Assembly: GCA_016234445.1 (NCBI GenBank)
Contig: JACRBT010000005.1
Coordinates: 1-64,000 of the forward strand
Source of the DNA: Chloroflexota bacterium
GTDB lineage: Bacteria; Chloroflexota; Dehalococcoidia; Tepidiformales; Tepidiformaceae
Length of the DNA: 64,000 nt
Direction: 5' to 3'
The translations under genes and the position numbers were made by a program. Positions within the stretch are counted from its first letter, which is position 1. Every line of letters starts with the position of its first letter. A model generated the notes under the pieces. The model saw only the letters and a program-made list of their open reading frames with translations, was not told where the DNA came from and ran no database searches. Shown piece by piece: positions 1-64,000 of this stretch.

Positions 1-870
1 CCCGCAGGCAGCGGTCGACCAGAGGATGACCGGCCGCTTGCCGGTGCGGTCGCCGATTCGCCCGCCGATGTTGCTCCCGGTGAGGACGCCGAGGCCCATC
101 ACCATCGTCAGCCCGCCGAGCGCCCACTTCGGGATGTCGAATTCGTCGTGGTAGTAGGCGCCCATGTAGGTGGCGAAGAGGAACCAGTAGCCGGTGCTCA
201 GGAACGTCGAGGCGATCGCCATGGTCGTCGTGCCGCTCCGGAGGACCGTCCGCACGGCGCCGCGCATCGAAGGACTGCTCCCTTCGGCCCGGGCCGCGTC
301 CGGCGGCAGCTTCCAGTAGAGCAGCGCCGTGAAGACGAGCGACAGCCCGGCCAGCAAGACGAACGCCAGCCGCCAGGTCACGAGGCCGCCAAGCACCGCC
401 CCGATCGGCGCCCCAAGGATCTGGGCCATCGTGTTCGCGGAGATGACCCACGACATCGCCCGCCCGCGTTCGCCGTAGTCGAAGTAGTCGCCCACGGCGG
501 CGAAGACGGCCGGCGTCAGGCAGGCCACGCCCAGGCCCGCGAGCGCCCGGGCCCCCGCCAGGAAGAGGAAGTTGGGCGCCGCCGCCGAGAGGATGGTCGC
601 GACCGCGAGCAGCGTCATCCCCGTCACCACCACGGGCCGCCGCCCCAGCCGGTCGATCAGCGGCCCCGCGAAGATCCCGGCGACCCCGCCGACCACCGCC
701 GTCGCCGTCACGAGGAGGCCGACGACAGCCACCCGCACCCCGAAGTCGTCGGAGATGTCCGGGAGGATGGGCGCGATGATGAGGTTATTGAAGACGGAGG
801 CAAAGCTGGCGGTGCAGAGGAGGGCGAGGATCAGGTTGCGTTGCCGCCGGTCGAGGAGGTGCACCGTCAT
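1..870 (-). CDS. MFS transporter, N-terminal 290 residues (runs off window)
   Basis: This reading frame is open from an ATG at 868-870 to the left edge, so the C-terminus is missing. The protein starts MTVHLLDRRQRN and then shows alternating hydrophobic helices. A typical MFS loop 2-3 signature (GPLIDRLGRRP) lies at residues 69-79. It is an inner-membrane secondary transporter of the drug-efflux/sugar-porter type; the substrate cannot be told. A TAGGCT -10-like hexamer ends 7 nt before the ATG and a GAAGG lies inside that spacer, so initiation may be leaderless or SD-led. It diverges from the methyltransferase at 921, leaving only 50 bp for both promoters. Confidence 0.88.
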   Translation of the reverse strand, partial: MTVHLLDRRQRNLILALLCTASFASVFNNLIIAPILPDISDDFGVRVAVVGLLVTATAVVGGVAGIFAGPLIDRLGRRPVVVTGMTLLAVATILSAAAPNFLFLAGARALAGLGVACLTPAVFAAVGDYFDYGERGRAMSWVISANTMAQILGAPIGAVLGGLVTWRLAFVLLAGLSLVFTALLYWKLPPDAARAEGSSPSMRGAVRTVLRSGTTTMAIASTFLSTGYWFLFATYMGAYYHDEFDIPKWALGGLTMVMGLGVLTGSNIGGRIGDRTGKRPVILWSTAACG

Positions 871-920
871 CCTTCGCAGCCTATCATGCGGCTCCCGAAC
901 GCCGCCGCCCCGGAGACGCC

Positions 921-1706
921 ATGGACCGTTCCCTCGCCGCCGGATTCGACAGCGTCGCCGGCATCTACGACGCCGCCCGGCCCGGCTACCCTTCCGAGCT
1001 CTTCGACGAGATCCTCGCCGCGGCCGCCGGGAGCGCGCCGCCGCGGGTGCTCGAGATCGGCTGCGGCACCGGCAAGGCGACGCTCCCCTTCGCCGCCCGG
1101 GGCTGCCAGGTCACGGCGCTCGACCTCAGCCCGGCGATGGCCGCCCGCGCCCGCGAAAAGCTCGCGCCCTACCCGCACGTCCAGGTCATCACCGGCGCCT
1201 TCGAGGACGTTTCCCTGCCGCCAGGGTCCTTCGACATCGTCTGTTCGGCGACGGCGTTCCACTGGATCGACCCGGCCGTGGGCCTGGCCAAGGTGCACAG
1301 CCTGCTCCGACCCGGCGGCGTGATCGCGCTCTTCCAGCACGTCCAGGTGCGAGGGGACGGCAGCCCCGACTTCTTCCTCGAGTCGCAGCCCGTCTTCGAG
1401 CGCCTCGGGCTGCCCTTCGATGCCGCGCCGGCGCCCCCGCGGACAACCGTGCCCACCGCCCACGAGGCCGAGATCCGGGCGTCCGGGCTCTTCGCGGACA
1501 TCGCCACCCACCGCTACGACTGGGACCAGGTCTACGATGCCGCGTCTTACGAGCTCCTCGTCCGCACCTATTCCAACGTGATCGACCTGGAAAGCAATGT
1601 GCGCGAGGCGCTGATCGCCGGGCTCCGGGCGATGATCGACGGTCAGTTCGGCGGGAAGATCACGCGGCCGCTGGTGGTGACGCTGGTCATCGGGCGGCGG
1701 GCCTGA
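921..1706 (+). CDS. Class I SAM-dependent methyltransferase
   Basis: A 261-residue soluble protein with the Rossmann methyltransferase core. Motif I (VLEIGCGTG) is at residues 43-51, followed by the acidic end of strand 2 in TALDLSPAM and by a motif IV-like segment (FDIVCSATAFHWID). The FHWID segment is typical of the ubiE/BioC-like group that methylates small molecules. The substrate is not identifiable. The start is an ATG with GGAG about 5 nt upstream. It converges with the next gene, and its stop codon lies in a shared hairpin. Confidence 0.85.
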   Translation: MDRSLAAGFDSVAGIYDAARPGYPSELFDEILAAAAGSAPPRVLEIGCGTGKATLPFAARGCQVTALDLSPAMAARAREKLAPYPHVQVITGAFEDVSLPPGSFDIVCSATAFHWIDPAVGLAKVHSLLRPGGVIALFQHVQVRGDGSPDFFLESQPVFERLGLPFDAAPAPPRTTVPTAHEAEIRASGLFADIATHRYDWDQVYDAASYELLVRTYSNVIDLESNVREALIAGLRAMIDGQFGGKITRPLVVTLVIGRRA

Positions 1707-1721
1707 GTCGGGCGCTCAGGC
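1701..1721. terminator. Bidirectional hairpin between convergent genes
   Basis: GCCTGAG (1701-1707) pairs perfectly with CTCAGGC (1715-1721) across a 7-nt loop. The stem holds the TGA stops of both convergent genes. There is no long T-run, so it is a probable rather than proven intrinsic terminator. Confidence 0.5.
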
Positions 1722-2042
1722 CTCTTCTTCGAACCAGGATTCGCGGACGACCTTGCAGATCTGGGTGGAGTAGGAGCGGTAGTACTCGTCCCGGCCCCGC
1801 TCCTGGGCGGCCACGTGCTCGGGCAGTTCGCGCCACGCCCGCAGCGAGTCCTCGGAGTCGAAGGTGACGACCGTGACACGGTCGCCGTCGGCCGCGGTGA
1901 ACACCTTCGCCGAGACGAACCCGGGCATGGCGGCTGCCATCGCCGAGAGCCGCTTGTTCTCCTCGCGGTACTTGTCCCGGTCCGCGCCGTCGCGCAGTTC
2001 GCTCCGGAAGAACACCACCATCTGGCCTTCCATCGTCACCAC
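1716..2042 (-). CDS. Antibiotic-biosynthesis-monooxygenase (ABM)-like dimeric alpha/beta barrel protein
   Basis: A 108-residue protein with the size and pattern of the dimeric alpha-beta barrel fold: a first beta strand (MVVFFRSEL), a helix with KYREENKRLSAMAAAMPGF, a strand FVSAKVFTA, then VTVVTFDSEDSLRAWRELPEH, the typical ABM ending where an incoming helix packs on the sheet. Members act as small monooxygenases, heme-degrading enzymes or stress proteins; no catalytic role can be assigned here. It is convergent with the methyltransferase and lies 28 bp downstream of the zinc-ribbon gene, so the two may be co-transcribed. Confidence 0.7.
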   Translation of the reverse strand: MVTMEGQMVVFFRSELRDGADRDKYREENKRLSAMAAAMPGFVSAKVFTAADGDRVTVVTFDSEDSLRAWRELPEHVAAQERGRDEYYRSYSTQICKVVRESWFEEEA

Positions 2043-2070
2043 CCCCTTGCCGGAATCGGCGGAACCGGAC

Positions 2071-2478
2071 CTACCCGCGCTTCATCCACACCCGCCGGAT
2101 GACGAGCGTCTCGCTGACGGCCTCGGTCTCCTCGGGCACCTCGGCCGCTGGCTGGAGGGCCTTGCCCCGGCGCCCGCCGCGCGAAAGAGCGTCCGCTGCC
2201 TTGCGGGCGCCCTGGGCCGCGAGGTACCGCTTGCCGAGGCCGAGCCCCACCTGCAGCGCGCTCCCAACGACAATCGCCGTGGCCATGCGCTTCACAGGTT
2301 GCGGCAACCCGCCCCCGTGCGAACGCACAACCTGGAGGTCGCGCGGGGCGGGGTCCGCCGCCACGGGCTTCAGCGACGCGTGCAGGGCCGCGAGGTACAT
2401 CCCGCAGGCGCGGCAGTAGTTGTCGTCGAGGTCGAATACGAGCCCGCAGTCGGGGCAGCCGGTGCTCTCGGTCTCCAT
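2071..2478 (-). CDS. Zinc-ribbon protein, function unknown
   Basis: A 135-residue protein starting METESTG with a four-cysteine ribbon: C8, C11, C22 and C25 (CPDCG and CRACGM). A proline-rich linker follows, then a small hydrophobic/glycine segment (MATAIVVGSALQVGLGLG) that could touch the membrane, and a charged tail. No enzymatic motif is visible; it could be a scaffold or nucleic-acid-binding adaptor. A TATCAT hexamer (2487-2492 on this strand) ends 8 nt before the ATG with no Shine-Dalgarno, which fits a leaderless transcript. Confidence 0.65.
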   Translation of the reverse strand: METESTGCPDCGLVFDLDDNYCRACGMYLAALHASLKPVAADPAPRDLQVVRSHGGGLPQPVKRMATAIVVGSALQVGLGLGKRYLAAQGARKAADALSRGGRRGKALQPAAEVPEETEAVSETLVIRRVWMKRG

Positions 2479-2548
2479 GACCGCCGATGATACCCGCGTG
2501 GCCGGCCCCTTGGCTATGGTTTGTGCCGCTTCGAACTTGAGCGAACCG

Positions 2549-3319
2549 TCAGCGCGCGGCCGCCTCGACTGCGGACGTCAGGTCCACCGGCTGGTCCGGC
2601 GGGACGACGAGCGTCCCCTCGGCGATGGCCCGCAGCGTTTCCACGAGGAACGGGCGTTCGCGTTCGACCCCGCGCCGGCGAATGTCGAGGTAGAGCAGCG
2701 ACTTCTCCATCTGTTCGCGCGAGGCGCCGTAGTCGGCGGTGGCCCAGAGGGGTTCGTTGGCGCGATCCCGGATCGGGTAACGGCAGAAGCTCACCGCCGG
2801 CCCGCGGTCCACGTCGCCGGTGACGACGTTCATCATGCAGCCCGACTCCGTGGCGCCGGTGCGGATCAGCTCGCAGATCACTTCCTGGTAGGTGCCGATG
2901 GGGCCGTCGGGCAGCGCCGGGTGGTCGTTGATGAAGCGGAAGCGCGAGTGCAGCGGCTCGGTCGCGATAAGCATGTAACCGAACATAACGCCGAGTTCGA
3001 AGCGATAGCTGGCGAGCCGTTCCGCGACGGCCGCGTCGTATTCGAGCCGCCACGGCTGCAGGGGCTCGCCCGGCCGCGAAAGCTTCCCTCCCCGCTGCTT
3101 CCGGAACGCCACCGAAGACAGCGTCTCGACGGCAATTCCCTGCTCCCGGGCGAAGGCGATGAGGCGGTCCGTGGGTTCCGCTTCGCCCGGGTCGCGGTTC
3201 AAGAAGACCACCGCAATCTCGACCGGCAGCCCCTCCTCGATCGCCTTGATCACGTACTCCAGGGCGCCGAACGAACCCGGCCCCCGCCCCGTCGTCAGCC
3301 AGGCGATCCTGAGCGGCAC
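2549..3319 (-). CDS. Formyltransferase-like protein (GART/methionyl-tRNA formyltransferase superfamily)
   Basis: A 256-residue protein that starts like formyltransferases (MPLRIAWLTTGRGPGS, with a Gly-rich loop). It keeps the catalytic triad pattern: N131 and H133 in NDHPALPDGP and the aspartate in VTGDVDRGP (residues 167-173). The family transfers formyl groups from 10-formyltetrahydrofolate, as in PurN, Fmt and sugar formyltransferases. The central part differs from purN and the genomic context is not purine synthesis, so the acceptor substrate is open. Downstream on this strand are the zinc-ribbon and ABM genes; upstream is repeat-rich DNA. Confidence 0.72.
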   Translation of the reverse strand: MPLRIAWLTTGRGPGSFGALEYVIKAIEEGLPVEIAVVFLNRDPGEAEPTDRLIAFAREQGIAVETLSSVAFRKQRGGKLSRPGEPLQPWRLEYDAAVAERLASYRFELGVMFGYMLIATEPLHSRFRFINDHPALPDGPIGTYQEVICELIRTGATESGCMMNVVTGDVDRGPAVSFCRYPIRDRANEPLWATADYGASREQMEKSLLYLDIRRRGVERERPFLVETLRAIAEGTLVVPPDQPVDLTSAVEAAAR

Positions 3320-3369
3320 GCTAGTGCCCTTCCCACTTGGTGTGGATGAAGCCCGTCAACGCCCGCGTT

Positions 3370-3411
3370 CCCCTCGCCCACCGCAGTGGGAGAGGGGGCA
3401 GGGGGTGAGGG
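3370..3411. repeat. GC-rich palindromic repeat, copy 1 (CACnnAGTGGG family)
   Basis: An intergenic copy of the family seen again inside 3436-3580 and 52771-52914 and at 16790 and 31298. It has a C-rich left arm (CCCCTCGCCCACCG), a central CAGTGGG, then GAGAGGGGGCAGGGGG. The arms pair around the centre, so it can form a hairpin and may act as a terminator or mRNA-stabilising element after the formyltransferase-like gene. Confidence 0.65.
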
Positions 3412-3435
3412 CCGGCGTGGCGTTGGAGCGGCACG

Positions 3436-3580
3436 CTAGTACTTCGCAAAGAAAGTTGGCGCTGGGAGGTTCCACGCGCTACCCGGCTCACTCCCCCTCT
3501 CCCAACGAAGTGGGAGAGGGGGCCGGGGGGCGAGGGGGCCTCGCAGCGATCGATCTCTAACTTACGCAAGTGAGTACTAG
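3436..3580. mobile_element. MITE-like element with CTAGTACT inverted ends, copy 1
   Basis: A 145-bp element nearly identical, by eye about ten differences, to 52771-52914. It begins CTAGTACT (3436-3443) and ends with the exact inverse AGTACTAG (3573-3580). A second matching block (AAGTT in both ends) follows further in. The interior carries one GC-rich palindrome (3491-3538). No coding capacity is credible. The terminal CTAG supplies the TAG stop of xseB (3577-3579). It fits a small non-autonomous element; no matching transposase lies in the window. Confidence 0.7.
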
Positions 3581-3843
3581 TCCTCGACCTCGCCGTATTC
3601 GGCTTCGACTTCGCGCAGGTCCATGCGGTCTTCGTCGAGCCGGCCCTGGAGCTTTCGCACCCGCAGCTCCGCGGACTCGAGGACGTCCCGTAACCGGTCG
3701 ACCAGCGCCGCGCCTTCTTCGTAGAGCTTGAGCGACTCTTCCAGCGGCAGGTTGCCCGCTTCCAGGCGGCGGGCTTTCTCTTCGAGGGCCGTGTAAAGGT
3801 CTTCGAACGACGGCTGGGGTTCGTCCTTGGGGGCGCGTGCCAT
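3577..3843 (-). CDS. xseB: Exodeoxyribonuclease VII small subunit
   Basis: An 88-residue acidic helical protein with the XseB signature: SFEDLYTALEEKARRLEAGN then LPLEESLKLYEEGAALVDR, and a short C-terminal acidic tail. Several copies assemble with one XseA to degrade single-stranded DNA into oligonucleotides in the cytoplasm. It follows xseA by 41 bp on the same strand. A TAGGCT hexamer (3851-3856, this strand) ends 7 nt before the ATG with no Shine-Dalgarno, so it may have its own leaderless promoter. Its TAG stop lies within the terminal CTAG of a MITE-like element. Confidence 0.93.
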   Translation of the reverse strand: MARAPKDEPQPSFEDLYTALEEKARRLEAGNLPLEESLKLYEEGAALVDRLRDVLESAELRVRKLQGRLDEDRMDLREVEAEYGEVED

Positions 3844-3884
3844 GGGCCTAAGCCTACGCTCTCAGCGGCAACGGGGGAGTGGCC

Positions 3885-5060
3885 TCAGCTCACTTCGGCC
3901 CAGAACGCGCCGTCCGTCACCGAGACGGAAAGCCGGTCGCCGGCCTTCAGCTTGCGGGTGCTGCTCACCACTCTCCGGGTCTTCGCGTCCTGGACGATGG
4001 CGAACCCGCGGGCCAGGGTCGCCATCGGGTCCAGCCCCGCCAGCCGCGCCGAGACGGTTGCGAACCGCGCCCGGTCGGCGGTGCAGACGCGCTCCATCTT
4101 CGCCGCCATGTCGCGGAGGAGCCGCGCGAGGACGACGGACTGCGCCGCCGGGTCCGGGGCCGCGCGTTCGAGTTGCGTGACGAGGCCCTCCGCCCGCGAT
4201 GCCCGGCTGGCCAGCGCCTCCCGGACGACCGATGCCATCCCCCGCTCAAGGACGCGCGTCGCCCGCCAGGCGTCGGGGAGGTTCGGTGTGGCGCGTGCAG
4301 CCGCGGCGCTCGGCGTGGGGGCCCGCAAGTCGGCGACGAAGTCCACGATCGTCTCGTCGGTCTCGTGCCCCACCCCCGCGACCACCGGCACCGGGAAGGC
4401 GAAGACGGCCCTCGCGACCCGTTCGTCGTTGAAGGCGGAGAGGTCTTCGGACGCGCCCCCGCCGCGGGCGAGGATGACGAGGTCGAGCCCCGGTTCGGCC
4501 GCGAGGTCCCGGAGGGCTGCGACGATCTGCCCCGGCGCCTGGTCGCCCTGGACCATCGCCGGGGCGAGGACGATCTCGGCGACCGGCCAGCGCTGCACGA
4601 TGACGTTGAGGATGTCCTGCAACGCCGCCCCGGTGGGCGAAGTGACGACCCCGATGCGTTCGGGAAACCGCGGCAGGGGCCGTTTCCGCGACGGTTCGAA
4701 GAGCCCGTCCTTCTCCAGCCGGAGCTTCAGTTCTTCGTAGCGGGCAGCCATGAGCCCGACCCCTTCGGGCCGGACGAAGTCGGCGATGAACTGGAGTTCG
4801 CCGCGCTGGGGATAGACGCTGACCCGCCCGTGGGCGAGGACGCGGTCGCCGTCGCGGAGCCCCATCCCGGGCATGTTGTCGCGGAAGAGGACCGTGCGAA
4901 GGACGCCCTGGGGGTCCTTGAGCGAAAAGTAACGGTGCCCCGCCGCGGAGCGCGAGTAATTCGAAACCTCGCCCGCGATCCAGAGGTCGGAGAGGATCTC
5001 GTTCGCCTCCAGGACTTCCCGGAGGAAGGCGAGGAGCTGGCCGGGGGAGAGCGCCTGCAT
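3885..5060 (-). CDS. xseA: Exodeoxyribonuclease VII large subunit
   Basis: A 391-residue catalytic subunit. An N-terminal OB-fold (IAGEVSNYSRSAAGHRYFSL, about residues 25-45) binds single-stranded DNA. The nuclease core carries IGVVTSPTGAALQDILNVI and the glycine/aspartate block LVILARGGGASEDLSAFND, followed by PVVAGVGHETDETIVDFVAD. A helical region and a C-terminal beta tail (TLARGFAIV) complete the usual family layout; it is slightly shorter than the E. coli protein. The start is an ATG with AGGAG about 7 nt upstream. A TATCGT -10-like element lies about 35 nt before the start. Confidence 0.95.
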   Translation of the reverse strand: MQALSPGQLLAFLREVLEANEILSDLWIAGEVSNYSRSAAGHRYFSLKDPQGVLRTVLFRDNMPGMGLRDGDRVLAHGRVSVYPQRGELQFIADFVRPEGVGLMAARYEELKLRLEKDGLFEPSRKRPLPRFPERIGVVTSPTGAALQDILNVIVQRWPVAEIVLAPAMVQGDQAPGQIVAALRDLAAEPGLDLVILARGGGASEDLSAFNDERVARAVFAFPVPVVAGVGHETDETIVDFVADLRAPTPSAAAARATPNLPDAWRATRVLERGMASVVREALASRASRAEGLVTQLERAAPDPAAQSVVLARLLRDMAAKMERVCTADRARFATVSARLAGLDPMATLARGFAIVQDAKTRRVVSSTRKLKAGDRLSVSVTDGAFWAEVS

Positions 5061-5150
5061 CGGGGACTCCTGCCGCCGCGGTTGCGGCCCCGGGAACGAT
5101 AGCGCGAATTCCGGCGGCGCGTCAGGGGAAGCGGTGAGCGGGGAAAAACC

Positions 5151-5189
5151 CTCGGTTCCCGGCCTTGAAAACCCCTCATTCGGGCCGAG
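5151..5189 (+). promoter_or_regulatory. Leader stem-loop before the PAS-GGDEF gene
   Basis: CTCGG (5151-5155) pairs with CCGAG (5185-5189), and CCCGG (5158-5162) partly with CGGG (5181-5184), closing a 5' leader hairpin. A GCGAGGG Shine-Dalgarno sits at 5206-5212 before the ATG at 5217. It does not match the GEMM c-di-GMP riboswitch by eye. Role unproven. Confidence 0.3.
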
Positions 5190-5216
5190 AGTGAGAGTGA
5201 ATCAGCGAGGGTAGCC

Positions 5217-6137
5217 ATGAATCCCGGCGTCGACTTCTACCGCCACCTCCTCGACGACATGTTCGATGGGGTCTACTTCGTCGATCTCGATCGGCGCATC
5301 ACCTACTGGAACCGCGGGGCCGAGCGGATAACCGGCTACACGGCGGAGGAAGTGGTGGGGCGGAAGTGCGCCAACAACGTCCTCATGCACGTGGACGACT
5401 GCGGGACGCGTCTCTGCAAGACCGGCTGCCCGCTGAAAGCCACGATCGTCGACCGCCAGGCCCGCGCGGCCGAGGTGTTCCTTCACCACAAGCAGGGCCA
5501 TCGGGTGTCCGTGGCCGTGCGCGCCACGCCGATGCTCGACGACGACGGCAACGTCGTCGGCGCGGTCGAGATCTTCAGCGAAAACGGCGAGAAGATGGCC
5601 GCTATCCGCCAGGTCAAGGACCTCGAACGGACGGCCTACCTCGACGACCTCACCGGGCTGGCCAACCGCCGCTTCGCCAGGAACTTCCTCTCGGCGCGCC
5701 AGCAGGAAGCGCGAGACTTCGGCTGGCACTACGGCGTCGTGATGTGCGACATCGACGACTTCAAGCGCGTGAACGACGCCCTGGGGCACGATGCCGGGGA
5801 CGACGTCCTGCGGATGGTCGGCACCACGCTCGGTTCGGCGGTCAGGGCGAGCGACCTGGTGGCGCGCTGGGGCGGCGAGGAGTTCCTGGTGGTGCTGGCG
5901 AACGTCAGCCTGGCCGACCTCGCGCGGACAGCCGAGCGGATGCGGGTCCTCGTCGGGGAGTCGGTCTGCCGGGCAATGGGCCAGGCGGTGGCGGTGACCA
6001 TCTCCGCCGGGGCGGTATTGGCCGGGGCCGGCGAGCGCCCTGAAGACGCCGTGAAGCGTGCCGATGCCTGGCTCTACGAAGGCAAGCACGCCGGCCGCAA
6101 CCGGGTCATGGGCGAATGGCTGCGCCTGGCAGCGTAG
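5217..6137 (+). CDS. PAS-GGDEF diguanylate cyclase
   Basis: A 306-residue cytoplasmic protein with a PAS sensor (about residues 10-125, WNRGAERITGYTAEEVVG) and a GGDEF domain (about 138-305). The active-site loop is GGEEF at residues 219-223, an accepted active variant, and an inhibitory-site RxxD (RASD, 210-213) sits exactly five residues before it. It should therefore make c-di-GMP from GTP and be product-inhibited. The PAS domain carries four clustered cysteines (C51, C62, C67, C71) that could bind a metal or sense redox. There is no membrane segment. It stands alone on the plus strand, convergent with the carbonic anhydrase. Confidence 0.92.
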   Translation: MNPGVDFYRHLLDDMFDGVYFVDLDRRITYWNRGAERITGYTAEEVVGRKCANNVLMHVDDCGTRLCKTGCPLKATIVDRQARAAEVFLHHKQGHRVSVAVRATPMLDDDGNVVGAVEIFSENGEKMAAIRQVKDLERTAYLDDLTGLANRRFARNFLSARQQEARDFGWHYGVVMCDIDDFKRVNDALGHDAGDDVLRMVGTTLGSAVRASDLVARWGGEEFLVVLANVSLADLARTAERMRVLVGESVCRAMGQAVAVTISAGAVLAGAGERPEDAVKRADAWLYEGKHAGRNRVMGEWLRLAA

Positions 6138-6143
6138 CTGCGC

Positions 6144-6647
6144 TCAGCCCCCCTGCTCCGTCACCTCGCGCAGGAGCCCGGTCGCGACTTCGTAAATGAA
6201 CCCGCGCACTGGCACGTCGTGGCGCACCAGCGGCGACTCCCGGTAGATCCGAAGGTCCTCACGGACGGACTCGTCGAGGTCGCGGAAGGGGAGGAAGGCC
6301 ATGTCCCCGGCGTCGACGCCCGCCTCTTCCCGCAGCCGGCGGTGCATGTCGGCATCGGAGAACGTCGTCATCGCGCATTCGGTGTGGTGGATGACCGCCA
6401 CCTCGGTCGTGCCGACGAGCCGCTGGCTGATGGCCAGGCTGCGGAGCGCGTCCGCCATCCGGCCGCCGGCGTTCCGGATGATGTGGGCATGCCCGTAGCG
6501 AAGGCCAAGGGCGCGGATCGGGTCGATCCGGGCGTCCATGCAGAGAAGGACGGCAAGCCGGGGCGTCCCCGCCTCGCTGGGCGAAAACGTCTCCGCAAAC
6601 CTGCGGTTCGCCTCCAGCGCCAGGTCAAGCGAAGGCTCGTCAGTCAT
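6144..6647 (-). CDS. Beta-class carbonic anhydrase
   Basis: A 167-residue zinc enzyme that interconverts CO2 and bicarbonate. Zinc ligands are visible: C36 with D38 and R40 (CMDAR), H88 and C91 (HHTEC). It is the short form of the family, resembling Rv1284-like beta-carbonic anhydrases. The chosen ATG (6645-6647) begins MTDEPSLDLALEANRRF; a longer reading from 6785 adds a Cys/Arg-rich stretch without family similarity. It is convergent with the GGDEF gene, 6 bp from stop to stop. Confidence 0.88.
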   Translation of the reverse strand: MTDEPSLDLALEANRRFAETFSPSEAGTPRLAVLLCMDARIDPIRALGLRYGHAHIIRNAGGRMADALRSLAISQRLVGTTEVAVIHHTECAMTTFSDADMHRRLREEAGVDAGDMAFLPFRDLDESVREDLRIYRESPLVRHDVPVRGFIYEVATGLLREVTEQGG

Positions 6648-6732
6648 GCCCCCGAGCATCCCACGCTCCGGGGATAGCCGACAGCAGGATGGCCGGAGGG
6701 CGCGCTTGCCTCTGTCGACTACTGCGAGCGTG

Positions 6733-6918
6733 TCACGGGAAGAGCAAGAACCGAAAGAACGCCGCGACGAGGAATGTGACGGCAAACGTCCATCCGAACG
6801 CCCAGAGCGACTCCAGCACGTAGCGAAGGCACCCGCCGCCTTCTCTTCGCCCGGGGACCTTCGAATTCGCCTCCGGCTTCCTGTGGTCGCGCGGACTGCG
6901 GTCGTGCAACGGACCCAT
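6733..6918 (-). CDS. Small single-pass membrane protein, third gene of a three-gene operon
   Basis: A 61-residue protein with a charged N-terminal half (HRKPEANSKVPGRREGGG) and one C-terminal transmembrane helix (FGWTFAVTFLVAAFFRFLLF). It starts 3 bp after the stop of the 131-residue gene, which argues that it is real and translated with it. The family is not recognised. It could anchor or regulate the two upstream products of the cassette. Confidence 0.45.
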   Translation of the reverse strand: MGPLHDRSPRDHRKPEANSKVPGRREGGGCLRYVLESLWAFGWTFAVTFLVAAFFRFLLFP

Positions 6919-6921
6919 CCT

Positions 6922-7317
6922 CTACGAACCCTCCAGCTCGTTCATGACGCGGTCCGCGTCGGCCAAGAGGGCCAGCAACGGTCGCCAGGCCTCGAAGTCC
7001 AGGTCGACTGCCTCCAACGCCGGCTTTGGGACGTCGCTCTCAATTAGTAGCGCCCCGAGTATCACTCGCTCCAGGGCCGCCCGCGCCGCGTCTTCCCGCG
7101 CCTTGCCGACAGTGATCTCCGAGGGCGCTCCTTCAAGCCCAGCCTGGATCAGTATCCGGGCCCAGAGGCGGGCATGGTCGATCATTCGACTGGCGTCGAG
7201 GGACGCAGCCTGGTCGTCCTCTGGAGGCTCCACCCCGAGTTCCTCCAGCACCTCCTCCACCAGGCGCCGGATGTGGAGCGGGTCGTGGACGGTGTCGTCT
7301 GGGCTGTCACCACTCAT
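6922..7317 (-). CDS. Hypothetical protein (131 residues), second gene of the cassette operon
   Basis: An acidic, mostly helical protein (MSGDSPDDTVHDP, then LVEEVLEELGVEPPEDD and a long Ala/Leu-rich C-terminal half ending VMNELEGS). No known motif was recognised. The start ATG (7315-7317) overlaps the TGA of the upstream 76-residue gene as ATGA, indicating translational coupling. It could be a partner of the basic 76-residue protein, since opposite charges suggest a complex, but that is inference. Confidence 0.55.
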   Translation of the reverse strand: MSGDSPDDTVHDPLHIRRLVEEVLEELGVEPPEDDQAASLDASRMIDHARLWARILIQAGLEGAPSEITVGKAREDAARAALERVILGALLIESDVPKPALEAVDLDFEAWRPLLALLADADRVMNELEGS

Positions 7318-7544
7318 CGGGTTCCTCCTCGTTGGATAGTCAGGGCTGGGCTCCAGCCTGGGTGGCGGTGGGCGGTCTCCCGCCCCAACATGGCTCTGCA
7401 GATGGATCGCCAGCGCCGCCGCGCCCGGCGATGCTTCAGCTGGCGCATGGTGGTTCGAATCGGGCGGCGGTTGTGGCCGTCGTAGCGGGTGCGGCAAAAG
7501 GCGTCGTGCTGGGCGTTCAGGTCGACAAGTTGCGCTACGTCCAT
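7314..7544 (-). CDS. Small basic hypothetical protein, first gene of the cassette operon
   Basis: A 76-residue protein starting MDVAQLVDLNAQHDAFC with a strongly basic centre (RQLKHRRARRRWRSICR) that suggests nucleic-acid binding. The ATG at 7542-7544 is preceded by a strong Shine-Dalgarno (GGAGGTGAT, about 6 nt spacing), one of the best in the window. The TGA stop overlaps the next ATG. The family is not recognised. It diverges from the 398-residue gene across about 150 bp of comparatively AT-rich DNA. Confidence 0.55.
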   Translation of the reverse strand: MDVAQLVDLNAQHDAFCRTRYDGHNRRPIRTTMRQLKHRRARRRWRSICRAMLGRETAHRHPGWSPALTIQRGGTR

Positions 7545-7659
7545 AGAGAGATCACCTCCGAGTGGTGGGCGGTAACTTCCCCCACATTGTCCCCCGGGGG
7601 CTAGCTGCTGCCGAGATACCGCGGGTGGCACTTCCAGACCTCAAATAACGTACAACAGA

Positions 7660-7668
7660 TGCTAGAAT
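7660..7668 (+). promoter_or_regulatory. Extended -10 promoter upstream of the 398-residue gene
   Basis: TGCTAGAAT is a full extended -10 (TGn plus TAGAAT), 31 bp before the TTG start at 7699. No good -35 is seen at normal spacing, as is usual for extended -10 promoters. The surrounding DNA is the most AT-rich of this stretch. Confidence 0.5.
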
Positions 7669-7698
7669 AGGAAACCGGAGCGATTTTGTAGGAGTAAC

Positions 7699-8895
7699 TT
7701 GTTGAAATCGACGTCGGCCCGGCTCTCTCTGACGGCCCAGTTGGGGTGGTGGCCTCGATGGGTGGACATCCCAAACGTTGAGGAACGACTTGGCCAACAT
7801 CCCGCCGATCCACAGGGTTTCGGCCTGAAACTCCTGATACTGCTGGAGTCCGCCGACGCGCGGGCGGGTAGCCCACAGTTGTGGGCGGCGACCTACCGGG
7901 AACTTGCGGCGGCAACGGCCAACACTTCGCTCGCCACTCCCGGTCGGTCTATCAAGCAGGCGATCGACCGGCTTTCGAAGGCCGAGACCGTGACGCGGCG
8001 GTTCGAGCCCGGAGTGGGTGTGACGCTCGAGCTCCCTCCTCGCCCGTCAGGCCCGCCCGCGAAGCGGCTCCACATCCCAACCGCCCTCTGGCGCGAAGGC
8101 TGGTTCCCCGTGCTCGATCGAGACGCATTGCGGCTGCTGCTGCACTTGCCGCTCTCGCCGCGTCAGGGGCCGCTCTTGGTGCGGGAGGATGAGTTTGTCG
8201 GCACGGAGAAAGGTTGGCAGGGGCTCGCCGCGGTGGGGCTGGTCTCGAGAGTTCGTAACGGCCGCAAGCGCATGGCGCTGTGGAATCCGCAGGGGCTGCG
8301 CACGGCACCCCCGGCACGGTCGCGACAGACGCCCTCCCCGGTGGGCGCTACGGTCTCGCCTGACACCCTGGCCTTCGACATGTTCGGCTGGCTGCGACGG
8401 GGAATCGACTCCAGGAGACTGGCGTTCGGACCCGCGGTGCTTGTCACCGACCTCTCTGGAGGCTGCAGACAGGGGATGGAAGCTGTCGAGGCGTGGCGTC
8501 GCAAGCTTCCACAGATGCCCCCCGCCAGTAGTGCTGGGGGGTCCCAGGGTCGCCTCCTCGCACCCGGTGTCGTGCTCGCCACAGGTAGCCTGGCGCGGAG
8601 TCTCGATGACATGCCCACGGGAGTGACAGCAGTGTTGGTGGAAGCCGGGGGAGGAAAGTGGCAGGTCACCTCCCTCGTCCATCATTTCCTCACCTGGCCA
8701 GCCCGGCCGCCCGCGCGCCAGACGCAACAGCCGACACCGCAGGAGAGTCTCAACCCAGCGCAGTGGGCCGCTCTCCTCGGAGCTCTGGAGAATGCCCAGA
8801 ACTCTGCCGGGGACGTCGCGGTGGTGGCCTTCCTTCGAGCCATTCGAGACTCCCTGACCAGCGTCGCCCAAGGTGGCTCCGCCACAGGGAACTAG
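7699..8895 (+). CDS. Uncharacterised 398-residue protein with winged-helix-like segments
   Basis: It starts at TTG with AGGAG 4 nt upstream (a second TTG follows at 7702). An N-terminal region (about residues 40-110, FGLKLLILLESADAR to IKQAIDRLSKAETVTRRF) reads like a winged helix, and a second such region lies at about 140-195 (LLLHLPLSPRQG to VGLVSRVRNGRKRM). The C-terminal half has no recognisable motif. Two tandem winged helices recall plasmid initiators, but no family was recognised. Third-position GC looks lower than in neighbours. It diverges from the three-gene minus-strand operon, so the four genes may form one acquired unit. Confidence 0.6.
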   Translation: MLKSTSARLSLTAQLGWWPRWVDIPNVEERLGQHPADPQGFGLKLLILLESADARAGSPQLWAATYRELAAATANTSLATPGRSIKQAIDRLSKAETVTRRFEPGVGVTLELPPRPSGPPAKRLHIPTALWREGWFPVLDRDALRLLLHLPLSPRQGPLLVREDEFVGTEKGWQGLAAVGLVSRVRNGRKRMALWNPQGLRTAPPARSRQTPSPVGATVSPDTLAFDMFGWLRRGIDSRRLAFGPAVLVTDLSGGCRQGMEAVEAWRRKLPQMPPASSAGGSQGRLLAPGVVLATGSLARSLDDMPTGVTAVLVEAGGGKWQVTSLVHHFLTWPARPPARQTQQPTPQESLNPAQWAALLGALENAQNSAGDVAVVAFLRAIRDSLTSVAQGGSATGN

Positions 8896-8924
8896 ATGCG
8901 CAGGCTACCCGCGGCCCCACACCC

Positions 8925-8945
8925 ACAGCCGACAGCCGACAGCCC
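8925..8945. repeat. Heptamer array R1 (ACAGCCG x3)
   Basis: Three tandem 7-mers (ACAGCCG, ACAGCCG, ACAGCCC) end exactly at the first base of the efp stop codon (TAG, read on the minus strand at 8945-8947). The unit is the reverse complement of the TCGGCTG class seen at 26078 and 28748. Confidence 0.6.
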
Positions 8946-9505
8946 TACGTCACCCGCTCGATGTAGGCGCCCGAGTCCGTGTTCACGCGGATCTTCGTGC
9001 CTTCGTCGACGAAGAGGGGGACGTTGACCACCAGGCCGGTGTCGGTCTTCGCGGGCTTCGTCCCGCCGGTCGCGGTGTCGCCCTTGAAGCCGGGGTCCGT
9101 TTCGACCACCACCATCTCCACCGTCATCGGCAGTTCGATCCCGATGACTTCGTCGCCGTACATCACCAGCTGGCAGAGGTTGTTTTCCTTCAGGTACTTG
9201 CTGGCGTCGCCGACGCGCTCGTGGCCGACCGGGATCTGCTCGTAGTTCTCGGTGTTCATGAAGTAGTAGAACTGGTCGTCGCTGTAGAGGTACTGCATCT
9301 CCCGCGTCTCGACCCGCGCCCGGGGCCACTTCGTCCCCGCCTGGAAGGTCTGTTCGAAGATCGCGCCGCTGCGGGCGTCACGGAACTTGATCCGGACCTG
9401 GGCCGAGCCGCGGCCGGTCTTGATGTGGTTGTATTCGAGGACCGTCATGAGCTTGCCATCCAGTTCGATGGTCGCGCCCTTCTTCAATTCGCCCGTGGAA
9501 ATCAC
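8945..9505 (-). CDS. efp: Elongation factor P
   Basis: A 186-residue three-domain EF-P that rescues ribosomes stalled on proline stretches. The N-terminal KOW-like domain ends with the tip loop KTGRGSAQ; the residue that aligns with modified K34 of E. coli is R32. The OB domains follow (YLYSDDQFYYFMNTENYEQ; GLVVNVPLFVDEGTKIRVNT), and the C-terminus ends YIERVT. It lies 3 bp downstream of the peptidase stop and is probably co-transcribed with it. The UAG stop abuts a heptamer array. Confidence 0.96.
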   Translation of the reverse strand: MISTGELKKGATIELDGKLMTVLEYNHIKTGRGSAQVRIKFRDARSGAIFEQTFQAGTKWPRARVETREMQYLYSDDQFYYFMNTENYEQIPVGHERVGDASKYLKENNLCQLVMYGDEVIGIELPMTVEMVVVETDPGFKGDTATGGTKPAKTDTGLVVNVPLFVDEGTKIRVNTDSGAYIERVT

Positions 9506-9508
9506 GTC

Positions 9509-10639
9509 TCACACTCCTGGTGGGGTCAGTTTCGTCGCGTGGCTGAGCACGCGGGCCTTGCCGTTTTCGAGCACCACGACGTCCTCGATGCGGACGCCTC
9601 CCCAGCCGGGGCTGTAGATGCCGGGTTCGATGGTAAACACCATGCCCTCTTCAAGGGTATCCGTGGAGGTCTCTCCGAGATACGGCGCCTCGTGGACCTC
9701 CAGCCCGACGCCGTGGCCGAGGCCGTGCCCGAACCGCTCGCCGTGGCCGCGGCGGGCGATGACCTCCGCCGCCAGCCGGTGGGCGTCGCGGCCTGACATC
9801 CCCGGTTCCACGCCCTCGATGGCGGCGCGCTGGGCTTCGAAAACGATCGCGTAGATCTCGCGAAACTTCGCATCAGGCTCACCGGCGACGATGGTCCGGG
9901 TGAGGTCGCTGCAGTAGCCGCCGTAGAGCGCGCCCATGTCGATGACGACCGCCGCGCCCGGTTCCACGGGGACGGCCCGGGGGCTGGCGTGGGGCATCGC
10001 CCCCCAGGGTCCAGCGGCGACGATGGTCTCGAACGAGATGCCGCTGCCCCCGAGTCGCCGCACCTCGCGTTCGACCGCGGCGGCGATGGCGGTCTCTTCC
10101 TGCCCCGGCGCCAGCGTCGCGGCGACGGCTTCGAAGGCCCCGTCGGCGATGTCGATTGCCCGCTGGAGGAGCGCCATCTCCTCGGCGTCCTTGCGCTTTC
10201 GGAGCCCTTCGACCAGCGGCGGCGCGGGCACGAGCTTGGGCCGGTCGCCCGACGGGAGTTCCTGCACGGCCGCGTCCAGGGAGACGAACTCGCCGTAGGT
10301 CATGTCGGCGCGCGACAGCCCGAGCCTCTTCCCCGCCATGCCGGTTTCGCCGAGGAGGGCGCCGAGCCAGCGTTTGGGGTCGCGCCCGACGGTCTTGAAG
10401 AGCCGGAAGCCGCGGGGGACGCACTCGCGCTCGCCCTGTTCGATGTAGCGGAAGTCGGTCGCGAGGACGGCGTGATCCTTCGTCACGACGACGATGCCGG
10501 ACGACCCCGTGAAGCCGGAGACGTACTGGCGGTTCTGGGAATGGCGGCCGAAGACGTCGTCCACGGGGCAGGAGATGTAGAGCCCGTCGAGCCCCGCTTC
10601 GGAGATGGCGGCCCGCAGCCGTTCCAGCCGGTTCGTCAT
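9509..10639 (-). CDS. pepP: Xaa-Pro aminopeptidase / M24 family peptidase
   Basis: A 376-residue metallopeptidase with a creatinase-like N-terminal domain (LYISCPVDDVFGRHSQNRQY) and the pita-bread catalytic domain. Metal ligands are visible: two aspartates in VIDMGALYGGYCSDLTRT, the histidine in RFGHGLGHGVGLEVHE, a glutamate in FTIEPGIY and the last glutamate in GVRIEDVVVL. It removes N-terminal residues before proline. It lies directly upstream of efp and downstream of aroQ on the same strand, an order often seen in Gram-positive-type genomes. Confidence 0.92.
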   Translation of the reverse strand: MTNRLERLRAAISEAGLDGLYISCPVDDVFGRHSQNRQYVSGFTGSSGIVVVTKDHAVLATDFRYIEQGERECVPRGFRLFKTVGRDPKRWLGALLGETGMAGKRLGLSRADMTYGEFVSLDAAVQELPSGDRPKLVPAPPLVEGLRKRKDAEEMALLQRAIDIADGAFEAVAATLAPGQEETAIAAAVEREVRRLGGSGISFETIVAAGPWGAMPHASPRAVPVEPGAAVVIDMGALYGGYCSDLTRTIVAGEPDAKFREIYAIVFEAQRAAIEGVEPGMSGRDAHRLAAEVIARRGHGERFGHGLGHGVGLEVHEAPYLGETSTDTLEEGMVFTIEPGIYSPGWGGVRIEDVVVLENGKARVLSHATKLTPPGV

Positions 10640-10670
10640 GGTCCTCGCCTGTACCGCCTGCCGCGGCCGC

Positions 10671-11135
10671 TCAGGGATTCGCCGCCGGGGACCCGAGATG
10701 GTCCAGCAGCAAGTGGGTCGCGACAGTGTAGCCCTGCCGCCCGAGGCCGGTCACCTGCCCCAGGCAGACCGGGGCAATCATCGAAACGTGGCGGAAGCCC
10801 TCGCGGGCGTGGGTGTTAGAGATGTGGACCTCGACCGCGGGCAGGTTGACGGCCTCGATGGCGTCGTGGAGGGCGACCGACGTGTGCGTGTAGGCGCCGG
10901 CGTTGATGACGATGCCGTCCGCGACCTTCCGGTTCTCGTGGAGGAAGTCGATCAGCGCGCCCTCGTGGTTGCTCTGGAAGCAGAGCACCGCCGCCCCCCG
11001 CGCTCCCGCGGCCGCGGCGACGTCGGCCTCGATGTCGAGCAGCGTCGTGGTCCCGTAGACCTCGGGCTTGCGTTCGCCGAGGAGGTTCAGGTTCGGCCCG
11101 TGGACCAGGAGGATGACCGGGTGCTCCGCGCTCAC
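10671..11135 (-). CDS. aroQ: Type II 3-dehydroquinate dehydratase
   Basis: A 154-residue dodecameric shikimate-pathway enzyme (3-dehydroquinate to 3-dehydroshikimate). Signatures: [10 protein letters not shown], the tyrosine of the lid loop (EVYGTTTL), [15 protein letters not shown] and [15 protein letters not shown]. The GTG start (11133-11135) overlaps the TGA of xerC as GTGA, so the two are translationally coupled; a longer upstream reading is an Ala/Arg-rich artefact. Confidence 0.94.
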
Positions 11136-12094
11136 GACGCGTCTCTCCGCCGCTGCTTCCGCCGCGGCCCTTCGAGCGCCTGCTCCGCGACCTGCTCCCA
11201 CGCCGCCAGCGTCACCTCTGCCTGCCGCGCCTGGCTGACGTGGGTGTAGATCTGCGTCGTGTTCGCCGAACTGTGCCCGAGGAGATCCTGGACGATCCGG
11301 AGGTCGGCGCCGCCGTCGAGGAGGTGGGTCGCGAACGAATGGCGAAGGAGGTGGGGGTGGACGTCTTCGGCTATCCCGGCCGCGGTCGCGTGGTGCTTGA
11401 TCATCGTCTGGACGGAGCGAGCCGTGAGCCGGTTGCCGAAGCGGTTGAGGAAGAGTGCCGGTTCCGCGCCCGTGGCGAGCGCCCCACGGCCATCGCGGAG
11501 GTAGGCCTCGATCGCCTGCGCCGCCGGTTCCCCGAAGAGGACCACGCGTTCCTTCGCGCCCTTGCCGCGCACCAGTGTCCGCCCTTCGTCGAGGTCCAGG
11601 GAGGCTGTGTCGAGCGCCACCAGTTCGGAGATCCGGAGGCCGGCACCGTAAAGCAGTTCAAGCATCGCCCGGTCGCGGAGCCCCTGGGGCGTGTCCAGCG
11701 GTGGCGCCGCGAGGAGCGCGCTCACCAGGGCCGGGTCCAGCACCTTCGGCAGGCGCTTCGGCCGCTTCGGGAGGGCGATGCCGTAGAGGAGATCGCGCTC
11801 GGTCGCCTCCTGCTGGTGGAGATAGCGGTAGAAGCCGTGGACCGTGCTCGTGCGCCTGGTGATCGAGGCCGCGACCATGCCGCCTTCGCGCAGTCCGCCG
11901 AGGTATTCGCGGAAGACCTGGCGATTCACGGCCAGCGGCTCGCGCTTCGTCTCCCTGCAATAGGCGAGGAAGTGGCCAATGTCGTGGCGATAGTTGCGGA
12001 TGGTGTAGGCCGAGCGGTTGCCGATGCCCGCGAGCTCCCGCAGGTAGGCATCGAGGAACGCCTCAGCCGTCTTGTGCGCGGGGACGCTCGCCAT
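11132..12094 (-). CDS. xerC: Tyrosine recombinase XerC/XerD
   Basis: A 320-residue site-specific recombinase for chromosome-dimer resolution. The N-terminal SAM-like core-binding domain begins [11 protein letters not shown], and the C-terminal catalytic domain has the R-K-H-R-H-Y set: [52 protein letters not shown]. The length is the Xer standard. The ATG at 12094 ([13 protein letters not shown]) is preferred over one four codons upstream. It is coupled with aroQ. There is no sign that it is a phage integrase: no att-like duplications or phage genes lie nearby. Confidence 0.93.
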
Positions 12095-12118
12095 AATCGC
12101 CAGCATACGTCAAGGAGG

Positions 12119-12190
12119 GCTAAGGACTACGGACTTAGGACTTAGGACGAAGGACTTAGCGCTCGGACCTCGGACCTCGGACCTCGGAAC
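12119..12190. repeat. Heptamer array R2 (GGACTTA / CGGACCT units)
   Basis: Degenerate 7-mers (GGACTTA-type, then CGGACCT repeated) fill the gap between xerC and the SDR gene and end next to the SDR TAG stop at 12194-12196. Same family as 24244, 26160 and 28858. Confidence 0.6.
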
Positions 12191-12193
12191 TCC

Positions 12194-12964
12194 CTACCCC
12201 GCCATCGTCAGGCCGCCGCTGACGCTCAGCACCTGGCCCGTGCAGAAGGCGGCGTCGTCGCTGGCGAAGAAGGCGACCGCGGCGGCGATCTCCTCCGGCT
12301 CGCCGAGCCGCCGGAAGGGCACCGCCCGGGTCATCCCCTCGATGATCCGCGCGCCCTGCGGCCCCTGGGTGATCTCGTCCAGCAGCGGGGTCCGCGTCGG
12401 ACCCGGGCAGACGACGTTGATGTTGATCCGGTGGCGGGCCATCTCCCGTGCGACGGTCTTGCTGAAGCCGATGATGCCCGCCTTGCAGGCCGCGTACACC
12501 GCCTCGCCGGTCGAACCCACGCGCCCGGCGTCGGAAGAGATGCTGACGACCCGCCCGGCGCCCTGTTCCACCATCACCGGCAGGACCGCGTGGGAACAGT
12601 TGATCGTCCCCTTGAGGTTGATGTTGATGACCTTCTCCCAGGTCTCAGGCGAACTCTGGAGGAACGGTTCGACCCGGTCCCAGCCGGCGTTGTTGACGAG
12701 GATGTCGACTCGTCCGCCCCATTCGCGCTGCACTTCGGCAACCATCGCGTGGACGCTGACGATGTCGGTCACGTCGGTGCGGACGAAGATCGGCTCGTGG
12801 AGGTCGCCCTTCTCGTGGATGAGCGCCACCGTTTCGCCGCCCCCCCGGCCGTCGATGTCGGCGACCGCCACCTTCGCGCCTTCTTCCGCCAGGCGGACGG
12901 CTATCGCCCGGCCGATGCCGCTCCCGCCGCCGGTGACGATCGCAACCTTCCCATCGAGACGCAT
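12194..12964 (-). CDS. Short-chain dehydrogenase/reductase (SDR)
   Basis: A 256-residue classical SDR. The NAD(P)-binding TGGGSGIGRA is near residue 12, NNAG is in DILVNNAGWD, and the catalytic Ser-Tyr-Lys are in VVSISSDAGRVGS and VYAACKAG. The C-terminal FCTGQVLSVSGGLTMAG is typical of 2-hydroxycyclohexane-carboxyl-CoA / 3-oxoacyl-ACP-type dehydrogenases. The substrate is unknown. A TACAAT -10 lies upstream (12994-12999, this strand), right beside a heptamer array that occupies the -35 region. Confidence 0.88.
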   Translation of the reverse strand: MRLDGKVAIVTGGGSGIGRAIAVRLAEEGAKVAVADIDGRGGGETVALIHEKGDLHEPIFVRTDVTDIVSVHAMVAEVQREWGGRVDILVNNAGWDRVEPFLQSSPETWEKVININLKGTINCSHAVLPVMVEQGAGRVVSISSDAGRVGSTGEAVYAACKAGIIGFSKTVAREMARHRININVVCPGPTRTPLLDEITQGPQGARIIEGMTRAVPFRRLGEPEEIAAAVAFFASDDAAFCTGQVLSVSGGLTMAG

Positions 12965-13020
12965 GCCGGTACCCTCCGCGTGTTCGGGCGGATTGTAGCG
13001 GAGTACCGGGTACCGAGTCC

Positions 13021-13069
13021 CTCAGTCCTCAGTCCTCAGTCCTCAGTCCTCAGTCCTCAGTCCTCAGTC
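13021..13069. repeat. Heptamer array R3 (CTCAGTC x7)
   Basis: Seven perfect tandem copies of CTCAGTC, followed by CTCGTCC and then the TAG stop of topA (read on the minus strand at 13077-13079). It lies downstream of topA and upstream of the SDR gene, whose -10 abuts it. The unit count is a candidate for strain-to-strain length variation. Confidence 0.8.
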
Positions 13070-13076
13070 CTCGTCC

Positions 13077-15506
13077 CTAACTCGCTCGGCGGACGGGCGC
13101 CTTTGCCTTGCGGGCGGCGAAGGCAGCCTTGCCCCGAGCGCTCCGTTCGAGAAGCTTCCTGTTCGCTTCCGCGCGTTCGACCGGCGGGCGCGGCTTCGTC
13201 ATCTTCGCGGGGTCGAGGCTGTTTGTCGTGTAGCTGCAGTGCGGGTAGTTCCAGCAGGCGTAGAAGGTGCCCTGCTTGCGCCCCCGTGCCTGCTTCTCCA
13301 CCAGTTGCCCGGACTCCGGCTCTTCCGGGCAGGGGACGCCCACGGGCACCCCGGCGCGGAAGTCGCACTTCTTCGTCTCGCGCTGGACGCAGTCGATGTA
13401 AGGCCCGTACGGCCCCGTCTTCTGCACCGTGGGCGAACCGCACTTCGGGCAGGCGTAACTGGTCTCCGTCGGCGCGGCGACGAACACGGGCTTGCCCTTC
13501 GCGTCCATCGGCAGCGAGTTCTTGCACTCCGGGTAGCGCGGGCAGGCGAAGAACTTCCCGTTCCGGCCCCACTTGATCACCATGTTCGCCTGGTCGCAGA
13601 CGTTGCAGCGGATGTCGGTGACTTCCTCTTCCTTCTGGGCGGTCCGTTTCGCCTCTTCGAAGCGTGGTTCGAAGGTGGTCCAGAAGTCCTTGAGGGTGGT
13701 GTTGTAGCTGCGTTTGCCCTCCGCCACCTCGTCGAGTTCGCGTTCCATCTCGCTCGTGTAGCCGGTGTCCACGTAGCTGCCGAGGTGGGCGACAAGCATG
13801 TCGTTGACGAGGAAGCCGAGCTCCTGGGGGACCAGCGCGCGGCCGTCGCGCTTGACGTACTCGCGCTTCTGGACGGTCCCGACGATCGTCGCGTAGGTGC
13901 TCGGGCGGCCGATGCCCTTCTCTTCCAGCGCCTTCACCAGCGAGGCCTCGGTGAACCGCGGGGGCGGCTCCGTGAAGTGCTGCTTGCCTTCGAGGTTGCG
14001 ACGCTCCAGGGCCTCGCCCTCGACCAGCTCGGGCAACGACGCCTCGGCGTCTTCGTCCTCGCCCTCGCGTTCGTTCACGTTCGCACCGTAGACGGCAAGG
14101 TGGCCCGCGAAGACCAGGTGCTGGGCGCTGGCGCTGAAGGTGCCGCGCAGGGTGGCGCCCTCCTTGGCCTCGATCTCCGCCTTCACCGTCGTGAAGCGCG
14201 CATCCGACATCTGGCTGGCGATGAAGCGCTGCCAGATGAGGGTGTAGACGCGAAGCTGGTCGCGATCGAGCACGCGGGCGAGGCTCTCGGGGGTCCTCCC
14301 CGGCGATGTCGGCCGGATCGCCTCGTGGGCCTCCTGTGCGCCCTTCGTCCGGGCCCGGTAGACCCGTTCCTTCGCCGGCACGAACTCGGCGCCCCAGCGG
14401 CCCGCGATGTAGCGCCGCGCTTCGCCCCGTGCCACCGGGGAGATGTTCAGCGAGTCGGTCCGCATGTAGGTGATCAGGCCGACTGGCCCTTCGCCGGGGA
14501 CGTTCACGCCTTCGTAAAGCTGCTGGGCGACGCCCATCGCCTTCGACGCCCCCAGCCCGAGCCGGTTGTTCGCGGCCTGCTGGAACGTGCTCGTCGTGAA
14601 CGGCGGCACCGGCGACTTCGCGCGCTCGCCCCTGGCCACGGTGGCCACGCTGAAGGCGGAACGGTTGAACGTCGCCACCAGCTCGTCGGCCGCGGCCCGG
14701 TTCGTGATCGAAGGCTTCCCGCGATGCCCCGGGAGCTTCGCGAGGTCGGCGGTGAACTGCGACGCGCCCTTGGCGAGGAGCGCATGGATGGTCCAATACT
14801 CCTGGGCCTTGAAGCCCTGGATCTCGCGTTCGCGCTCGACGATGAGGCGGAGGGCGACGCTCTGCACCCGGCCCGCGCTCGCCGCCCGGCTGACCTTGCT
14901 CTGGACGAACCAGGTGAGCGGGAAGCCGATCAGCCGGTCGAGCACCCGGCGCGCTTGCTGCGCGTCCACCAGTTGCATGTCGACCTTGCCCGGGTGGCGG
15001 AAGGCATCCTCGATCGCCGGCCGGGTGATCTCGTGGAAGACGACGCGGGTCGTCTTCTCTTCGGGGATGCCGGCCGCCTCGCGGATGTGCCAGGAGATAG
15101 CCTCGCCCTCGCGGTCGGGGTCGGTCGAAAGGAAGACGCGGTCGGCGTGCTTCGCCGCGTCGGCAATCTCGCTGATCACCGCGGTCTTGTCGACGCCGCG
15201 CTTCTTGTCCTTCACGACGACGTACTTGGGGCTGAAGTTGAGCTTCTTGATGTCTTCGACGCCGTAGCCGTAGGGAGGCAGGTCGCGGACGTGCCCGACC
15301 GAGGCGATCACCCGGTAGTCGTCACCGAGGATGTTCTCGACGGTCCGGGCCTTGGCCGGCGACTCCACGATCACAAGGTTGCGGGCGCGGCTCCGAGAGG
15401 CCCTCGGGGCATGCGGCGCCGCGGTCTCCGGGACCGTGTTCGCGGCCATCCGGCGCTGGATGCTCCCGGCGGGCCGCCGGGGGCTCTTGGTGGTCTTTGT
15501 TGCCAA
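13077..15506 (-). CDS. topA: DNA topoisomerase I
   Basis: An 809-residue type IA topoisomerase that relaxes negative supercoils. The Toprim domain begins LVIVESPAKARTVENILG with the metal site STDPDREGEAISWH; the active-site tyrosine is in GLITYMRTDSLNIS. The C-terminus has three zinc-ribbon repeats (CNVCDQ with CPRYPEC; CPKCGSPTVQ; CWNYPHC) and a basic tail. The TTG start gives MATKTTKSPRR and has an AGGA upstream; an ATG at 15449 (MAANTVPE) is the alternative. It lies downstream of dprA on the same strand, a common order. Confidence 0.95.
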   Translation of the reverse strand: MATKTTKSPRRPAGSIQRRMAANTVPETAAPHAPRASRSRARNLVIVESPAKARTVENILGDDYRVIASVGHVRDLPPYGYGVEDIKKLNFSPKYVVVKDKKRGVDKTAVISEIADAAKHADRVFLSTDPDREGEAISWHIREAAGIPEEKTTRVVFHEITRPAIEDAFRHPGKVDMQLVDAQQARRVLDRLIGFPLTWFVQSKVSRAASAGRVQSVALRLIVEREREIQGFKAQEYWTIHALLAKGASQFTADLAKLPGHRGKPSITNRAAADELVATFNRSAFSVATVARGERAKSPVPPFTTSTFQQAANNRLGLGASKAMGVAQQLYEGVNVPGEGPVGLITYMRTDSLNISPVARGEARRYIAGRWGAEFVPAKERVYRARTKGAQEAHEAIRPTSPGRTPESLARVLDRDQLRVYTLIWQRFIASQMSDARFTTVKAEIEAKEGATLRGTFSASAQHLVFAGHLAVYGANVNEREGEDEDAEASLPELVEGEALERRNLEGKQHFTEPPPRFTEASLVKALEEKGIGRPSTYATIVGTVQKREYVKRDGRALVPQELGFLVNDMLVAHLGSYVDTGYTSEMERELDEVAEGKRSYNTTLKDFWTTFEPRFEEAKRTAQKEEEVTDIRCNVCDQANMVIKWGRNGKFFACPRYPECKNSLPMDAKGKPVFVAAPTETSYACPKCGSPTVQKTGPYGPYIDCVQRETKKCDFRAGVPVGVPCPEEPESGQLVEKQARGRKQGTFYACWNYPHCSYTTNSLDPAKMTKPRPPVERAEANRKLLERSARGKAAFAARKAKAPVRRAS

Positions 15507-15607
15507 ATCTGTCAATCCTGGCCGGCGCGAAAAACCGGCATGCCTTCCGACTGTATGCACTCGCCCCGGCTATTGTCGAACTGGCCCTCGCCGGGTGCCG
15601 GCCAGGG

Positions 15608-16720
15608 TCAGGCCCGGACGTAGCTCTGCGGGCGTTCCTGGCGGACCAGCCCCTTGAGTTCGAGGACCTGGAGCGTGCCCCCGACTTCGGCCACGGGGAT
15701 GCCCGACTCCCGGGCGATCTCGTCGATGTGACGCGGTTCTTCCCGCAGCCAGTGGAGGACACGGCCCTCCTCCGGCGTGGTCGAAGCGGGCGGGGGGCTG
15801 GCCTTCGCGGCGGGCTTCAGGAGCGGCCGCTGGCTGCCCGCGCTCAGGAGGTTCAGCTCCTCCAGCAGCTGTTCGGGGGTTGCCACGAGTTTCGCCGTGC
15901 TTTCGCGGATCAGCTGGTTTGTACCGTGGCTCTGGCGCGAAAAGATGCTCCCGGGCACGGCGAAGACTTCGCGGCCCTGTTCGAAAGCCCAGTTCGCGGT
16001 GTGGAGTGCGCCGCTCCCCTCACCCGCCTCGATCACCAGCGTCGCCTTCGCCAGCCCGGAGAGGATCCGGTTCCGGCGGGGGAAGTAGTCGGGCCGCGCC
16101 GGGATCCCCGCGGGGTATTCGCTCACCAGGCAGCCGTTGTCCATGATCCGCCGGGCGAGGCCTTCGTTCTCACGCGGGTAGACCTGGTCGATGCCCCCGG
16201 CGAGGACGGCGACCGTCGGGACGCCCTGCTCGACGGCGACGCGGTGGGCGATGGCGTCGACCCCGCGGGCCAGCCCGCTGACGATGGTCACCCCGGCCCG
16301 GGCCAGCGTTTCGCAGAAGTGCTCGGCGGCCTGGCGCCCATAGGGGGTCACCCGCCGCGTGCCCACGACCGCGACCGCCTGTTCGAACGCCGGCGAGGTC
16401 GACCCGCGGGCGAAGAGCACCGGCGGGCTCTGGGGCACGTCACGGAGCGACGCCGGGAAGTCGTCGTCGAGCCAGGTGTAGGCGCGGGCGTCCAGCTTCC
16501 GCAGCCATTCGAGTTCGCTCTCGCGGTCGAAACCTGCCCGGGCCTTGCTCACGGCCCGGACGTACTGGGCGTCGAGCCCGGCCCGGCCAACCTCTTCGAT
16601 CGGCGCTTCCCAGGCCGCCGTGATCGTCCGGAACCGGGCGAGGAGCAGGCTGAAGTTCGTGCTCCCGAGGCCCGCGCGGCGGAGCGCCAGCCAGTAGGGC
16701 AGTTCGGGGTCGGTGTTCAC
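15608..16720 (-). CDS. dprA: DNA-processing protein DprA
   Basis: A 370-residue DprA/Smf with an N-terminal helical region and the Rossmann-like domain: VAVVGTRRVTPYGRQAAEHF, IVSGLARGVDAIAHRVAVEQG, AVLAGGIDQVYPRENEGL, SEYPAGIPARPDYFPRRNRI. A C-terminal winged helix is present (HWLREEPRHIDEIARESGIP). The family loads RecA on incoming single-stranded DNA in transformation. It is followed by topA. No other competence gene is in the window, so natural competence cannot be inferred from this gene alone. Confidence 0.93.
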   Translation of the reverse strand: MNTDPELPYWLALRRAGLGSTNFSLLLARFRTITAAWEAPIEEVGRAGLDAQYVRAVSKARAGFDRESELEWLRKLDARAYTWLDDDFPASLRDVPQSPPVLFARGSTSPAFEQAVAVVGTRRVTPYGRQAAEHFCETLARAGVTIVSGLARGVDAIAHRVAVEQGVPTVAVLAGGIDQVYPRENEGLARRIMDNGCLVSEYPAGIPARPDYFPRRNRILSGLAKATLVIEAGEGSGALHTANWAFEQGREVFAVPGSIFSRQSHGTNQLIRESTAKLVATPEQLLEELNLLSAGSQRPLLKPAAKASPPPASTTPEEGRVLHWLREEPRHIDEIARESGIPVAEVGGTLQVLELKGLVRQERPQSYVRA

Positions 16721-16789
16721 ACGGCGGCACTATACAGCCCGCGCCGGAGCCCGCTCGCCTCGCACGTCGCGCCCGCAGGGCGCCAAAGA

Positions 16790-16835
16790 CCCCCCCTCGC
16801 CCACGAAGTGGGAGCAGGGGGCCGGGGGGTGAGGG
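16790..16835. repeat. GC-rich palindromic repeat, copy 3
   Basis: It contains the CCCACGAAGTGGGAG core with C-rich left and G-rich right arms. It sits between dprA and the lipase-like gene, 4 bp from the lipase TAG stop (16840-16842 on the minus strand), where its hairpin could end transcription. Confidence 0.65.
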
Positions 16836-16839
16836 GCCC

Positions 16840-17625
16840 CTACAGCCGCTGCGCCAGCCGCTGCCCGAGCGCCCGGTAGACGCCGGGGTGGAACGCCATC
16901 CCGATGTGGGTGCAGTTCACTTCGTCGTTCAGGGCCGGGTCGTCCTCGATGCAGCTGGGCCAGTCGACCACGCCGTCGTACTTCGAATAGATGGCAAAGT
17001 GCCCGACCTGGTAGGCCTCGGGGGCGAGCATGTTGCGGACGAAGGTGCAGGTGCAGTTGCCACTGAAGCAGGCGGGCTTGAGGTTCCGGCCGACGGAGCT
17101 GTTTCGCCCCCGGCGGAGCGCTTCGCTGGCGGCAAGCACCACCGGGTGGGCGCGGACCGCGTCCTTGAACGGCGACCCCATCGAGATGACCCGGTCGACG
17201 TACTCCGGGTATTCGAGCGCCACGCTCCGGCAGAGCATCCCCCCGAGGCTGTGCCCGATCAGGCGCACACGCTGGCCCGTCTCGGCGTGAGCCTGCTGGA
17301 CCGTGCCCAGGAGGGCCGTGCCCAGGTGGTCCGGGCAGTCGGCGTTGCGGCCGATGTTCGAAAAGTAGGGCCGGTAGCCGATCCGCGCGAGCCAGCCGTA
17401 GAGCTCCACCAGCGAGGCGTCGGAAGCGAGAAACCCGGGGACCAGCACCACGGGCTCGCCGTTGCCCAGGGGCACGCCGCAGCCGTAGTACACGGGCGAC
17501 GACCGCAGCGCCAGCCAGTCGAACGCGAAGAAGGTCTCGCGCCAGAGGGGAGTGTTGATGGGCTGGAGGGAAGGGTCGTCCGCGAAGGGGTCGCCATAGG
17601 CGGCGGAGAGCGTGGTTTCTCGCAT
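16840..17625 (-). CDS. Alpha/beta hydrolase, lipase/PGAP1-like
   Basis: A 261-residue hydrolase. VVLVPGFLASDASL forms the oxyanion region, the nucleophile elbow is GHSLGG, and the late histidine is in NCTHIGMAFHP. The architecture matches triacylglycerol-lipase/PGAP1-like esterases that act on acyl esters. It contains many cysteines (YYGCGVP, NADCPDH, CFSGNCTC), unusual for a cytoplasmic enzyme, yet no signal peptide is apparent with the chosen ATG at 17625. The gene diverges from sodC across a 388-bp promoter region. Confidence 0.8.
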   Translation of the reverse strand: MRETTLSAAYGDPFADDPSLQPINTPLWRETFFAFDWLALRSSPVYYGCGVPLGNGEPVVLVPGFLASDASLVELYGWLARIGYRPYFSNIGRNADCPDHLGTALLGTVQQAHAETGQRVRLIGHSLGGMLCRSVALEYPEYVDRVISMGSPFKDAVRAHPVVLAASEALRRGRNSSVGRNLKPACFSGNCTCTFVRNMLAPEAYQVGHFAIYSKYDGVVDWPSCIEDDPALNDEVNCTHIGMAFHPGVYRALGQRLAQRL

Positions 17626-17728
17626 GGCACCTTCCGAGCGGGTGGGTGAGCTCAGGAGCAGGGGTCTGCCTTCGCGCGGAAACGCTACAGGCAGCCGCCG
17701 ATCCCGGCAAACCCGCCGCGGGCCGCTA

Positions 17729-17743
17729 TGCCGATCATCGGCA
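17729..17743. promoter_or_regulatory. Palindrome in the lipase/sodC divergent region
   Basis: TGCCGATCATCGGCA is a perfect 7+1+7 palindrome about 62 bp upstream of the sodC -35. It could be a repressor or activator operator. The rest of the gene-free stretch 17626-18013 holds the sodC promoter and a long leader; I see no further gene in it. Confidence 0.4.
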
Positions 17744-17804
17744 GCCCGGCGGAGTTGCGAAGGCGGCGCCTGGCCCGGCGAAGCAGACTCCGGCGCGCCC
17801 CCTG

Positions 17805-17832
17805 TTGACATCGGCATATATCTGCTTATTCT
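17805..17832 (+). promoter_or_regulatory. Sigma70-type promoter for sodC
   Basis: A perfect -35 TTGACA (17805-17810) is followed after 16 bp by TATTCT (17827-17832), with TATATC as an alternative. It is the clearest consensus promoter in the window and would give a leader of about 175 nt before the sodC TTG. Confidence 0.65.
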
Positions 17833-18013
17833 TTTCCGGGAGGAGCCCGAGCGGAATTGCGGCGAACCGTGTCCCACCTCACACGCCCCGCCGCGACCCG
17901 GTGCGTATGCTCCTCGCCAGGCGGCTAGAGGATGCCGCTGGCGCCCACGCGGCCTTCCCGGGCCAGCCGGCGCCACCACAACGTCCCCTGCAAACCCACC
18001 CTGGAGGACCTTC

Positions 18014-18751
18014 TTGTCGATTCGAACCCACCTCACCCTCGCCGCCGCGGCAGTTGTCGCGCTTGCGGCCACCGTCGCCCCGGCGCTCGCCGACGACCCC
18101 ATCCACACAGGCCCGGCGGTCTACACCGGCCCGGCCGTCAAGACCATCTCCGCCCCGTTGGTCGACGGCACCGGCGCGTCCGCCGGGACAGTCACCCTCA
18201 ACCAGGATGCCCAGGGCGTTGTCCAGGTCCTCGTGAATGCCGCCGGGCTGCCGGCCGGCGGCCACGGTGTCCACATCCACGCCGCGGGCAAGTGCGAAGG
18301 CCCGGCCTTCACCACGGCGGCCGGCCACTTCAACCCCGCCGGCGCGAAGCACGGGCTCGACTCCGCGGACGGCCCCCACGCCGGTGACCTCCCGGGCATC
18401 CCCGCTTCCTTCACCGGCACCGGGACCCACACCGTCACGACGAACCGCATCTCGCTGACCGTGGGAGCGACGAGCATCGACACCGCCGCCGGGGCCGCCC
18501 TCGTCGTCCATGCCGCCGCCGACGACCAGGTGACCGACCCCACGGGCAACTCCGGGGCGCGTATCGCCTGCGCCGTCCTCGTCGCTGCCCAGGCTGCCCC
18601 GGCCGCGACCGCCTCGGCCACGCCGAAGCCGCCGGCCACGGGCTCCGGGTTCGAGACGGATGGGAGCACCAGCCGCGACGCGCTCTTCGTTGCCATCGCC
18701 GGGGCCCTCATGGCCGCGACCGCGGGCTACGTGGTCACGCGCCGCCGCTAA
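18014..18751 (+). CDS. sodC: Secreted Cu/Zn superoxide dismutase with C-terminal anchor
   Basis: A 245-residue protein. A signal peptide (about 1-26, TLAAAAVVALAATVAPALA) is followed by a Cu/Zn SOD domain with the copper ligands in HGVHIHAAGKC and AGHFNPAGAKHG, and the later HAGDLPG and VVHAAADD histidine/aspartate ligands. It removes superoxide outside the membrane. The tail is PPATGSG, about 15 polar residues, a hydrophobic helix (LFVAIAGALMAATAGYVV) and RRR, resembling a sortase signal or a simple tail anchor. The TTG start has GGAGGA 5 nt upstream. A strong promoter precedes it. Confidence 0.88.
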   Translation: MSIRTHLTLAAAAVVALAATVAPALADDPIHTGPAVYTGPAVKTISAPLVDGTGASAGTVTLNQDAQGVVQVLVNAAGLPAGGHGVHIHAAGKCEGPAFTTAAGHFNPAGAKHGLDSADGPHAGDLPGIPASFTGTGTHTVTTNRISLTVGATSIDTAAGAALVVHAAADDQVTDPTGNSGARIACAVLVAAQAAPAATASATPKPPATGSGFETDGSTSRDALFVAIAGALMAATAGYVVTRRR

Positions 18752-18775
18752 CCGCCGCGCCCGAAAGGGCCAGCC

Positions 18776-19048
18776 TTAGCCCCCGATGCGTTGGTGACGC
18801 TGCGTTTCGGGGGCTTCTTCCTGCCCGCTCGAAAGGCCGCCCGCGGGCGCACCCGCTTCCCTCGCCTGGCGCTGCTCTTCGGTGCTCAAGTCGCGCTCAC
18901 GCCGCCAGTCGTCAAGTGAGTCGTCCCGCCAGGCGGCCTTGTCCGCTTCAGGCCTGTTCTCGCGCTTGCTGATGCGCCAGGCCGCGATTGCGCCGATGAC
19001 CATCATCAGGGGGAAGGCGACGCTGGAGATGAGCCCGATACTACCCAT
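18776..19048 (-). CDS. Small membrane protein with acidic cytoplasmic tail
   Basis: A 90-residue protein: one N-terminal transmembrane helix (IGLISSVAFPLMMVIGAIAAW) and then a charged Arg/Glu/Asp-rich tail rich in Gln and Ala (DWRRERDLSTEEQRQAREAG). No family was recognised. It is convergent with sodC, 24 bp from stop to stop; a weak GCCC-GAAA-GGGC hairpin at 18759-18770 lies between. The ATG at 19046-19048 is the only start that begins with the helix. Confidence 0.6.
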   Translation of the reverse strand: MGSIGLISSVAFPLMMVIGAIAAWRISKRENRPEADKAAWRDDSLDDWRRERDLSTEEQRQAREAGAPAGGLSSGQEEAPETQRHQRIGG

Positions 19049-19162
19049 GGCCCTGAGTGTGACGACCGCGTACCGAAAGGGGAAGCTTCCGCGGCAAGGA
19101 AAGGGGAAGCCGCGAGACCCAGGGGAGGTCGCAAACGGCCGGTTTGCTACTATGAGGTGACG

Positions 19163-19942
19163 ATGAGCACGTCCGCGCACGCTCGCCAGGAAGAAGCCGC
19201 CGGTGATCCGGAGCAGGCGGGGCTGCCCGCGCCGGCTGAAACCCTCTTCCGGTTTCGCCAGGCGATCACCGGTGGCCAGCACTGGTTCGAAGCCGTGCTC
19301 GACGCCGTCGGCCAGTGGCGCCTCCCCGAAGAACGCGTCGGCGACCGCACTTACCGCTACCTCACCGGCGGCGAAGCCTTCGACTGGCTCCTCCTCGCCG
19401 AACGCCTCCTCGAGGAGGTCCGCGACATCACACCCGCCGGCGAATGCGACGCCCTCCTCTTCGACGGCCGCTGGCCCGATGACATCGAGGTCGACGACGA
19501 GGACTTCGCCGCCCGGATCGGCGCCGCCAAGCATGCTGCCCACCTGAACTACCTCTACGGGGTCCTCGTCGAAGAGGCACTCCAGTTGAGCGTCGAAGAA
19601 GAGATCCACAAGCAGTCCCGCGCCCGCGCCTGGGGCATCGACCCCCGCGACGACGAGTCGATGTATATGCGCGTCTACGGCCGGGGCCGCGGCGAACTGA
19701 CGGCGATGTACTACGAACAGACCGGCCGGATGCTCGGCGAACACGTCGCCTACGCCGACTGGAAGGACTGGACCTACTGGCTCTTCAAGACGCGCCTGAA
19801 ACGCCAGGACAAGGCCCGCGTCGCCAGCGACACCCGCAAGGGCCTCGCCCAGCTCACCCGGATGGAACTGGCCGTGAGCGACCGCCGCCGCGGCGCCCGC
19901 CTCGACGAGGCCGACTTCGCCGCACGATTCGCCCAGGCCTGA
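19163..19942 (+). CDS. Hypothetical protein (259 residues)
   Basis: A soluble acidic protein with blocks FRFRQAITGGQHWFEAVLDA, TYRYLTGGEAFDWLLLAERLL and KDWTYWLFKTRLKRQDKARV; no catalytic motif was recognised. Strong compositional consistency with neighbours and regular charge patterning support a real gene. The ATG has GAGGTG 5 nt upstream, and a TACTAT -10-like hexamer lies at 19148-19153; an in-frame GTG two codons earlier is the alternative. It is followed closely by an SDR gene. Confidence 0.75.
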   Translation: MSTSAHARQEEAAGDPEQAGLPAPAETLFRFRQAITGGQHWFEAVLDAVGQWRLPEERVGDRTYRYLTGGEAFDWLLLAERLLEEVRDITPAGECDALLFDGRWPDDIEVDDEDFAARIGAAKHAAHLNYLYGVLVEEALQLSVEEEIHKQSRARAWGIDPRDDESMYMRVYGRGRGELTAMYYEQTGRMLGEHVAYADWKDWTYWLFKTRLKRQDKARVASDTRKGLAQLTRMELAVSDRRRGARLDEADFAARFAQA

Positions 19943-20001
19943 AGCGGACGCTCCCCCGGCTTTCCCGTAGACTCCTCGCCACACACACCTGAGGAGCACC
20001 C

Positions 20002-20853
20002 ATGCCACGTCTCAACGGCAAGGTCGCGGTCGTCACCGGCGGCGCCAGCGGCATCGGCGAAGGCACCGTCCGCCTCTTCGCCAGCGAAGGCGCGAAAGTC
20101 GTCATCGCCGACATCCAGGACGCCCGCGGCGAAAAGCTGGCCGAGGAGCTCGGCACCGCGACCGCCTACCTCCACACCGACGTCAGCCAGGAGAGCGACG
20201 TCGCCGCCGCAGTCGAGTACGCCGTCCGCAAGTTCGGGCGGCTGGACGCGATGTACAACAACGCCGGCTTCGGCGGCGTGGGTGGGCCGATCGAGGACAC
20301 CGACATGGCCGGCTACGACATGACGATGGGCGTCCTCCTCCGCGGCGTCTTCATCGGCGTGAAGCACGCCGCGAAGGTGATGAAGGCCCAGGGCGGCGGC
20401 AGCATCATCAACACCGCCAGTGTCGCCGGCGTCGGCGCGATCTTCGGCCCCCACGTCTACAGCATGGCGAAGGCCGCCGTCATCCATCTCTCGAAGACCG
20501 CCGCGGTGGAACTGGGCGAATACAACGTCCGCGTCAACGCGATCTGCCCCGGCGGCATCGCCACGCCCATCTTCGGCAAGGGCATGGGCCTCAGCGCCGA
20601 ACAGGCCGACGGGACGATCGAGATGATGAAGACCGCCCTCGCCCAGAGCCAGCCGATCAAGCGTTCCGGCGTGCCGAACGACATCGCCGAAGCCGCCCTT
20701 TGGCTGGCCAGCGACGCCTCCAGCTTCGTCACCGGCCACGCGCTCGTCGTCGACGGCGGGATTACGCTCTCGCCCGGCGGCCTCTTCGACCGTTCCGGCA
20801 GCCCGGAAGAGCGGCGCGAACGGTTCATGAAGATGGTGATGGGACAGGCCTGA
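20002..20853 (+). CDS. Short-chain dehydrogenase/reductase (SDR)
   Basis: A 283-residue classical SDR: TGGASGIGEGTV near the N-terminus (NAD(P) site), the acidic end of beta2 in VVIADIQDAR, NNAG in MYNNAGFGG, and catalytic Ser/Tyr/Lys in INTASVAGVG and VYSMAKAAV. The tail is longer than usual, with 25-30 residues after the VDGGITLSPGG end (LFDRSGSPEERRERFMKMVM). The substrate is unknown. Good Shine-Dalgarno (GAGGAG) 7 nt before the ATG. Confidence 0.9.
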   Translation: MPRLNGKVAVVTGGASGIGEGTVRLFASEGAKVVIADIQDARGEKLAEELGTATAYLHTDVSQESDVAAAVEYAVRKFGRLDAMYNNAGFGGVGGPIEDTDMAGYDMTMGVLLRGVFIGVKHAAKVMKAQGGGSIINTASVAGVGAIFGPHVYSMAKAAVIHLSKTAAVELGEYNVRVNAICPGGIATPIFGKGMGLSAEQADGTIEMMKTALAQSQPIKRSGVPNDIAEAALWLASDASSFVTGHALVVDGGITLSPGGLFDRSGSPEERRERFMKMVMGQA

Positions 20854-20902
20854 GCGCGGGTCCCTCAACAAGCCGTTCATGCTCCCGGGAAGGATCGAGG
20901 CG

Positions 20903-21586
20903 ATGCTTGCACCCCGGCCCGCGCTCGCGCCCTACCTCGCCGAGGCCCTGGGGACGTTCGCCCTGGTCTTCGCGGGTCCGGGTGCTGCCGCCGTGGATGC
21001 GGCCAGCGGCGGGGGCGTCTCGGGCGTGGGTGTCGGCCTCTCCTTCGGCCTCATCGTCATGGCGATGATCTTTGCGGTCGGCCACATCTCCGGCTGCCAC
21101 ATCAACCCCGCGATCACGCTGGCCTTCGCGGCGACGCGGCGGATCCCGGTGCCGCGGGCCGCCGGCTACGTCGCCGCCCAGCTCGCGGGCGCGGTGCTCG
21201 CCGGGCTGGCCATCCGCGGCATCCTCGGCGATTCGGTCGAGGCCGCGACGACCGTCCCCCGGATCAACGGCACGGACGCGGCCTTCTGGTCGGAACTCGT
21301 GTTGACCTTCTTCCTCGCCTTCGTCGTCTTCGCCGTAGCGACCGACGCCCGCGCCCAGGGCGCGCTCGCGGCGATCGCCGTCGGCGGCTACGTCGGCTTT
21401 GCGGCCACCGGCTGGGGTCCCGTCGCGAACGCCTCCATGAACCCCGCCCGGAGCTTCGGCCCGGCGGTGGCCGCGAACGTTTGGGACGCCCACTGGGTGT
21501 TCTGGGTCGCGCCCGCGCTGGGCGCCCTCGCCGCCGCAGCCGTCTACGACATCCTCCGCGCGCCCCCGGACGGGTCTTCGCGCTGA
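20903..21586 (+). CDS. Aquaporin (MIP family)
   Basis: A 227-residue six-helix channel with both half-helix motifs: INPAIT in HINPAITLAF and NPARSFGP in the second half. It conducts water or small neutral solutes such as glycerol. The ATG at 20903 (MLAPRPALAPYL) is preferred because of GAAGG/GAGG upstream; an ATG 24 bp earlier lacks a Shine-Dalgarno. It is preceded by an SDR and followed by a 394-bp gene-free region of duplicated repeat units. Confidence 0.92.
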   Translation: MLAPRPALAPYLAEALGTFALVFAGPGAAAVDAASGGGVSGVGVGLSFGLIVMAMIFAVGHISGCHINPAITLAFAATRRIPVPRAAGYVAAQLAGAVLAGLAIRGILGDSVEAATTVPRINGTDAAFWSELVLTFFLAFVVFAVATDARAQGALAAIAVGGYVGFAATGWGPVANASMNPARSFGPAVAANVWDAHWVFWVAPALGALAAAAVYDILRAPPDGSSR

Positions 21587-21593
21587 GCAGCCC

Positions 21594-21732
21594 GTGGTCT
21601 CAGCACCGAGTTAGCCGTGCCGCGCCCGTGAGGAAGCGGTTGTCCCGGAGCCGCACCGTACCGCGGCCCTGGCTCCAGACGCCGGCGCATGGCTGGCACG
21701 CGCGAGACCACTCCTTCACAGTCGTGGCACGG
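21594..21732. repeat. Duplicated repeat unit A (tandem copy 1)
   Basis: It starts GTGGTCTCAGCACCGAGTTA and ends in a right arm (21687-21732) that contains GAGACCAC and closes with GTCGTGGCACGG. CCGTGCC blocks near the left end (21615) and the inverse GGCACGG at the right end form imperfect terminal inverted repeats of about 22 bp. A related unit follows at 21786. There is no credible gene. Confidence 0.6.
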
Positions 21733-21785
21733 CGACCCGCGGCCCGCGGCCTCATCCGTACCACGACCGAGAGGGAGTGGCGCCG

Positions 21786-21950
21786 GTGGTCTCAGCACCG
21801 AGTTAGCCGTGCCCGCCGCCCAGCATCCGTACCGCGACGGGCACGGAGCGGCGTCGGTGGTCCCCTCCGGCTGTCGCTGCGCCAGCTCCCGGGCCGCTGC
21901 CAGTGCATGGTTGGCAGGCGGCGAACCACTCCTTCACAGTCGTGGCACGG
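21786..21950. repeat. Duplicated repeat unit A (tandem copy 2)
   Basis: The same left end as copy 1 (28 nt at 21786-21813) and nearly the same right arm (21905-21950), with a diverged middle. It contains CCGTGCCCG and its inverse CGGGCACGG as an internal hairpin. Together with copy 1 it fills the gap 21587-21980 between the aquaporin and a small membrane gene. Confidence 0.6.
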
Positions 21951-21980
21951 CTACGCTGGTGTGAGCGACGAGACCCCGGC

Positions 21981-22226
21981 TCAGCCGACTTTCTCGCCTA
22001 TGACGAGCAGGTTCGGCGTGATCGTCCAGAACCCGAGCGTGCAGATGAGCAGCACCAGGGCAAAGAGCCGCTTGAACGGGTTCCACTGGTCCGCGAGGAC
22101 GAAGACCACCCGGTAGCCCGCGGCGTTCATCTCCGGGACGACCCGTTCGAGGGCCTTGCCCTGGCTCTCCCCGCTCAGCCAGCCGATCCAACCTGCCCGC
22201 ATCGTGACGCGACGAATAGTGTTCAA
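21981..22226 (-). CDS. Small membrane protein, TTG start
   Basis: An 81-residue protein: a basic/amphipathic N-terminal half (IRRVTMRAGWIGWLSGESQ), then YRVVFVLADQWNPFKRL and a transmembrane helix (FALVLLICTLGFWTITPNLL). The TTG at 22224-22226 is the best start, with GGGAG about 9 nt upstream; an ATG eight codons later is the alternative. No family was recognised. Its Shine-Dalgarno lies beside a 9-bp inverted repeat (22229-22259) that may control it. It lies downstream of a MaoC dehydratase gene on the same strand. Confidence 0.6.
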   Translation of the reverse strand: MNTIRRVTMRAGWIGWLSGESQGKALERVVPEMNAAGYRVVFVLADQWNPFKRLFALVLLICTLGFWTITPNLLVIGEKVG

Positions 22227-22228
22227 CT

Positions 22229-22259
22229 GTTGTTCTCCCTTTCGTTGTGAGAGAACAAC
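22229..22259. promoter_or_regulatory. Inverted repeat over the ribosome-binding region of the small membrane gene
   Basis: GTTGTTCTC (22229-22237) and GAGAACAAC (22251-22259) are perfect inverses with a 13-bp spacer. In RNA the hairpin would end beside the GGGAG used by the TTG start; in DNA it could be an operator. Confidence 0.45.
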
Positions 22260-22315
22260 CCTCGCACGGGCCCGCGACAGCTCCTGTCGCCGGCCCGCCC
22301 CTGCCGTCGCGCGAC

Positions 22316-23164
22316 CTACCGCACGGTGATGGCGGCGTTCGAAATCACCGCGGACCCGCGCTCCTTCGTCTTCGCGTCGATCAGGAGCTTCCCGCCTTCG
22401 CGCCAGAGCGAGGTCACGATCGTCTCGCCCGGGAAGACGACGCCGGCGAAGCGGGCCTCGTAGCGCGCCACTTTCCCCGTGTCGCCGCCGAGGGCGCGGT
22501 CGACCGCCGCCTTGCAGACGATCCCGTAGGAGCAGAGGCCGTGGAGGATGGGCACGTCGAAGCCGCCCATCTTGGCGAAGCCGGGGTCGGCGTGGAGCGG
22601 GTTCTTGTCGCCGGAGAGCCGGTAGAGGAGCGCCTGCTGGGGCAACGTCTTCGACTCGACGACCGCGTCCGGGGCGCGGTCGGGGGCGGCGTTTCCCGCC
22701 GGGGGGCCGGATTCGCCGCCGAAGCCGCCCTCGCCGCGAAGGAAGAGGGAGAAGCGGTTCACGAAGAGCGGCCCGTTCGCGTCCGCGCTCGTGGTTTCGA
22801 CGACGACGAGCGCCGCCTTGCCCTTGTCGTAGATGGCCGCGACCTTCCCCTTCGTCGTCACGCTGCCCTCGACCGGGATCGGCCGGAGGATCTCCAGGTC
22901 CTGTTCGCCGTGGAGGAGCATCGCCGGGTTGAACTGCATCCCCGGGATCGCCCCCATCCGGCCGAGGCTGCCGAAGGCGGGGATGACGCCGAAGCTGGGG
23001 AGCACCTTCAGGTTCGCCTCGTAGGTGTAGGCGAGTTCGTTCGGGTCGGTCTGGGGGACGCCGGCGCCGACGCCGAGCTGGTAGAGGATGACGCGGTCGC
23101 GGTCCCAACTGAAGCTGCCGCCTTCGATGGCGGCGCCGAGGGCCTGTTTCGGGTCGATGGGCAT
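22316..23164 (-). CDS. MaoC-like double-hotdog dehydratase (enoyl-CoA hydratase 2 type)
   Basis: A 282-residue protein. The N-terminal half is a degenerate hotdog (GVGAGVPQTDPNELAYTYE), and the C-terminal half carries the hydratase signature (YRLSGDKNPLHADPGFAK, then DVPILHGLCSYG) with the catalytic Asp and His. It should hydrate trans-2-enoyl-CoA to (R)-3-hydroxyacyl-CoA in fatty-acid or steroid side-chain oxidation. Shine-Dalgarno GGGAGG lies upstream of the ATG at 23164. It sits near an MBL hydrolase, an enoyl-CoA hydratase and SDRs. Confidence 0.9.
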   Translation of the reverse strand: MPIDPKQALGAAIEGGSFSWDRDRVILYQLGVGAGVPQTDPNELAYTYEANLKVLPSFGVIPAFGSLGRMGAIPGMQFNPAMLLHGEQDLEILRPIPVEGSVTTKGKVAAIYDKGKAALVVVETTSADANGPLFVNRFSLFLRGEGGFGGESGPPAGNAAPDRAPDAVVESKTLPQQALLYRLSGDKNPLHADPGFAKMGGFDVPILHGLCSYGIVCKAAVDRALGGDTGKVARYEARFAGVVFPGETIVTSLWREGGKLLIDAKTKERGSAVISNAAITVR

Positions 23165-23261
23165 GGGAGCCTCCCTGGTGGTGTGCTGCCCGCCCGGCGG
23201 GCGCTGACTGTTGCCCGCATCGTACCGCGAAGGCGCGGTTCCAGCCTCTCGCGCGTGGGTC

Positions 23262-24203
23262 CTACGCCAGGCAGCGGAGGGGCTGGCCGCCGTTGTAGGC
23301 GACCATCTCCGCGAACACGGAGGGGACGTCGATCGGGCCGCCGCGGGGACCGCCCCGGAGTTCCTGGTAGGCGCGGTGGAGGTTGCCGACGATCCGTTCG
23401 GGGTCGGAGAGGTGGGCGAAGCGGCCGAGGTCCGTCTCCCGGGCCAGGGCGTAGGGCTCCATCCCGGCGGCGATGCCCTTGCGGGCGAGGGCGTCGATGA
23501 AGCGCAGGTAGGCTTCGACGTCGTCGAGGGCGGAAGGGCCGCAGATGGCGCCGTGGCCCGGGACGATCGTCTCCGCCCCCAGCCCGCGGAGCACGGGGAT
23601 CGCGTCGAGCCAGCCTCCGATCGACCCCGCCATCGCAAACGGAGTGCCCCCGTTGAAGACTAGGTCGCCGCTGAAGAGCACCTTCCGCTCCGGGATCCAG
23701 GCGATGACGTCGTTGGTCGTGTGGGCCGGGCCGACGAAGCGGAGCTCGATCCGGAGGTCGCCGGCGTAGACGTTCAGCCGCTCTTCGAAGGTCACCATCG
23801 GGGGGACGTAGGGGATCTCGCCGAAGTCGGCGGTGGGGAAGGCGTTGCGAAGGGCCGCCAGGCTCCCCCGGAGGACGTCTTCACGGCAGAGTTCGTGGGC
23901 GATGATCGCCGTCCGGGGGGCGAACATGAAGTTGCCGTGGGTGTGGTCGGCGTGGCTGTGGGTGTTGATCAGCGCCTGCACGGGCTTCGCGGTCGTCTTC
24001 CGGAGGGCGGCGTCGAAGGCGCGGGCGCGCTTCTCCGTCCCCGTCGTGTCGATTGCTATCACGCCCTCGCCGGTGGTGATGAAGCCGGCGTTGTTCAGGA
24101 ACCAGCTTCCGTCGAGCTGGACGTAGGCGAAGACGCCCGGGCTGACCTCCTCGATCGCCGGCGGCGGGATCTCGGCGTGGGCGGGCGGATGGGCGGTCGA
24201 CAT
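23262..24203 (-). CDS. MBL-fold metallo-hydrolase
   Basis: A 313-residue metallo-beta-lactamase-fold hydrolase. The zinc motif HxHxDH is HSHADHTHG; further ligands are the histidine in VGPAHTTND, the aspartate in LFSGDLVFNGG and the histidine in VPGHGAICG. Relatives act on thioesters, lactones or related substrates; the specific substrate is unknown. The divergent promoter region (24214-24242) contains a 29-bp inverted repeat with -10-like hexamers in both arms. Confidence 0.85.
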   Translation of the reverse strand: MSTAHPPAHAEIPPPAIEEVSPGVFAYVQLDGSWFLNNAGFITTGEGVIAIDTTGTEKRARAFDAALRKTTAKPVQALINTHSHADHTHGNFMFAPRTAIIAHELCREDVLRGSLAALRNAFPTADFGEIPYVPPMVTFEERLNVYAGDLRIELRFVGPAHTTNDVIAWIPERKVLFSGDLVFNGGTPFAMAGSIGGWLDAIPVLRGLGAETIVPGHGAICGPSALDDVEAYLRFIDALARKGIAAGMEPYALARETDLGRFAHLSDPERIVGNLHRAYQELRGGPRGGPIDVPSVFAEMVAYNGGQPLRCLA

Positions 24204-24213
24204 CGGGGGCCTC

Positions 24214-24242
24214 GCTATGCTCCGGGCTGCCCGGAGTATAGC
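24214..24242. promoter_or_regulatory. Bidirectional promoter/operator: 29-bp inverted repeat
   Basis: GCTATGCTCCGGGC (24214-24227) and GCCCGGAGTATAGC (24229-24242) are inverses with one mismatch around a single T. Each arm contains a -10-like hexamer (TATGCT on plus, TATACT on minus), so divergent transcripts towards the enoyl-CoA hydratase and the MBL hydrolase may start here. Confidence 0.5.
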
Positions 24243-24243
24243 G

Positions 24244-24313
24244 GAGTCCCGAGTCCCGAGTCCCGAGTCCCGAGTCCCGAGTCCCGAGTCCTCAGTCCTC
24301 AGTCCTCAGTCCT
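24244..24313. repeat. Heptamer array R4 (GAGTCCC x6, GAGTCCT, CAGTCCT x3)
   Basis: Ten consecutive 7-mers keep phase while the unit switches from GAGTCCC to CAGTCCT. It lies between the bidirectional promoter and the enoyl-CoA hydratase ATG, so it would be in the leader of that mRNA. Confidence 0.8.
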
Positions 24314-24383
24314 CGTCACTCCTGTTGCCAGCGGCGCCGCGCCGGGGCACGATGGCGCGACCAACCCCGCGGCGGAGGCCCCG

Positions 24384-25211
24384 ATGTCCGACGTGCTCCT
24401 TGAGAAGCGGCCCGATGGCGTCGCGCTCATCACCCTGAACCGGCCGGAGTCGCTCAACTCCATGGGCGGGGAGCTGATCCCGCTGTTGGGCCGCTACCTC
24501 CAGGAGTGCGAACACGACCGGGAGGTGCGCTGCGTCGCCCTCACGGGGGCCGGGCGCGCCTTCTGCGCCGGCGGCGACGTCCGCGGCATGCAGCAGCGCG
24601 ACGGCGACCGCCCGGGAGGCGCGGGCGAAACCGGCGCCGAGGTCGCGCGTTTCGAAGCCCTGGTCCGGGAGCTGCGCGCCTCCCACGAAGCCGTCAGCCT
24701 CCGCCTCCACACGATGGCGAAGCCCGCTGTGGCGATCGTCAACGGCCACGCCGTCGGCGCCGGGATGAGCCTCGCCCTCGCCTGCGACATCCGGATCTGC
24801 GGCGAACAGGCGAAGTTCGGCACCGCCTTCAAGAACGTCGGCCGCAGCGGAGACTTCGGCGGGAGCTACTTCCTCCCCCGGATCGTCGGGAACGGGAAGG
24901 CCCGCGAGCTCTACTTCACGGCCGAGATCCTCGACGCCGCGAAGGCCCTGGAACTCGGGATCGCCAACCGCGTCGTCCCCCAGGACCGGCTCCTGGAGGA
25001 GGGCCTCGCCTTCTGTGCGAAGCTCGCCGCCGGGCCGACCGCCGCCTATGGCCGGATGAAGGCAAACCTCAACCTGGCCGAAACCGGCACCCTGAAGGAG
25101 CTGCTCGACCACGAAGCCCTGCAGATGCGTCTCGCCGGCTTCAGCAGCGACGCCCGCGAGGCCGTCGCGGCCTTCCTCGAAAAGCGCGAACCCCGGTTCA
25201 CCGGTGAATGA
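24384..25211 (+). CDS. Enoyl-CoA hydratase/isomerase family protein
   Basis: A 275-residue crotonase. It starts with the family beta strand (VALITLNRPESLNSM), has the oxyanion-hole turn (GRAFCAGGDVRGM) and the second loop (NGHAVGAGMSLALACDIRI). It hydrates 2-enoyl-CoA or isomerises related acyl-CoAs. The heptamer array R4 lies in its leader. An SDR gene follows 27 bp downstream, so the two likely form an operon. Confidence 0.9.
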   Translation: MSDVLLEKRPDGVALITLNRPESLNSMGGELIPLLGRYLQECEHDREVRCVALTGAGRAFCAGGDVRGMQQRDGDRPGGAGETGAEVARFEALVRELRASHEAVSLRLHTMAKPAVAIVNGHAVGAGMSLALACDIRICGEQAKFGTAFKNVGRSGDFGGSYFLPRIVGNGKARELYFTAEILDAAKALELGIANRVVPQDRLLEEGLAFCAKLAAGPTAAYGRMKANLNLAETGTLKELLDHEALQMRLAGFSSDAREAVAAFLEKREPRFTGE

Positions 25212-25238
25212 CACGAACTCTGGAGGTGGAACAAGACC

Positions 25239-26063
25239 ATGATTAACCTCGACGGCAAAGTTGCGATCGTGACGGGCGGCGCCCGCGGCATCGGCGAAGG
25301 CATCGCCCGCCGCCTGGCCGCGGGGGGCGCCCGCGTCGCCATCCTCGACCTCGACGGCGAGACCGCGGCCGCGACGGCGAAATCGCTGCCGACGGCCAGC
25401 GCGGGTATGGCCTGTGACGTCGCCGAGGCGGAAGACGTGGCCGGCGCGGTCAAGGGCATCGCCGCCTCCTTCGGCCGGATCGACTTCCTCGTCAACAACG
25501 CCGGCGCCGGGCGTGGCCCGATGCCCACCGACCTCCCGGCCGAGGCGATGGCCGGTGGCGGGATCCTCGCCGTCACCCAGGAGGGCTGGGACCAGACCCT
25601 CGCCCAGAACCTGCGGACGACGTTCGTCGCCTCAAAGGCTGCGATCCCCTTCATCCGCGCCCAGGGCTCGGGGGCGATCGTGAACATCGCTTCGATCGCC
25701 GGCCTCGGCGCCTCTCCCACCCTCGCGGCCTACGCCGCGGCCAAGGCGGGCGTCATCAACTTCACCCTCAGCCTCGCCCTCGAACTGGCCCCGAACGACA
25801 TCCGCGTGAACGCGATCTGCCCCGGGTTCCTCTACACCCGCGCCTGGGAAGGCCTGGCGACGATAACCCGGAACAATAACCCGGCCTTCGCCTCCCTCAC
25901 CCCGCGCGAGGTCTTCGAGCGGATCGTCCAGCAAGGGGTGCCGATGCGCCGCGAGCAGACGCCGGAGGACATCGGCAACCTCGCCGCGTTCCTCTGCAGC
26001 GACCTCGCCCGCAACATCACCGGCCAGTACGTGTCCGTCGACGGCGGCATTACGCTGCGGTAG
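25239..26063 (+). CDS. Short-chain dehydrogenase/reductase (SDR)
   Basis: A 274-residue classical SDR: TGGARGIGEGIA at the N-terminus, Asp after beta2 (VAILDLDGE), NNAG in FLVNNAGAG, catalytic Ser/Tyr/Lys in VNIASIAGLG and AAYAAAKAGV. A region around residues 90-115 (MPTDLPAEAMAGGG) is longer than in neighbouring SDRs. Good SD (GGAGG) before the ATG. Probably co-transcribed with the enoyl-CoA hydratase. Heptamer array R5 starts a few bases after its TAG stop. Confidence 0.9.
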   Translation: MINLDGKVAIVTGGARGIGEGIARRLAAGGARVAILDLDGETAAATAKSLPTASAGMACDVAEAEDVAGAVKGIAASFGRIDFLVNNAGAGRGPMPTDLPAEAMAGGGILAVTQEGWDQTLAQNLRTTFVASKAAIPFIRAQGSGAIVNIASIAGLGASPTLAAYAAAKAGVINFTLSLALELAPNDIRVNAICPGFLYTRAWEGLATITRNNNPAFASLTPREVFERIVQQGVPMRREQTPEDIGNLAAFLCSDLARNITGQYVSVDGGITLR

Positions 26064-26077
26064 CTGGTGGCTGCCGG

Positions 26078-26235
26078 CCGTCGGCTGTCGGCTGTCGGGC
26101 TATTAGCTGTTAGCTATTAGCTATTAGCTGCTGGAGAGGCATCGGCTGAAGGCCGACCGGTACTCGGACCTCGGACCTCGGGACCTCGGGACCCGGGACT
26201 CGGTACCCGGGACTCGGGACTCGGTACTCGGTACT
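26078..26235. repeat. Composite heptamer array R5 (three unit classes in order)
   Basis: After the SDR stop come TCGGCTG-type units (about 26078-26100), then TTAGCTR-type units (about 26100-26131), a non-repetitive spacer, then CGGACCT/GGGACTC/GGTACTC-type units (about 26160-26235). The same three classes occur in the same order at 28748-28905. Confidence 0.75.
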
Positions 26236-26286
26236 TCCCCCGCGGGTGTATCGTGTGCGGAGCTTCTACCCCTGGGAGGAACTGAG

Positions 26287-27156
26287 ATGCGCTCACGATC
26301 CTGGCTGATGCTGGCGATGGCTGCCTTTGGGTTGGCCGCCTTGCTGGCCGTTGCCTGTGGCGACGACGACGACGATGACGGCGGCAGCGGGGCGGACCTC
26401 ACCGCGGCCAGCGTCGACTGCAAGGGACTGGGGGTGACCGCGCCCGCCCGGATCAAGACCGCCGGCAAGCTCGTCGTGGCCTCCGACCTCACCTACGCGC
26501 CGATGGAGTTCACGAAAGAGGGCACCGATACGGCGATCGGCGCCGACGTCGACATCGCCAACTGCATCGCCGCCGCCTGGGGCGTGAAGGCGGAGATCAA
26601 GAACACGAGCTTCGACGCCGTCATCCCCTCGCTCAAGAGCAAGCAGGTGGACGTCATCATGTCCTCCCTGAGCGTGACCGACGAGCGCAAGAAGGAAGTC
26701 GACTTCGTCGAGTACATGGTCGCGGGCTCCGGCATCCTCGTCGTCAAGGGCAACCCGGCGGGGCTCAAGTCGCTCGCCGACCTCTGCGGCAAGGACGTGG
26801 CGATCCAGACGGGCACCGTCCAGATCGACGAGGCCAAAGAGCAGGACGCCAAGTGCGCCACGAAGATCAAGCTTTCGACCTTTGAGGGCAACAACGACGT
26901 CGTCCAGGCTGTTGCCTCGAAGCGGGCCGTGGCCGGGCTCATGGACTACCCCGTGGCCGGCTACGCCGCGAAGAAGGTCAAGGGCACCGAGGTCGTCGGC
27001 GAGCAGTACAACACCGGCCCCTACGGCATCGCCGTCCGCAAGGACGACGCGGAGCTGAAGACCGCCCTCGCGGCCGCGGTTGAGGCGATGATCGCCAAAG
27101 GCCAGTACACCGCGATCCTGAAGTACTGGGGCCTCGAGGCCGGCAAACTCAAGTAG
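26287..27156 (+). CDS. Amino-acid ABC transporter substrate-binding lipoprotein
   Basis: A 289-residue SBP_bac_3-type protein. The signal peptide ends with lipobox LAVAC, giving a lipidated Cys near residue 23, followed by an Asp-rich linker (GDDDDDDGG). The body has GKLVVASDLTYAPMEF, the mobile-loop region (LKSKQVDVIMSSLSVTDERKK) and AIQTGTVQIDE. It should bind a polar amino acid and deliver it to the permease encoded next. A strong SD (GGGAGGA) precedes the ATG; a TATCGT -10-like element is upstream. A long hairpin follows its stop codon. Confidence 0.92.
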   Translation: MRSRSWLMLAMAAFGLAALLAVACGDDDDDDGGSGADLTAASVDCKGLGVTAPARIKTAGKLVVASDLTYAPMEFTKEGTDTAIGADVDIANCIAAAWGVKAEIKNTSFDAVIPSLKSKQVDVIMSSLSVTDERKKEVDFVEYMVAGSGILVVKGNPAGLKSLADLCGKDVAIQTGTVQIDEAKEQDAKCATKIKLSTFEGNNDVVQAVASKRAVAGLMDYPVAGYAAKKVKGTEVVGEQYNTGPYGIAVRKDDAELKTALAAAVEAMIAKGQYTAILKYWGLEAGKLK

Positions 27157-27165
27157 CGTTCGAGC

Positions 27166-27201
27166 AGGGGCCGGGGGTGGCCGTTGCCGCCCCCGGCCCC
27201 T
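27166..27201 (+). promoter_or_regulatory. Strong stem-loop between binding-protein and permease genes
   Basis: A 16-nt arm (27166-27181, GGGGCCGGGGGTGGC type) pairs with 27186-27201 (one non-Watson-Crick pair) over a 4-nt CGTT loop. It begins 10 nt after the lipoprotein stop and ends one base before the permease ATG. It can stabilise the upstream message or attenuate the downstream genes; no T-run follows. Confidence 0.7.
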
Positions 27202-27975
27202 ATGCTCGGCGGCGTGGAAGGGCTCTTCCTGGGCGTCATCGACTGGGGAGTCGTGCGCGACAACCTCTTCTCGGAGCTCGTCCTCCGCGGCGTCTGGATG
27301 ACCGTCCGGCTTTCGGTCCTGGCGATGCTCTTCGGGATCGCCCTCGGCACGGTCTTCGCCCTGATGCGCCTCTCCCGGCTGGCGCCCGTGCGCTGGGCGT
27401 CGCTCCTGTACATCTGGCTCTTCCGGGGGACGCCCCTCCTCGTCCAGATCGTCTTCTGGTTCTTCGCGCTGCCCCAGCTCTGGCCGGAGTGGGCGCCCTG
27501 GGACGGCAAGCTTTCGACCTTCCAGGCGGCGATCGTCGCCCTTTCGATCAACGAGGGGGCCTACATGACCGAGATCATGCGCGCCGGGATCCAGAGCGTG
27601 GACCCCGGCCAGGCCCTGGCCGCCCGCTCCCTGGGGATGACCTACCCCCTCGCCATGCGCCGGATCATCCTTCCCCAGGCGATGCGGGTCGTCATCCCGC
27701 CAACGGGCAACGAATTCATCGCCATGCTCAAGAGCTCGTCCCTGGTCAACGCGATCAGCGTCGCCGAACTCTTCTTCGTCGCCAAGCAGCAGTACTCCTC
27801 GAGCCTCAAGTACCTCGAATGGCTGCTGATCATCTCCGCCTGGTACCTGGTCCTGACGACGATCGCCAGCCTCTTCCAGGCGTGGCTGGAGGCGCGTTAC
27901 CGCGGGCCCGCCGGCGCCGCCAGCGAATCGGTCTTCAGCCGGGCGCGCCGCCCCGCCTGGATGGGAGGACGCTGA
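27202..27975 (+). CDS. Amino-acid ABC transporter permease
   Basis: A 257-residue inner-membrane permease of the HisM/GlnP family. It has a periplasmic/membrane start (LVLRGVWMTVRLSVLAM), the typical YIWLFRGTPLLVQI, and the EAA cytoplasmic loop (INEGAYMTEIMRAGIQSVDPGQ, AARSLGM). It forms the translocation path for the neighbouring lipoprotein. The ATG follows directly after a strong hairpin that buries any SD; a TTG inside the hairpin is an alternative. It overlaps the ATPase gene by one base (TGATG). Confidence 0.92.
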   Translation: MLGGVEGLFLGVIDWGVVRDNLFSELVLRGVWMTVRLSVLAMLFGIALGTVFALMRLSRLAPVRWASLLYIWLFRGTPLLVQIVFWFFALPQLWPEWAPWDGKLSTFQAAIVALSINEGAYMTEIMRAGIQSVDPGQALAARSLGMTYPLAMRRIILPQAMRVVIPPTGNEFIAMLKSSSLVNAISVAELFFVAKQQYSSSLKYLEWLLIISAWYLVLTTIASLFQAWLEARYRGPAGAASESVFSRARRPAWMGGR

Positions 27976-28739
27976 TGCCGCCCCTCCTGGAACTGGTCGA
28001 CGTGCACAAGGCCTTCGGACGGACCGAAGTCCTCCGCGGGATCTCGTTCTCGGTCGAGCCGGGCGAGGTGGTGGCCGTCCTCGGGCCCTCCGGCTCCGGC
28101 AAGTCCACGCTTCTCCTCTGCGTCAACCACCTGGAGCGGATCGACCGTGGCCGCATCCTCTTCGACGGCCGGCTCGTCGGCTATCGCGAACAGGGCGGAC
28201 GCCTGAAGGCGGAGGGGGACGCGGCCGTCGCCCGGATGCGCCGCGAGATCGGGATGGTGTTCCAGCGCTTCAACCTCTTCCCCCACCTCACCGCCCTCGG
28301 GAACGTGATGGAGGCGCCGGTCCACGTCCTCAAGCAGTCGAAGGCGGAGGCCCGCGCCCGGGCGACGGCCATGCTCAGCCGGGTGGGGCTCGGCGACAAG
28401 CTCGACGCTTACCCATCCCAGCTCTCCGGCGGTCAGCAGCAGCGCGTCGCCATTGCCCGCTCCCTCGCCATGGGCCCCCGGCTGATGCTCTTCGACGAAG
28501 TGACGAGCGCCCTCGACCCGGAACTGGTGGGAGAGGTCCTCGAGGTGATGCGGGGCCTCGCCGAGATGGGGATGACGATGCTCGTCGTCACCCACGAGAT
28601 GGCCTTCGCTCGCGAAGCCGCCAGCCGGGTGATCTTCATGGACGAAGGCGCCGTCGTCGAAGACGCGCCCCCGGCCGCGTTCTTCGCCAGCCCCCGCAGC
28701 GACCGGGCCCGCCAGTTCCTCAGCCGCTACGGGCGGTAG
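27975..28739 (+). CDS. Amino-acid ABC transporter ATP-binding protein
   Basis: A 254-residue ABC ATPase with Walker A (GPSGSGKST), Q-loop (MVFQRFNLFPH), signature LSGGQQQRVAIAR, Walker B (LMLFDEVTSALDPE) and H-loop (TMLVVTHEM). It belongs to the polar-amino-acid (GlnQ/HisP) subgroup. A short insertion (about residues 60-78, GYREQGGRLKAEGDAAVARM) precedes the Q-loop. It is the third gene of the SBP-permease-ATPase operon. Its TAG stop is followed directly by heptamer array R6. Confidence 0.95.
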   Translation: MPPLLELVDVHKAFGRTEVLRGISFSVEPGEVVAVLGPSGSGKSTLLLCVNHLERIDRGRILFDGRLVGYREQGGRLKAEGDAAVARMRREIGMVFQRFNLFPHLTALGNVMEAPVHVLKQSKAEARARATAMLSRVGLGDKLDAYPSQLSGGQQQRVAIARSLAMGPRLMLFDEVTSALDPELVGEVLEVMRGLAEMGMTMLVVTHEMAFAREAASRVIFMDEGAVVEDAPPAAFFASPRSDRARQFLSRYGR

Positions 28740-28747
28740 GCGGCGGA

Positions 28748-28905
28748 TGGCTGTCGGCTGTCGGCGGGGAGCTGTTAGCTATTAGCTGTTAGCTATTAGC
28801 TGTTAGTTGGCAGCCCAAAGGAGTTTACACGGTACCGCGTAGCCGCTACTGTTGTTCGGACCTCGGACCTCGGACCTCGGGACTCAGGACTCAGGACTCG
28901 GTACT
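28748..28905. repeat. Composite heptamer array R6 (three unit classes in order)
   Basis: TCGGCTG-type units (28748-28764), TTAGCTR-type units (about 28770-28806), a spacer (28807-28857), then CGGACCT and GGACTCA units (28858-28905). Same class order as R5. It fills the gap between the ABC ATPase stop and the HTH gene. Confidence 0.75.
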
Positions 28906-28914
28906 TCGGAAGCG

Positions 28915-29166
28915 ATGATGGGCGAACGCGGGCGGCCGGTCGAACTCTGGACGGCGGAACGGGTGGCGGCCCTGCGGGCGCGGCTTGGGCTGAGCCAGGC
29001 CGACCTTGCCCGCCGCCTGGGCATGCGCCAGCAGACGGTGAGCGAGTGGGAGACGGGCCGTTATGCCCCCCGCGGCGCCTCCGCCACGCTCCTCGGGATC
29101 CTCGCCGAGGAGGCGGCCGCCTACGACGCCTCCCCGCCCGGCGGCGAAGGCGAGAAGCCCCGGTGA
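28915..29166 (+). CDS. XRE-family HTH regulator, small
   Basis: An 83-residue Cro/CI-type helix-turn-helix protein: AALRARLGLSQADLARRLGM then RQQTVSEWETGRYAPRG are helices 1-4, with an Ala-rich ending. Two ATGs in tandem (28915, 28918) are both possible; the weak GGA upstream does not decide. Its TGA overlaps the GTG of the DUF2851 gene (GTGA), so the two are coupled and it may regulate that operon. Heptamer array R6 lies directly upstream and may contain the operator. Confidence 0.85.
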   Translation: MMGERGRPVELWTAERVAALRARLGLSQADLARRLGMRQQTVSEWETGRYAPRGASATLLGILAEEAAAYDASPPGGEGEKPR

Positions 29167-30293
29167 GCGCCCGGGCGGCTGTCGCGGCCGGGGCCTTCGC
29201 CTCCGAGTCCGAGCTCGCGGCCCGCTGGGGCGAGGGCGTCCGCGGCCCCCTTCGCCTCGAAGACGGCCGTGCCCTCAAGGTGGTTTTCCCGGGCGTCCCC
29301 GGCGGCGCCAGTGGCCCCGACTACACCGGCGCGATCGTCGAGGCCGGGGACGACCTCCTCCGCGGGGACGTCGAACTCCACCTCCGCGCCAGCGGCTGGC
29401 GGAGCCACGGCCACCACCTCGACCCTGCCTACGCCGGCGTCGTCCTCCACGTCGTCGAGGCGAACGACACCGGCGCCCTTGCCACCCTCGGCAGCGGCGG
29501 CCGCGCGATCCCGGTGCTCGTCCTCCGCGCCGCGGCCGCGGGACTCCGGGAAGGCTTCACCCCGCCCTGTGCCTTCGCCGCGGCCCACGGCATGGAGGTC
29601 GCGGCCACCCTCGAACGGATGGGCGCCCGGCGCCTCCGCCAGAAGGCCGTCCGCGTCGCGCCCCTTGTCGAATCCGCAGGAACCGGGCAGGCGCTCTTTA
29701 CCCTCCTCCTCGAAACCCTCGCCGGGGCCGCGAACCGGGCCGCCTTCGCCCGCCTGGCCCGGGAGCTGCCCCTCGCCGCCATCCTCGAACGCCTCGACCG
29801 CCGCTATCCCGGCGTCGACCGCCCCTTCGCCGCTGCCGCCGAGTTGAAGGGCGCCGCCGCCCTCCTTGCCCTCCGCCGGGCCGGCCTCCGGCCACTTGCT
29901 TCGCCGGCGCGGCGTCTGGAGCTCGCGGGCGCCCTGGTCGCCGGGCTCTGGCCCGGGAGCGAAAGAGGCTGGCCGGCCGCGCTCCAGGAGGGCACACCCC
30001 TGCGCCTCCGTGCCCCCGGCCTCGGGAGGGGGATGGCGGTCGAGCTCGCCGTCAACGCCGTCCTCCCGGTCGCCCTTGCCTCGGGCGCCTGGGCCGAAGC
30101 GAGCGTCGAGGCGGCCTGGCTGGCGCTGCCTTCTCCCGGCACCTATGGCCGCCTCAAGCGGCTTGAAGGCTGGCTCGGCCATGGCGGCGGACGTCCCTTC
30201 GCCTCGGCGGCGCGGCTCCAGGGAGGGCTCCTCCTCCACCGCGACTACTGCACCAGGGGGATGTGCGGCCGCTGCCCGCTCTCGGGTGCCTGA
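29163..30293 (+). CDS. DUF2851 family protein
   Basis: A 376-residue protein of DUF2851, function unknown. Recognisable blocks are GPDYTGAIVEAGDDLLRGDV, HLRASGWRSHGHH near the first quarter, RRLRQKAVRVAPLV in the middle and the cysteine-rich ending YCTRGMCGRCPL, which could bind metal. The family is of unassigned role; some members sit near nucleic-acid enzymes. The GTG start overlaps the HTH gene stop. It is convergent with the PIG-L gene, about 10 bp away. Confidence 0.8.
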   Translation: MSARAAVAAGAFASESELAARWGEGVRGPLRLEDGRALKVVFPGVPGGASGPDYTGAIVEAGDDLLRGDVELHLRASGWRSHGHHLDPAYAGVVLHVVEANDTGALATLGSGGRAIPVLVLRAAAAGLREGFTPPCAFAAAHGMEVAATLERMGARRLRQKAVRVAPLVESAGTGQALFTLLLETLAGAANRAAFARLARELPLAAILERLDRRYPGVDRPFAAAAELKGAAALLALRRAGLRPLASPARRLELAGALVAGLWPGSERGWPAALQEGTPLRLRAPGLGRGMAVELAVNAVLPVALASGAWAEASVEAAWLALPSPGTYGRLKRLEGWLGHGGGRPFASAARLQGGLLLHRDYCTRGMCGRCPLSGA

Positions 30294-30303
30294 ACCGCCC
30301 GGG

Positions 30304-31191
30304 TCAGTGCTGGCCCTTCGGCTTGGCCACGAGCGGAGGCGCCGGCGGCGCGCCTTCGGGGGCAGCCTTCTCGGCTTCCGGCTCCGGGCGCCGCATCGGC
30401 CGGCGGATGCTCCAGCGCCGGAAGCGCTCCTCGATCGGCTTTTCGCCCTCACGCTCGACCTGCTCCCGGCGCTGCTTGAGGAAGTCCTCCCGCGTCCGCC
30501 CGCCGATCTGGCTGGTGTGGCAGAGGATCGCTTCGACCTTCGTCTCCCAGTGGGCGGTGATGTCGACCGTGTAGTCCGGGTCGTCCGAGCCGGCGAGGAG
30601 CACCTCGTTCACCTGGTGACTGACGAGCCCGTCCTCCTCGTGCTGGGGATAGAAGAGACGGTCGCGGACGAGCGGGTAGATCGCGTCCGCCGTGACCGTC
30701 CCGACGTTCCTGTGGTCGCGGTGGTTGAAGCCGCGGCGGAAGGCGTCCCAGGTGATGACGACGTCTGGCCGGTGGATCCGGAGGAGGCGGACGATCTGCC
30801 CCCGGAGCTCGTGCTCGTCGACGGTGAAGCCGTCCGGGTAGCCGAGGAGGATGCATTCCTTCACGCCGAGGCGGCGGCAGGCGGCGCGCTGTTCCTCTTC
30901 GCGGATGGCGGCCAGCTTCTCGGGGTGCATCGACTCGTCGTGGGTGCCCTTGTCGCCGCCGGTGACAAGGACGTAGCGCACGTCCCAGCCCTCGGCGCAC
31001 CACTTCGCCACCGTCCCCCCGCAGACGAACTCGGCATCGTCGGGGTGGGCCATGATCACCATGGCGTTGAGGGGCCCCTCGATCGGCGGCGGCGCCTCCT
31101 GCTGGGCGGACCCGATCGGCGGGGCGCTCGCGCCGGCGGGCGGGGCTTTCGCGGCGCCCTTCGTCTTCCCCTTGTCTCGCTTCTTGCTCAT
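30304..31191 (-). CDS. PIG-L family deacetylase
   Basis: A 295-residue zinc de-N-acetylase. The AHPDDAEFVCGG motif supplies the first zinc ligands, HESMHPEKLAAIREEE is typical of the family, LGYPDG follows, and the second histidine motif is FNHRDHRNVG. Family members deacetylate GlcNAc conjugates (MshB, BshB, PIG-L) or small amides. The basic/Pro-rich N-terminal extension (first about 40 residues) and the Pro/Ala-rich tail (RRPEPEAEKAAPEG) are unusual. It lies 150 bp downstream of an MshA-like glycosyltransferase on the same strand. Confidence 0.9.
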   Translation of the reverse strand: MSKKRDKGKTKGAAKAPPAGASAPPIGSAQQEAPPPIEGPLNAMVIMAHPDDAEFVCGGTVAKWCAEGWDVRYVLVTGGDKGTHDESMHPEKLAAIREEEQRAACRRLGVKECILLGYPDGFTVDEHELRGQIVRLLRIHRPDVVITWDAFRRGFNHRDHRNVGTVTADAIYPLVRDRLFYPQHEEDGLVSHQVNEVLLAGSDDPDYTVDITAHWETKVEAILCHTSQIGGRTREDFLKQRREQVEREGEKPIEERFRRWSIRRPMRRPEPEAEKAAPEGAPPAPPLVAKPKGQH

Positions 31192-31297
31192 CGGGCGAAC
31201 CTCACGCCGGACATCGTAGCCGGGAGCCCCGCCCCCGGGCGAGCGCCGTGCGCCGCGGGACGCGGCGCACGCGTTCACCCCTGGCGGCGCTCGTCGT

Positions 31298-31341
31298 CCC
31301 CTTCCCCCACGAAGTGGGGGAGGGGGCCAGGGGGTGAGGGG
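31298..31341. repeat. GC-rich palindromic repeat, copy 4
   Basis: CCCCCACGAAGTGGGGG core with flanking C- and G-rich arms, adjacent to the glycosyltransferase TGA stop (31342-31344, minus strand). A hairpin terminator or mRNA 3' stabiliser is possible. Confidence 0.65.
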
Positions 31342-32628
31342 TCAGGGCCTGCCGCCGGCCGCCACCACCGCCGCTTCGTAGACTTCCTTGCCGAACCCGT
31401 TCCCGGCTTCGCGGCGGCCACGGGGGCGGTACGCTTCGGCCACTTCGTCGTAGACCTCCGCCACCCGGAGGGCGATCGCCCGCCAGCGGAACCGCTCGAC
31501 CGACCGCCGCGCCGCCCGGCTGAAGTTCGCCCGCAGCTCCGGGTTGGCGAGCAGCACTTCCAGCTTCTCGGCGAAGGGCTCCGGGCAGCGCCAGGGGATC
31601 AGGTAGCCCGTCACCCCGTCATCGACCGTCGAGACGAGCCCCCCGACGCGTGAGGCCACGACCGGCGTCCCGCAGGCCATCGCCTCCACCGCGACCAGGC
31701 CGAAGCTCTCGTAGTAGCTCGGGACGACGCAGACGTCGGCGGCGCTGTAGTAGGTGGGGAGCGCGTCGTGGGGGACTGCCCCGGTGAAACGCACCCGCCC
31801 GCCGACGCCGAGCGCCTCCGCCTGCGCCTCCAGTTCGGCGCGAAGGGCGCCGGCCCGCTCGTCGCCGCCGACGATGAGGAGGGTCGTGCCCTCCACCTCG
31901 AGCTGGGCGAAGGCGCTGATCAGGATGTCGACGCCCTTCAGCTTCTCCAGCCGTCCCACCCAGAGGAGGACGGGCGTCTCCGCCGGGAGCCCCAGCGCCT
32001 CCCGGCTGGCGCGGCGGTCGCGGGGGCTGAAGAGCTCAAGGTCGACGCCGCAGGGGATCGTGTGCATCCGCCGGGGGTCCGCCCCGTAGTAGCGTTCGAG
32101 GAGGACGCGCTCGTGGTCGCTGGCCGTGATGATCGCGTCCGCGTGGTGGGCGATCGCGCGCTCGTGCTGGATCCGGAAGGTCGGCTCCTCTTCGCTGATC
32201 CGGGCCCGGTTCTTGACCTCGCCCAGGGTGTGGAACATGACGACGTGGGGCCGCCGGGCCTCCCGGGCGAGGAGTTCACCGGCCCGGCCGCTCTGCCAGT
32301 AGTGGCTGTGGTAGACCGCGTAGGGCTGTTCCCCTTCGGCGACGAAGGCGCGCATGTCCTGGACGAACTCAGGGAGGTAGGCAGCCATCTCCTCCTTCGC
32401 CATCGGCTCCGGCGGGCCGGCCGCGATCCTGACCAGGCGGAGGTTCGGGGCGACCTCTTCCACCCGGGGCAGGTCACCGTCGAGCCGCGTGAAGATGTCG
32501 ACTTCGTAGCCGAGGGCCGCCAGTTCGCGAGAGAGTTCGAGGACGTAGACGTTCATCCCGCCCGTTTCCCGGCCGCCGAGGGGCGCCAATGGGCTGGTGT
32601 GCAACGAGATCTGGGCGATGCGCGTCAT
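31342..32628 (-). CDS. GT4 glycosyltransferase, MshA-like
   Basis: A 428-residue GT-B enzyme. The N-terminus (ISLHTSPLAPLG, GGMNVYVLELSRELAALGY, VDIFTR) matches D-inositol-3-phosphate glycosyltransferase/MshA, and the C-terminal donor domain has LLWVGRLEKLKGVDIL, SYYESFGLVAVEAMACGTPVV and VDDGVTGYLIP with the E-x7-E pattern. It transfers a nucleotide-sugar residue to an inositol or lipid acceptor; sucrose synthase-like and other GT4 roles are possible. The ATG at 32628 has GGAGCGG upstream. The downstream PIG-L gene suggests an MshA/MshB-like pair. Confidence 0.88.
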   Translation of the reverse strand: MTRIAQISLHTSPLAPLGGRETGGMNVYVLELSRELAALGYEVDIFTRLDGDLPRVEEVAPNLRLVRIAAGPPEPMAKEEMAAYLPEFVQDMRAFVAEGEQPYAVYHSHYWQSGRAGELLAREARRPHVVMFHTLGEVKNRARISEEEPTFRIQHERAIAHHADAIITASDHERVLLERYYGADPRRMHTIPCGVDLELFSPRDRRASREALGLPAETPVLLWVGRLEKLKGVDILISAFAQLEVEGTTLLIVGGDERAGALRAELEAQAEALGVGGRVRFTGAVPHDALPTYYSAADVCVVPSYYESFGLVAVEAMACGTPVVASRVGGLVSTVDDGVTGYLIPWRCPEPFAEKLEVLLANPELRANFSRAARRSVERFRWRAIALRVAEVYDEVAEAYRPRGRREAGNGFGKEVYEAAVVAAGGRP

Positions 32629-32712
32629 GGCCGCTCCGTCCCCGGGGTGGGAATCCTCCCCGCCGGACTTCCCATTGTGCGCCATCGCGGCGGGGGGCCG
32701 CCAACCGGGGCC

Positions 32713-33129
32713 TCACATGTTCTCGGCCCGCCCGGTCATCTCCTCAATCCGGATCCGGAAGAGGACCGCGTCCGCCAGCGTCGTCCGGTGGCCGTGGCCG
32801 GCCGTGAGGCTCATGTGGTTGCCTTCGAACGCCTTCAGGAGGAGCGCCCGGCAGCGGAACTGGTCGTCCTCGCCCTGGAGCTCCTCGAACCGGCCGCGGA
32901 TGACGACGCTCCGCCAGCGGGCGCCGTGTTCGACGTCCTCTACCTGGAAGGCGACGTGCGGCCAGCGCCGCATCAACGCGATCTTCCGGCCGGGGGCGGC
33001 GTGACCGTAGATCGCCCCCTCCGCGTAGGCATAGCTGATCGGCACCAGGTAGGCGCCCTCGGCGTCGCGCATGGCGATGTGGCCGTGGCGGTGCCGCCGG
33101 AGCAGCGACTCGCATTCGTCGATCGTCAT
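32713..33129 (-). CDS. Pyridoxamine 5'-phosphate oxidase-like flavin protein
   Basis: A 138-residue split-barrel protein (MTIDECESLLRRHRHGHIAM, then VPISYAYAEGAIYGHAAPG, KIALMRRWPHVAFQVEDV and SVVIRGRFEEL). This is the PNPOx-like/FMN-binding family, which includes nitroimidazole resistance proteins and flavin sensors. Shine-Dalgarno GGGA lies before the ATG; a CATAAT -10-like element is at about 33172-33177 on this strand. It diverges from the P-type ATPase. Confidence 0.82.
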   Translation of the reverse strand: MTIDECESLLRRHRHGHIAMRDAEGAYLVPISYAYAEGAIYGHAAPGRKIALMRRWPHVAFQVEDVEHGARWRSVVIRGRFEELQGEDDQFRCRALLLKAFEGNHMSLTAGHGHRTTLADAVLFRIRIEEMTGRAENM

Positions 33130-33267
33130 TTCCCGGAGCACAGCTTCCTCCCGCGACAGTGACACCGCCCGCTGGATTATGGTCCCCCGCGAAGCGACGG
33201 GGCCGGGCCGAAAGGCTATGGTTTCGGGAGTCGAACGGCCCTTCCCGGACCCGTCCGGCCCGCGAGG

Positions 33268-35949
33268 ATGGGCCGCCCGGCCCCTGAAGCGCAGCCTGCG
33301 GAGGGCGACACTGGAGCCATGGAAGCCCACCGGCGCGACCGGACCAGCGAGCCCGGCGCCGCCGATCGGCCCGCCGCCGGGCTGACCGGCGCCGAGGCTG
33401 CCGCGCGCCTCGCCCGGGATGGGCCGAACACGCTCCCGCCGGCCCCCTCCCCGCCCGCCTGGAAGCAGCTTGCCGCCCAGGTCTCGCACTTCTTCGCTCT
33501 CCTCCTCTGGGCCGCTGGCGGCCTCGCCTTCGTCGCCGGGATGCCCCAGCTCGGCGGCGCCATCTTCGTCGTCATCCTTGTCAACGGCGTCTTCGCCTTC
33601 GCCCAGGAGCACCGCGCCGAACGGGCCGCCCAGCAGCTCCGGCGGCTCATTCCCCGCCGCGTGAACGTCCTCCGCGACGGCCGCCGGGAAGAGATCGACG
33701 CCGCCGGGCTCGTCGCTGGAGACGTCGTCTTCCTTTCCGGCGGCGACGGCATTCCCGCCGACATGACCGTCCTTGCCGCCGAAAGCCTCCGCGTCGACGA
33801 GTCGACCCTCACCGGCGAGAGCCTGCCCGTGGCCGTCGACGCCAGCAGCGCGGTCTCGGCCGGCACCTTCGTCGTCTCCGGCGAAGGTACCGCCGTCGTC
33901 GAAGCGACCGGGGGCCGAACCCGCCTGGCCGCGATCGCCCGCCTCACCCGGGCCGGCCGCCGACCGCGGAGCCCCCTCGCCCGCGAGCTGGACCGGGTCG
34001 TCCGCATCGTCGCCCTGGTGGCGCTCGCGGTCGGGGGCGGGTTCTTCGGCATCGCCCTTCTCGTTGGCACCCCGGCGAGTGACGGCTTCCTCTTCGCCAT
34101 CGGCGTCACCGTCGCCCTCGTCCCCGAAGGCCTCCTTCCCACGGTCACCCTTTCCCTGGCGATGGGCGCCCAGCGCATGGCCGGCCGCCATGCCCTCGTC
34201 CGGCGGTTGGAGTCGGTCGAGACCCTCGGCTCCACCACCTTCATCTGCACCGACAAGACCGGCACGCTCACCCGCAACGAGATGTCCGTGCGCGAAATCT
34301 GGATGCCCGGGGGTTCGTTCGCCGTGGCTGGCGAAGGCTATGCCCCGGCGCCGGCGCTTGTCCCGCCGCCGGGCCTGGCCGCGGCCCTCGGCGACCTCGC
34401 CACCGCCGCGATCGCTGCCTCCGACGGCCGCGCGGTCGAACGGGAGGGCACCTGGCTCGCCCGTGGCGACCCCATGGAGGCGGCCCTCGACACCTTCGCC
34501 CGGCGCCTGGGGGTCGACGTCGCCGCCGGCGACCGCGACCGCGTTGTCCTCCGGAGGTTCCCCTTCGACCCCGTCCGCCGGCGGATGTCGGTGGTGACCC
34601 CGGGCTGGATGTTCACCAAGGGCGCCCCCGAGGCCGTGTTCGGACGCAGCGCGAGCGCGCCCGGCGCGGACGGTGCCGCCCACGAGATGGCGGGGCGGGG
34701 GCTCCGCGTCCTCGCCATCGCCCGGCGGCCGATGGAGGCCGCGCCGGCCACGGCGGACGAGGCCGAGCGCGACCTCGAACTCCTCGGTCTTGTCGGCATG
34801 GAAGACCCGCCCCGCGCCGGGGCCCGGGACGCCGTCGCCGCCTGCCGCCGGGCCGGGATCGCCGTCGCCATGGTCACCGGCGACCACCCGGGCACGGCCG
34901 AGGCGATCGCCCGCGAGACCGGCCTCTTGCTCCCGGGCAGCCCCGTTTTCTTGGGCGTGGACCTGCCGGCCGGCGAGGCGATCCTCGGCGCCCTGGTGGA
35001 CCGCGATGGCGCCGTGATCTGCCGGGTCACGCCGGAAGACAAGCTCCGGATCGCCCGCGCCCTTCGCGCCCGCGGCCACGTCATCGCCATGACCGGCGAC
35101 GGCGTCAACGACGGCCCCGCCCTCCAGGAGGCCGACGTCGGCATCGCCATGGGCCGGACCGGGACCGACGTCGCCCGCGAAGCCGCCGACCTCGTCCTCC
35201 TCGACGACGACTTCGCGACGATCGTCGTGGCGATCGAGGAAGGCCGCGCGACCTTCGCCAACATCCGCCGCTTCCTCACCTACCACCTCACGGACAACGT
35301 CGCCGAGCTCACGCCCTTCGTCGTCTGGGCGCTCTCGGGCGGGCGCTTCCCCCTTGCCCTCGGCGTCCTCCAGATCCTCTGTCTCGACATCGGCACCGAC
35401 CTCCTTCCCGCCCTCGCCCTCGGTTCCGAAGCCCCGAACGAGCGGGTCCTCCGCCGCCCGGTCGAAGGCCGCCACCTCATGGATGCCCGCCTCCTCCGCC
35501 GCGTTTTCGCGCTCCTCGGGCCGGTCGAAGCCCTCGTGGAGATGACCGCCTTCCTCGCGGTCATGCTCGCCGCCGGGTGGCGCCCGGGCGACAGCTTTCC
35601 CGGGGGCGAAACGCTCATGGAGGCGAGCGGCGCGGCCTTCGCGGCCGTCGTCGTCGGGCAGGCAGCGAATGCCTTCGCCTGCCGGAGCACGACCTTCTGG
35701 CCCGGCGCCCTCGGCTGGCGGACGAACCGCTTCCTGCTCGTCGCGGTCGCCGTCGAACTCACGCTCCTGCTGGCGTTCCTCTTCACGGGACCGGTCGCGG
35801 ACCTCCTCGACCAGGCGCCACCGCCGCCGGCTGGGCTCGCGGTGGCCCTGCTCGCCGCGCCCGCCGTCCTCATCGCCGACGCGACCCACAAGCGCCGGCG
35901 GCGGCGCCTGGCGGCGAAGCGCGGCGCTGCCCGCCCGGCTGGCGGATGA
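33268..35949 (+). CDS. Cation-transporting P-type ATPase (type II)
   Basis: An 893-residue P-type ATPase with an N-terminal cation-ATPase motif (GLTGAEAAARLARDGPNTLP), TGES at 182-185, PEGLL in TM4 (286-290), the phosphorylated D329 in DKTGTLT, and GDGVND at 610-615. PEGLL in TM4 with a non-heavy-metal layout places it in P2 (Ca2+/Na+/K+-like); transport specificity is unknown. The first ATG (33268) or MEAHRRD at 33319 may be used. It is immediately upstream of a Lon-like protease, with only 70 bp between them. Confidence 0.93.
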   Translation: MGRPAPEAQPAEGDTGAMEAHRRDRTSEPGAADRPAAGLTGAEAAARLARDGPNTLPPAPSPPAWKQLAAQVSHFFALLLWAAGGLAFVAGMPQLGGAIFVVILVNGVFAFAQEHRAERAAQQLRRLIPRRVNVLRDGRREEIDAAGLVAGDVVFLSGGDGIPADMTVLAAESLRVDESTLTGESLPVAVDASSAVSAGTFVVSGEGTAVVEATGGRTRLAAIARLTRAGRRPRSPLARELDRVVRIVALVALAVGGGFFGIALLVGTPASDGFLFAIGVTVALVPEGLLPTVTLSLAMGAQRMAGRHALVRRLESVETLGSTTFICTDKTGTLTRNEMSVREIWMPGGSFAVAGEGYAPAPALVPPPGLAAALGDLATAAIAASDGRAVEREGTWLARGDPMEAALDTFARRLGVDVAAGDRDRVVLRRFPFDPVRRRMSVVTPGWMFTKGAPEAVFGRSASAPGADGAAHEMAGRGLRVLAIARRPMEAAPATADEAERDLELLGLVGMEDPPRAGARDAVAACRRAGIAVAMVTGDHPGTAEAIARETGLLLPGSPVFLGVDLPAGEAILGALVDRDGAVICRVTPEDKLRIARALRARGHVIAMTGDGVNDGPALQEADVGIAMGRTGTDVAREAADLVLLDDDFATIVVAIEEGRATFANIRRFLTYHLTDNVAELTPFVVWALSGGRFPLALGVLQILCLDIGTDLLPALALGSEAPNERVLRRPVEGRHLMDARLLRRVFALLGPVEALVEMTAFLAVMLAAGWRPGDSFPGGETLMEASGAAFAAVVVGQAANAFACRSTTFWPGALGWRTNRFLLVAVAVELTLLLAFLFTGPVADLLDQAPPPPAGLAVALLAAPAVLIADATHKRRRRRLAAKRGAARPAGG

Positions 35950-35969
35950 CCGGCCATCGCCCACTACCG

Positions 35970-35988
35970 TGCCAACTCCAACGTGGCA
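35970..35988. promoter_or_regulatory. Small inverted repeat upstream of the Lon-like protease
   Basis: TGCCAACTCCAACGTGGCA has TGCCA/TGGCA ends. It lies in the 70-bp gap between the ATPase stop and the protease ATG and could be an operator. The stems are only five bases, so support is weak. Confidence 0.25.
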
Positions 35989-36019
35989 ATATGGAAGCGA
36001 TTCGTGGAGGACAGCGCCA

Positions 36020-38449
36020 ATGACCAGTCCAATCGAAGAACGCCTTGCCGTGGCTGCGGCGAAGCTCCAGCCCATCTTCGACGCCGCCAGCCTCCCGGCT
36101 TCGACCGCCGAGATCGCGCCGCTGGCCGATGTCCTCGGCCAGGAACGCGCCCGCGAGGCGATCGTCTTCGGCCTCCGGATGGTGCCGGAAGGCTACAACA
36201 TCGCCGTCTCCGGGCCCCCCTCCTCGGGCCGCAACACGATCGTCGGGAAGCTGGTTGCCGAGGCCGCGGCCGGGCGGCCACCGTCCCCCGACTGGTGCTA
36301 CCTCCACAACTTCGCCGACCCAAGGCGGCCCCACGCCGTCTCCCTTCCTTCCGGCCTTGGCGACGACCTCCACCGCGCGGTCGCCCAGCTCCAGGAAGCC
36401 TGCCGGACGGCGCTGCCCAGCGCCTTCGCCAGCGAAGGCTACGAACGGCGCGGCCAGGAAGTGCTCGAACCGATCGGGAGGGCCCGCGAACTGATCATCG
36501 AACAGCTCCAGGCGAGCGCCCGGACGAAGGGCTTCGCGATCAACCCCAGCCCCGTCGGGCTCGTCCCCGTCCCCATGGCGGCCGACGGCACCCCGCTGAC
36601 GCCCGAGGTCTACAACGCCCTCACGGACGCCCAGCGCCACGACTGGGAGGGGCGCAGCACGGCCGTCCAGGAGGAGATCGTGGCGGCCGGCCGCGAGCTT
36701 CGCAAGCTGGAAACGCAGGCCCGGCAGGCGGTGGAGGCCCTTGACCGCGAAGTCACCCGCTTCGTCGTCGGCCCCATCATCGACGAACTCGAGCGCGTCT
36801 ACGGGCCCTACGGCCTCATGCCCCACCTTGCCGCCGTCGAAGACGACATCGTCGCCAACCTCGAAGTCTACAAGCGCTTCACCGAGGGCCTCGCCGACCG
36901 CGTCCCTCCCCAGCTCGTCGCCCAGTTCGGCGAAGAGCGGGAAGCGCTCCTCAAACGCTACTCCGTGAACCTCTTCGTTACCCATGGCGACCAGCCTTCC
37001 GCGGCCGCTCCGGTTGTCGACGAACGCCACCCCCGCTACCACAACCTCTTCGGGAAGATGGACTTCGAAAACCGCATGGGCGCGATGGTGACCGACTTCA
37101 CCCGCATCCGCCCCGGCTCCATCCACATGGCCAACGGCGGCTACCTCATCCTCCAGGTGCAGGACCTCCTCGCCGACCCCCGTTCCTGGGTGAAGCTCAA
37201 GGAAGCCCTCAAGACCCGCGAAATCCGCATCGAAGACCCTGGCGAAGGCATCCTTCCCATGCCCATGGTCGACCTTTCCCCCCAGGGAATCCCGCTCGAC
37301 CTCAAGGTGGTCCTGGTCGGGCAGCCCTTCGTCTTCGGCCTCTTTGACGCGCTCGACCCCGACTTCCCCGAGCTCTTCAAGATCCGGGCCGAGTTCGAAC
37401 CCGACACCGACTGCACGGGCGCCTCGGCCGTCGCCACCGCCGGGTTCATCCGCCAGACCCGGGAGACGTGCCATCTCCTCCATTTCGATCGCGGCGCCCT
37501 CGCCGAAGTCCTTGGCTACAGCAACCGTCTCGCCGGCCGGCGGGATCGTTTCAGCACCCGCTACGGGCTCATCGCCGACCTCTGCCAGGAAGCAAGCCAG
37601 GTCGCGGTCAGCGCCGGCGCTGCCACCGTCGGAGCGGAACACGTCCGCGGCGCCTTCGAGGCCCGGGCGCGGCGCTCCGGCCTCGTCCCCGACCGCCTCC
37701 GCCGGATGATCGCCGAGGGCACCCTCCGGATCGAGACGTCCGGGTCCGTCGTCGGCCAGGTCAACGGGCTCGCGGTCTATTCGATGGGCAGCCACGAGTT
37801 CGGCACGCCCACCCGGATCACCTGCCGGACGGGCCTCGGGCGCCGGGGCGTCGTCGCCATCGAACGCGAGACCGAACGCAGCGGCGCCATCCACACTAAG
37901 GGCGTCCTCGTCTTGAGCGGCTACCTCCAGGGTACCTTCGGGCGCAGCCGGCCCCTCGCCTTCAGCGCCAGCCTCACCTTCGAACAGAGCTACGACGAGG
38001 TCGAAGGTGACAGCGCCAGCTCGGCCGAGCTCTACGCCATCCTTGCCTCCCTTGCCGGCGTCCCCATCCGCCAGGACATCGCGGTCACCGGCTCAGTCGA
38101 CCAGTTCGGGAACATCCAGGCGATCGGCGGCGTCACCGAGAAGGTCGAGGGATTCTTCGACCTCTGCAAGGAAGTGGGCCTGACCGGCAGCCAGGGCGTC
38201 GCCCTCCCCGCCAGCAACGTGATCAACCTGACCCTCCGCGGCGACGTCGCGGCTGCCATCGCGCGGGGAGAGTTCCACCTCTGGTCGGTGACGCGCGTGG
38301 AAGAGGGGCTCGAACTCCTCACCGGCGTCGCCGCCGGGGCTGCGGACAGCCAGGGGAACTACCCCGTGGGTTCGCTCTTTTACAGCGTCGCCGCCACCCT
38401 CGACGACATGCGGGCGCTCTCCGGCCCCGCCGAAGCCAACGGCGGCTGA
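36020..38449 (+). CDS. Lon-like (LonC/LonB-type) AAA+ protease
   Basis: An 809-residue protein. The N-terminal AAA-like region has a degenerate Walker A (GPPSSGRNTIVG; Arg-Asn instead of Lys-Ser/Thr), a central helical insertion, and GGYLILQVQDLLADPRSW. The C-terminal Lon protease domain has S665 (GDSASSAEL) and K708 (GGVTEKVEGFF), spaced 43 residues as in Lon. It is therefore a peptidase that may work with little or no ATP hydrolysis. SD GTGGAGGA precedes the ATG. It follows the P-type ATPase; membrane-protein quality control is a guess. Confidence 0.88.
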   Translation: MTSPIEERLAVAAAKLQPIFDAASLPASTAEIAPLADVLGQERAREAIVFGLRMVPEGYNIAVSGPPSSGRNTIVGKLVAEAAAGRPPSPDWCYLHNFADPRRPHAVSLPSGLGDDLHRAVAQLQEACRTALPSAFASEGYERRGQEVLEPIGRARELIIEQLQASARTKGFAINPSPVGLVPVPMAADGTPLTPEVYNALTDAQRHDWEGRSTAVQEEIVAAGRELRKLETQARQAVEALDREVTRFVVGPIIDELERVYGPYGLMPHLAAVEDDIVANLEVYKRFTEGLADRVPPQLVAQFGEEREALLKRYSVNLFVTHGDQPSAAAPVVDERHPRYHNLFGKMDFENRMGAMVTDFTRIRPGSIHMANGGYLILQVQDLLADPRSWVKLKEALKTREIRIEDPGEGILPMPMVDLSPQGIPLDLKVVLVGQPFVFGLFDALDPDFPELFKIRAEFEPDTDCTGASAVATAGFIRQTRETCHLLHFDRGALAEVLGYSNRLAGRRDRFSTRYGLIADLCQEASQVAVSAGAATVGAEHVRGAFEARARRSGLVPDRLRRMIAEGTLRIETSGSVVGQVNGLAVYSMGSHEFGTPTRITCRTGLGRRGVVAIERETERSGAIHTKGVLVLSGYLQGTFGRSRPLAFSASLTFEQSYDEVEGDSASSAELYAILASLAGVPIRQDIAVTGSVDQFGNIQAIGGVTEKVEGFFDLCKEVGLTGSQGVALPASNVINLTLRGDVAAAIARGEFHLWSVTRVEEGLELLTGVAAGAADSQGNYPVGSLFYSVAATLDDMRALSGPAEANGG

Positions 38450-38532
38450 ATCGGCGAACCGCAAAGATCGAGGTTCCAACCGCCGCCGCGAACCGCTACG
38501 ATGCCGCCAACCCGCGCCCATGGTGGAACCGT

Positions 38533-39738
38533 ATGTCGACAGCCCTCGAAGGATTCCGCGTCCTTGACCTCACCCAGTACGAAGCGGGCACCTCCGCGAC
38601 CCAGGCCCTCGCCTGGCTCGGCGCCGACGTCGTCAAGGTGGAGCAGCCCCGCCATGGCGACCCCGGCCGCGGCCTTGGCGCGAACCCCGGCGCCCAGCCC
38701 GTTGACCGCCTCTACTTCCTCAACCTCAACTGCAACAAGCGCAGTGTGACCATCGACCTCAAGAAGCCCGAAGGCAAGGAGCTCTTCCTCCGCCTCGTCC
38801 CCCGCTTCGACGCCGTCGTCGAGAACTTCGGCCCGGGCGCGATGGAGGCCCTCGGTCTCGGCTACGAAGCCCTCCGCGAGGTCCACCCGCCCCTGATCTA
38901 CGGGACCCTCAAGGGCTTCGGCACCACCGGCCCCCATGCCGGCTACAAGAGCTTTGACATGGTCGCCCAGGCCGTCGGCGGGAGCATGTCGATCACCGGG
39001 ACGCCGGAGACGCCGCCGATCCGTTCAGGCGTCACCTATGGCGACACGGGGACGGGGATGCACTTCGCCATCGGCATCCTCGCCGCCTACGTCAGGCGTC
39101 TTCGCACCGGCCAGGGCGAGCACGTCGAGGTCTCCATGCAAGAAGCGATCGCCAACATCGCCCGGATCGGTTTCCTCGGGCGCGAATTCGTCGGCGACCC
39201 TGTCCCCCGCGTCGGGAACAACCTTCGCGGCCTCGCTCCCACCAGCGCCTACCCCTGCAAGCCGTTCGGCCCAAACGACTGGATCTACGTCGTCGCCGTC
39301 TCGGGGAGGATGCTCGAGAACCTCGCGGTGGCACTCGGCAGGCCCGAACTGATGGATGATCCCCGCTACCAGACGCTGACCGCGCGCCGCGAGAACGAAG
39401 CCTGGCTCCAGGGGCTCATCACCGAATTCACCAGCCAGCGCACCAAGCACGAGGCGATGGCCGACCTCCAGGCCTTCGGCATCCCCTCGGGCGCCGTCTT
39501 CGACAGTGGCGACATCTTCACCAGCGAGCACCTCAAGGAGCGCGGCTTCGTCCAGGTGATGGACCATCCCGTCCGCGGCGAGACCGAGATCCTCGGCAAC
39601 CCCATCCGGCTCGGTGGTGAGGCAACGAAGCTGGAGCCCGCGCCGCTCCTCGGGCAGCACACCGGGCCGGTCCTCGCCGAGGAACTGGGGCTCTGCGAGG
39701 ACGACCTCGCCGGCCTCCGCGCCCGGGGCGTGGTGTAG
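38533..39738 (+). CDS. CaiB/BaiF family III CoA transferase
   Basis: A 401-residue family III CoA transferase. It starts with the typical LEGFRVLDLTQYEAGTSATQ, has the Asp-containing VTYGDTGTGMHFAIGILAAY segment and VEVSMQEAIAN. It moves CoA between carboxylic acids (for example succinyl-CoA to another acid). A TACGAT -10-like element is 30 nt upstream. It overlaps the amidase start by one base (TAGTG), so the two are likely one operon. Confidence 0.9.
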   Translation: MSTALEGFRVLDLTQYEAGTSATQALAWLGADVVKVEQPRHGDPGRGLGANPGAQPVDRLYFLNLNCNKRSVTIDLKKPEGKELFLRLVPRFDAVVENFGPGAMEALGLGYEALREVHPPLIYGTLKGFGTTGPHAGYKSFDMVAQAVGGSMSITGTPETPPIRSGVTYGDTGTGMHFAIGILAAYVRRLRTGQGEHVEVSMQEAIANIARIGFLGREFVGDPVPRVGNNLRGLAPTSAYPCKPFGPNDWIYVVAVSGRMLENLAVALGRPELMDDPRYQTLTARRENEAWLQGLITEFTSQRTKHEAMADLQAFGIPSGAVFDSGDIFTSEHLKERGFVQVMDHPVRGETEILGNPIRLGGEATKLEPAPLLGQHTGPVLAEELGLCEDDLAGLRARGVV

Positions 39739-41153
39739 TGGCGGCAGACGACCTCTGCTTCCTCACCGCCACCGAACTCGCCAGGCGGATGAGGGCGAAG
39801 GAACTCTCGGCGCGCGAGGTGGTCGCCGCCCACATCGCCCGGGTTGAGGCCGTCAACCCCGCCGTGAACGCCATCGTGACCTTCGTCCCCGAACAGGCGA
39901 TGGCCGCCGCGGCCGCCGCCGACGATGCCCTTGCGCGCGGCGAACCCGCGGGCATCCTCCACGGCCTCCCGGTCGCGCACAAGGACCTCGTCCAGACAAA
40001 GGGCATCCGGACGACGCTCGGGTCGCCCATCTTCCGCGACTGGGTGCCGGAGGAAGACGCCCTCGTCGTCGAGCGCCTCAAAGCCGCCGGCGCGATCACG
40101 ATAGGGAAGACCAACACGCCCGAATTCGGCGCCGGGTCGCAGACCTTCAACCCGGTCTTCGGCGCGACCCGCAACCCCTACGACCTCACGAAGACCTGCG
40201 GCGGCAGTTCCGGGGGGGCCGCCGTCGCCCTCGCCTGCGGGATGCAGCCCATCGCCGACGGCAGCGACTTTGGCGGTTCGCTCCGTAACCCCGCCGGCTA
40301 CTGCAACGTCGTCGGCTTCCGGCCAACCCTCGGGCGCGTGCCCCGCTATCCGCTCGCGACCGCCTTCACGGAGATGGGCGTCGAAGGCCCGATGGCCCGG
40401 ACCGTCGCGGACGTCGCCCTGGCGCTCGCGGCGATGGCCGGCCCCGACCCCCGGGACCCCCGGTCGCTGGAGTCGCCCGGGGAACTCTTCCTCCGCCCGC
40501 TCGAACGCGACTTCCGGGGTGTGCGCGTCGCCTGGAGCCGCGACCTTGGCGGCCTGCCGGTCGAACCCGCCGTGACCGCGGTCCTCGAACAGCAGCGGGC
40601 CACCTTCGAGGCGCTCGGTTGCGAAGTCGAGGACGCGTCCCCCGGCCTTTCCGGCGCCGACGAGGCCTTCCAGGTGATCCGGGCCTGGAGCATGGCCGCA
40701 GCGCGCAGGCCCCTCCTCGCCGCCCACCGCCACGAAATGAAGGACACGGTCATCTGGAACGTCGAAAAGGGGCTCGCGCTCACGGGGCCGGAAGTGGGCG
40801 AGGCCGAGATGCTCCGGACGCAGGTCTTCCAGCGGATGCGCTCGTTCATGGAGCGCTACGAGTTCCTTCTCTGCCCGGTCAGCCAGGTGCCGCCCTTCGA
40901 CATCGCCACCGAATACCCCATGGTCGTCAACGGCCAGCCGATGGCGACCTACATCGACTGGATGAAGTCCTGTTCGCGGGTGACGGTGACCGCCCACCCG
41001 GCGATCTCCGTCCCGGCCGGGTTCACCGCCGATGGCCTCCCCGTCGGCCTCCAGGTCGTCGGCCGCTACCGCGACGACTTCGGCGTCCTCCAGTTGGCGC
41101 ACGCCTTCGAGGCCGCGACCGGCTTCTGGCGGCGGAGACCAGCCGCCGGCTGA
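39738..41153 (+). CDS. Amidase (amidase signature family)
   Basis: A 471-residue amidase with the Ser-cisSer-Lys triad: K82 (VAHKDL), S158 in GGSSGGAAVAL and S181 in GSDFGGSLRNPA. The GTG start overlaps the CoA transferase stop. It hydrolyses an amide, possibly of a carboxylic acid then activated by the CoA transferase; relatives include 6-aminohexanoate or aryl-acylamide amidases, and GatA is unlikely because no GatB/C are near. The exact substrate is unknown. Confidence 0.88.
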   Translation: MAADDLCFLTATELARRMRAKELSAREVVAAHIARVEAVNPAVNAIVTFVPEQAMAAAAAADDALARGEPAGILHGLPVAHKDLVQTKGIRTTLGSPIFRDWVPEEDALVVERLKAAGAITIGKTNTPEFGAGSQTFNPVFGATRNPYDLTKTCGGSSGGAAVALACGMQPIADGSDFGGSLRNPAGYCNVVGFRPTLGRVPRYPLATAFTEMGVEGPMARTVADVALALAAMAGPDPRDPRSLESPGELFLRPLERDFRGVRVAWSRDLGGLPVEPAVTAVLEQQRATFEALGCEVEDASPGLSGADEAFQVIRAWSMAAARRPLLAAHRHEMKDTVIWNVEKGLALTGPEVGEAEMLRTQVFQRMRSFMERYEFLLCPVSQVPPFDIATEYPMVVNGQPMATYIDWMKSCSRVTVTAHPAISVPAGFTADGLPVGLQVVGRYRDDFGVLQLAHAFEAATGFWRRRPAAG

Positions 41154-41179
41154 CCACTCACGCGTGCTACGATTGGCCC

Positions 41180-41422
41180 ATGGTCATGCAGGATCGCAGT
41201 GGTTCGCTCAGTGTGGAAGAAGCCCGACGCCTGGGCCCTCCCACCGCAGAACAAGTCGCCCGATCGCGGCAGGTACTCGCGCGGGCCGCGGCTCGCCGGG
41301 AGGCCGCCCTCGCGGGTGGACGTCACATTCTCTCGGCAGACGAGATTCTCTGGGCGCTCGGACGCACCGATGAAGGTGATGACGATTGTGACCGTGTCTC
41401 GGGGGCAGACTCCCCTGAATGA
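41180..41422 (+). CDS. Antitoxin-like protein (VapB-type partner of broken vapC)
   Basis: An 80-residue charged helical protein (VEEARRLGPPTAEQVARSRQ; ILSADEILWALGRTDEG). It overlaps the vapC start by ATGA, the usual VapBC arrangement, and so is called the antitoxin by context. The N-terminal DNA-binding part is not convincingly RHH or SpoVT. The ATG is preceded by TACGAT ending 6 nt earlier with no Shine-Dalgarno, consistent with leaderless expression. Confidence 0.55.
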   Translation: MVMQDRSGSLSVEEARRLGPPTAEQVARSRQVLARAAARREAALAGGRHILSADEILWALGRTDEGDDDCDRVSGADSPE

Positions 41423-41855
41423 CTGCCAGAGTCGTCGATGCATCGGTTCTTGCGGCGGTCCTGTTTCCGTCGCAGCTGATCCCGGGAGCGGACTCGCTGC
41501 TCTCGCCCCCGACGTTGAACTCGTAGCCCCGGTCCTCCTCCGCTAGGAGACGTTCAATGCCGGTTGGCGCCTGGTGCGGCGGGGACTGTTGACCGCTGCC
41601 GACTTTGAGAGCGCGGTTCGAGACTTCGACGCGCTCTCCATTCAGTTGGTCGACTCCGCCGAGTGGGTGGACCGCGCCCTCGTGATCGCCCGCCGATTCG
41701 ACCAGTCCAACATCTTCGACGCGATGTACCTCGCCTGCGCCGAGGATCTCGACGCCGAACTGTGGACCTGCGACAGACGATTCGCCGCCTCGTTCGGCCC
41801 TAGCCGTCCGCAGCGCCTGCTCTTGTGCCCCGCCGACAGTCCAGCCGGCGCCTGA
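41419..41855 (+). pseudogene. Broken PIN-domain toxin (vapC-like): frameshift plus in-frame TAG
   Basis: The start codon reads MTARVVDASVLAAVLF, the family N-terminus with the first active-site Asp, then loses frame about 41466-41475. Another frame continues ADPGSGLAALAPDVELVAPVLLR, where families usually read a Tyr or similar, and hits TAG at 41544-41546. The same frame resumes VRRGLLTAADFESAV and ends with FDAMYLACAEDLDAELWTCD, the PIN C-terminal motif. A frameshift and an internal stop thus disable a gene of about 145 residues. Confidence 0.75.
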
Positions 41856-41903
41856 GCCGCGCTTACCCGCTCCTACCCCTAAACGATCTACACTGGCAGC
41901 AAT

Positions 41904-44585
<2,682 letters not shown>

Positions 44586-44706
44586 CCGAGGACCCCGGGC
44601 AGACGCGCGGGGGACCGTTCAGCCCCCCGATTGGAACCCGGATGGCCCTGTCCGCTATGCTGCCCCCGGAACATCCTGAGACGAGAGACCCTGCAAGGAG
44701 CCAGCA

Positions 44707-45552
44707 GTGACCGCTTCCGCCCCGATCCTTGTCCCCCTCGACGGTTCGAAGGACGCCGAGAAGGCCGTCCCCGCCGCGATCCGCCTCGCCCGGGCTCTCG
44801 AAGCGCCCCTGCGATTCGTCCACGTCGCCGACGAAGCCGAAGGCATCAAGTCGGCCGCCGACGTTGAATCGGCGACGCGTGCCTTCGATACCTATGCCCG
44901 CGACCTCGCGAAGAACCAGGGCGCCGGCGCGATCGAACAGAGCACCGTCCTCCAGCGCGGCGCCCCGGCCCGCGTCATCCTTGACCTCGCCGAGTCCGCG
45001 CGCATGGTCGTCATGTCCACCCATGGCCGCGGCGGGTTCAAGGCCGCCGTCATCGGAAGCGTCGCCGACAAGGTGATCCGCGGCACCCCGGTCCCCGCCC
45101 TCCTTGTCCGCGCTATCGGCACCGCCGCCGAGCTCAAGGACGGCCCCGTACTCGTCGCTCTCGACGGCAGCGAACTCGCCGAGAAGGGACTCGCGTTGGG
45201 CCGCGACCTCGCCGCGAAGCTTGGTCTCACGGTTGCGCTCGTGCGCTCCTTCACCGCCCTGCCGCCGGTCGGGGTCGAATTCTCCTACTACTCGCCGGAG
45301 CTTCTTGAAGGCATGGAAGAAGGCGTCAAGCAGTACCTCGCCGCGACGGCCCGGGCGGGCGAACGCACCGTCGCCATCCAGGGTGCGGCCGGGACCGCTG
45401 TCACCCAGGTCGCGAAGGAAGTTGGCGCCAGCCTCGTGGTGATGACCACCCACGGCCGCGGGTTCGCCGCCCGCCTCGCCCTCGGGAGCACCACCGGCCG
45501 CGTCATCCACGACATCGACAGGCCCCTCCTTGTGGTGCCGGCCGGGGACTAA
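44707..45552 (+). CDS. Universal stress protein with two UspA domains
   Basis: A 281-residue protein with two Usp domains. The first (residues about 5-140: ILVPLDGSKDAEKAVPAA to MVVMSTHGRGGFKAAVIGSV) and second (about 148-281: VLVALDGSELAEKGLALG to VVMTTHGRGFAARLALGSTT) both carry the ATP-binding GxxGxxxx(S/T) type motif. It is a stress or energy sensor in the cytoplasm. GTG start after AAGGAG. A TATGCT -10-like element lies about 50 nt upstream. A long hairpin follows the gene. Confidence 0.9.
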   Translation: MTASAPILVPLDGSKDAEKAVPAAIRLARALEAPLRFVHVADEAEGIKSAADVESATRAFDTYARDLAKNQGAGAIEQSTVLQRGAPARVILDLAESARMVVMSTHGRGGFKAAVIGSVADKVIRGTPVPALLVRAIGTAAELKDGPVLVALDGSELAEKGLALGRDLAAKLGLTVALVRSFTALPPVGVEFSYYSPELLEGMEEGVKQYLAATARAGERTVAIQGAAGTAVTQVAKEVGASLVVMTTHGRGFAARLALGSTTGRVIHDIDRPLLVVPAGD

Positions 45553-45571
45553 GACCCCCGGCTGCCCGCAC

Positions 45572-45602
45572 CAGCGCCCCGGTGGAGTCCGCCGGGGCGT
45601 TG
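45572..45602 (+). terminator. Hairpin downstream of the universal stress gene
   Basis: CGCCCCGG (45575-45582) pairs with CCGGGGCG (45592-45599) over a 9-nt loop; the stem can extend to 45572-45602 with one wobble pair. There is little T-run, so this may be a terminator or stabiliser. Confidence 0.5.
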
Positions 45603-45723
45603 CCGTGCCCGGCTCAACCGGGCGGCCGCAAACTTGCCTTACCCTCACGTTCACGGTAGATATGGGTTTCGCATCTTGAGCCGGGACCCCCGGGACCGGA
45701 CTCCCCACAAAGGCAGGACCTTC

Positions 45724-46140
45724 TTGGCCGACTACCGGAAACCAATCCCCCAGCCCACCCCCGAGACGCAGCCGTTCTGGGACGGCACGAAGGCGGGCGA
45801 ACTTCGCCTTCAGCGCTGCGACGCCTGCAGCAACGTCATCTTCCCGCCCCGCCCCTTCTGCCCCAGGTGCGCCTCGCGCTCCGTCTCCTGGTTCAAGGCC
45901 ACCGGCAAGGGCAAGCTCTGGAGCTACGTCATCAACCATCGCCCCGCGCCTGGCTTCGAACAGGAAGCCCCCTACGCCATCGCCGTCGTCAAGCTCGACG
46001 AAGGCCCTCACATGATGACCAACATCGTCGACTGCCCCCAGACGCCGGAAGCGCTGCAGCTCGACATGGCGATGGAAGTCGTCTTCCAGCCCGTTTCCGA
46101 AACCATCTCTCTGCCCAAGTTCCGGCCGGCGGGGGCGTAA
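45724..46140 (+). CDS. OB-fold zinc-ribbon (DUF35) protein, thiolase partner
   Basis: A 138-residue ChsH2/DUF35-type protein with FWDGTKAGELRLQRCDACS and PPRPFCPRCASRSVSWF (zinc ribbon) followed by an OB-fold (GKLWSYVINHRPAPGF). It is the small partner of thiolase-like enzymes that cleave acyl-CoA side chains, supplying the acyl-CoA binding subunit. It lies immediately upstream of a thiolase gene, which fits. The TTG start is preceded by AGGACCTTC, the same context as the sodC TTG. Confidence 0.85.
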   Translation: MADYRKPIPQPTPETQPFWDGTKAGELRLQRCDACSNVIFPPRPFCPRCASRSVSWFKATGKGKLWSYVINHRPAPGFEQEAPYAIAVVKLDEGPHMMTNIVDCPQTPEALQLDMAMEVVFQPVSETISLPKFRPAGA

Positions 46141-46142
46141 CG

Positions 46143-47282
46143 ATGAAGCAGAAGAGTGTCGCCATCGTCGGCGCCGCCGAGACCACTCAGATGGGCATCA
46201 TCCCCGACATGTCGGTCATCGAACTCCACGCCGACGCCGCCCTCAACGCCATGGCCGACTGCGGCCTCAAGCCCTCCGACATCGACGGCGTCGCCACCGC
46301 GGGAGAATCCCCCGTCGCCGTCGCCCACCACCTCGGCATCACCCCCACCTACGTCGACGGCACCTCCGTCGGCGGCTGTTCCTTCATGCTCCACGTCCGC
46401 CACGCCGCCGCGGCGATCAACGAAGGCCTCGCGACAACCGTCCTCATCACTCACGGCGAAAGCGGGCGTTCGCGTGTCGGCGCCGGCCGTTTCGGTCCTG
46501 CCGCCGCAAGCCTCCAGGGCCAGTTCGAAGCGCCCTACGGCGCCAGCGGCCCGCCGAGCATGTTCACCATCCCCGTCCTCCGCTACATGAAGGAACTCGG
46601 CCTCACCCACGAACAGCTCGCCATGGTTGCGGTCGTCCAGCGCGAATGGGCGGGGATGAACCCCCGCGCCTCCTTCCGAGACCCGATCACGGTCGAAGAC
46701 GTCCTCAACTCGCGGATGATCGCCTACCCCTTCCGCCTCCTCGAATGCTGCCTGGTGACCGACGGCGGCGGCGCCCTCATCCTCACCTCCGCCAGCCGGG
46801 CGAAGGACTTCCCCACGAAGCCCGTCTACATCCTTGGCACCGGCGAGAGCACCGAGACCCCCATGGTCAGCCAGATGGAAGACTTCACCTCGTCGAAGGC
46901 GTTCCGCGTGAGCGGCAAGAAGGCCTTCGACGAAGCCGGCATCTCGCACGCCGACGTCGACCACCTGATGATCTACGACGCCTTCGCCCACCTGCCGATT
47001 TACGCCCTCGAGGACCTCGGCTTCTGCAAGCGGGGCGAGGCAGCCGGGTTCATCTGGGAAGGCAACACTCGCCCCGGCGGCAAGCTCCCCCTGAACACGA
47101 ACGGCGGCGGCCTCAGCTACATGCACTCGGGCATGTACGGCATGTACGCCCTCCAGGAGAGCGTCCGCCAGCTTCGCGGCACCGCCCCCGCCCAGGTCCC
47201 CGGCGCGAAGATCAGCATCTCCCACGGCGTCGGCGGCATGTTCGCCGCCTCCGGCACCATCATCATGACGAACGAGAAATGA
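46143..47282 (+). CDS. Thiolase-like acetyl-CoA acetyltransferase (SCPx/Ltp2 type)
   Basis: A 379-residue thiolase-fold protein of the sterol carrier/SCPx-like type. It starts VAIVGAAETTQMG and has a conserved VGGCSFMLHVRHAA segment. The late histidine region (GHGV-type) is SHGVGGMFAASGTIIM. In DUF35-associated pairs these enzymes act as retro-aldolases or thiolases on steroid side chains. The stop codon TGA is the last base pair before heptamer array R7. The gene starts 2 bp after the DUF35 stop. Confidence 0.88.
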   Translation: MKQKSVAIVGAAETTQMGIIPDMSVIELHADAALNAMADCGLKPSDIDGVATAGESPVAVAHHLGITPTYVDGTSVGGCSFMLHVRHAAAAINEGLATTVLITHGESGRSRVGAGRFGPAAASLQGQFEAPYGASGPPSMFTIPVLRYMKELGLTHEQLAMVAVVQREWAGMNPRASFRDPITVEDVLNSRMIAYPFRLLECCLVTDGGGALILTSASRAKDFPTKPVYILGTGESTETPMVSQMEDFTSSKAFRVSGKKAFDEAGISHADVDHLMIYDAFAHLPIYALEDLGFCKRGEAAGFIWEGNTRPGGKLPLNTNGGGLSYMHSGMYGMYALQESVRQLRGTAPAQVPGAKISISHGVGGMFAASGTIIMTNEK

Positions 47283-47308
47283 GTGCTGAGTGCTGAGTGC
47301 TGAGTGCT
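47281..47308. repeat. Heptamer array R7 (GAGTGCT x4), left flank of four-helix-bundle cassette
   Basis: Four exact GAGTGCT units begin at the second base of the thiolase TGA stop. The last GA of the array with the following GAGG supplies a Shine-Dalgarno for the four-helix-bundle TTG at 47321. Confidence 0.85.
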
Positions 47309-47320
47309 GAGAGGCCCTGA

Positions 47321-47713
47321 TTGGATCGATTCGAAGACTTGATCGCGTGGCAGAAAGCGAGGCAACTGAATCGCGCTGTGTATCAGGCGACTCGGGCCCC
47401 TGCGTTCGCGCGCGATCATGGTCTTGCGAGTCAGATCCAACGGGCCTCGATTTCAGTGATGGCGAATATCGCAGAGGGATTCGAGAGACACCGGGCGGGC
47501 GAGTTTCACCAGGCGCTCTCGGTCTCGAAGGCATCGTGCGCCGAGGTCCGTTCTCATCTCTATGCCGCTCTGGATGTCGGTTACATCCCGGAAGAAGAAT
47601 TTCGAAACCTGTTGAACCAGGCCGACGAAGTGGCGCGCATCATCGCGGGCCTTCGGGCGAGCGTTCAACTGCGTCGCGATCAGGAGGCGAATGCCAGTGT
47701 CAGAAAAGGGTGA
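47321..47713 (+). CDS. Four-helix-bundle protein (23S rRNA intervening-sequence protein family)
   Basis: A 130-residue protein with the family start MDRFEDLIAWQKARQL, then HGLASQIQRASISVMANIAEG and SKASCAEVRSHLYAALDVGYI. The family (23S_rRNA_IVP/avd-like) is a four-helix bundle found in rRNA intervening sequences and as an accessory protein of diversity-generating retroelements; here it stands alone with no reverse transcriptase nearby. Start TTG with GAGAGG 8 nt upstream. The gene is flanked by heptamer arrays in opposite orientation, and its 3' end overlaps the start of coaE. Confidence 0.9.
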   Translation: MDRFEDLIAWQKARQLNRAVYQATRAPAFARDHGLASQIQRASISVMANIAEGFERHRAGEFHQALSVSKASCAEVRSHLYAALDVGYIPEEEFRNLLNQADEVARIIAGLRASVQLRRDQEANASVRKG

Positions 47714-48464
47714 CTACGCGTCTGAGCACTCAGCACTGAGCACTCGGTCCTCTCCCCTCGTCATCGGCCTCACCGGCACCATCGCCGCCGGTAAGTCCAC
47801 CGTCGGGCAGCTGCTGGAAGAACGCGGCGCCGTCCACTGCGACGCCGACAAGCTCGTCCACCGGCTCTATGACCCCGGCACGCCGGGGTTCGACCGCGTC
47901 GTCGCCGCCTTCGGTCCGGAAGTGGTCGGCGCCGACGGCTACGTCGACCGGAAGGTCCTCGGGGCGAAGGTCTTCGGCAAGCCCGCCGAGATGGCGAAGC
48001 TCACCACCGCCATGGGTTCGATTACGGACGCCATCAAGGGCGAGATCGACCGCTGGCGGGCCGAACTCGCGCCCGGCGACCTTGCCGTAATGGAGGCGGT
48101 GAACCTGATGGAGCCCGGCTACGCCCGCTGGTGCGACCAGGTCTGGCTCATCGGCGTCGACGACGACGTCGCGATGGTCCGTCTCAGGGAGACCCGCGGG
48201 ATGTCGGATGAGGAGGCCAGGCAGCGCCTTGGCAGCATGCGGCCGTTCGAGCAGCGCGAGCCCGGGACCGACTGGGCTTACAAGAACAACGGCTCCCTCG
48301 CCGACCTCCGGGCCGCCGTGACCACCGAACTCGACCGCATCGTCGCCCTCCACCGGGCAGGCGATCTGCCGCCGTCGTGGTTCGAACCGTGGTGGCAGGA
48401 GTTCGTCGCCCTCCACCGCAAGGCACTCGAGTCGGCCGGCCAGAAACTCGCTGACCAGGCGTAG
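47691..48464 (+). CDS. coaE: Dephospho-CoA kinase
   Basis: A 257-residue P-loop kinase that adds the last phosphate in CoA synthesis. GLTGTIAAGKST forms the P-loop (about residues 26-37) and GAVHCDADKLVHRLYDPG is the substrate region; the lid and NxGxLxDL-like NNGSLADL end are visible. The only usable starts are ATG 47691 or GTG 47697, both inside the preceding four-helix-bundle gene; residues 11-19 (SEHSALSTR) come from heptamer array R8. The C-terminus extends beyond the usual 200 residues. Confidence 0.88.
   Translation: MPVSEKGDYASEHSALSTRSSPLVIGLTGTIAAGKSTVGQLLEERGAVHCDADKLVHRLYDPGTPGFDRVVAAFGPEVVGADGYVDRKVLGAKVFGKPAEMAKLTTAMGSITDAIKGEIDRWRAELAPGDLAVMEAVNLMEPGYARWCDQVWLIGVDDDVAMVRLRETRGMSDEEARQRLGSMRPFEQREPGTDWAYKNNGSLADLRAAVTTELDRIVALHRAGDLPPSWFEPWWQEFVALHRKALESAGQKLADQA
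47724..47744. repeat. Heptamer array R8 (GAGCACT/CAGCACT), right flank, inverted relative to R7
   Basis: Three 7-mers (GAGCACT, CAGCACT, GAGCACT) read as the reverse complement of the R7 GAGTGCT class. They lie inside the 5' end of coaE. Together R7 and R8 bracket the four-helix-bundle gene like terminal inverted repeats. Confidence 0.85.
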
Positions 48465-48511
48465 AAGGCAACCTCAGGGCAGGTGGCGCTGGACGCTACC
48501 TTAGATGGTGT

Positions 48512-48808
48512 CTACTTACGACCCGCGGCGGCGCGTCGTTCCCCCGCCATCTCGCGACGGACGGCGTGCGTCTCTGCCACCGCAAGCTCCATGATCTCGT
48601 CCTCGGTCATCCCCGCCATCGTCACGCTTGCGTTCCGGCGCGCCTTCTCGAGTATCTCCAGGCCCGTCTTCCGCGCCGCGGCGGCAGCCGCTGCCTCTTC
48701 GGCCAGTTGCTCGACGATCAGTTCCTCGATCGTCTTGCCACAGGTCTCGGAACGCGACTTCAACGCGCGGTGCAGGTCGTCCGGGAGGGTGATGGTGACG
48801 CTAACCAT
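48512..48808 (-). CDS. Ribbon-helix-helix antitoxin-like protein (orphan)
   Basis: A 98-residue protein with the CopG/RHH start MVSVTITLPDDLHRALKSRS, a beta strand plus two helices for dimeric DNA binding, and a C-terminal helical arm (TEDEIMELAVAETHAVRREM). It resembles VapB/RelB-type antitoxins. No toxin gene lies beside it: downstream is coaE in the opposite strand and upstream a MaoC gene. The ATG at 48806-48808 gives the family N-terminus. Confidence 0.75.
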   Translation of the reverse strand: MVSVTITLPDDLHRALKSRSETCGKTIEELIVEQLAEEAAAAAAARKTGLEILEKARRNASVTMAGMTEDEIMELAVAETHAVRREMAGERRAAAGRK

Positions 48809-48904
48809 GCAGGCAGTGTACCACCGGCCGTGGCGCCTCCGCGTGAACCGCGCCGCCAAACCGCGTAGACTCCGGTCTTGCTACTCAACCCTCTGGAGGC
48901 TCCC

Positions 48905-49384
48905 ATGCCCGACGGCTTCGAATTCCCCGTCGACCGCACCCAGGTCATGCTCTTCGCCCGGTCGCTCGGAGACATCCGCCCCGAATACTCCGACCCCAAC
49001 GACCCGGCCACGAAGGCCGTGGGCGGCATCGTCGTCCCCCCGACCTTCGTCCAGTGCAGCGCCCACTGGCAGCCCGACTACCCGCTCGACATCACCCGCC
49101 CGCGCAAGGGCCCGCCCCCGGCCCATCGCGGCGACGGCCCCGGCGGCGGCGGTCTCGGCCGTGGCCTCCACGCCGAACAGCACTATGAATACCACCAGCC
49201 CGTCCACGCCGGCGACACCCTCTGGGTGACCACCCGCCCCGGCAACCGCTGGGAGAAGCAGGGCCGCCGCGGCGGCAAGCTCATCTTCAGCGAAAGCATC
49301 ACCGAATACCGCAACCAGGACGGTGTCCTCTGCGTCACCGCAACTTCCGTCGGCGTCCAAACCGAACGCGCCGTGGACCAGTAG
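48905..49384 (+). CDS. MaoC N-terminal-type dehydratase (FAS1-like hotdog), subunit 1
   Basis: A 159-residue hotdog protein: FEFPVDRTQVMLFARSLGDI, then VVPPTFVQCSAHWQPDY and LHAEQHYEYHQPVHAGDTLW. This is the non-catalytic partner half of two-subunit MaoC hydratases, which pairs with the next gene. SD CTGGAGG precedes the ATG. Eleven bases separate its stop from the second subunit, so both are in one operon. The glycine-rich loop (PGGGGLGRGLH) near residue 80 is unusual. Confidence 0.85.
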   Translation: MPDGFEFPVDRTQVMLFARSLGDIRPEYSDPNDPATKAVGGIVVPPTFVQCSAHWQPDYPLDITRPRKGPPPAHRGDGPGGGGLGRGLHAEQHYEYHQPVHAGDTLWVTTRPGNRWEKQGRRGGKLIFSESITEYRNQDGVLCVTATSVGVQTERAVDQ

Positions 49385-49395
49385 GAGGACGAAAG

Positions 49396-49785
49396 ATGAC
49401 GTTGAAAGCCGGCGATACCCACGAAGCAGTCGTGGTCGAAAACATCCAGCGCACCCACATCGTCAAGTACGCGGGCGCCAGCGGGGACTTTAACCCGCTC
49501 CATCACGACGACACCCTCGCCAACAAGCTTGGCGGCTACCCCACCGTCTTCGCCCACGGGATGCTTTCCATGGGGCTCACCGGGCGAATGCTGACCGACT
49601 GGCTCGGCCCCACCGCCCTGAAGAAGTTCGGTGTCCGCTTCACGAAGCAGGTTTGGCCGGGCGACACGCTGACGGCGAAGGCCGAGGTGACCGAGGTCAA
49701 GGGCGGCCTCGCCACCATCAAGGTGGTGACCGTGAACCAGGACGGGGAGTCCGTGGTCGAAGGCGAGGCGATCGCCGCGGTCTGA
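49396..49785 (+). CDS. MaoC dehydratase, catalytic subunit 2
   Basis: A 129-residue single-hotdog R-specific enoyl-CoA hydratase. The catalytic motif is YAGASGDFNPLHHDD with the Asp and His, followed by FAHGMLSMGLTGRML. It is short because the second hotdog is supplied by the gene just upstream, as in HTD2/Rv0635-Rv0636-type or ChsH1-type pairs. SD (GGAGGA) precedes the ATG. Converges with the GGDEF gene. Confidence 0.9.
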   Translation: MTLKAGDTHEAVVVENIQRTHIVKYAGASGDFNPLHHDDTLANKLGGYPTVFAHGMLSMGLTGRMLTDWLGPTALKKFGVRFTKQVWPGDTLTAKAEVTEVKGGLATIKVVTVNQDGESVVEGEAIAAV

Positions 49786-49799
49786 GGCGGATCTCTGGC

Positions 49800-51488
49800 C
49801 TACGCGGCCGCCGGGAGTTCCCCTTCCGCGGCCGTGTAGGCCTCCACCCGGTTGCGGCCTGCCCACTTCGCCTGGTAGAGCGCCGAGTCCGCGCACTTCA
49901 GCAGCCGCTCGAAGTCCTGCTCGTCGGCGGGAGCGAATGCGACCCCCATCGACACCGTTACCGGCCCGACCGGTTCCATGTGCTCGCCCGTCAACGACGT
50001 CCCCGAGACCGCAGTCCGGACGCGATCCAGGAGCCGCCGCACGGCTTCCGGGTCCGTCCCGGGGAGCACGATCGTGAACTCTTCGCCTCCGTAACGGTAG
50101 ACGAGGTCGCCTTCGCGCACCGCGCTCCGCAGCACCTCCGCCACGCGCTGGAGGGTGACGTCGCCTACCTTGTGGCCAAAGTCGTCGTTGAAGCGCTTGA
50201 AGTGGTCGATGTCCACCATCGCGACCGCCAGCGCCTGCCCCAGCTCGAGCTCCGGCGTAAAGCGCTCACGCGTGTCGCGCGTCAACTGCCGTCGGTTGGG
50301 CAAGCCCGTCAGGGGGTCGTGGTGGGCCTCGTGCTCGCTGAGTTCGTGTGTGTCCGCCGCCACGACCGCCGTCGCCACCTGCGAGGCCATCATCTCCAGC
50401 ACCTGCTCGTCTTCCGCCGTGAAGAGGTCCGGCAGGCGTGACCAGACGGTGAGCGTTCCCACGACCCGCGCCCCCACGATCAGGGGCACGACCACCCCCG
50501 ACTGGGCGCCCGGGAAGCCCTCGCCATCGGAGAGCGTCGCCTCCGCGTCGGCCCCCATGCGCAGCGACTTCCCGCGCTTGGCCGCGCGCCCCACGAGCCC
50601 TTCGCCCAGCTGGATCGTCCGCAGTCCGATGACATCCCCGTCTACATCCTGTTCCGTGCCGGCCACTACCAGTTCGTTCCCGCGGAGGAGCCGCAGGATG
50701 ACGACGTCGGCCGAAACGAGCCGCCGGGCTTCGCGGATCGTCGTCTGGACGACGTATTTCAGGCTCAGCGTCTCGGTCACTTCCGTCACGATCTGGTACA
50801 GCGCCTGGAACTGGCTGTTGCGCCGGGCCATCGAAGCGGTGGTCGCCTGGAGCGCGGCCGTCTCGGCTTCCGCCCGCCGGACCGCGGTCTTCAGGCCCCG
50901 GCTCACCACCCAGGTGGCGGCTCCCAGGACCACGAAGATGAGTATCACGGCCGCTGCAATCCCGACCTGGGCGAGGTCGGCGGTCCGCCCGAGGAACCCC
51001 TGTTCCGCTGCCGCCTGGACCTGGAGCTGGGGGCTCAGGGCGCTGGACTCGCGCTCGAAAGCCGACACGCGGAGGCGGAAATCGGCGAGCGACACCGCTG
51101 ACCCGGTCTCGGCGTGGTCGTTGAGCGCCGCGACCGCATCCCGGACGGCCCCGAGGATGTCGAGCGTCGCCGCGGTCCCATTGTCTGCATGCAACGCCGT
51201 CGCGTCCTCGTCGGCGTGGTAGAGGATCTCGCGCGCCGCCAGCGCCTGTTCCGCCGAGAGCCTGCCGCCGTCAGCCGGGAGGGCCAACCGCAGCTCCAGG
51301 GCGTGCCGGTGGATGTCGGCGCTCAGGATCGCCGCCTGGGATTCCCGCGACGACGCCCGGGCGCTGTCCCTGACGATGCTCAGTGTCGTAAGCGAGATCG
51401 CCGCCAGCAATGCGGCCGCCACGACCACGACCGTGATCTGCACCCGTAGGGCAGTCGGCCCCAGTGTCCGCAGCCGTGACAGGTTCAC
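49800..51488 (-). CDS. Membrane GAF-GGDEF diguanylate cyclase
   Basis: A 562-residue protein: TM1 (about 15-38), an extracytoplasmic helical sensor (about 40-170), TM2 (about 172-195), a coiled-coil, a GAF domain (about 220-385), and a GGDEF domain with YGGEEF and the I-site REGD five residues earlier. It should be an active, product-inhibited cyclase. The start overlaps the upstream lipoprotein stop (ATGA), so it may respond to that protein. Converges with the MaoC pair. Confidence 0.92.
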   Translation of the reverse strand: MNLSRLRTLGPTALRVQITVVVVAAALLAAISLTTLSIVRDSARASSRESQAAILSADIHRHALELRLALPADGGRLSAEQALAAREILYHADEDATALHADNGTAATLDILGAVRDAVAALNDHAETGSAVSLADFRLRVSAFERESSALSPQLQVQAAAEQGFLGRTADLAQVGIAAAVILIFVVLGAATWVVSRGLKTAVRRAEAETAALQATTASMARRNSQFQALYQIVTEVTETLSLKYVVQTTIREARRLVSADVVILRLLRGNELVVAGTEQDVDGDVIGLRTIQLGEGLVGRAAKRGKSLRMGADAEATLSDGEGFPGAQSGVVVPLIVGARVVGTLTVWSRLPDLFTAEDEQVLEMMASQVATAVVAADTHELSEHEAHHDPLTGLPNRRQLTRDTRERFTPELELGQALAVAMVDIDHFKRFNDDFGHKVGDVTLQRVAEVLRSAVREGDLVYRYGGEEFTIVLPGTDPEAVRRLLDRVRTAVSGTSLTGEHMEPVGPVTVSMGVAFAPADEQDFERLLKCADSALYQAKWAGRNRVEAYTAAEGELPAAA

Positions 51489-51988
51489 CCTTCCACCTCG
51501 AACGCGTATTCCATCCCCAGTGCGCGGTGAGATTCAGCCTCCCCGGCGACATCGGTGACCACGAGGCAGACAAGCCGGTAGGACCCCGGCGCCAGGTCGA
51601 CGCGAAGGAGCCGCGAGTCGGTCGCCTGGATCGGTTCCACGGCGCCAACAGGCGGGCCGTAGCGTTTCCCGTCCATCCGGATGATCTCCAGCTCGTGCGG
51701 ATGGGCTCCGCTGTTCATGAAGCGGAACTCGACGATGCCCGCCGGTGCGCTGGGCTTGCTCAGTTCGAAGACAAAATCGTAGCCGCGGACCTCGATCGCG
51801 TTGAGGCTTGACCGGCTGGAGCTCAGGACCCGCGGGCCCTCCCGCAGCGGCTGCGCCCCCCCGCAGGCAACCAGCGCGCCCGCGCAAAGCGCCAGCAGGG
51901 GCACCGTGAGCCTCCGCGGTCGCATTCGGGTATACAGCTTCGCCGGCGCCGGCGTCAGCCTGGCCGCACTGGGGTTGCTTCCGGGCAT
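51485..51988 (-). CDS. Cupredoxin-like lipoprotein
   Basis: A 167-residue secreted protein. The signal peptide carries a lipobox (ALVAC), followed by a beta-sandwich of about 120 residues (AIEVRGYDFVFELSKPSAPAG). Candidate type 1 copper ligands are His in AHPHELEI, Cys in RLVCLVV, His in ESHRALGM and its Met. An electron-transfer or copper-sensing lipoprotein is likely. The ATG at 51986-51988 has a strong SD (GGAGGGAC); a second ATG at 51925 begins just before the signal peptide. It is co-transcribed with the membrane cyclase. Confidence 0.75.
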   Translation of the reverse strand: MPGSNPSAARLTPAPAKLYTRMRPRRLTVPLLALCAGALVACGGAQPLREGPRVLSSSRSSLNAIEVRGYDFVFELSKPSAPAGIVEFRFMNSGAHPHELEIIRMDGKRYGPPVGAVEPIQATDSRLLRVDLAPGSYRLVCLVVTDVAGEAESHRALGMEYAFEVEG

Positions 51989-52101
51989 AGTCGTCCCTCC
52001 AACCTGCCGCTTCACCTCCCAGGGTCGCGACAGATCCTGTCGCCATAATCGGCATGTCCGGCCGGTTTGTTAAGGCGCGGGGGACGTACACTGGGAGTGC
52101 G

Positions 52102-52749
52102 ATGCCCGAATTCGTCCTCTTCGATCTCGACCCCCGCGGGGTGGCGACCATTACGCTGAACCGCCCGGAGCGGCTGAACGCCATCAGCATGGCCATGCGT
52201 GACCTGCTCTGGGAGTACCTCGGCGCCTGCCGCGACCACCCGGACGTCCGTGTCGTCGTCTTTCGCGGCGCAGGCCGGGCCTTCAGCGCCGGCGCCGACA
52301 TCTCCGAGTTCGGCACCGCCCCGAGCATCATCGCCTCCCGCGACGCCCGCTGGCAGCGTGACGTCTGGGGCCTCCTCCAGCAGAGCCGCTGCCCCACGGT
52401 CGCCGTCATGCACGGGGTCTGCTACGGCGCCGGCCTCGAACTCCCCCTCATGTGCGACACCCGGATAGCGGCCGAAGGCACGACCTTCGCCCTCCCGGAA
52501 GTGACCCTCGGCTACATCCCCAGCGCCTGCGGCACCCAGACGCTGCCGCGCACCCTGCCCCCCGGCGTCGCTGCCCGGATGATCCTCACCGGCGAGCCGA
52601 TCGACACCGAAGCGGCGCTCCGTTGGGGGCTGGTCCAGCGCGTCGTGCCCGCGGGCGCGCTTGACACGGCGGTCGAAGAAGAGGTCGCGGCGCTCCTCGC
52701 GGATCCGCGCCCGGCGATGTCCCGGCGCCGCGAGATGGTCTCCAGCTGA
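52102..52749 (+). CDS. Enoyl-CoA hydratase family protein, C-terminally short
   Basis: A 215-residue crotonase: VATITLNRPERLNAIS, GRAFSAGADISEF and HGVCYGAGLELPLMCD. Family members normally run about 250-260 residues, so the C-terminal helical part (about 40 residues) is missing. The frame ends RREMVSS. A MITE-like element begins 21 bp after the stop, so truncation by an insertion or rearrangement is possible. The ATG at 52102 (MPEFVLFDLD) is the start. Confidence 0.82.
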   Translation: MPEFVLFDLDPRGVATITLNRPERLNAISMAMRDLLWEYLGACRDHPDVRVVVFRGAGRAFSAGADISEFGTAPSIIASRDARWQRDVWGLLQQSRCPTVAVMHGVCYGAGLELPLMCDTRIAAEGTTFALPEVTLGYIPSACGTQTLPRTLPPGVAARMILTGEPIDTEAALRWGLVQRVVPAGALDTAVEEEVAALLADPRPAMSRRREMVSS

Positions 52750-52770
52750 GGGTTCCCGGATCGCGGAAGG

Positions 52771-52914
52771 CTAGTACTTCGGACAGAAAGTTGGCGCTGG
52801 GAGGTTCCACGCGCTACGCGGCTCACTCCCCCTCTCCTCACGAAGTGGGAGAGGGGCCCGGGGGGTGAGGGGGCCTCGCAGCGATCGATCGCTAACTTAC
52901 GCAAGTGAGGCTAG
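52771..52914. mobile_element. MITE-like element with CTAGTACT end, copy 2
   Basis: 144 bp, near-identical to 3436-3580, with CTAGTACT at the left end and CTAG at the right end (the right end reads GAGGCTAG rather than AGTACTAG). It contains one GC-rich palindrome (52827-52871). The terminal CTAG supplies the TAG stop of sucD (52911-52913, minus strand). Confidence 0.7.
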
Positions 52915-53795
52915 AGCAGTCCGCGCTCCTGGAGTGCGCGCTTCATGGTGCTTCCGATTTCGGCCGGCGAATCGCTCACGTAGGCCCCGGCGGCCCGGAG
53001 CGCGGCCTTCTTGTTCTCGGCCTTGCCGTCTTCGCCGGAGATGATCGCCCCGGCGTGGCCCATCCGCCGGCCCGCGGGCGCCGTGGCCCCCGCGATGAAG
53101 GCGACCACAGGCTTCTTCACCTTCTCCTTGATGTAGACGGCGGCTTCCTGTTCGGCGCTCCCGCCGATTTCGCCCACCATCACGATCGCTTTCGTCCCCG
53201 GGTCTTCGTTCAGCATCCGGATCGCCTCGACCTGGCGCGTGCCGATGATCGGGTCGCCCCCAACGCCAATGCACGTGCTCTGGCCGATGCCGAGGTCGGT
53301 CAGCTGGGCGACGACTTCGTAGACCAGCGTCCCTGAGCGGCTGACGACGCCGACGCCGCCGGGCAGGAAGACGTCCCCGGGCATGATCCCCACCCGTGTC
53401 TTCGTCCCCGGGGTGATGACGCCCGGGCAGTTCGGGCCGATGAGCGTGGTCCCGCTCCCGAGGAGGGCGCGCTTCACCGTCACCATGTCCAGCACGGGGA
53501 TGCCTTCCGTGATGCAGACGACCAGCGGGATCTTCGCCGCCGTCGCTTCGAGGATGGCGTCCGCCGCCCCGGGCGCCGGCACGAAGATGATGCTGACGTT
53601 GGCCCCGGTGTCCCGGACCGCGTGGTCGACGGTCGTGAAAATCGGGACGCCGTCCTGCTGTTCGCCGCCGCGGCGAGGGTGGATGGCGGCGACGACGTTC
53701 GTGCCGTAGGCGATGGAACGGCGCATGTGGTTGGCGCCCTCCGTGCCGATGCCCTGGACGAGAAGACGGGTGTTCTGGTCGACGAGAACTGCCAT
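52911..53795 (-). CDS. sucD: Succinyl-CoA ligase alpha subunit
   Basis: A 294-residue protein. CoA-binding Rossmann start ([14 protein letters not shown]), [11 protein letters not shown], and the phosphorylated histidine H247 in [10 protein letters not shown]. It makes GTP or ATP in the TCA cycle with a beta subunit. No sucC is adjacent: the next gene upstream is CYTH-CHAD. The ATG at 53793-53795 ([10 protein letters not shown]) is the start. Its TAG stop lies in the terminal CTAG of the MITE-like element. Confidence 0.92.
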
Positions 53796-53915
53796 GGGAG
53801 CGAAGTCCGGTGTGCGATTTCCGGTTCGGGAAGCGGCCATCTGGCGGCGTCCCAGGGTTCGGAGGCCCGGCGTTTCAGGATACAGGGAACGCCCGTTAGT
53901 GTCCGGCCCGGGGAC

Positions 53916-55505
53916 TCAGGGCGCCGGGGGACGCCGCGACTCAAGGAGCCGCCGGAGCGCCCGCCACTCACTCCCGCCGAGCGGCTTGTAGACCGCCGGG
54001 AACCTCGCCCGTAGCTCTTCCGCCTGGACACGGTAACGTTCGCTGATCGCGCCCATCGCCAGCACCGTTTCCGGCCCCAGGCGGCGGCCCGCCCGCCCTG
54101 CCATCTCGTGGAGCATCGCCACCGCCACGTCCGCGTCCTGGTGGAGCCCCAACACGTCCTGGAGCGCAGTCAACCGCACGCTGACGTCCGTCGCCGGCTT
54201 GCCGTAGACGGGCCCGGCGAATTCGAGGCAGTAGCGCAGCCGTTTCGCCTCGATCCGGAGGAGGTGGTACTCGGCCGCCGGCGTCCCCGGGACGATCCGG
54301 TCGCCGCGCTTTCGCAGCCGCCGGTAGCGGGTCTTCAGCAGGTCGGGCGCCGTCGCCAGGATCGGCCGCGCGCCGGGGGCGAAGCGCCGCGCGGGCCCCC
54401 GCCGGAGCACGGCCGTGAACCGCAGGACGAACCGCTCGTAACGCCGCGAGTCGAGCACCCGCAGCATCCGCGTCCGCGCCGCCGTCCGCCGGGCTTCGAA
54501 GAGGTCGGCGATGGCGTCGAGGGCGTGGACCCGGCCCGGGTCGAAGCCCTCGCGCCACTCGCCGATCCGTTCGAGCTGGACGTCGAGGTCGCGGACCTCC
54601 CCGAGCGCCGCCGCCACCCAGCCGAGTTCGTCCCGGATGCGTTGGATCGCCGGCGACAGGAAGGGCCGGAAGGCGCTCATCGCGGCCCGCAGCCGCCGGG
54701 CGGCGACCCGCATGTCGTGGAGCGCTTCGATGTCGTGGCCGATGCGCGTGCCCGCCTCGTTCGCGAGGAAGACGGCAAAGTGCTTCCGCATGATCGCAAA
54801 CGCGACCTCGCTGGTGGGCATGGCGTCGGTGACCGCGGTGGAGCCCAGTTCGGGCACGGCCGGGGTTGGCTGTTGTCCCGTCGCTTCGAGGGCTGCTTCG
54901 AACTTCGAGGTCCCAACGGCCCTCAGCCCGCCGGTGACAACCAGCAGATCGACGAAACGCTGCGCCCGGGCGACCGCCGCCGCGTCGACTTCGACCTCAA
55001 CCCGGGCGAACCGCACGGGCTCGGCGCCTTCGCGAGGGATCGAGGTCTCGTCGAGTGCGATCTCCCCGAGGTGGCCCTCGTCGTCGCCGAGGAGGAAGGT
55101 CTGGCGATGAGTGCGGACGCTGAAGACAGGCCGCAGCGGGCGCGTCCCCGCCGCCGCCCGGATGAGCTTCCCGCCCGGGCCGGGGGCCGCCGCCAGCGCC
55201 TCGGGGGCGACCACCTCCAGCCGCTCGTTGATCTCGCGGCGGCTTCGCATCCCGTCTTTGGCGTCGGCGAAGGCCTTCAGCGTCAACTCGGCGCCGTCCT
55301 TCTTCTCCCGCGTGCGGCAGGTGAAGCGGGCGGCGTGGATGCGCCAGTCGTCCGTGTCGTAGTAGGTGTCGTCGAGGTCCTTCACCGCCCCGGGCGTGAC
55401 GTGGTAGCCGGGGACTCGCGCGGACGCCAGCCACTCCGCGATCGGGCCCACGGCGGGCGCGCTGAACTGCCATTCGACTTCGATGTGGTCTTCGGGCGTC
55501 GACAT
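53916..55505 (-). CDS. CYTH-CHAD domain protein
   Basis: A 529-residue protein. The CYTH domain (about 1-190) starts HIEVEWQF with the expected acidic residues and has YYDTDDWRIH and the LTLKAFADAKDG block. The CHAD domain (about 230-529) has helices HDIEALHDMRVAARRLRAAM, RDLDVQLERIG and a histidine-rich end (LLRIEAKRLRYCLEF). Such proteins bind or process polyphosphate and are granule-associated; the triphosphatase activity is unproven. Start ATG at 55505 (MSTPEDH); an ATG three codons upstream is the alternative. Confidence 0.9.
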   Translation of the reverse strand: MSTPEDHIEVEWQFSAPAVGPIAEWLASARVPGYHVTPGAVKDLDDTYYDTDDWRIHAARFTCRTREKKDGAELTLKAFADAKDGMRSRREINERLEVVAPEALAAAPGPGGKLIRAAAGTRPLRPVFSVRTHRQTFLLGDDEGHLGEIALDETSIPREGAEPVRFARVEVEVDAAAVARAQRFVDLLVVTGGLRAVGTSKFEAALEATGQQPTPAVPELGSTAVTDAMPTSEVAFAIMRKHFAVFLANEAGTRIGHDIEALHDMRVAARRLRAAMSAFRPFLSPAIQRIRDELGWVAAALGEVRDLDVQLERIGEWREGFDPGRVHALDAIADLFEARRTAARTRMLRVLDSRRYERFVLRFTAVLRRGPARRFAPGARPILATAPDLLKTRYRRLRKRGDRIVPGTPAAEYHLLRIEAKRLRYCLEFAGPVYGKPATDVSVRLTALQDVLGLHQDADVAVAMLHEMAGRAGRRLGPETVLAMGAISERYRVQAEELRARFPAVYKPLGGSEWRALRRLLESRRPPAP

Positions 55506-55650
55506 GAGCGTCAATCATAGGCCCGGCGCGTGCTCCAGTGGTTAGCGCGGGCGCCCTGTCCCCCGGAAGTTGCGCGGGGTGGGGAAGTGCCGCCATGCTA
55601 CCCGCACATCCCGCCCGGTCTCCCGGGCCACTTCGCAGAGGTTCGCTCCC

Positions 55651-56835
55651 ATGGCAAACGCGCTCGATGGCATCAAAGTGCTCGACCTTTCCCGGCTGGC
55701 CCCGGGGCCCTACTGCTCCATGCTCCTCGCCGACTTCGGGGCCGACGTGACCCTGGTCGAGGCGATCCCAGGCTCGTCCGCGAAGCTGGGCGCCGGGCCG
55801 CGCAACACCGAGGGCGCCCAGCGCGCCGCCGCCTACAACGCCCTCGGCCGCGGCAAGAAGTCCATCGCCCTCAACCTCAAGGACGAGGCTGCCCGCGAGA
55901 TCTTCTACGAGATGGTCCGCGGCGCCGACGTCGTCATGGAGGGCTTCCGGCCCGGCGTCGTCAAGCGCCTCGGCGTCGACTACGAAGCGCTGGCGAAGAT
56001 CAATCCCCGGATCATCACCTGCTCGGTCTCGGGCTTCGGCCAGACCGGTCCCTACAGCCAGCTCGTCGGCCACGACATCAACTACATCTCCGTCGGCGGC
56101 GCTCTCGGCGTCACGGGGCGGCCCGGGCAGAAGCCGTCCATCCCAATCAACCTCGTCGCGGACTTCGCCGGCGGCGGGCTCATGGCGGCCTTCGCCATCT
56201 GCCTCGCGATCATCGCGCGCGAAAAGACCGGCCGCGGCCAAGACATCGACATCGGCATGAGCGACGGCGTCCTTTCGCTCATGACCTCGGCCTTCACGAG
56301 CTTCTTCGGCCAGGGCCAGGCCATCCGCCCGGGGGCGTTCCTCCTCAACGGCGCCGCCCCCTTCTACGACGTCTACGAGTGCAGCGACGGCCGCTGGTTC
56401 TCCCTCGGCAGCATCGAATCCCACTTCTACGAGGCCCTCTGCCGCATCCTCGGGCTCGAAGAGTACCTCGCCAGCCAGTTCGACCAGTCGAAGTGGGCCG
56501 AGCAGAAGACGAAGGTCGCCGCCGTCATGAAGACGAAGACCGCCGACGAGTGGATGGAGCTCATGTCCCGCTACGACATCTGCGCCGCGCCCGTCCTCGA
56601 AATGGAGAACGTCGTCACCAACCCCCACAACCTCGCCCGCGGGATGGTGGTCGAAGTCGACTCCCCCATCGGCAAGGTGAAGCAGATCGGCGTCGGGCCG
56701 AAGTTGAGTGGCACGCCCGGCCGGCCCACCCATTCGGCCCCGATCATCGGCCAGCACACCGACCAGATCCTCAAGGCTATGGGCTACGACGACGCCCGGA
56801 TCGCGAAACTTCGGGAGGCAGGCGCCGTGGGCTGA
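55651..56835 (+). CDS. CaiB/BaiF family III CoA transferase
   Basis: A 394-residue CoA transferase, MANALDGIKVLDLSRLAPGP at the start (the second in the window). VTLVEAIPGSSAK, GFGQTGPYSQLVGHDINYIS and FAGGGLMAAFAICLAIIARE are the hallmarks. Alpha-methylacyl-CoA racemase-type activity is also possible. The ATG at 55651 is chosen; the longer upstream reading adds non-family residues. Confidence 0.9.
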   Translation: MANALDGIKVLDLSRLAPGPYCSMLLADFGADVTLVEAIPGSSAKLGAGPRNTEGAQRAAAYNALGRGKKSIALNLKDEAAREIFYEMVRGADVVMEGFRPGVVKRLGVDYEALAKINPRIITCSVSGFGQTGPYSQLVGHDINYISVGGALGVTGRPGQKPSIPINLVADFAGGGLMAAFAICLAIIAREKTGRGQDIDIGMSDGVLSLMTSAFTSFFGQGQAIRPGAFLLNGAAPFYDVYECSDGRWFSLGSIESHFYEALCRILGLEEYLASQFDQSKWAEQKTKVAAVMKTKTADEWMELMSRYDICAAPVLEMENVVTNPHNLARGMVVEVDSPIGKVKQIGVGPKLSGTPGRPTHSAPIIGQHTDQILKAMGYDDARIAKLREAGAVG

Positions 56836-56844
56836 GCCCCGGCG

Positions 56845-58155
56845 TTAGCCCCGCGCGGCCGCGTCGAGCGACGGCGTCAGCGTGTCCACCAGCAGGTCGA
56901 TGTCGGCGTTGGTAATGGTGAACGGCGGGCCGATGAGGAGGGCGTCGCGCACCGGGCCTGACCCGGCGGCGTAGTAGAAGACACCCCGGCGGAGGCCCTG
57001 GGCCTGGACGCGCTGGGCGAACCGCGAGCCCGCCGGGAAGCGCTCCAGCGTCGTCCGGTCCTTCACGAGTTCGATGCCGAGCATGAGCCCCAGGCCGCGG
57101 ATCTCGCCGACGTTGGGATGGGTCCCCACCGCTTCTTCGAGCCGGGCGCGGAGATGCTTGCCCACCTGTGCGGCCCGCGCCACCAGGTCCTCGCGCTCCA
57201 TGATCTCCAGCACCACGTCGGCGGCGGCGCAGGCGGAGGGGTGCCCGGCGAAGGTGTGGAACATCACGTCTTCGTGCCGGGCCGCCAGCGGCGCCACGAC
57301 CGCTTCGGTGGCGAAGACGCCTCCCAGGGGCGCGTAGCCCCCGGCCAGCCCCTTCCCCCCGACGAGGATGTCGGGGACGACGCCCCAGTGGTCGACCGCG
57401 AACTTCCGCCCGGTGCGCCCGAACCCGGTCATCACCTCGTCCGCGATCAGCAGGATCCCGTGGCGACTGCAGATTTCGCGCACCCGTGGCCAGTAGTCGT
57501 CCGGCGGGACCATCGCGCCCCCGGCCGAACCCACGACCGGCTCGGCGATGAAGGCGGCCACGGTGTCCGGCCCCTCTTCCCGGATGACGCGTTCCAAATC
57601 GTCGGCGGGATGTGGCCCACCTTCGGGCGCCCCGAGGATCCGGTAGGGCGCGGGGGCCTTCGGGAATGGCACCAGCATCGGTTCGAAGCCGGCCCGGCGC
57701 GGCGCGTGGTTCCCGACCGCCAGCGCCCCGAGCGTCACCCCGTGGTAGGAGAGGTCGGTGCCGATCACCTTCCAGCGGCTCTCCCGGCCGGAGGCGACGT
57801 GGTGCTGCCGCGCCAGCCGCAGGGCGGCTTCGACTGCTTCCGACCCGCCGCTCGTGAACATCACCCGGGTGATCCCCTTCGGCAGCCAGTGGTCGATGAG
57901 CCGTTCGACCAGCCGCACGCGGTGGGGGGTCGCGAACGGCGGCACGACGTAGGTCGTCTCGACCAGCGCCCGAGCCACCGCTTCGGCGACCTCCTGGCGG
58001 CCGTGGCCGATGTTCATGACGATCGCCCCGCCGGCGGCGTCGAGGATACGCTGGCCGCTTGGCGTGACCAGGTACGCTCCCTCCGCGCGCTCGATCGCGA
58101 AGGGGACGCTGTGAGGGACGAAGGCCATGCGGGCGATGGGGTCGGTGTCAGGCAT
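56845..58155 (-). CDS. Class III PLP aminotransferase
   Basis: A 436-residue fold-type I enzyme of the acetylornithine/GSAM group. SGGSEAVEAALRLAR binds the PLP phosphate, D-E in LLIADEVMTGFGRTG (239-249) contacts the ring, and K268 in VGGKGLAGG is the Schiff-base lysine. It transaminates an omega-amino acid or similar to an aldehyde; the exact substrate is unknown. ATG at 58155 (MPDTDPIARM) is chosen because upstream residues are low-complexity. It is convergent with the CoA transferase. Confidence 0.92.
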   Translation of the reverse strand: MPDTDPIARMAFVPHSVPFAIERAEGAYLVTPSGQRILDAAGGAIVMNIGHGRQEVAEAVARALVETTYVVPPFATPHRVRLVERLIDHWLPKGITRVMFTSGGSEAVEAALRLARQHHVASGRESRWKVIGTDLSYHGVTLGALAVGNHAPRRAGFEPMLVPFPKAPAPYRILGAPEGGPHPADDLERVIREEGPDTVAAFIAEPVVGSAGGAMVPPDDYWPRVREICSRHGILLIADEVMTGFGRTGRKFAVDHWGVVPDILVGGKGLAGGYAPLGGVFATEAVVAPLAARHEDVMFHTFAGHPSACAAADVVLEIMEREDLVARAAQVGKHLRARLEEAVGTHPNVGEIRGLGLMLGIELVKDRTTLERFPAGSRFAQRVQAQGLRRGVFYYAAGSGPVRDALLIGPPFTITNADIDLLVDTLTPSLDAAARG

Positions 58156-58190
58156 GACGAAAGTATGCGCCGCCCCGTTGCCGCCGTCAG

Positions 58191-58664
58191 CTACCGCCGC
58201 CAGGGGACCCGCGGGGTGCTCGCCGCCAGGTAGAGCGGGTGCCGGGGCTCTCCCCCTCGCGTCATCCCGAGGCAGGTCAGGTTGTTGCCCTGGAGGAGGT
58301 CGAGCGCTCGCGCCCCGGCGTCGCGGAAGGTTCCGTGCGCTCCCCACGCCAGCAACACTTCGACACAGCCCGCCGCGGCGTCCCGGAGATACCCTTCGTT
58401 CCCCGTGCCCTCCGGGTTCGGAGCCGCGAAAAGTTCACGCGGACTCGTGGCCCGGCGGGCGAAGAGGTTGACCACGTCCACCCGGCCGAAGCCCCAGCTA
58501 CGCGCGAAGCCACAGACTCGCCGGATCGTTGGGTCGTCGGTGATGGCGTCCGCGGTGCTCGGGTTGAGCATGACGACGGTGAGCCGCGGCAACGTCACCT
58601 CCCACTCGCGCCAGAGCAGGTAGCGGTACTGGCCAGTGGAGTCGAACACCGCGCCGCTTCGCAT
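58191..58664 (-). CDS. DUF1643 family protein
   Basis: A 157-residue protein of DUF1643 with FDSTGQYRYLLWREW, VMLNPSTADAITDDPTIRRV and VNLFARRATSPRELF, the family's usual sequence. The function is unknown. It lies upstream of the aminotransferase on the same strand, 35 bp from its start. It diverges from the SMP-30 gene. Confidence 0.85.
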   Translation of the reverse strand: MRSGAVFDSTGQYRYLLWREWEVTLPRLTVVMLNPSTADAITDDPTIRRVCGFARSWGFGRVDVVNLFARRATSPRELFAAPNPEGTGNEGYLRDAAAGCVEVLLAWGAHGTFRDAGARALDLLQGNNLTCLGMTRGGEPRHPLYLAASTPRVPWRR

Positions 58665-58753
58665 GCTCCGAGCCTAACCCCTCCGTTCGCCCGTGGCAGC
58701 CGGTGGGCGAACTGCGTACGATGGCCCCCAATCGCGTTCCTCCGGGGGTAGCT

Positions 58754-59680
58754 ATGGTTGACTTTCGCGTTGTGGCCGCGGACCTTGCCTTCCCGGAGGG
58801 ACCGCTGGAGTTGCCCGGCGGCGACATCCTCGTCACCGAGATCCGGGCCGGCGTCCTCACCCGGGTCACGCCTGCGGGCCAGAAGTCGACCTTCGCGGTC
58901 ACGGGCGGCGGCCCCAACGGCGCCGCCATCGGCCCCGACGGCGCCATCTACGTCTGCCAGAACGGCGGCTTCGAATGGAACCAGGCCAACATCGGCGGGG
59001 CCACGCTGCTGATGCCCGGGGAACAGCCCGCGGACTACATCGGCGGCCAGATCCAGCGGGTCAGCGCCGATGGCGGTGAGGTGACGACCCTCTACCGTTC
59101 CTGCGCCAGCGTGCCCCTCAAGGGGCCGAACGACATCGTCTTCGACGCCGAAGGCAACTTCTACTTCACCGACCACGGCAAGACGCACCCTCGCTTGCGC
59201 GACCGCACCGGCGTCTTCTATGCCTCGCCCGACGGGAAGATGATCAAAGAGATCATCTTCCCCATGGAGGGCCCGAACGGCATCGGCCTGAGCCCGGATG
59301 GCAAGACGCTCTACGTCGCCGAAACGCCGACCGGCCGCGTCTGGGCGAACGACCTTGCGGGACCGGGACAGATCGCCGGGCGGCGCGTCCTCGGCACCGT
59401 GCCCGGCGCCGCGCCCATGCACCTCGGCCTCTGCGACTCGCTCTGCGTCGACGGCGAAGGCAACGTCATTGTCGCCACGCTGGTAAACGGCGGCCTCACG
59501 TCAATCTCCCCCGACGGGTCGAAGCTGACGCATTACCCCTTCCCGGACCTGCTCGTCACGAACGCATGCTTCGCCGGTCCCGGGCTCAGGACGCTCTACG
59601 TGACCCTGAGCACGACAGGCAAGCTGGTCGCAGTCGACAACTGGCCGGCGAAGGGGCTGAAGCTGCACTTCCAGGCCTGA
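58754..59680 (+). CDS. SMP-30/gluconolactonase-like protein
   Basis: A 308-residue six-blade beta-propeller of the SMP-30/gluconolactonase/LRE-like family. Early blade FPEGPLELPGGDILVTEIRA and metal-ligand blocks GPNDIVFDAEGNFYFTDH and GIGLSPDGKTLYVAETPTGR are clear. It should hydrolyse lactones or esters. A TACGAT -10-like element is about 30 nt upstream. Start ATG at 58754 (MVDFRVVAADL). Confidence 0.88.
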   Translation: MVDFRVVAADLAFPEGPLELPGGDILVTEIRAGVLTRVTPAGQKSTFAVTGGGPNGAAIGPDGAIYVCQNGGFEWNQANIGGATLLMPGEQPADYIGGQIQRVSADGGEVTTLYRSCASVPLKGPNDIVFDAEGNFYFTDHGKTHPRLRDRTGVFYASPDGKMIKEIIFPMEGPNGIGLSPDGKTLYVAETPTGRVWANDLAGPGQIAGRRVLGTVPGAAPMHLGLCDSLCVDGEGNVIVATLVNGGLTSISPDGSKLTHYPFPDLLVTNACFAGPGLRTLYVTLSTTGKLVAVDNWPAKGLKLHFQA

Positions 59681-59698
59681 CCCGGGGGCGCCTGTTCC

Positions 59699-60481
59699 TC
59701 AGGCCGGGGCGGCGAAGATCTGCACCTGGATGGTCACTTCCGATTCGACCGTGACGAAACCGCCGATGTCCGGCTTGGTGATCCCGAAGTCGGTGTACTT
59801 GAACTTGAGCGTCGCCAGCCCCGAGAGGATCTCGCCGTCCTTCTTCACCTTCAGCTCCCAGGTGACTTCCTTCTTGACACCGTGAAGGTCGAACGTCCCG
59901 GTGAGCTGCATCACCGAGTCGGTGGCGCCGAACTGCGCCGGCATCCCGGTCAGCTTCGTCGCCGTGAAAGTCGCCGTCGGGTACCTCGACGTCTGAAGCG
60001 CGTCCTGCGCCCGGCTGTCGCGGCGCGACTCGTCGCTCTTCAGCTTCGTCAGCCCGACGGTGAAGGTCGTGGTCTTCGCGGGGTCGAGGCCCTCGGCGGT
60101 GAAGTGGAACTCGCCGCTGACTTCGCTCGTCGTGCCCTTCGCGACCGACGACGTCGGAAGGCTGGCGAGCTTCTCCGGCGCCAGGTACCAGGCGAGGGAC
60201 TGGCCGGCCACGATCTTGTAGGACTGCGAACCGATCGACGAGGCCGCCGCCGCCGACGTCCCTGACCCGCTTGCCGTGGCCGAAGCGGCGGGCTGCGTCG
60301 AAGCGGGCTTCGTCGTTGGAGTCGCGGCTGCGGCGGTCCTCACCGCGTCGGTGACGTCGCTGGTCGACTCCTGGACCTCGTTTGACTCGCGGATGAAGAA
60401 CCACCAGCCGGCGCCGAGGAGGACGAGAAGGACGAAAAATCCGCCGGCGAGGCGGACAGGGAGAAGACGGGAGAGGGACAC
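59699..60481 (-). CDS. YceI family protein with membrane anchor
   Basis: A 260-residue protein. One N-terminal transmembrane helix (GGFFVLLVLLGAGWWFFI), a Ser/Thr/Ala-rich linker, then a YceI domain (about 90-260) with a lipocalin-like beta barrel (SYKIVAGQSLAWYLAPEKLA, SRYPTATFTATKLTGMPAQF, GTFDLHGVKKEVTWELKVKKD). The family binds polyisoprenoids or amphiphiles in the periplasm/outside. GTG start (60479-60481) has AGGAG 7 nt upstream. Convergent with the SMP-30 gene. Confidence 0.85.
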   Translation of the reverse strand: MSLSRLLPVRLAGGFFVLLVLLGAGWWFFIRESNEVQESTSDVTDAVRTAAAATPTTKPASTQPAASATASGSGTSAAAASSIGSQSYKIVAGQSLAWYLAPEKLASLPTSSVAKGTTSEVSGEFHFTAEGLDPAKTTTFTVGLTKLKSDESRRDSRAQDALQTSRYPTATFTATKLTGMPAQFGATDSVMQLTGTFDLHGVKKEVTWELKVKKDGEILSGLATLKFKYTDFGITKPDIGGFVTVESEVTIQVQIFAAPA

Positions 60482-60596
60482 TACGGCTCCTGGCCCGGGA
60501 CGCCGGGCTCCCGCCATTGTCGCGGGCGCCAGGGTAAACGGCCGTAAAGCGCCGCGCGGACGCCCCTGACGGGCCAAGGCCGTATGCTGCGCTCCC

Positions 60597-61805
60597 ATGT
60601 GGAGAGGCCTTGGGCTCACCCTCGGCGCCTGGTGTGCCGGCGCGGTTGCGCTCCGGGCCGTCGTCGTCCCGGCCGAGCACTGCCCTGCCCCGGCCGTCCA
60701 GGATCTCCACGCCTCGGCGCTCGCGGCCGGGGGGTGGATCGAACGTGCACTCCAGCCCGACGGCACCTACGTCTACGAATACGACGCTAACGACGACTCC
60801 CTCGCCTCCACCTACAACGTCGTCCGCCACGCCGGGGTGACCATGTCGCTCTACCAGCTCGCCGCCGCCGGAGACCCCGGTGCGCTCCCCGCCGCCGACC
60901 GCGCCCTCGCCTGGATGGAAGGCAACCTCGTCCGCCGCGACGATTGGGCCGCCTTTCGCGACCCGAACAGCGGCGGGGTGCAGCTCGGCGCCAGCGCCCT
61001 GATGCTGATGAGCCTCAACCAGCGCCGCCTCGCGACGGGGGACGGGCGCTACGACGCGGAAATGCACGAAGTCGCCCGCTTCCTGCTCGTGCTCCAGCGG
61101 GAAGACGGCAGCTTCCTGAACCGCTGGGACCCGTCGACCGGGGTGCCCTACCCCGGCGAGACCTCCCGCTACGCCACCGGCGAGGCGTTCTGGGCATTGG
61201 CGATGATGCACCGCTTCTTCCCCGGCGAAGGCTGGGATCGCCCCGCGCGGCTCGTCGCCGACTACCTCTCGCTCCATCGGGACGACGTGGAGCAGAACAA
61301 GTTCCCGCCCTGGGCCGACCAGTGGGCCGCCTACGGCCTCGCCGAGATGGCGGACTGGCCGCTTCCCCCGGGGGCGCCGCCCAACCTCAATGACGACAAC
61401 ATCCGCTACGCCCGCGACCTTGCCGCCCGATTCGGCTTCCTCGTCCGGGCCGAATCGCAGCGGCGGGATACGTGGTGGTCGAAAGCTATCCACGGGCGCC
61501 AGGCGCGCGCCGCGGGCATGGGCACCTGGGTCGAGGGCCTGACGTCGCTCTGGCGGTTCGCCCGGATCGACCCCCGGATGGCCGCCGACGCCCCGAAGCT
61601 GGCCGAACGGGCGGTCTGCGCGGCCGGGCTCCTCGCCGAGCGCCAGGTGACGGCCGCCACGGCGCAACGCTACGCCCGGCCATCGCTCGTCGAAGGGGCA
61701 TGGTTCACCGATGGGGTGACGCGCATGGACGACCAGCAACACGCCATCTCCGGGCTCCTCCGGACCGAGGCGATCGTGCAATCGTGGGGGGAAGCGAACC
61801 GATGA
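60597..61805 (+). CDS. Secreted alpha/alpha-toroid-like protein
   Basis: A 402-residue protein with a hydrophobic N-terminus (LTLGAWCAGAVALRAVVV). Repeats of helices (ALAAGGWIERALQPDGTYVY, YNVVRHAGVTMSLYQLAAAG, FLLVLQREDGSFLNRWDPST, TGEAFWALAMMHRFFP) fit an alpha-alpha toroid as in glycosidases, lyases or terpene cyclases. The catalytic type is not assigned. TATGCT ends 8 nt before the ATG with no SD, so probably leaderless. It overlaps the MarC gene by ATGA. Confidence 0.7.
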   Translation: MWRGLGLTLGAWCAGAVALRAVVVPAEHCPAPAVQDLHASALAAGGWIERALQPDGTYVYEYDANDDSLASTYNVVRHAGVTMSLYQLAAAGDPGALPAADRALAWMEGNLVRRDDWAAFRDPNSGGVQLGASALMLMSLNQRRLATGDGRYDAEMHEVARFLLVLQREDGSFLNRWDPSTGVPYPGETSRYATGEAFWALAMMHRFFPGEGWDRPARLVADYLSLHRDDVEQNKFPPWADQWAAYGLAEMADWPLPPGAPPNLNDDNIRYARDLAARFGFLVRAESQRRDTWWSKAIHGRQARAAGMGTWVEGLTSLWRFARIDPRMAADAPKLAERAVCAAGLLAERQVTAATAQRYARPSLVEGAWFTDGVTRMDDQQHAISGLLRTEAIVQSWGEANR

Positions 61806-62356
61806 CCGACTACCTGAAGCTGGCGCTGATCTTCTTCGCCGCGGTGAACCCCGCGAGCGTGGCCCTGGCGATGGGTAGGCCGGCCGGCGAACGGCGCACC
61901 ATGGCCGCCGCCGGGTTCATGGTCGCGGCCGCCGTGCTGGCCGCCGCCGCCGGCGTCGCCGACAGCCTCCTCGACCTCCTCGAAATCGCCCCCGAGACCT
62001 TCCGCATCGCCGGCGGGATCGTCATGGTGACCGCGGGCGTGCTGGCACTCTGGGAGCCCGGCCGGCAAGCGCGCGACGTAGCCCCCGGGTGGCAGGGAGG
62101 CCTCTTCCCGCTTGGCATCCCGCTCCTCGCGGGCCCGGCAGCGGTCGCCGCCGTCATGAGTTACGGCGCGGACGAAGGCACCGGCCTCGCCCTGGGAGCG
62201 CTGGCGCCCGCGGTCGTCCTCGCGACGGCGCTGTTCGTGGCCGCCGCGGAGCGGCCTTCGACACGGAACGCGCTGCGGGCGGTGGCGATGCTCACCGCGG
62301 CCCTCCTCGTCGTTGCCGGCGCCGGGCTCATCGTCAGCGGCGTCCGGGACATCTAG
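61802..62356 (+). CDS. MarC family membrane protein
   Basis: A 184-residue multi-pass MarC/NAAT-type protein, somewhat short. Start KLALIFFAAVNPASVALAMG is the family NPxS-type signature; hydrophobic helices follow and PLGIPLLAGPAAVAAVM is the second family motif. Function unclear. ATGA overlap with the toroid gene. Its TAG shares a CTAG (62353-62356) with the convergent nitroreductase. Confidence 0.82.
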   Translation: MTDYLKLALIFFAAVNPASVALAMGRPAGERRTMAAAGFMVAAAVLAAAAGVADSLLDLLEIAPETFRIAGGIVMVTAGVLALWEPGRQARDVAPGWQGGLFPLGIPLLAGPAAVAAVMSYGADEGTGLALGALAPAVVLATALFVAAAERPSTRNALRAVAMLTAALLVVAGAGLIVSGVRDI

Positions 62357-62865
62357 CCCCCGGCGCCCTCTCCCCGCCAGTGGTCGGAGTGGACGAAGTC
62401 GTCGAGAGGGATGCGCGCGCGCCCGAGATTGACGCTGGTGCCCGCCTCGGGGTAGCCCATCGCCAGGACGATCGCGACCGAGTGCCCTTCCGGGAGGCCG
62501 AGGACCCGGTTGGCGCAGGCGGCGTCGTGCATCGACGTCGGGCAACTCGTCACGCCCTCGGCCCAGGCTGCCACCATCATGTTCTGGGCCGCCCGCCCCG
62601 CGTCGAAGGCGCCGCCCCCGGGCGTGAGGACAACCGCGATCGCAGCCGCGCAGGCCGGGACGTGGGTGGCGAACTGGCCGCAGGACGCGATCTCTTCCTT
62701 CCGCGCGGGTTCGGTCACCAGGATCGCCCGCACCGGTTGCGTGTTCTTCGAACTCCCGGCCATCCGCCCGGCCTGGAGGATGCGCGTGAGCACCGGCTCC
62801 GGGATGGGCTCAGGCGAAAACTTGCGGGTGTCGCGTTTCGTGACGATCGCGCGGTAGGCGTCCAT
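62353..62865 (-). CDS. Nitroreductase family protein
   Basis: A 170-residue FMN nitroreductase: MDAYRAIVTKRDTRKF is the FMN-binding start, SSKNTQPVRAILVT contacts the cofactor, and FDAGRAAQNMMVAAWAEGV is the helix that lines the FMN pocket. It reduces nitro compounds or quinones with NAD(P)H. The ATG at 62863-62865 is chosen over one four codons earlier. The stop codon overlaps that of the convergent MarC gene in the CTAG at 62353-62356. Confidence 0.9.
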   Translation of the reverse strand: MDAYRAIVTKRDTRKFSPEPIPEPVLTRILQAGRMAGSSKNTQPVRAILVTEPARKEEIASCGQFATHVPACAAAIAVVLTPGGGAFDAGRAAQNMMVAAWAEGVTSCPTSMHDAACANRVLGLPEGHSVAIVLAMGYPEAGTSVNLGRARIPLDDFVHSDHWRGEGAGG

Positions 62866-62968
62866 GGCTGCTCCCACCCGGCGGTCCCGGGCAGTGCAAG
62901 CCTACCTGTAACCGGGCTGGCGTCCTACACTCAGGAGACCACCAGCCACTTGAGCGACGAGGTTCGCA

Positions 62969-63718
62969 ATGTCCGGGCATTCGAAATGGTCCACGATCAA
63001 GCGCCAGAAGGGCGCCGTTGACGCCAAACGCGGGGCGCTCTTCACCAAGCTCTCCCGCGAAATCATCATCGCCGCCAAGCAGGGCGGCGGCGACCCCACC
63101 ATGAACTTCAAGCTCCGCCTCGCCGTGCAGCGGGCGAAGTCGAACAACATGCCCAGCGACAACATCGAACGCGCCATCGCCAAGGGCACCGGCGCCGGCA
63201 GCGACGAGCAACTCGACGAGATCACCTACGAAGGCTACGGCCCCGGCGGCACCGCGATCCTCGTCTCCGCCCTCACCGACAACCGCAACCGCACCGTCGC
63301 CGAGATCCGCCACCGCTTCAGCCGCGCCGGCGGCAACCTCGGCGAAACCGGCTCCGTCGGCTGGCAGTTCGAGGCCAAGGGCGTCATCACCGTGCCCGTG
63401 AACGGCCACGACGCCGACGAGATCGCGCTCCAGGCCATCGACGCCGGCGCCGACGACGTCGAAGTCCAGGGCGACGCCGTCGAAGTCCGCACGGAGCCCG
63501 CGAACCTCGAGCCGGTGCGGAAGGCACTCGAAGCGAACGGCCTCGAAGTCGAAAATGCCGACTTCGCCATGGTCCCGAAGGTCATGATCGAACTCGACGA
63601 GAAGACGGCGCACCAGGCCCTCCGCCTCCTCGACGCCCTCGAAGACCTCGAAGACGTCCAGCGCGTCTATTCGAACGGCGACTTCACGGACGAAGTCCTC
63701 GAAGGCTACGAGGGCTGA
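62969..63718 (+). CDS. yebC: YebC/PmpR-type regulator
   Basis: A 249-residue protein of the YebC family: MSGHSKWSTIKRQKGAVDAK and FTKLSREIIIAAKQGGGDP are diagnostic, with a middle domain (YEGYGPGGTAILVSALTDN) and the C-terminal domain of three-domain YebC. It acts as a transcription factor or in translation of polyproline, as recently shown for YebC-like proteins. It lies 56 bp upstream of ruvC, a common order (yebC-ruvC). Confidence 0.95.
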   Translation: MSGHSKWSTIKRQKGAVDAKRGALFTKLSREIIIAAKQGGGDPTMNFKLRLAVQRAKSNNMPSDNIERAIAKGTGAGSDEQLDEITYEGYGPGGTAILVSALTDNRNRTVAEIRHRFSRAGGNLGETGSVGWQFEAKGVITVPVNGHDADEIALQAIDAGADDVEVQGDAVEVRTEPANLEPVRKALEANGLEVENADFAMVPKVMIELDEKTAHQALRLLDALEDLEDVQRVYSNGDFTDEVLEGYEG

Positions 63719-63774
63719 CGGGCGCCTGACACCTGCGTTAGGCCGTCCCGCCGGGCGCGGCGTACCATGCCCCC

Positions 63775-64000
63775 ATGCGGATCATCGGAATCGACCCGGG
63801 GCTGAATGTGACCGGCTTCGGCGTGGTGGAGGTGGAGGGTGACCGCTGCCTGCACCTCGCCCATGGCGTCGTCCGGACGAAGGCGACGGACACGATCGCT
63901 GAACGCCTGACCGCCATCCGGGACGGCGTCCGCGCGGCCGTGGCCGAGTGGGCAGCCGTCCAGGGCGCCATCGAAGCGTCGTTCGTCGGCAACAACGCCC
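63775..64000 (+). CDS. ruvC: Crossover junction endodeoxyribonuclease RuvC, N-terminal part (runs off window)
   Basis: The first 75 residues of RuvC. MRIIGIDPGLNVTGFGVV holds the first catalytic Asp, and EASFVGNN is the second acidic site. RuvC resolves Holliday junctions in recombination repair. The gene continues beyond the window. A TACCAT -10-like hexamer (63763-63768) ends 6 nt before the ATG with no SD, suggesting leaderless transcription separate from yebC. Confidence 0.92.
   Translation, partial: MRIIGIDPGLNVTGFGVVEVEGDRCLHLAHGVVRTKATDTIAERLTAIRDGVRAAVAEWAAVQGAIEASFVGNNA

Follow-up and report, generated by a model that had tools for sequence, protein, structure and literature searches.

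RUP, a 107-bp repeat of S. pneumoniae, is small, intergenic and free of open reading frames; it has IS630-like ends and TA-containing targets, and its mobilization by IS630-Spn1 has been proposed (PMC2229807). IS630 of Shigella sonnei, a member of the same family, is described in the passages of PMC2170065 that cite the original work (Tenzen 1990, 1991) as inserting at the TA within 5′-CTAG-3′ and duplicating TA; the preference is credited there to Tenzen and Ohtsubo (1991), and ISY100 is likewise given as duplicating TA. MITEPsy1 of Pseudomonas syringae is a 100-bp MITE found at CTAG or YTAA (PMC3189936). In the case of the pneumococcal BOX repeat, 36 genes end on a stop codon encoded by the repeat, with no strong evidence for truncation (PMC3049150). 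The intrastrand-triplex (TM/PIT) motifs of E. coli include a type B with the pattern CCCTCTCCC-loop-GGGAGAGGG-CCG-GGGTGAGGG (Holder et al., 2015, Table 1, PMC4666352). The E. coli copies are reported without a link to transposons, and a related motif had neither promoter nor terminator activity in earlier work (all per PMC4666352). IS630-related MITEs (RUP), CTAG targeting (IS630, MITEPsy1) and stop-encoding repeats (BOX) are already known.

The element, its copies and its IS630-family relatives

The window, a stretch of 64,000 nucleotides (bases 1–64000 of contig C8), belongs to a genome of the class Dehalococcoidia (Chloroflexota), 3.54 Mb in 20 contigs and 97% complete (G000). It contains two copies of a small inverted-repeat element. 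Copy 1 (3436..3580, plus strand, the orientation being that which puts the relict transposase 3′ end on the right) is 145 bp long, with ends that read CTAGTACTTCGC...AAGTGAGTACTAG, or in their longer form CTAGTACTTCGCAAAGAAAGTTGG...CTAACTTACGCAAGTGAGTACTAG. Its left terminal repeat (3436..3461, plus strand) is CTAGTACTTCGCAAAGAAAGTTGGCG, its right end spans 42 bp (3539..3580, plus strand) and its terminal CTAG lies at 3577..3580. Copy 2 (52771..52914, plus strand, 144 bp) is 94% identical to copy 1 over 139 bp (E 1e-56), which is far beyond chance. A preliminary description had assigned the same ends to both copies; this holds for the left end and overall, but the right end of copy 2 is altered to GAGGCTAG and reads AAGTGAGGCTAG, the AGTACTAG end being lost there, the sole small error of that account. 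The AAGTT block that it noted in both copies is present and belongs to a terminal inverted repeat that extends over ~26 bp. Genome-wide, a third full copy (C2:440080-440224, 90% identity, E 1e-50) and a fourth, shorter one (C5:80581-80701) bring the total to 4 full and ~15 degraded copies at unrelated sites, 74–94% alike to copy 1 and none with an intact transposase. The ends form a repeat of ~26–30 bp, distinct from the repeat that occupies the middle (3491-3538).

The same ends enclose other interiors in other families of the class Dehalococcoidia. An exact search of GTDB genome contigs with the right end gave one Chloroflexi contig, broken off at the element, and a search allowing 2 mismatches in 400 genomes of the phylum matched only the window's own genome. 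The ends thus diverge fast, and only a model of 30 positions could follow them: it detected them in 44 of 393 genomes of the class. Its training set consisted of ends that bear CTAG, which builds in part of the conservation seen at the ends; the test of reading frames given below is unaffected.

The parent of these ends was traced through a transposase fragment of genome G003. Used as a protein query against the 393 class genomes, it matched at 72% identity a relative in G686, a genome of the same family as the window's, within a complete insertion sequence of 1116 bp bounded by CTAGTACT...AGTACTAG ends. The right 42 bp of the MITE align to the 3′ end of this insertion sequence (CCTCGGCGATCGATCGCGGACTTTCGTGAGTGAGTACTAG) and match that of the IS630-family element in G003. 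At the left, 18 of 21 bp match the G686 end (score 30; shuffled sequences gave a mean of 13.6 and a maximum of 27). Furthermore, when aligned to the 3′ end of the insertion sequence, the right end of copy 1 retains relict C-terminal codons of the transposase, R-S-I-S-N-L-R-K-stop (TGA), at 3547..3573 on the plus strand. The relict reads RSISNLRK-stop in copy 1, RSIANLRK-stop in copy 2 and RSIANLRK, with the stop lost, in the third copy; genuine transposases end in ...RRSIADFRE* (G686) and ...KPTIAELRK* (G003). A weight matrix built from 23 ends was used to scan around the DDE_3 transposases of relatives: the stop codon of the G003 transposase falls within an end scoring 31 bits, and G450 holds a second complete IS630 with CTAGTACT...AGTACTAG ends. 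The proteins from G003, G686 and G450 are IS630 transposases (NF033545 above its curated cut-off, with PF13358 DDE_3 and HTH_32 matches). In G686 the transposase (L095 1488-2603, G686:C161) is split into two frames, one with the HTH_32/HTH_29 portion and the other with DDE_3. The split may reflect programmed frameshifting or decay, and because of it this closest parent may be inactive or frameshift-using.

Searches of the window's own genome with the PF13358 profile and with protein queries both returned no IS630 transposase. The autonomous partner is without trace there and present in related genera; as partners can be lost, its absence weakens no more than the idea that the element still moves today. 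Given this lack of a transposase and the divergence among copies, the elements of this genome look immobile and old, and resemble fossils. Many of the ends in G461, G449 and G453 coincide with the border of a contig or come close to it, which suggests near-identical and more recent copies. The mobile parent called for by the MITE reading of the preliminary description has, in terms of both ends and relict C-terminus, been located in the IS630 family, among relatives rather than in the genome itself. It is very likely that the element is an internally deleted, non-autonomous MITE derived from this (Tc1/mariner-like) family and inserting at CTAG. It is a new member of the IS630-derived MITEs, and its own family is new in the literature searched.

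Target site and gene ends

CTAG is scarce in the window: 14 occur, where base composition predicts 178 and a Markov model 84, and 4 of the 14 are the ends of the two elements. Most two-ended copies are arranged as C-TA-GTAC...GTRC-TA-G, with unrelated flanks outside the CTAG. The pattern is seen on right sides and on most left sides, but several left ends in the own genome read CTGG or CCAG (TG or CA in place of TA). Insertion into CTAG, as first proposed, is supported by the end arrangement and the IS630 parent and departs from the expected form at those left ends; because IS630 inserts at the TA of CTAG and the copies show the C-TA-G arrangement, the target duplication is probably TA and not CTAG. 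A joined-flank search in three congeneric pairs (six genomes) gave no empty site. The nearest case is a site occupied differently in two congeneric genomes, G449 and G028. At one gene-end CTAG their flanks agree as far as ...CTCACTAG, from which G449 goes on into an CTAGTACT element and G028 into another CTAG-bounded element (TGTGGTG...CACCACA) followed by an CTAGTACT element, so that homology breaks exactly at CTAG. In L227 (G028:C185), the small CTAG-bounded element directly next to the CTAGTACT element, TGTGGTGTTTCTAACGC...GCACCACA, is unrelated to it.

Both elements of the window lie at gene ends. The gene for the exodeoxyribonuclease VII small subunit, xseB (3577..3843, minus strand, an open reading frame of 88 aa; TIGR01280, E 4e-17), has its TAG stop in the CTA at 3577-3579 of the terminal CTAG of copy 1. 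The succinyl-CoA ligase alpha gene, sucD (52911..53840, minus strand), has its TAG within the terminal CTAG of copy 2 (52911-52914). The same association holds across the class. With genes taken as open frames, some of the counted ones being merely open frames, and with ends within one MITE family not fully independent, an upstream ORF of at least 150 codons closes on the element TAG at 39 of 135 distinct xTAG ends; the two remaining frames give 12 and 4. Counted by longest frame, the ratio is 38:8:3 (p = 3e-10; 135 ends from class-wide loci). At control CTAGs the TAG frame is used in 64 of 748, without a comparable frame bias. When elements with both ends are considered, 25 of 52 have at least one such ORF stop, and among control CTAGs in non-coding sequence 47 of 166 do (p = 0.011); these controls were drawn from the same loci, and genes were recognized in them by a crude criterion.

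The proteins checked are of normal length. In XseB, SucD, GAPDH, porphobilinogen synthase, NadA, LysA and a PhoB-like regulator, the match to the family model stops no more than a few positions short of the end of the profile. These normal C-termini in 7 of 7 checked proteins argue that the element reuses a stop codon which was already in place, and insertion seems not to have visibly shortened or lengthened the seven proteins. The preliminary description had the element supply the stop codon of xseB: the stop does lie inside the terminal CTAG, but is better seen as an existing one reused. Its proposal that such an element can enter gene ends without damage agrees with the CTAG targeting, the strong class-wide link between ends and stops, and the normal proteins. 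There is one counter-example, a convergent sucD in G449 in which the CTA is a leucine codon. Elements of this kind sit at the 3′ end of sucD in genera that are distant from each other (window 52911-53840; L127; L227), a recurrence that reflects either independent insertion or site preference.

In the mechanism proposed, an ancestral IS630-type DDE transposase acting in trans would have recognized the ~26-bp ends, cut the element out and inserted it at the TA within a CTAG, with duplication of this TA, and would later have been lost from the genome of the window. The putative pre-insertion site at xseB is GAGGTCGAGGA-CTAG-CGTGCCGC, with one CTAG between the gene and the flank. After insertion the gene would still read ...NNC-TAG and the protein would be unaltered. 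As there is a strong depletion of CTAG and TAG stops account for many of the non-coding sites that survive, viable insertions would build up at gene ends. Most of the stop association is thus ascribed to CTAG targeting together with the presumed loss of damaging insertions, with a modest extra preference possible. The siting of some bacterial MITEs at stop codons may then be explained simply, by choice of CTAG and purifying selection, and a function tied to the stop codon need not be invoked.

The triplex-type core and alternative readings

The middle of copy 1 (3491..3538, plus strand) is a G/C-rich core of three blocks, CCCTCTCCC-loop-GGGAGAGGG-GGGCGAGGG, and fits the type B pattern save for one T-to-C change in the third block; copy 2 has its core at 52826..52873 (plus strand). 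The core is a known intrastrand-triplex repeat carried within the MITE, and triplex formation is predicted. Alone, the core has 46 matches in the own genome, where full elements are few; it is frequent without the ends and occurs in related genera as well. In this IS630 derivative the triplex repeat appears to have taken the place of the original middle or to have become joined to it. Such elements enclose the triplex core in G003 as well, and cores resembling it lie within them in G028 and, in one case, in G442, possibly by descent from one ancestral capture. A role of the core as an intrinsic terminator was dropped, there being no T-run after the hairpin.

Several observations concern the triplex motif and its surroundings. 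Beside copy 1, an exact 15-bp direct repeat, GAGCGGCACGCTAGT (3311-3325 and 3426-3440, spanning 3311..3440), bounds a second triplex core at 3370-3411. Sequence from the end or start of a gene is duplicated in tandem, or present as direct repeats, together with an element or triplex core here (3311-3440), at G000:C5:79251-79560 (L074) and at G000:C2:350820-351330 (L072); these arrangements fit the reported instability of triplex loci. Outside the MITE, triplex motifs of the own and related genomes are often placed flush behind stop codons in a single orientation (as at 16789-16839 of the window). In 19 of 51 distinct non-MITE copies an ORF of at least 100 codons ends 0–12 nt before CCCTCACC, compared with 2 at the other border; 12 of the 19 do so at 0–1 nt, and the stops of the 19 are TGA (8), TAG (7) and TAA (4). 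For the motif in E. coli no preferred distance is reported (PMC4666352). These loci include L018, L020, L024, L025, L028, L030, L044, L053 and L066, among others. Elsewhere in the class, the IS630-ended MITEs of other genera have different dispersed sequences as interiors, hairpin-like and exemplified by TTCGACAAGCTCAGGGTGAGC and GAGATTCTTCGCTGCGCTCAGAATGACA (L127, L132-L135, L157-L168, L192-L207), as if the ends had repeatedly acquired whichever short repeat was common. It is conceivable, though doubtful, that the IS630-type ends of Dehalococcoidia are a general vehicle that acquires and spreads short G/C-rich hairpins, including the triplex motif (otherwise without a known mobile carrier), and that CTAG/stop targeting settles this cargo at gene ends.

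The excess of paired elements at stops of long ORFs, and the strong hairpin formed by the core, could also mean that the elements actively favor gene ends, or that the stops are kept for a benefit to the host such as a bidirectional 3′-end signal, beyond CTAG targeting and purifying selection. The excess over controls is only ~2-fold, with the limits of those controls noted above, and for the related E. coli motif earlier work is reported to have seen neither promoter nor terminator activity (PMC4666352), so that an added preference or function of this kind is improbable. The nature of the parent can be questioned as well. CTAG stands at both element ends, MITEPsy1 duplicates CTAG or YTAA (PMC3189936) and IS701 elements duplicate 4 bp (PMC2266710), which would suit a MITE of another family with a 4-bp CTAG/YTAR duplication, of IS701 or IS5 type as for MITEPsy1. 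An IS701 (DDE_5) origin was rejected on a search for PF13546, which was found in 0 of 11 genomes, most of them repeat-bearing, and in two control genomes, the search covering this one profile. The ends, which match IS630-family insertion sequences and encode the C-terminus of an IS630 transposase, argue strongly against both families and make such a parent very improbable. Scarcely credible, finally, is an immobile extragenic repeat of REP or triplex type whose flanks are common by descent or recombination. The core does outnumber the full element and often occurs without the ends, but the ends form a class-wide repeat of their own, around unrelated interiors and on complete insertion sequences and transposase genes, which refutes this reading. 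An IS630-derived MITE with a triplex-type core remains the preferred reading.

Comparison with described systems

The literature searched holds no report of CTAG-targeting MITEs tied to stop codons. As far as that literature goes, the element family, the quantified link between CTAG and TAG, and the triplex motif inside a MITE are new. Although it resembles RUP in design, the element is unrelated to it in sequence and differs in its CTAG target, triplex core, relict transposase codons and a partner insertion sequence that is gone from the genome. IS630 of Shigella sonnei, in contrast, is autonomous with its own transposase, and in the cited passages stop codons are not linked to it. MITEPsy1 has ends that resemble the IS5-family ISPsy2 and a duplication of 4 bp. 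The ends of BOX have been compared with ISSpn2 rather than with an IS630-family insertion sequence, and a CTAG target is not the explanation for its stop codons. Lastly, whereas the TM/PIT motifs reported in E. coli lie outside transposons, the core described here follows the type B pattern with small changes and sits within IS630-derived MITEs, so that in Dehalococcoidia a triplex-forming repeat of wide distribution is part of a transposable element.

Follow-up and report, generated by a model that had tools for sequence, protein, structure and literature searches.

How far a group of neighbouring genes that resemble nothing described should be read as one functional unit is the question raised by four reading frames (p1 to p4) located between efp and xseA in a Chloroflexota genome. 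An earlier note, made from the letters alone, had taken them for a self-contained acquired cassette, compatible with a regulatory or defence-type system. In this work, the four frames were analyzed within the window (i.e., the whole 64,000-nt stretch of DNA) and compared with related genomes.

Layout of the Locus

All four open reading frames were located as the earlier note had them, together with the 4-nt overlap of p1 and p2, a strong Shine-Dalgarno sequence and an extended -10 element:

p1, 7314..7544, minus strand: 76-aa basic protein, the founding member of a small family, with YDGHNRRPIRTTMRQLKHRRARRRW as core motif
p2, 6922..7317, minus strand: 131-aa acidic protein, whose start overlaps the p1 stop by 4 nt
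p3, 6733..6918, minus strand: 61-aa ORF with a hydrophobic C-terminal segment, a candidate gene whose reality is uncertain
p4, 7699..8895, plus strand: 398-aa divergent ORF with a TTG start, a probable (modelled) tandem winged-helix N-terminal half, predicted at about residues 34-205, and an orphan C-terminal half
Shine-Dalgarno sequence GGAGGTGATC of p1, 7550..7559, minus strand
Divergent intergenic region between p1 and p4, 7545..7698: 154 nt, GC about 0.55 (computed over 7545-7701)
Extended -10 element TGCTAGAAT, 7660-7668, facing p4, read by a regular expression
efp-xseA interval, 5061..8944: 3.9 kb with a GGDEF gene, a carbonic anhydrase gene, p3-p2-p1 and p4

The mechanical ORF list gave p1 and p2 longer upstream starts; the lengths stated here follow the starts chosen in the earlier note. 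The p1 protein carries 18 K/R against 5 D/E residues and p2 12 against 29. The gap between p2 and p3 is 3 nt, and residues 42-60 of p3 form a hydrophobic 19-residue segment with a mean Kyte-Doolittle value of 1.8. A stricter consensus promoter scan, unlike the regular-expression reading of TGCTAGAAT, found no promoter. The efp, GGDEF and carbonic anhydrase genes were identified by Pfam matches, and the genes called xseA, pepP, aroQ, xerC, rsfS and mnmA here are taken to be these.

Coding Signal and Base Composition

It should be stressed that the length of an ORF alone is no evidence of a gene here, because a 407-aa antisense ORF overlaps xseA. A codon-usage score, for which 31 ORFs of the window served as training set, was compared with base shuffles to give z values. 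The true frame was the best of six for all four ORFs (z of 2.5 for p1, 6.1 for p2, 3.7 for p3 and 7.2 for p4), and the neighbours scored higher (carbonic anhydrase 9.7, efp 12.4, GGDEF 14.5). The in-frame codon signal of p1-p4 exceeds chance. The reduced third-position GC reported earlier was confirmed, with GC3 of 0.75-0.81 in p1-p4 versus 0.88-0.94 in seven neighbours (the carbonic anhydrase and GGDEF genes, efp, pepP, aroQ, xerC and xseA).

The efp-xseA Interval as a Variable Site

The efp gene was found in 33 of the 38 family genomes, and the loci of the own genome and 29 relatives were compared. An island should be absent from the same site in relatives, and this is what was observed: xseA lies directly after efp, with a gap below 130 bp, in 23 of the relatives' 29 loci, as against 3.9 kb in the window, and none of the 29 loci, of which three are cut by a contig end near efp, matched p1-p4 at E 1e-3. 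Other genes occupy the site in five relatives (G003, G016, G024, G030 and G027; L007, L010, L011, L012 and L024). These are a glyoxalase-family gene within 1.1 kb (G003), a nucleotidyltransferase gene (Aminoglyc_resit, E 2e-7) with a sub-threshold glyoxalase-like ORF within 1.5 kb (G016), an ORF with a sub-threshold DUF2171 match within 0.5 kb (G024), and a carbonic anhydrase gene oriented towards efp (G030 and G027). By eye, the G030 contig starts in the apparent xseA start; the G027 contig ends within the carbonic anhydrase gene, and that of G008 ends at efp. What lies between efp and xseA in the family is variable cargo, to which p1-p4 belong here.

The carbonic anhydrase gene of the window (6144-6647) and the one next to efp in G030 (L037:133-618), 78% identical, have opposite orientations, which suggests a local inversion or a separate insertion; the gene in G027 is likewise opposite to that of the window.

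The proposal that the material is acquired is thus supported by the efp-xseA adjacency in most relatives, the differing genes in the five others and the lower GC3, and furthermore by the lack of any p4 match among the 98 relatives searched, many of which are incomplete. No tRNA was found in the window, and no integrase gene within the efp-xseA interval. The xerC-like recombinase gene at 11132-12088 is regarded as a host gene and not as a sign of mobility, because it is syntenic in G008 and G010, where it likewise stands beside aroQ-pepP-efp.

Repeated Sequences

Perfect heptamer tandem arrays are strongly enriched in the window: at period 7 there are 11 with 2.6 copies or more, versus none in 20 block shuffles, and the other periods from 4 to 12 have none to three. 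Heptamer arrays lie at:

8925-8944
12162-12188
13020-13072
24244-24314
26080-26181
28856-28899
47280-47311

Heptamer satellites are known from Chloroflexus aurantiacus (PMC6749651). Moreover, a 24-nt imperfect direct repeat (75%) flanks the four frames at 6662-6685 and 8920-8943; it contains the 9-mer GCCGACAGC, of which the window has 7 occurrences (2.1 expected). A heptamer-like run related to it was seen by eye after efp in G016. The 24-nt repeat was considered as an att site and dropped, since it is probably one of the common heptamer repeats of the window.

Database Searches and the Predicted Fold of p4

The statement that none of the four products could be placed in a family held in profile searches, as no convincing match was obtained in Pfam, NCBIfam, PHROGs or PADLOC. 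In Pfam and PADLOC no family appeared for p1-p4 up to E 5, and PADLOC gave no match up to E 1 for five related proteins, so that of the suggested defence-type role there is no sign in either set. PDB sequence searches returned nothing below E 0.1. Several weak matches were taken as chance, i.e., PHROGs 37606 (E 0.01) and 8607 (E 0.034) for p1, and an NCBIfam VirB11 match (E 0.07) and a PHROG phage head maturation protease (E 0.035) for p2. A C4 antisense target of Rfam at 7930-7988 was sub-threshold (19.2 bits against a gathering score of 46.7).

Among genomes, the p2 matches in G029, G018 and G053 (E 0.004-0.008) were partial and not accepted. Searches of 38 family and 275 class genomes yielded no credible relative for p3; the matches were short in both G023 (E 0.007) and in G148 (E 6e-4). 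A search for p4 in 99 genomes, of which one is the own genome and 58 have a completeness of 90% or more and a contamination of 5% or less, gave the self-match only. Scans of genome and viral contigs with exact short peptide patterns, which distant relatives would escape, had no match, and neither 72,556 plasmids nor 50,697 phages yielded a relative at E <= 1.

The full-length model of p4 reached a pLDDT of 38.8, and residues 34-207 modelled alone 53.7. The model predicts three helices and a wing, followed by a helix-strand-helix-strand-strand unit. A Foldseek search with this fragment gave no match at E <= 0.001 (best E 0.3). Winged-helix proteins, including some of the ArsR, MarR and TubR types, could be aligned to residues 133-205 with Z values of 4.7-6.3; the best match was SrnR (7p6f; Z 6.3, rmsd 3.5, 68 residues). 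According to the aligner's own note Z values below 8 are common, and it is the second domain only that is well tested in this way. Pfam gave p4 no sequence match to a winged-helix family. Judged by these low-confidence models, p4 is likely a winged-helix protein. It would share the helix-helix-helix-wing order of residues 34-205 with known regulators and initiators (MarR, ArsR/SmtB, TubR, plasmid Rep), from which it differs in having no sequence-family match and in its additional orphan C-terminal half of about 190 residues.

The p1 Family

Homologs of p1 amount to seven copies in six genomes, the own genome (G000) included. These Arg-rich proteins of 57-82 aa share the core motif GYDGHNRRPxxTTMRxLRxRRxRRRW, and the columns invariant in all seven copies are the start residue, HNR and R-x-x-RRR. 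As a single query, p1 matched 25 of 343 class genomes at E <= 0.01. Clear matches were those in G017 (E 3.8e-13), G092 (4.6e-7), G019 (5.5e-7) and G008 (6.9e-6), and the second place in the own genome, C4, was found at E 1.2e-11 with p1 alone; the remaining 20 genomes lay between E 4.9e-4 and 0.0083. The G062 copy (E 0.003 by single sequence) was accepted because profile A1, of which it is not a member, gives it 4.8e-14. Matches of profiles A1 and A5 to their own member sequences arise by construction and were excluded from the evidence.

At E <= 0.01 the p1 profile matched five of the 38 family genomes. Four of these matches are clear, which is a patchy spread, and in genus g7 one of five genomes has a clear p1. 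In the class there were eight of 393 genomes at E <= 0.001, six of them clear, and in the phylum six of 400, where only G000 and G017, both profile members, were clear; both of these searches scored no more than 14-15 first-look candidates in each genome. A genome-contig scan with profile A2 returned one locus, identical in place to that of G017, and the viral-contig scan had no match; both use exact short peptide patterns, which distant relatives would escape. An SD-like sequence was seen by eye before six of the seven copies. Among six copies pN was below pS in 11 of 15 pairs (one tie, three reversed), with synonymous sites near saturation.

Weak p1 matches (E > 1e-4) other than G062 were not accepted. 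Seven weak places were checked for HNR or NRRP in frames below 250 residues; an HNRRP-bearing frame was present in G360 only, and G564 and G536 fell outside this check, their matched frames exceeding 250 residues. The G360 place (G360:C12:25051-25143; L069, L071) has a profile E of 4.3e-4, one internal stop and HNRRP in a 64-residue frame, and is possibly a distant or degraded relative.

In the scans made here, the p1 family is unmatched by Pfam, NCBIfam, PHROGs or PADLOC and, as far as its sequences indicate, would be a new small family of probably nucleic-acid-binding proteins.

Neighbourhoods of the p1 Copies

The arrangement of p1 with partners recurs, the p2- and p4-like partners being putative homologs only. 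Judged by eye, four of the seven p1 copies have no partner (own C4, G017, G092 and G062). The C4 copy (L054:4287-4460, 57 aa) stands alone downstream of a 556-aa ORF, presumably a cytochrome c biogenesis gene. Among the six copies other than that of the window, two have an overlapping acidic partner (G019 and G008), one a divergent p4-like ORF (G019) and none a p3 counterpart.

In G019, the ORF after p1 overlaps it by 8 nt and encodes 122 aa (8 K/R versus 26 D/E). As in the window, p1 also faces a divergent ORF, here of 236 aa, which is putatively homologous to p4 and matches MarR_2 (E 0.002) and GntR (E 0.004) below threshold. The neighbours are zinc peptidase and molybdopterin oxidoreductase genes. 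In G008, the overlap is 11 nt, the following ORF encodes 186 aa (23 K/R versus 33 D/E), and no p4-like frame was seen; the neighbours differ from those in G019 and are presumably rsfS- and mnmA-like genes. A stretch directly upstream of the G008 p1-like gene (L057:4180-4380) has 36% GC in a locus of 65% GC and is possibly foreign DNA.

The similarity of the partners was assessed against 500 shuffles each. For p2 and the G019 partner, 7 shuffles reached the local and 5 the global score, i.e., the similarity is weak. The comparison of p2 with the G008 partner was at chance (182 local, 89 global) and that of the G019 and G008 partners nearly so (196 and 29). No significant similarity was found between p4 and the 236-aa ORF of G019 (99 and 89), and with residues 30-215 of p4 the counts were 40 and 36.

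No other genome was found to hold the quartet, the nearest case being G019, with p1 and putative p2 and p4 analogues and without p3. The self-contained four-gene unit of the earlier note is not supported, because only p1 clearly recurs, and mostly without the others. That note had named the single occurrence of homologs as evidence against its unit, and this is in large part what the solitary p1 copies represent.

Weighing the Explanations

Locally, p1-p4 are lineage-restricted orphan genes at an efp-xseA site that holds differing extra genes, and the only clearly recurring element is p1, with its invariant HNR and its R-x-x-RRR run. The most economical functional reading is a regulatory one, which we infer from charge, overlap and arrangement. 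According to it, p1 would bind nucleic acid; p2, acidic and translationally coupled, would be an accessory or masking partner of p1; and p4, on the opposite strand, would bind the 154-nt intergenic region and control both directions. The p3 frame, if a real gene, may be a late addition. The p1 unit is considered loose and not a fixed system, because its partners vary among genomes. The explanation as a whole (lineage-restricted orphan genes with p1 as core, p2 as partner and p4 as controller in a loose unit) is held tentatively, and we judge it slightly less probable than an even chance.

The four genes may also be independent ones that adjoin by chance, with p1 a stand-alone family, p4 a separate orphan regulator, and p2 and p3 partly spurious or newborn. 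The solitary copies of p1, the lack of credible homologs of p2, p3 and p4 in the searches and the frequency of spurious long ORFs at this GC are in line with it. However, an ORF overlaps the end of p1 in three genomes, with a divergent ORF as well in G019, and all four frames show in-frame codon bias; we regard this explanation as rather unlikely. Less likely still is that p1 and p2 form a two-gene conflict module (toxin-antitoxin-like or defence), one protein toxic and the other neutralising, with p4 as regulator. Like Type II toxin-antitoxin genes, p1 and p2 are two small coupled genes with overlapping frames and opposite charges, a regulator-like gene stands divergently, and the spread is patchy, p1 with an overlapping acidic ORF being present also in G019 and G008. 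In contrast to that type, neither protein has a convincing match to a toxin, antitoxin or other family in Pfam, NCBIfam, PHROGs or PADLOC, p1 is often solitary (4/7 copies), and no homology can be recognised between the partners of different genomes.

Plasmid initiators commonly carry tandem winged helices, and p4 might accordingly be an initiator-like replication protein in the debris of an integrated plasmid or phage, with p1 and p2 as accessory genes. The lower GC3 and the presence of the plasmid protein TubR among the weak structural matches of p4 would fit. Against this stand the lack of relatives of p4, and likewise of its G019 analogue, in the plasmid and phage sets mentioned above, the empty pattern-based viral scans and the interval free of an integrase gene. 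Moreover, iterons are absent, because all 13 direct-repeat families in 5000-11000 have just two copies. This origin is thus judged improbable.

The preferred reading, that of a loose set of lineage-restricted genes, may be compared with the dark-matter islands known from archaea, whose genes have a narrow spread (PMC4158269). Both comprise short uncharacterised genes of narrow range, with a possible membrane protein, beside housekeeping genes. The present locus is different in that it is bacterial (Chloroflexota) and has four genes only, none of which is recognisable as a virus, mobile or defence gene. It has the appearance of an ordinary island with lineage-specific genes, and the findings alone reveal no new mechanism. 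A stricter version, in which p1 defines a new small family that binds nucleic acid and is the fixed core of a compact module whose acidic partner and divergent winged-helix controller are swapped between genomes, has a low probability in our view; if true, Chloroflexota would have a small module of a new type, with a regulatory or conflict role. From a cassette of entirely unknown genes there nevertheless emerges a single object that can be tested, the conserved family of small Arg-rich proteins, and the efp-xseA interval is now marked as a place where this family of bacteria carries variable cargo.
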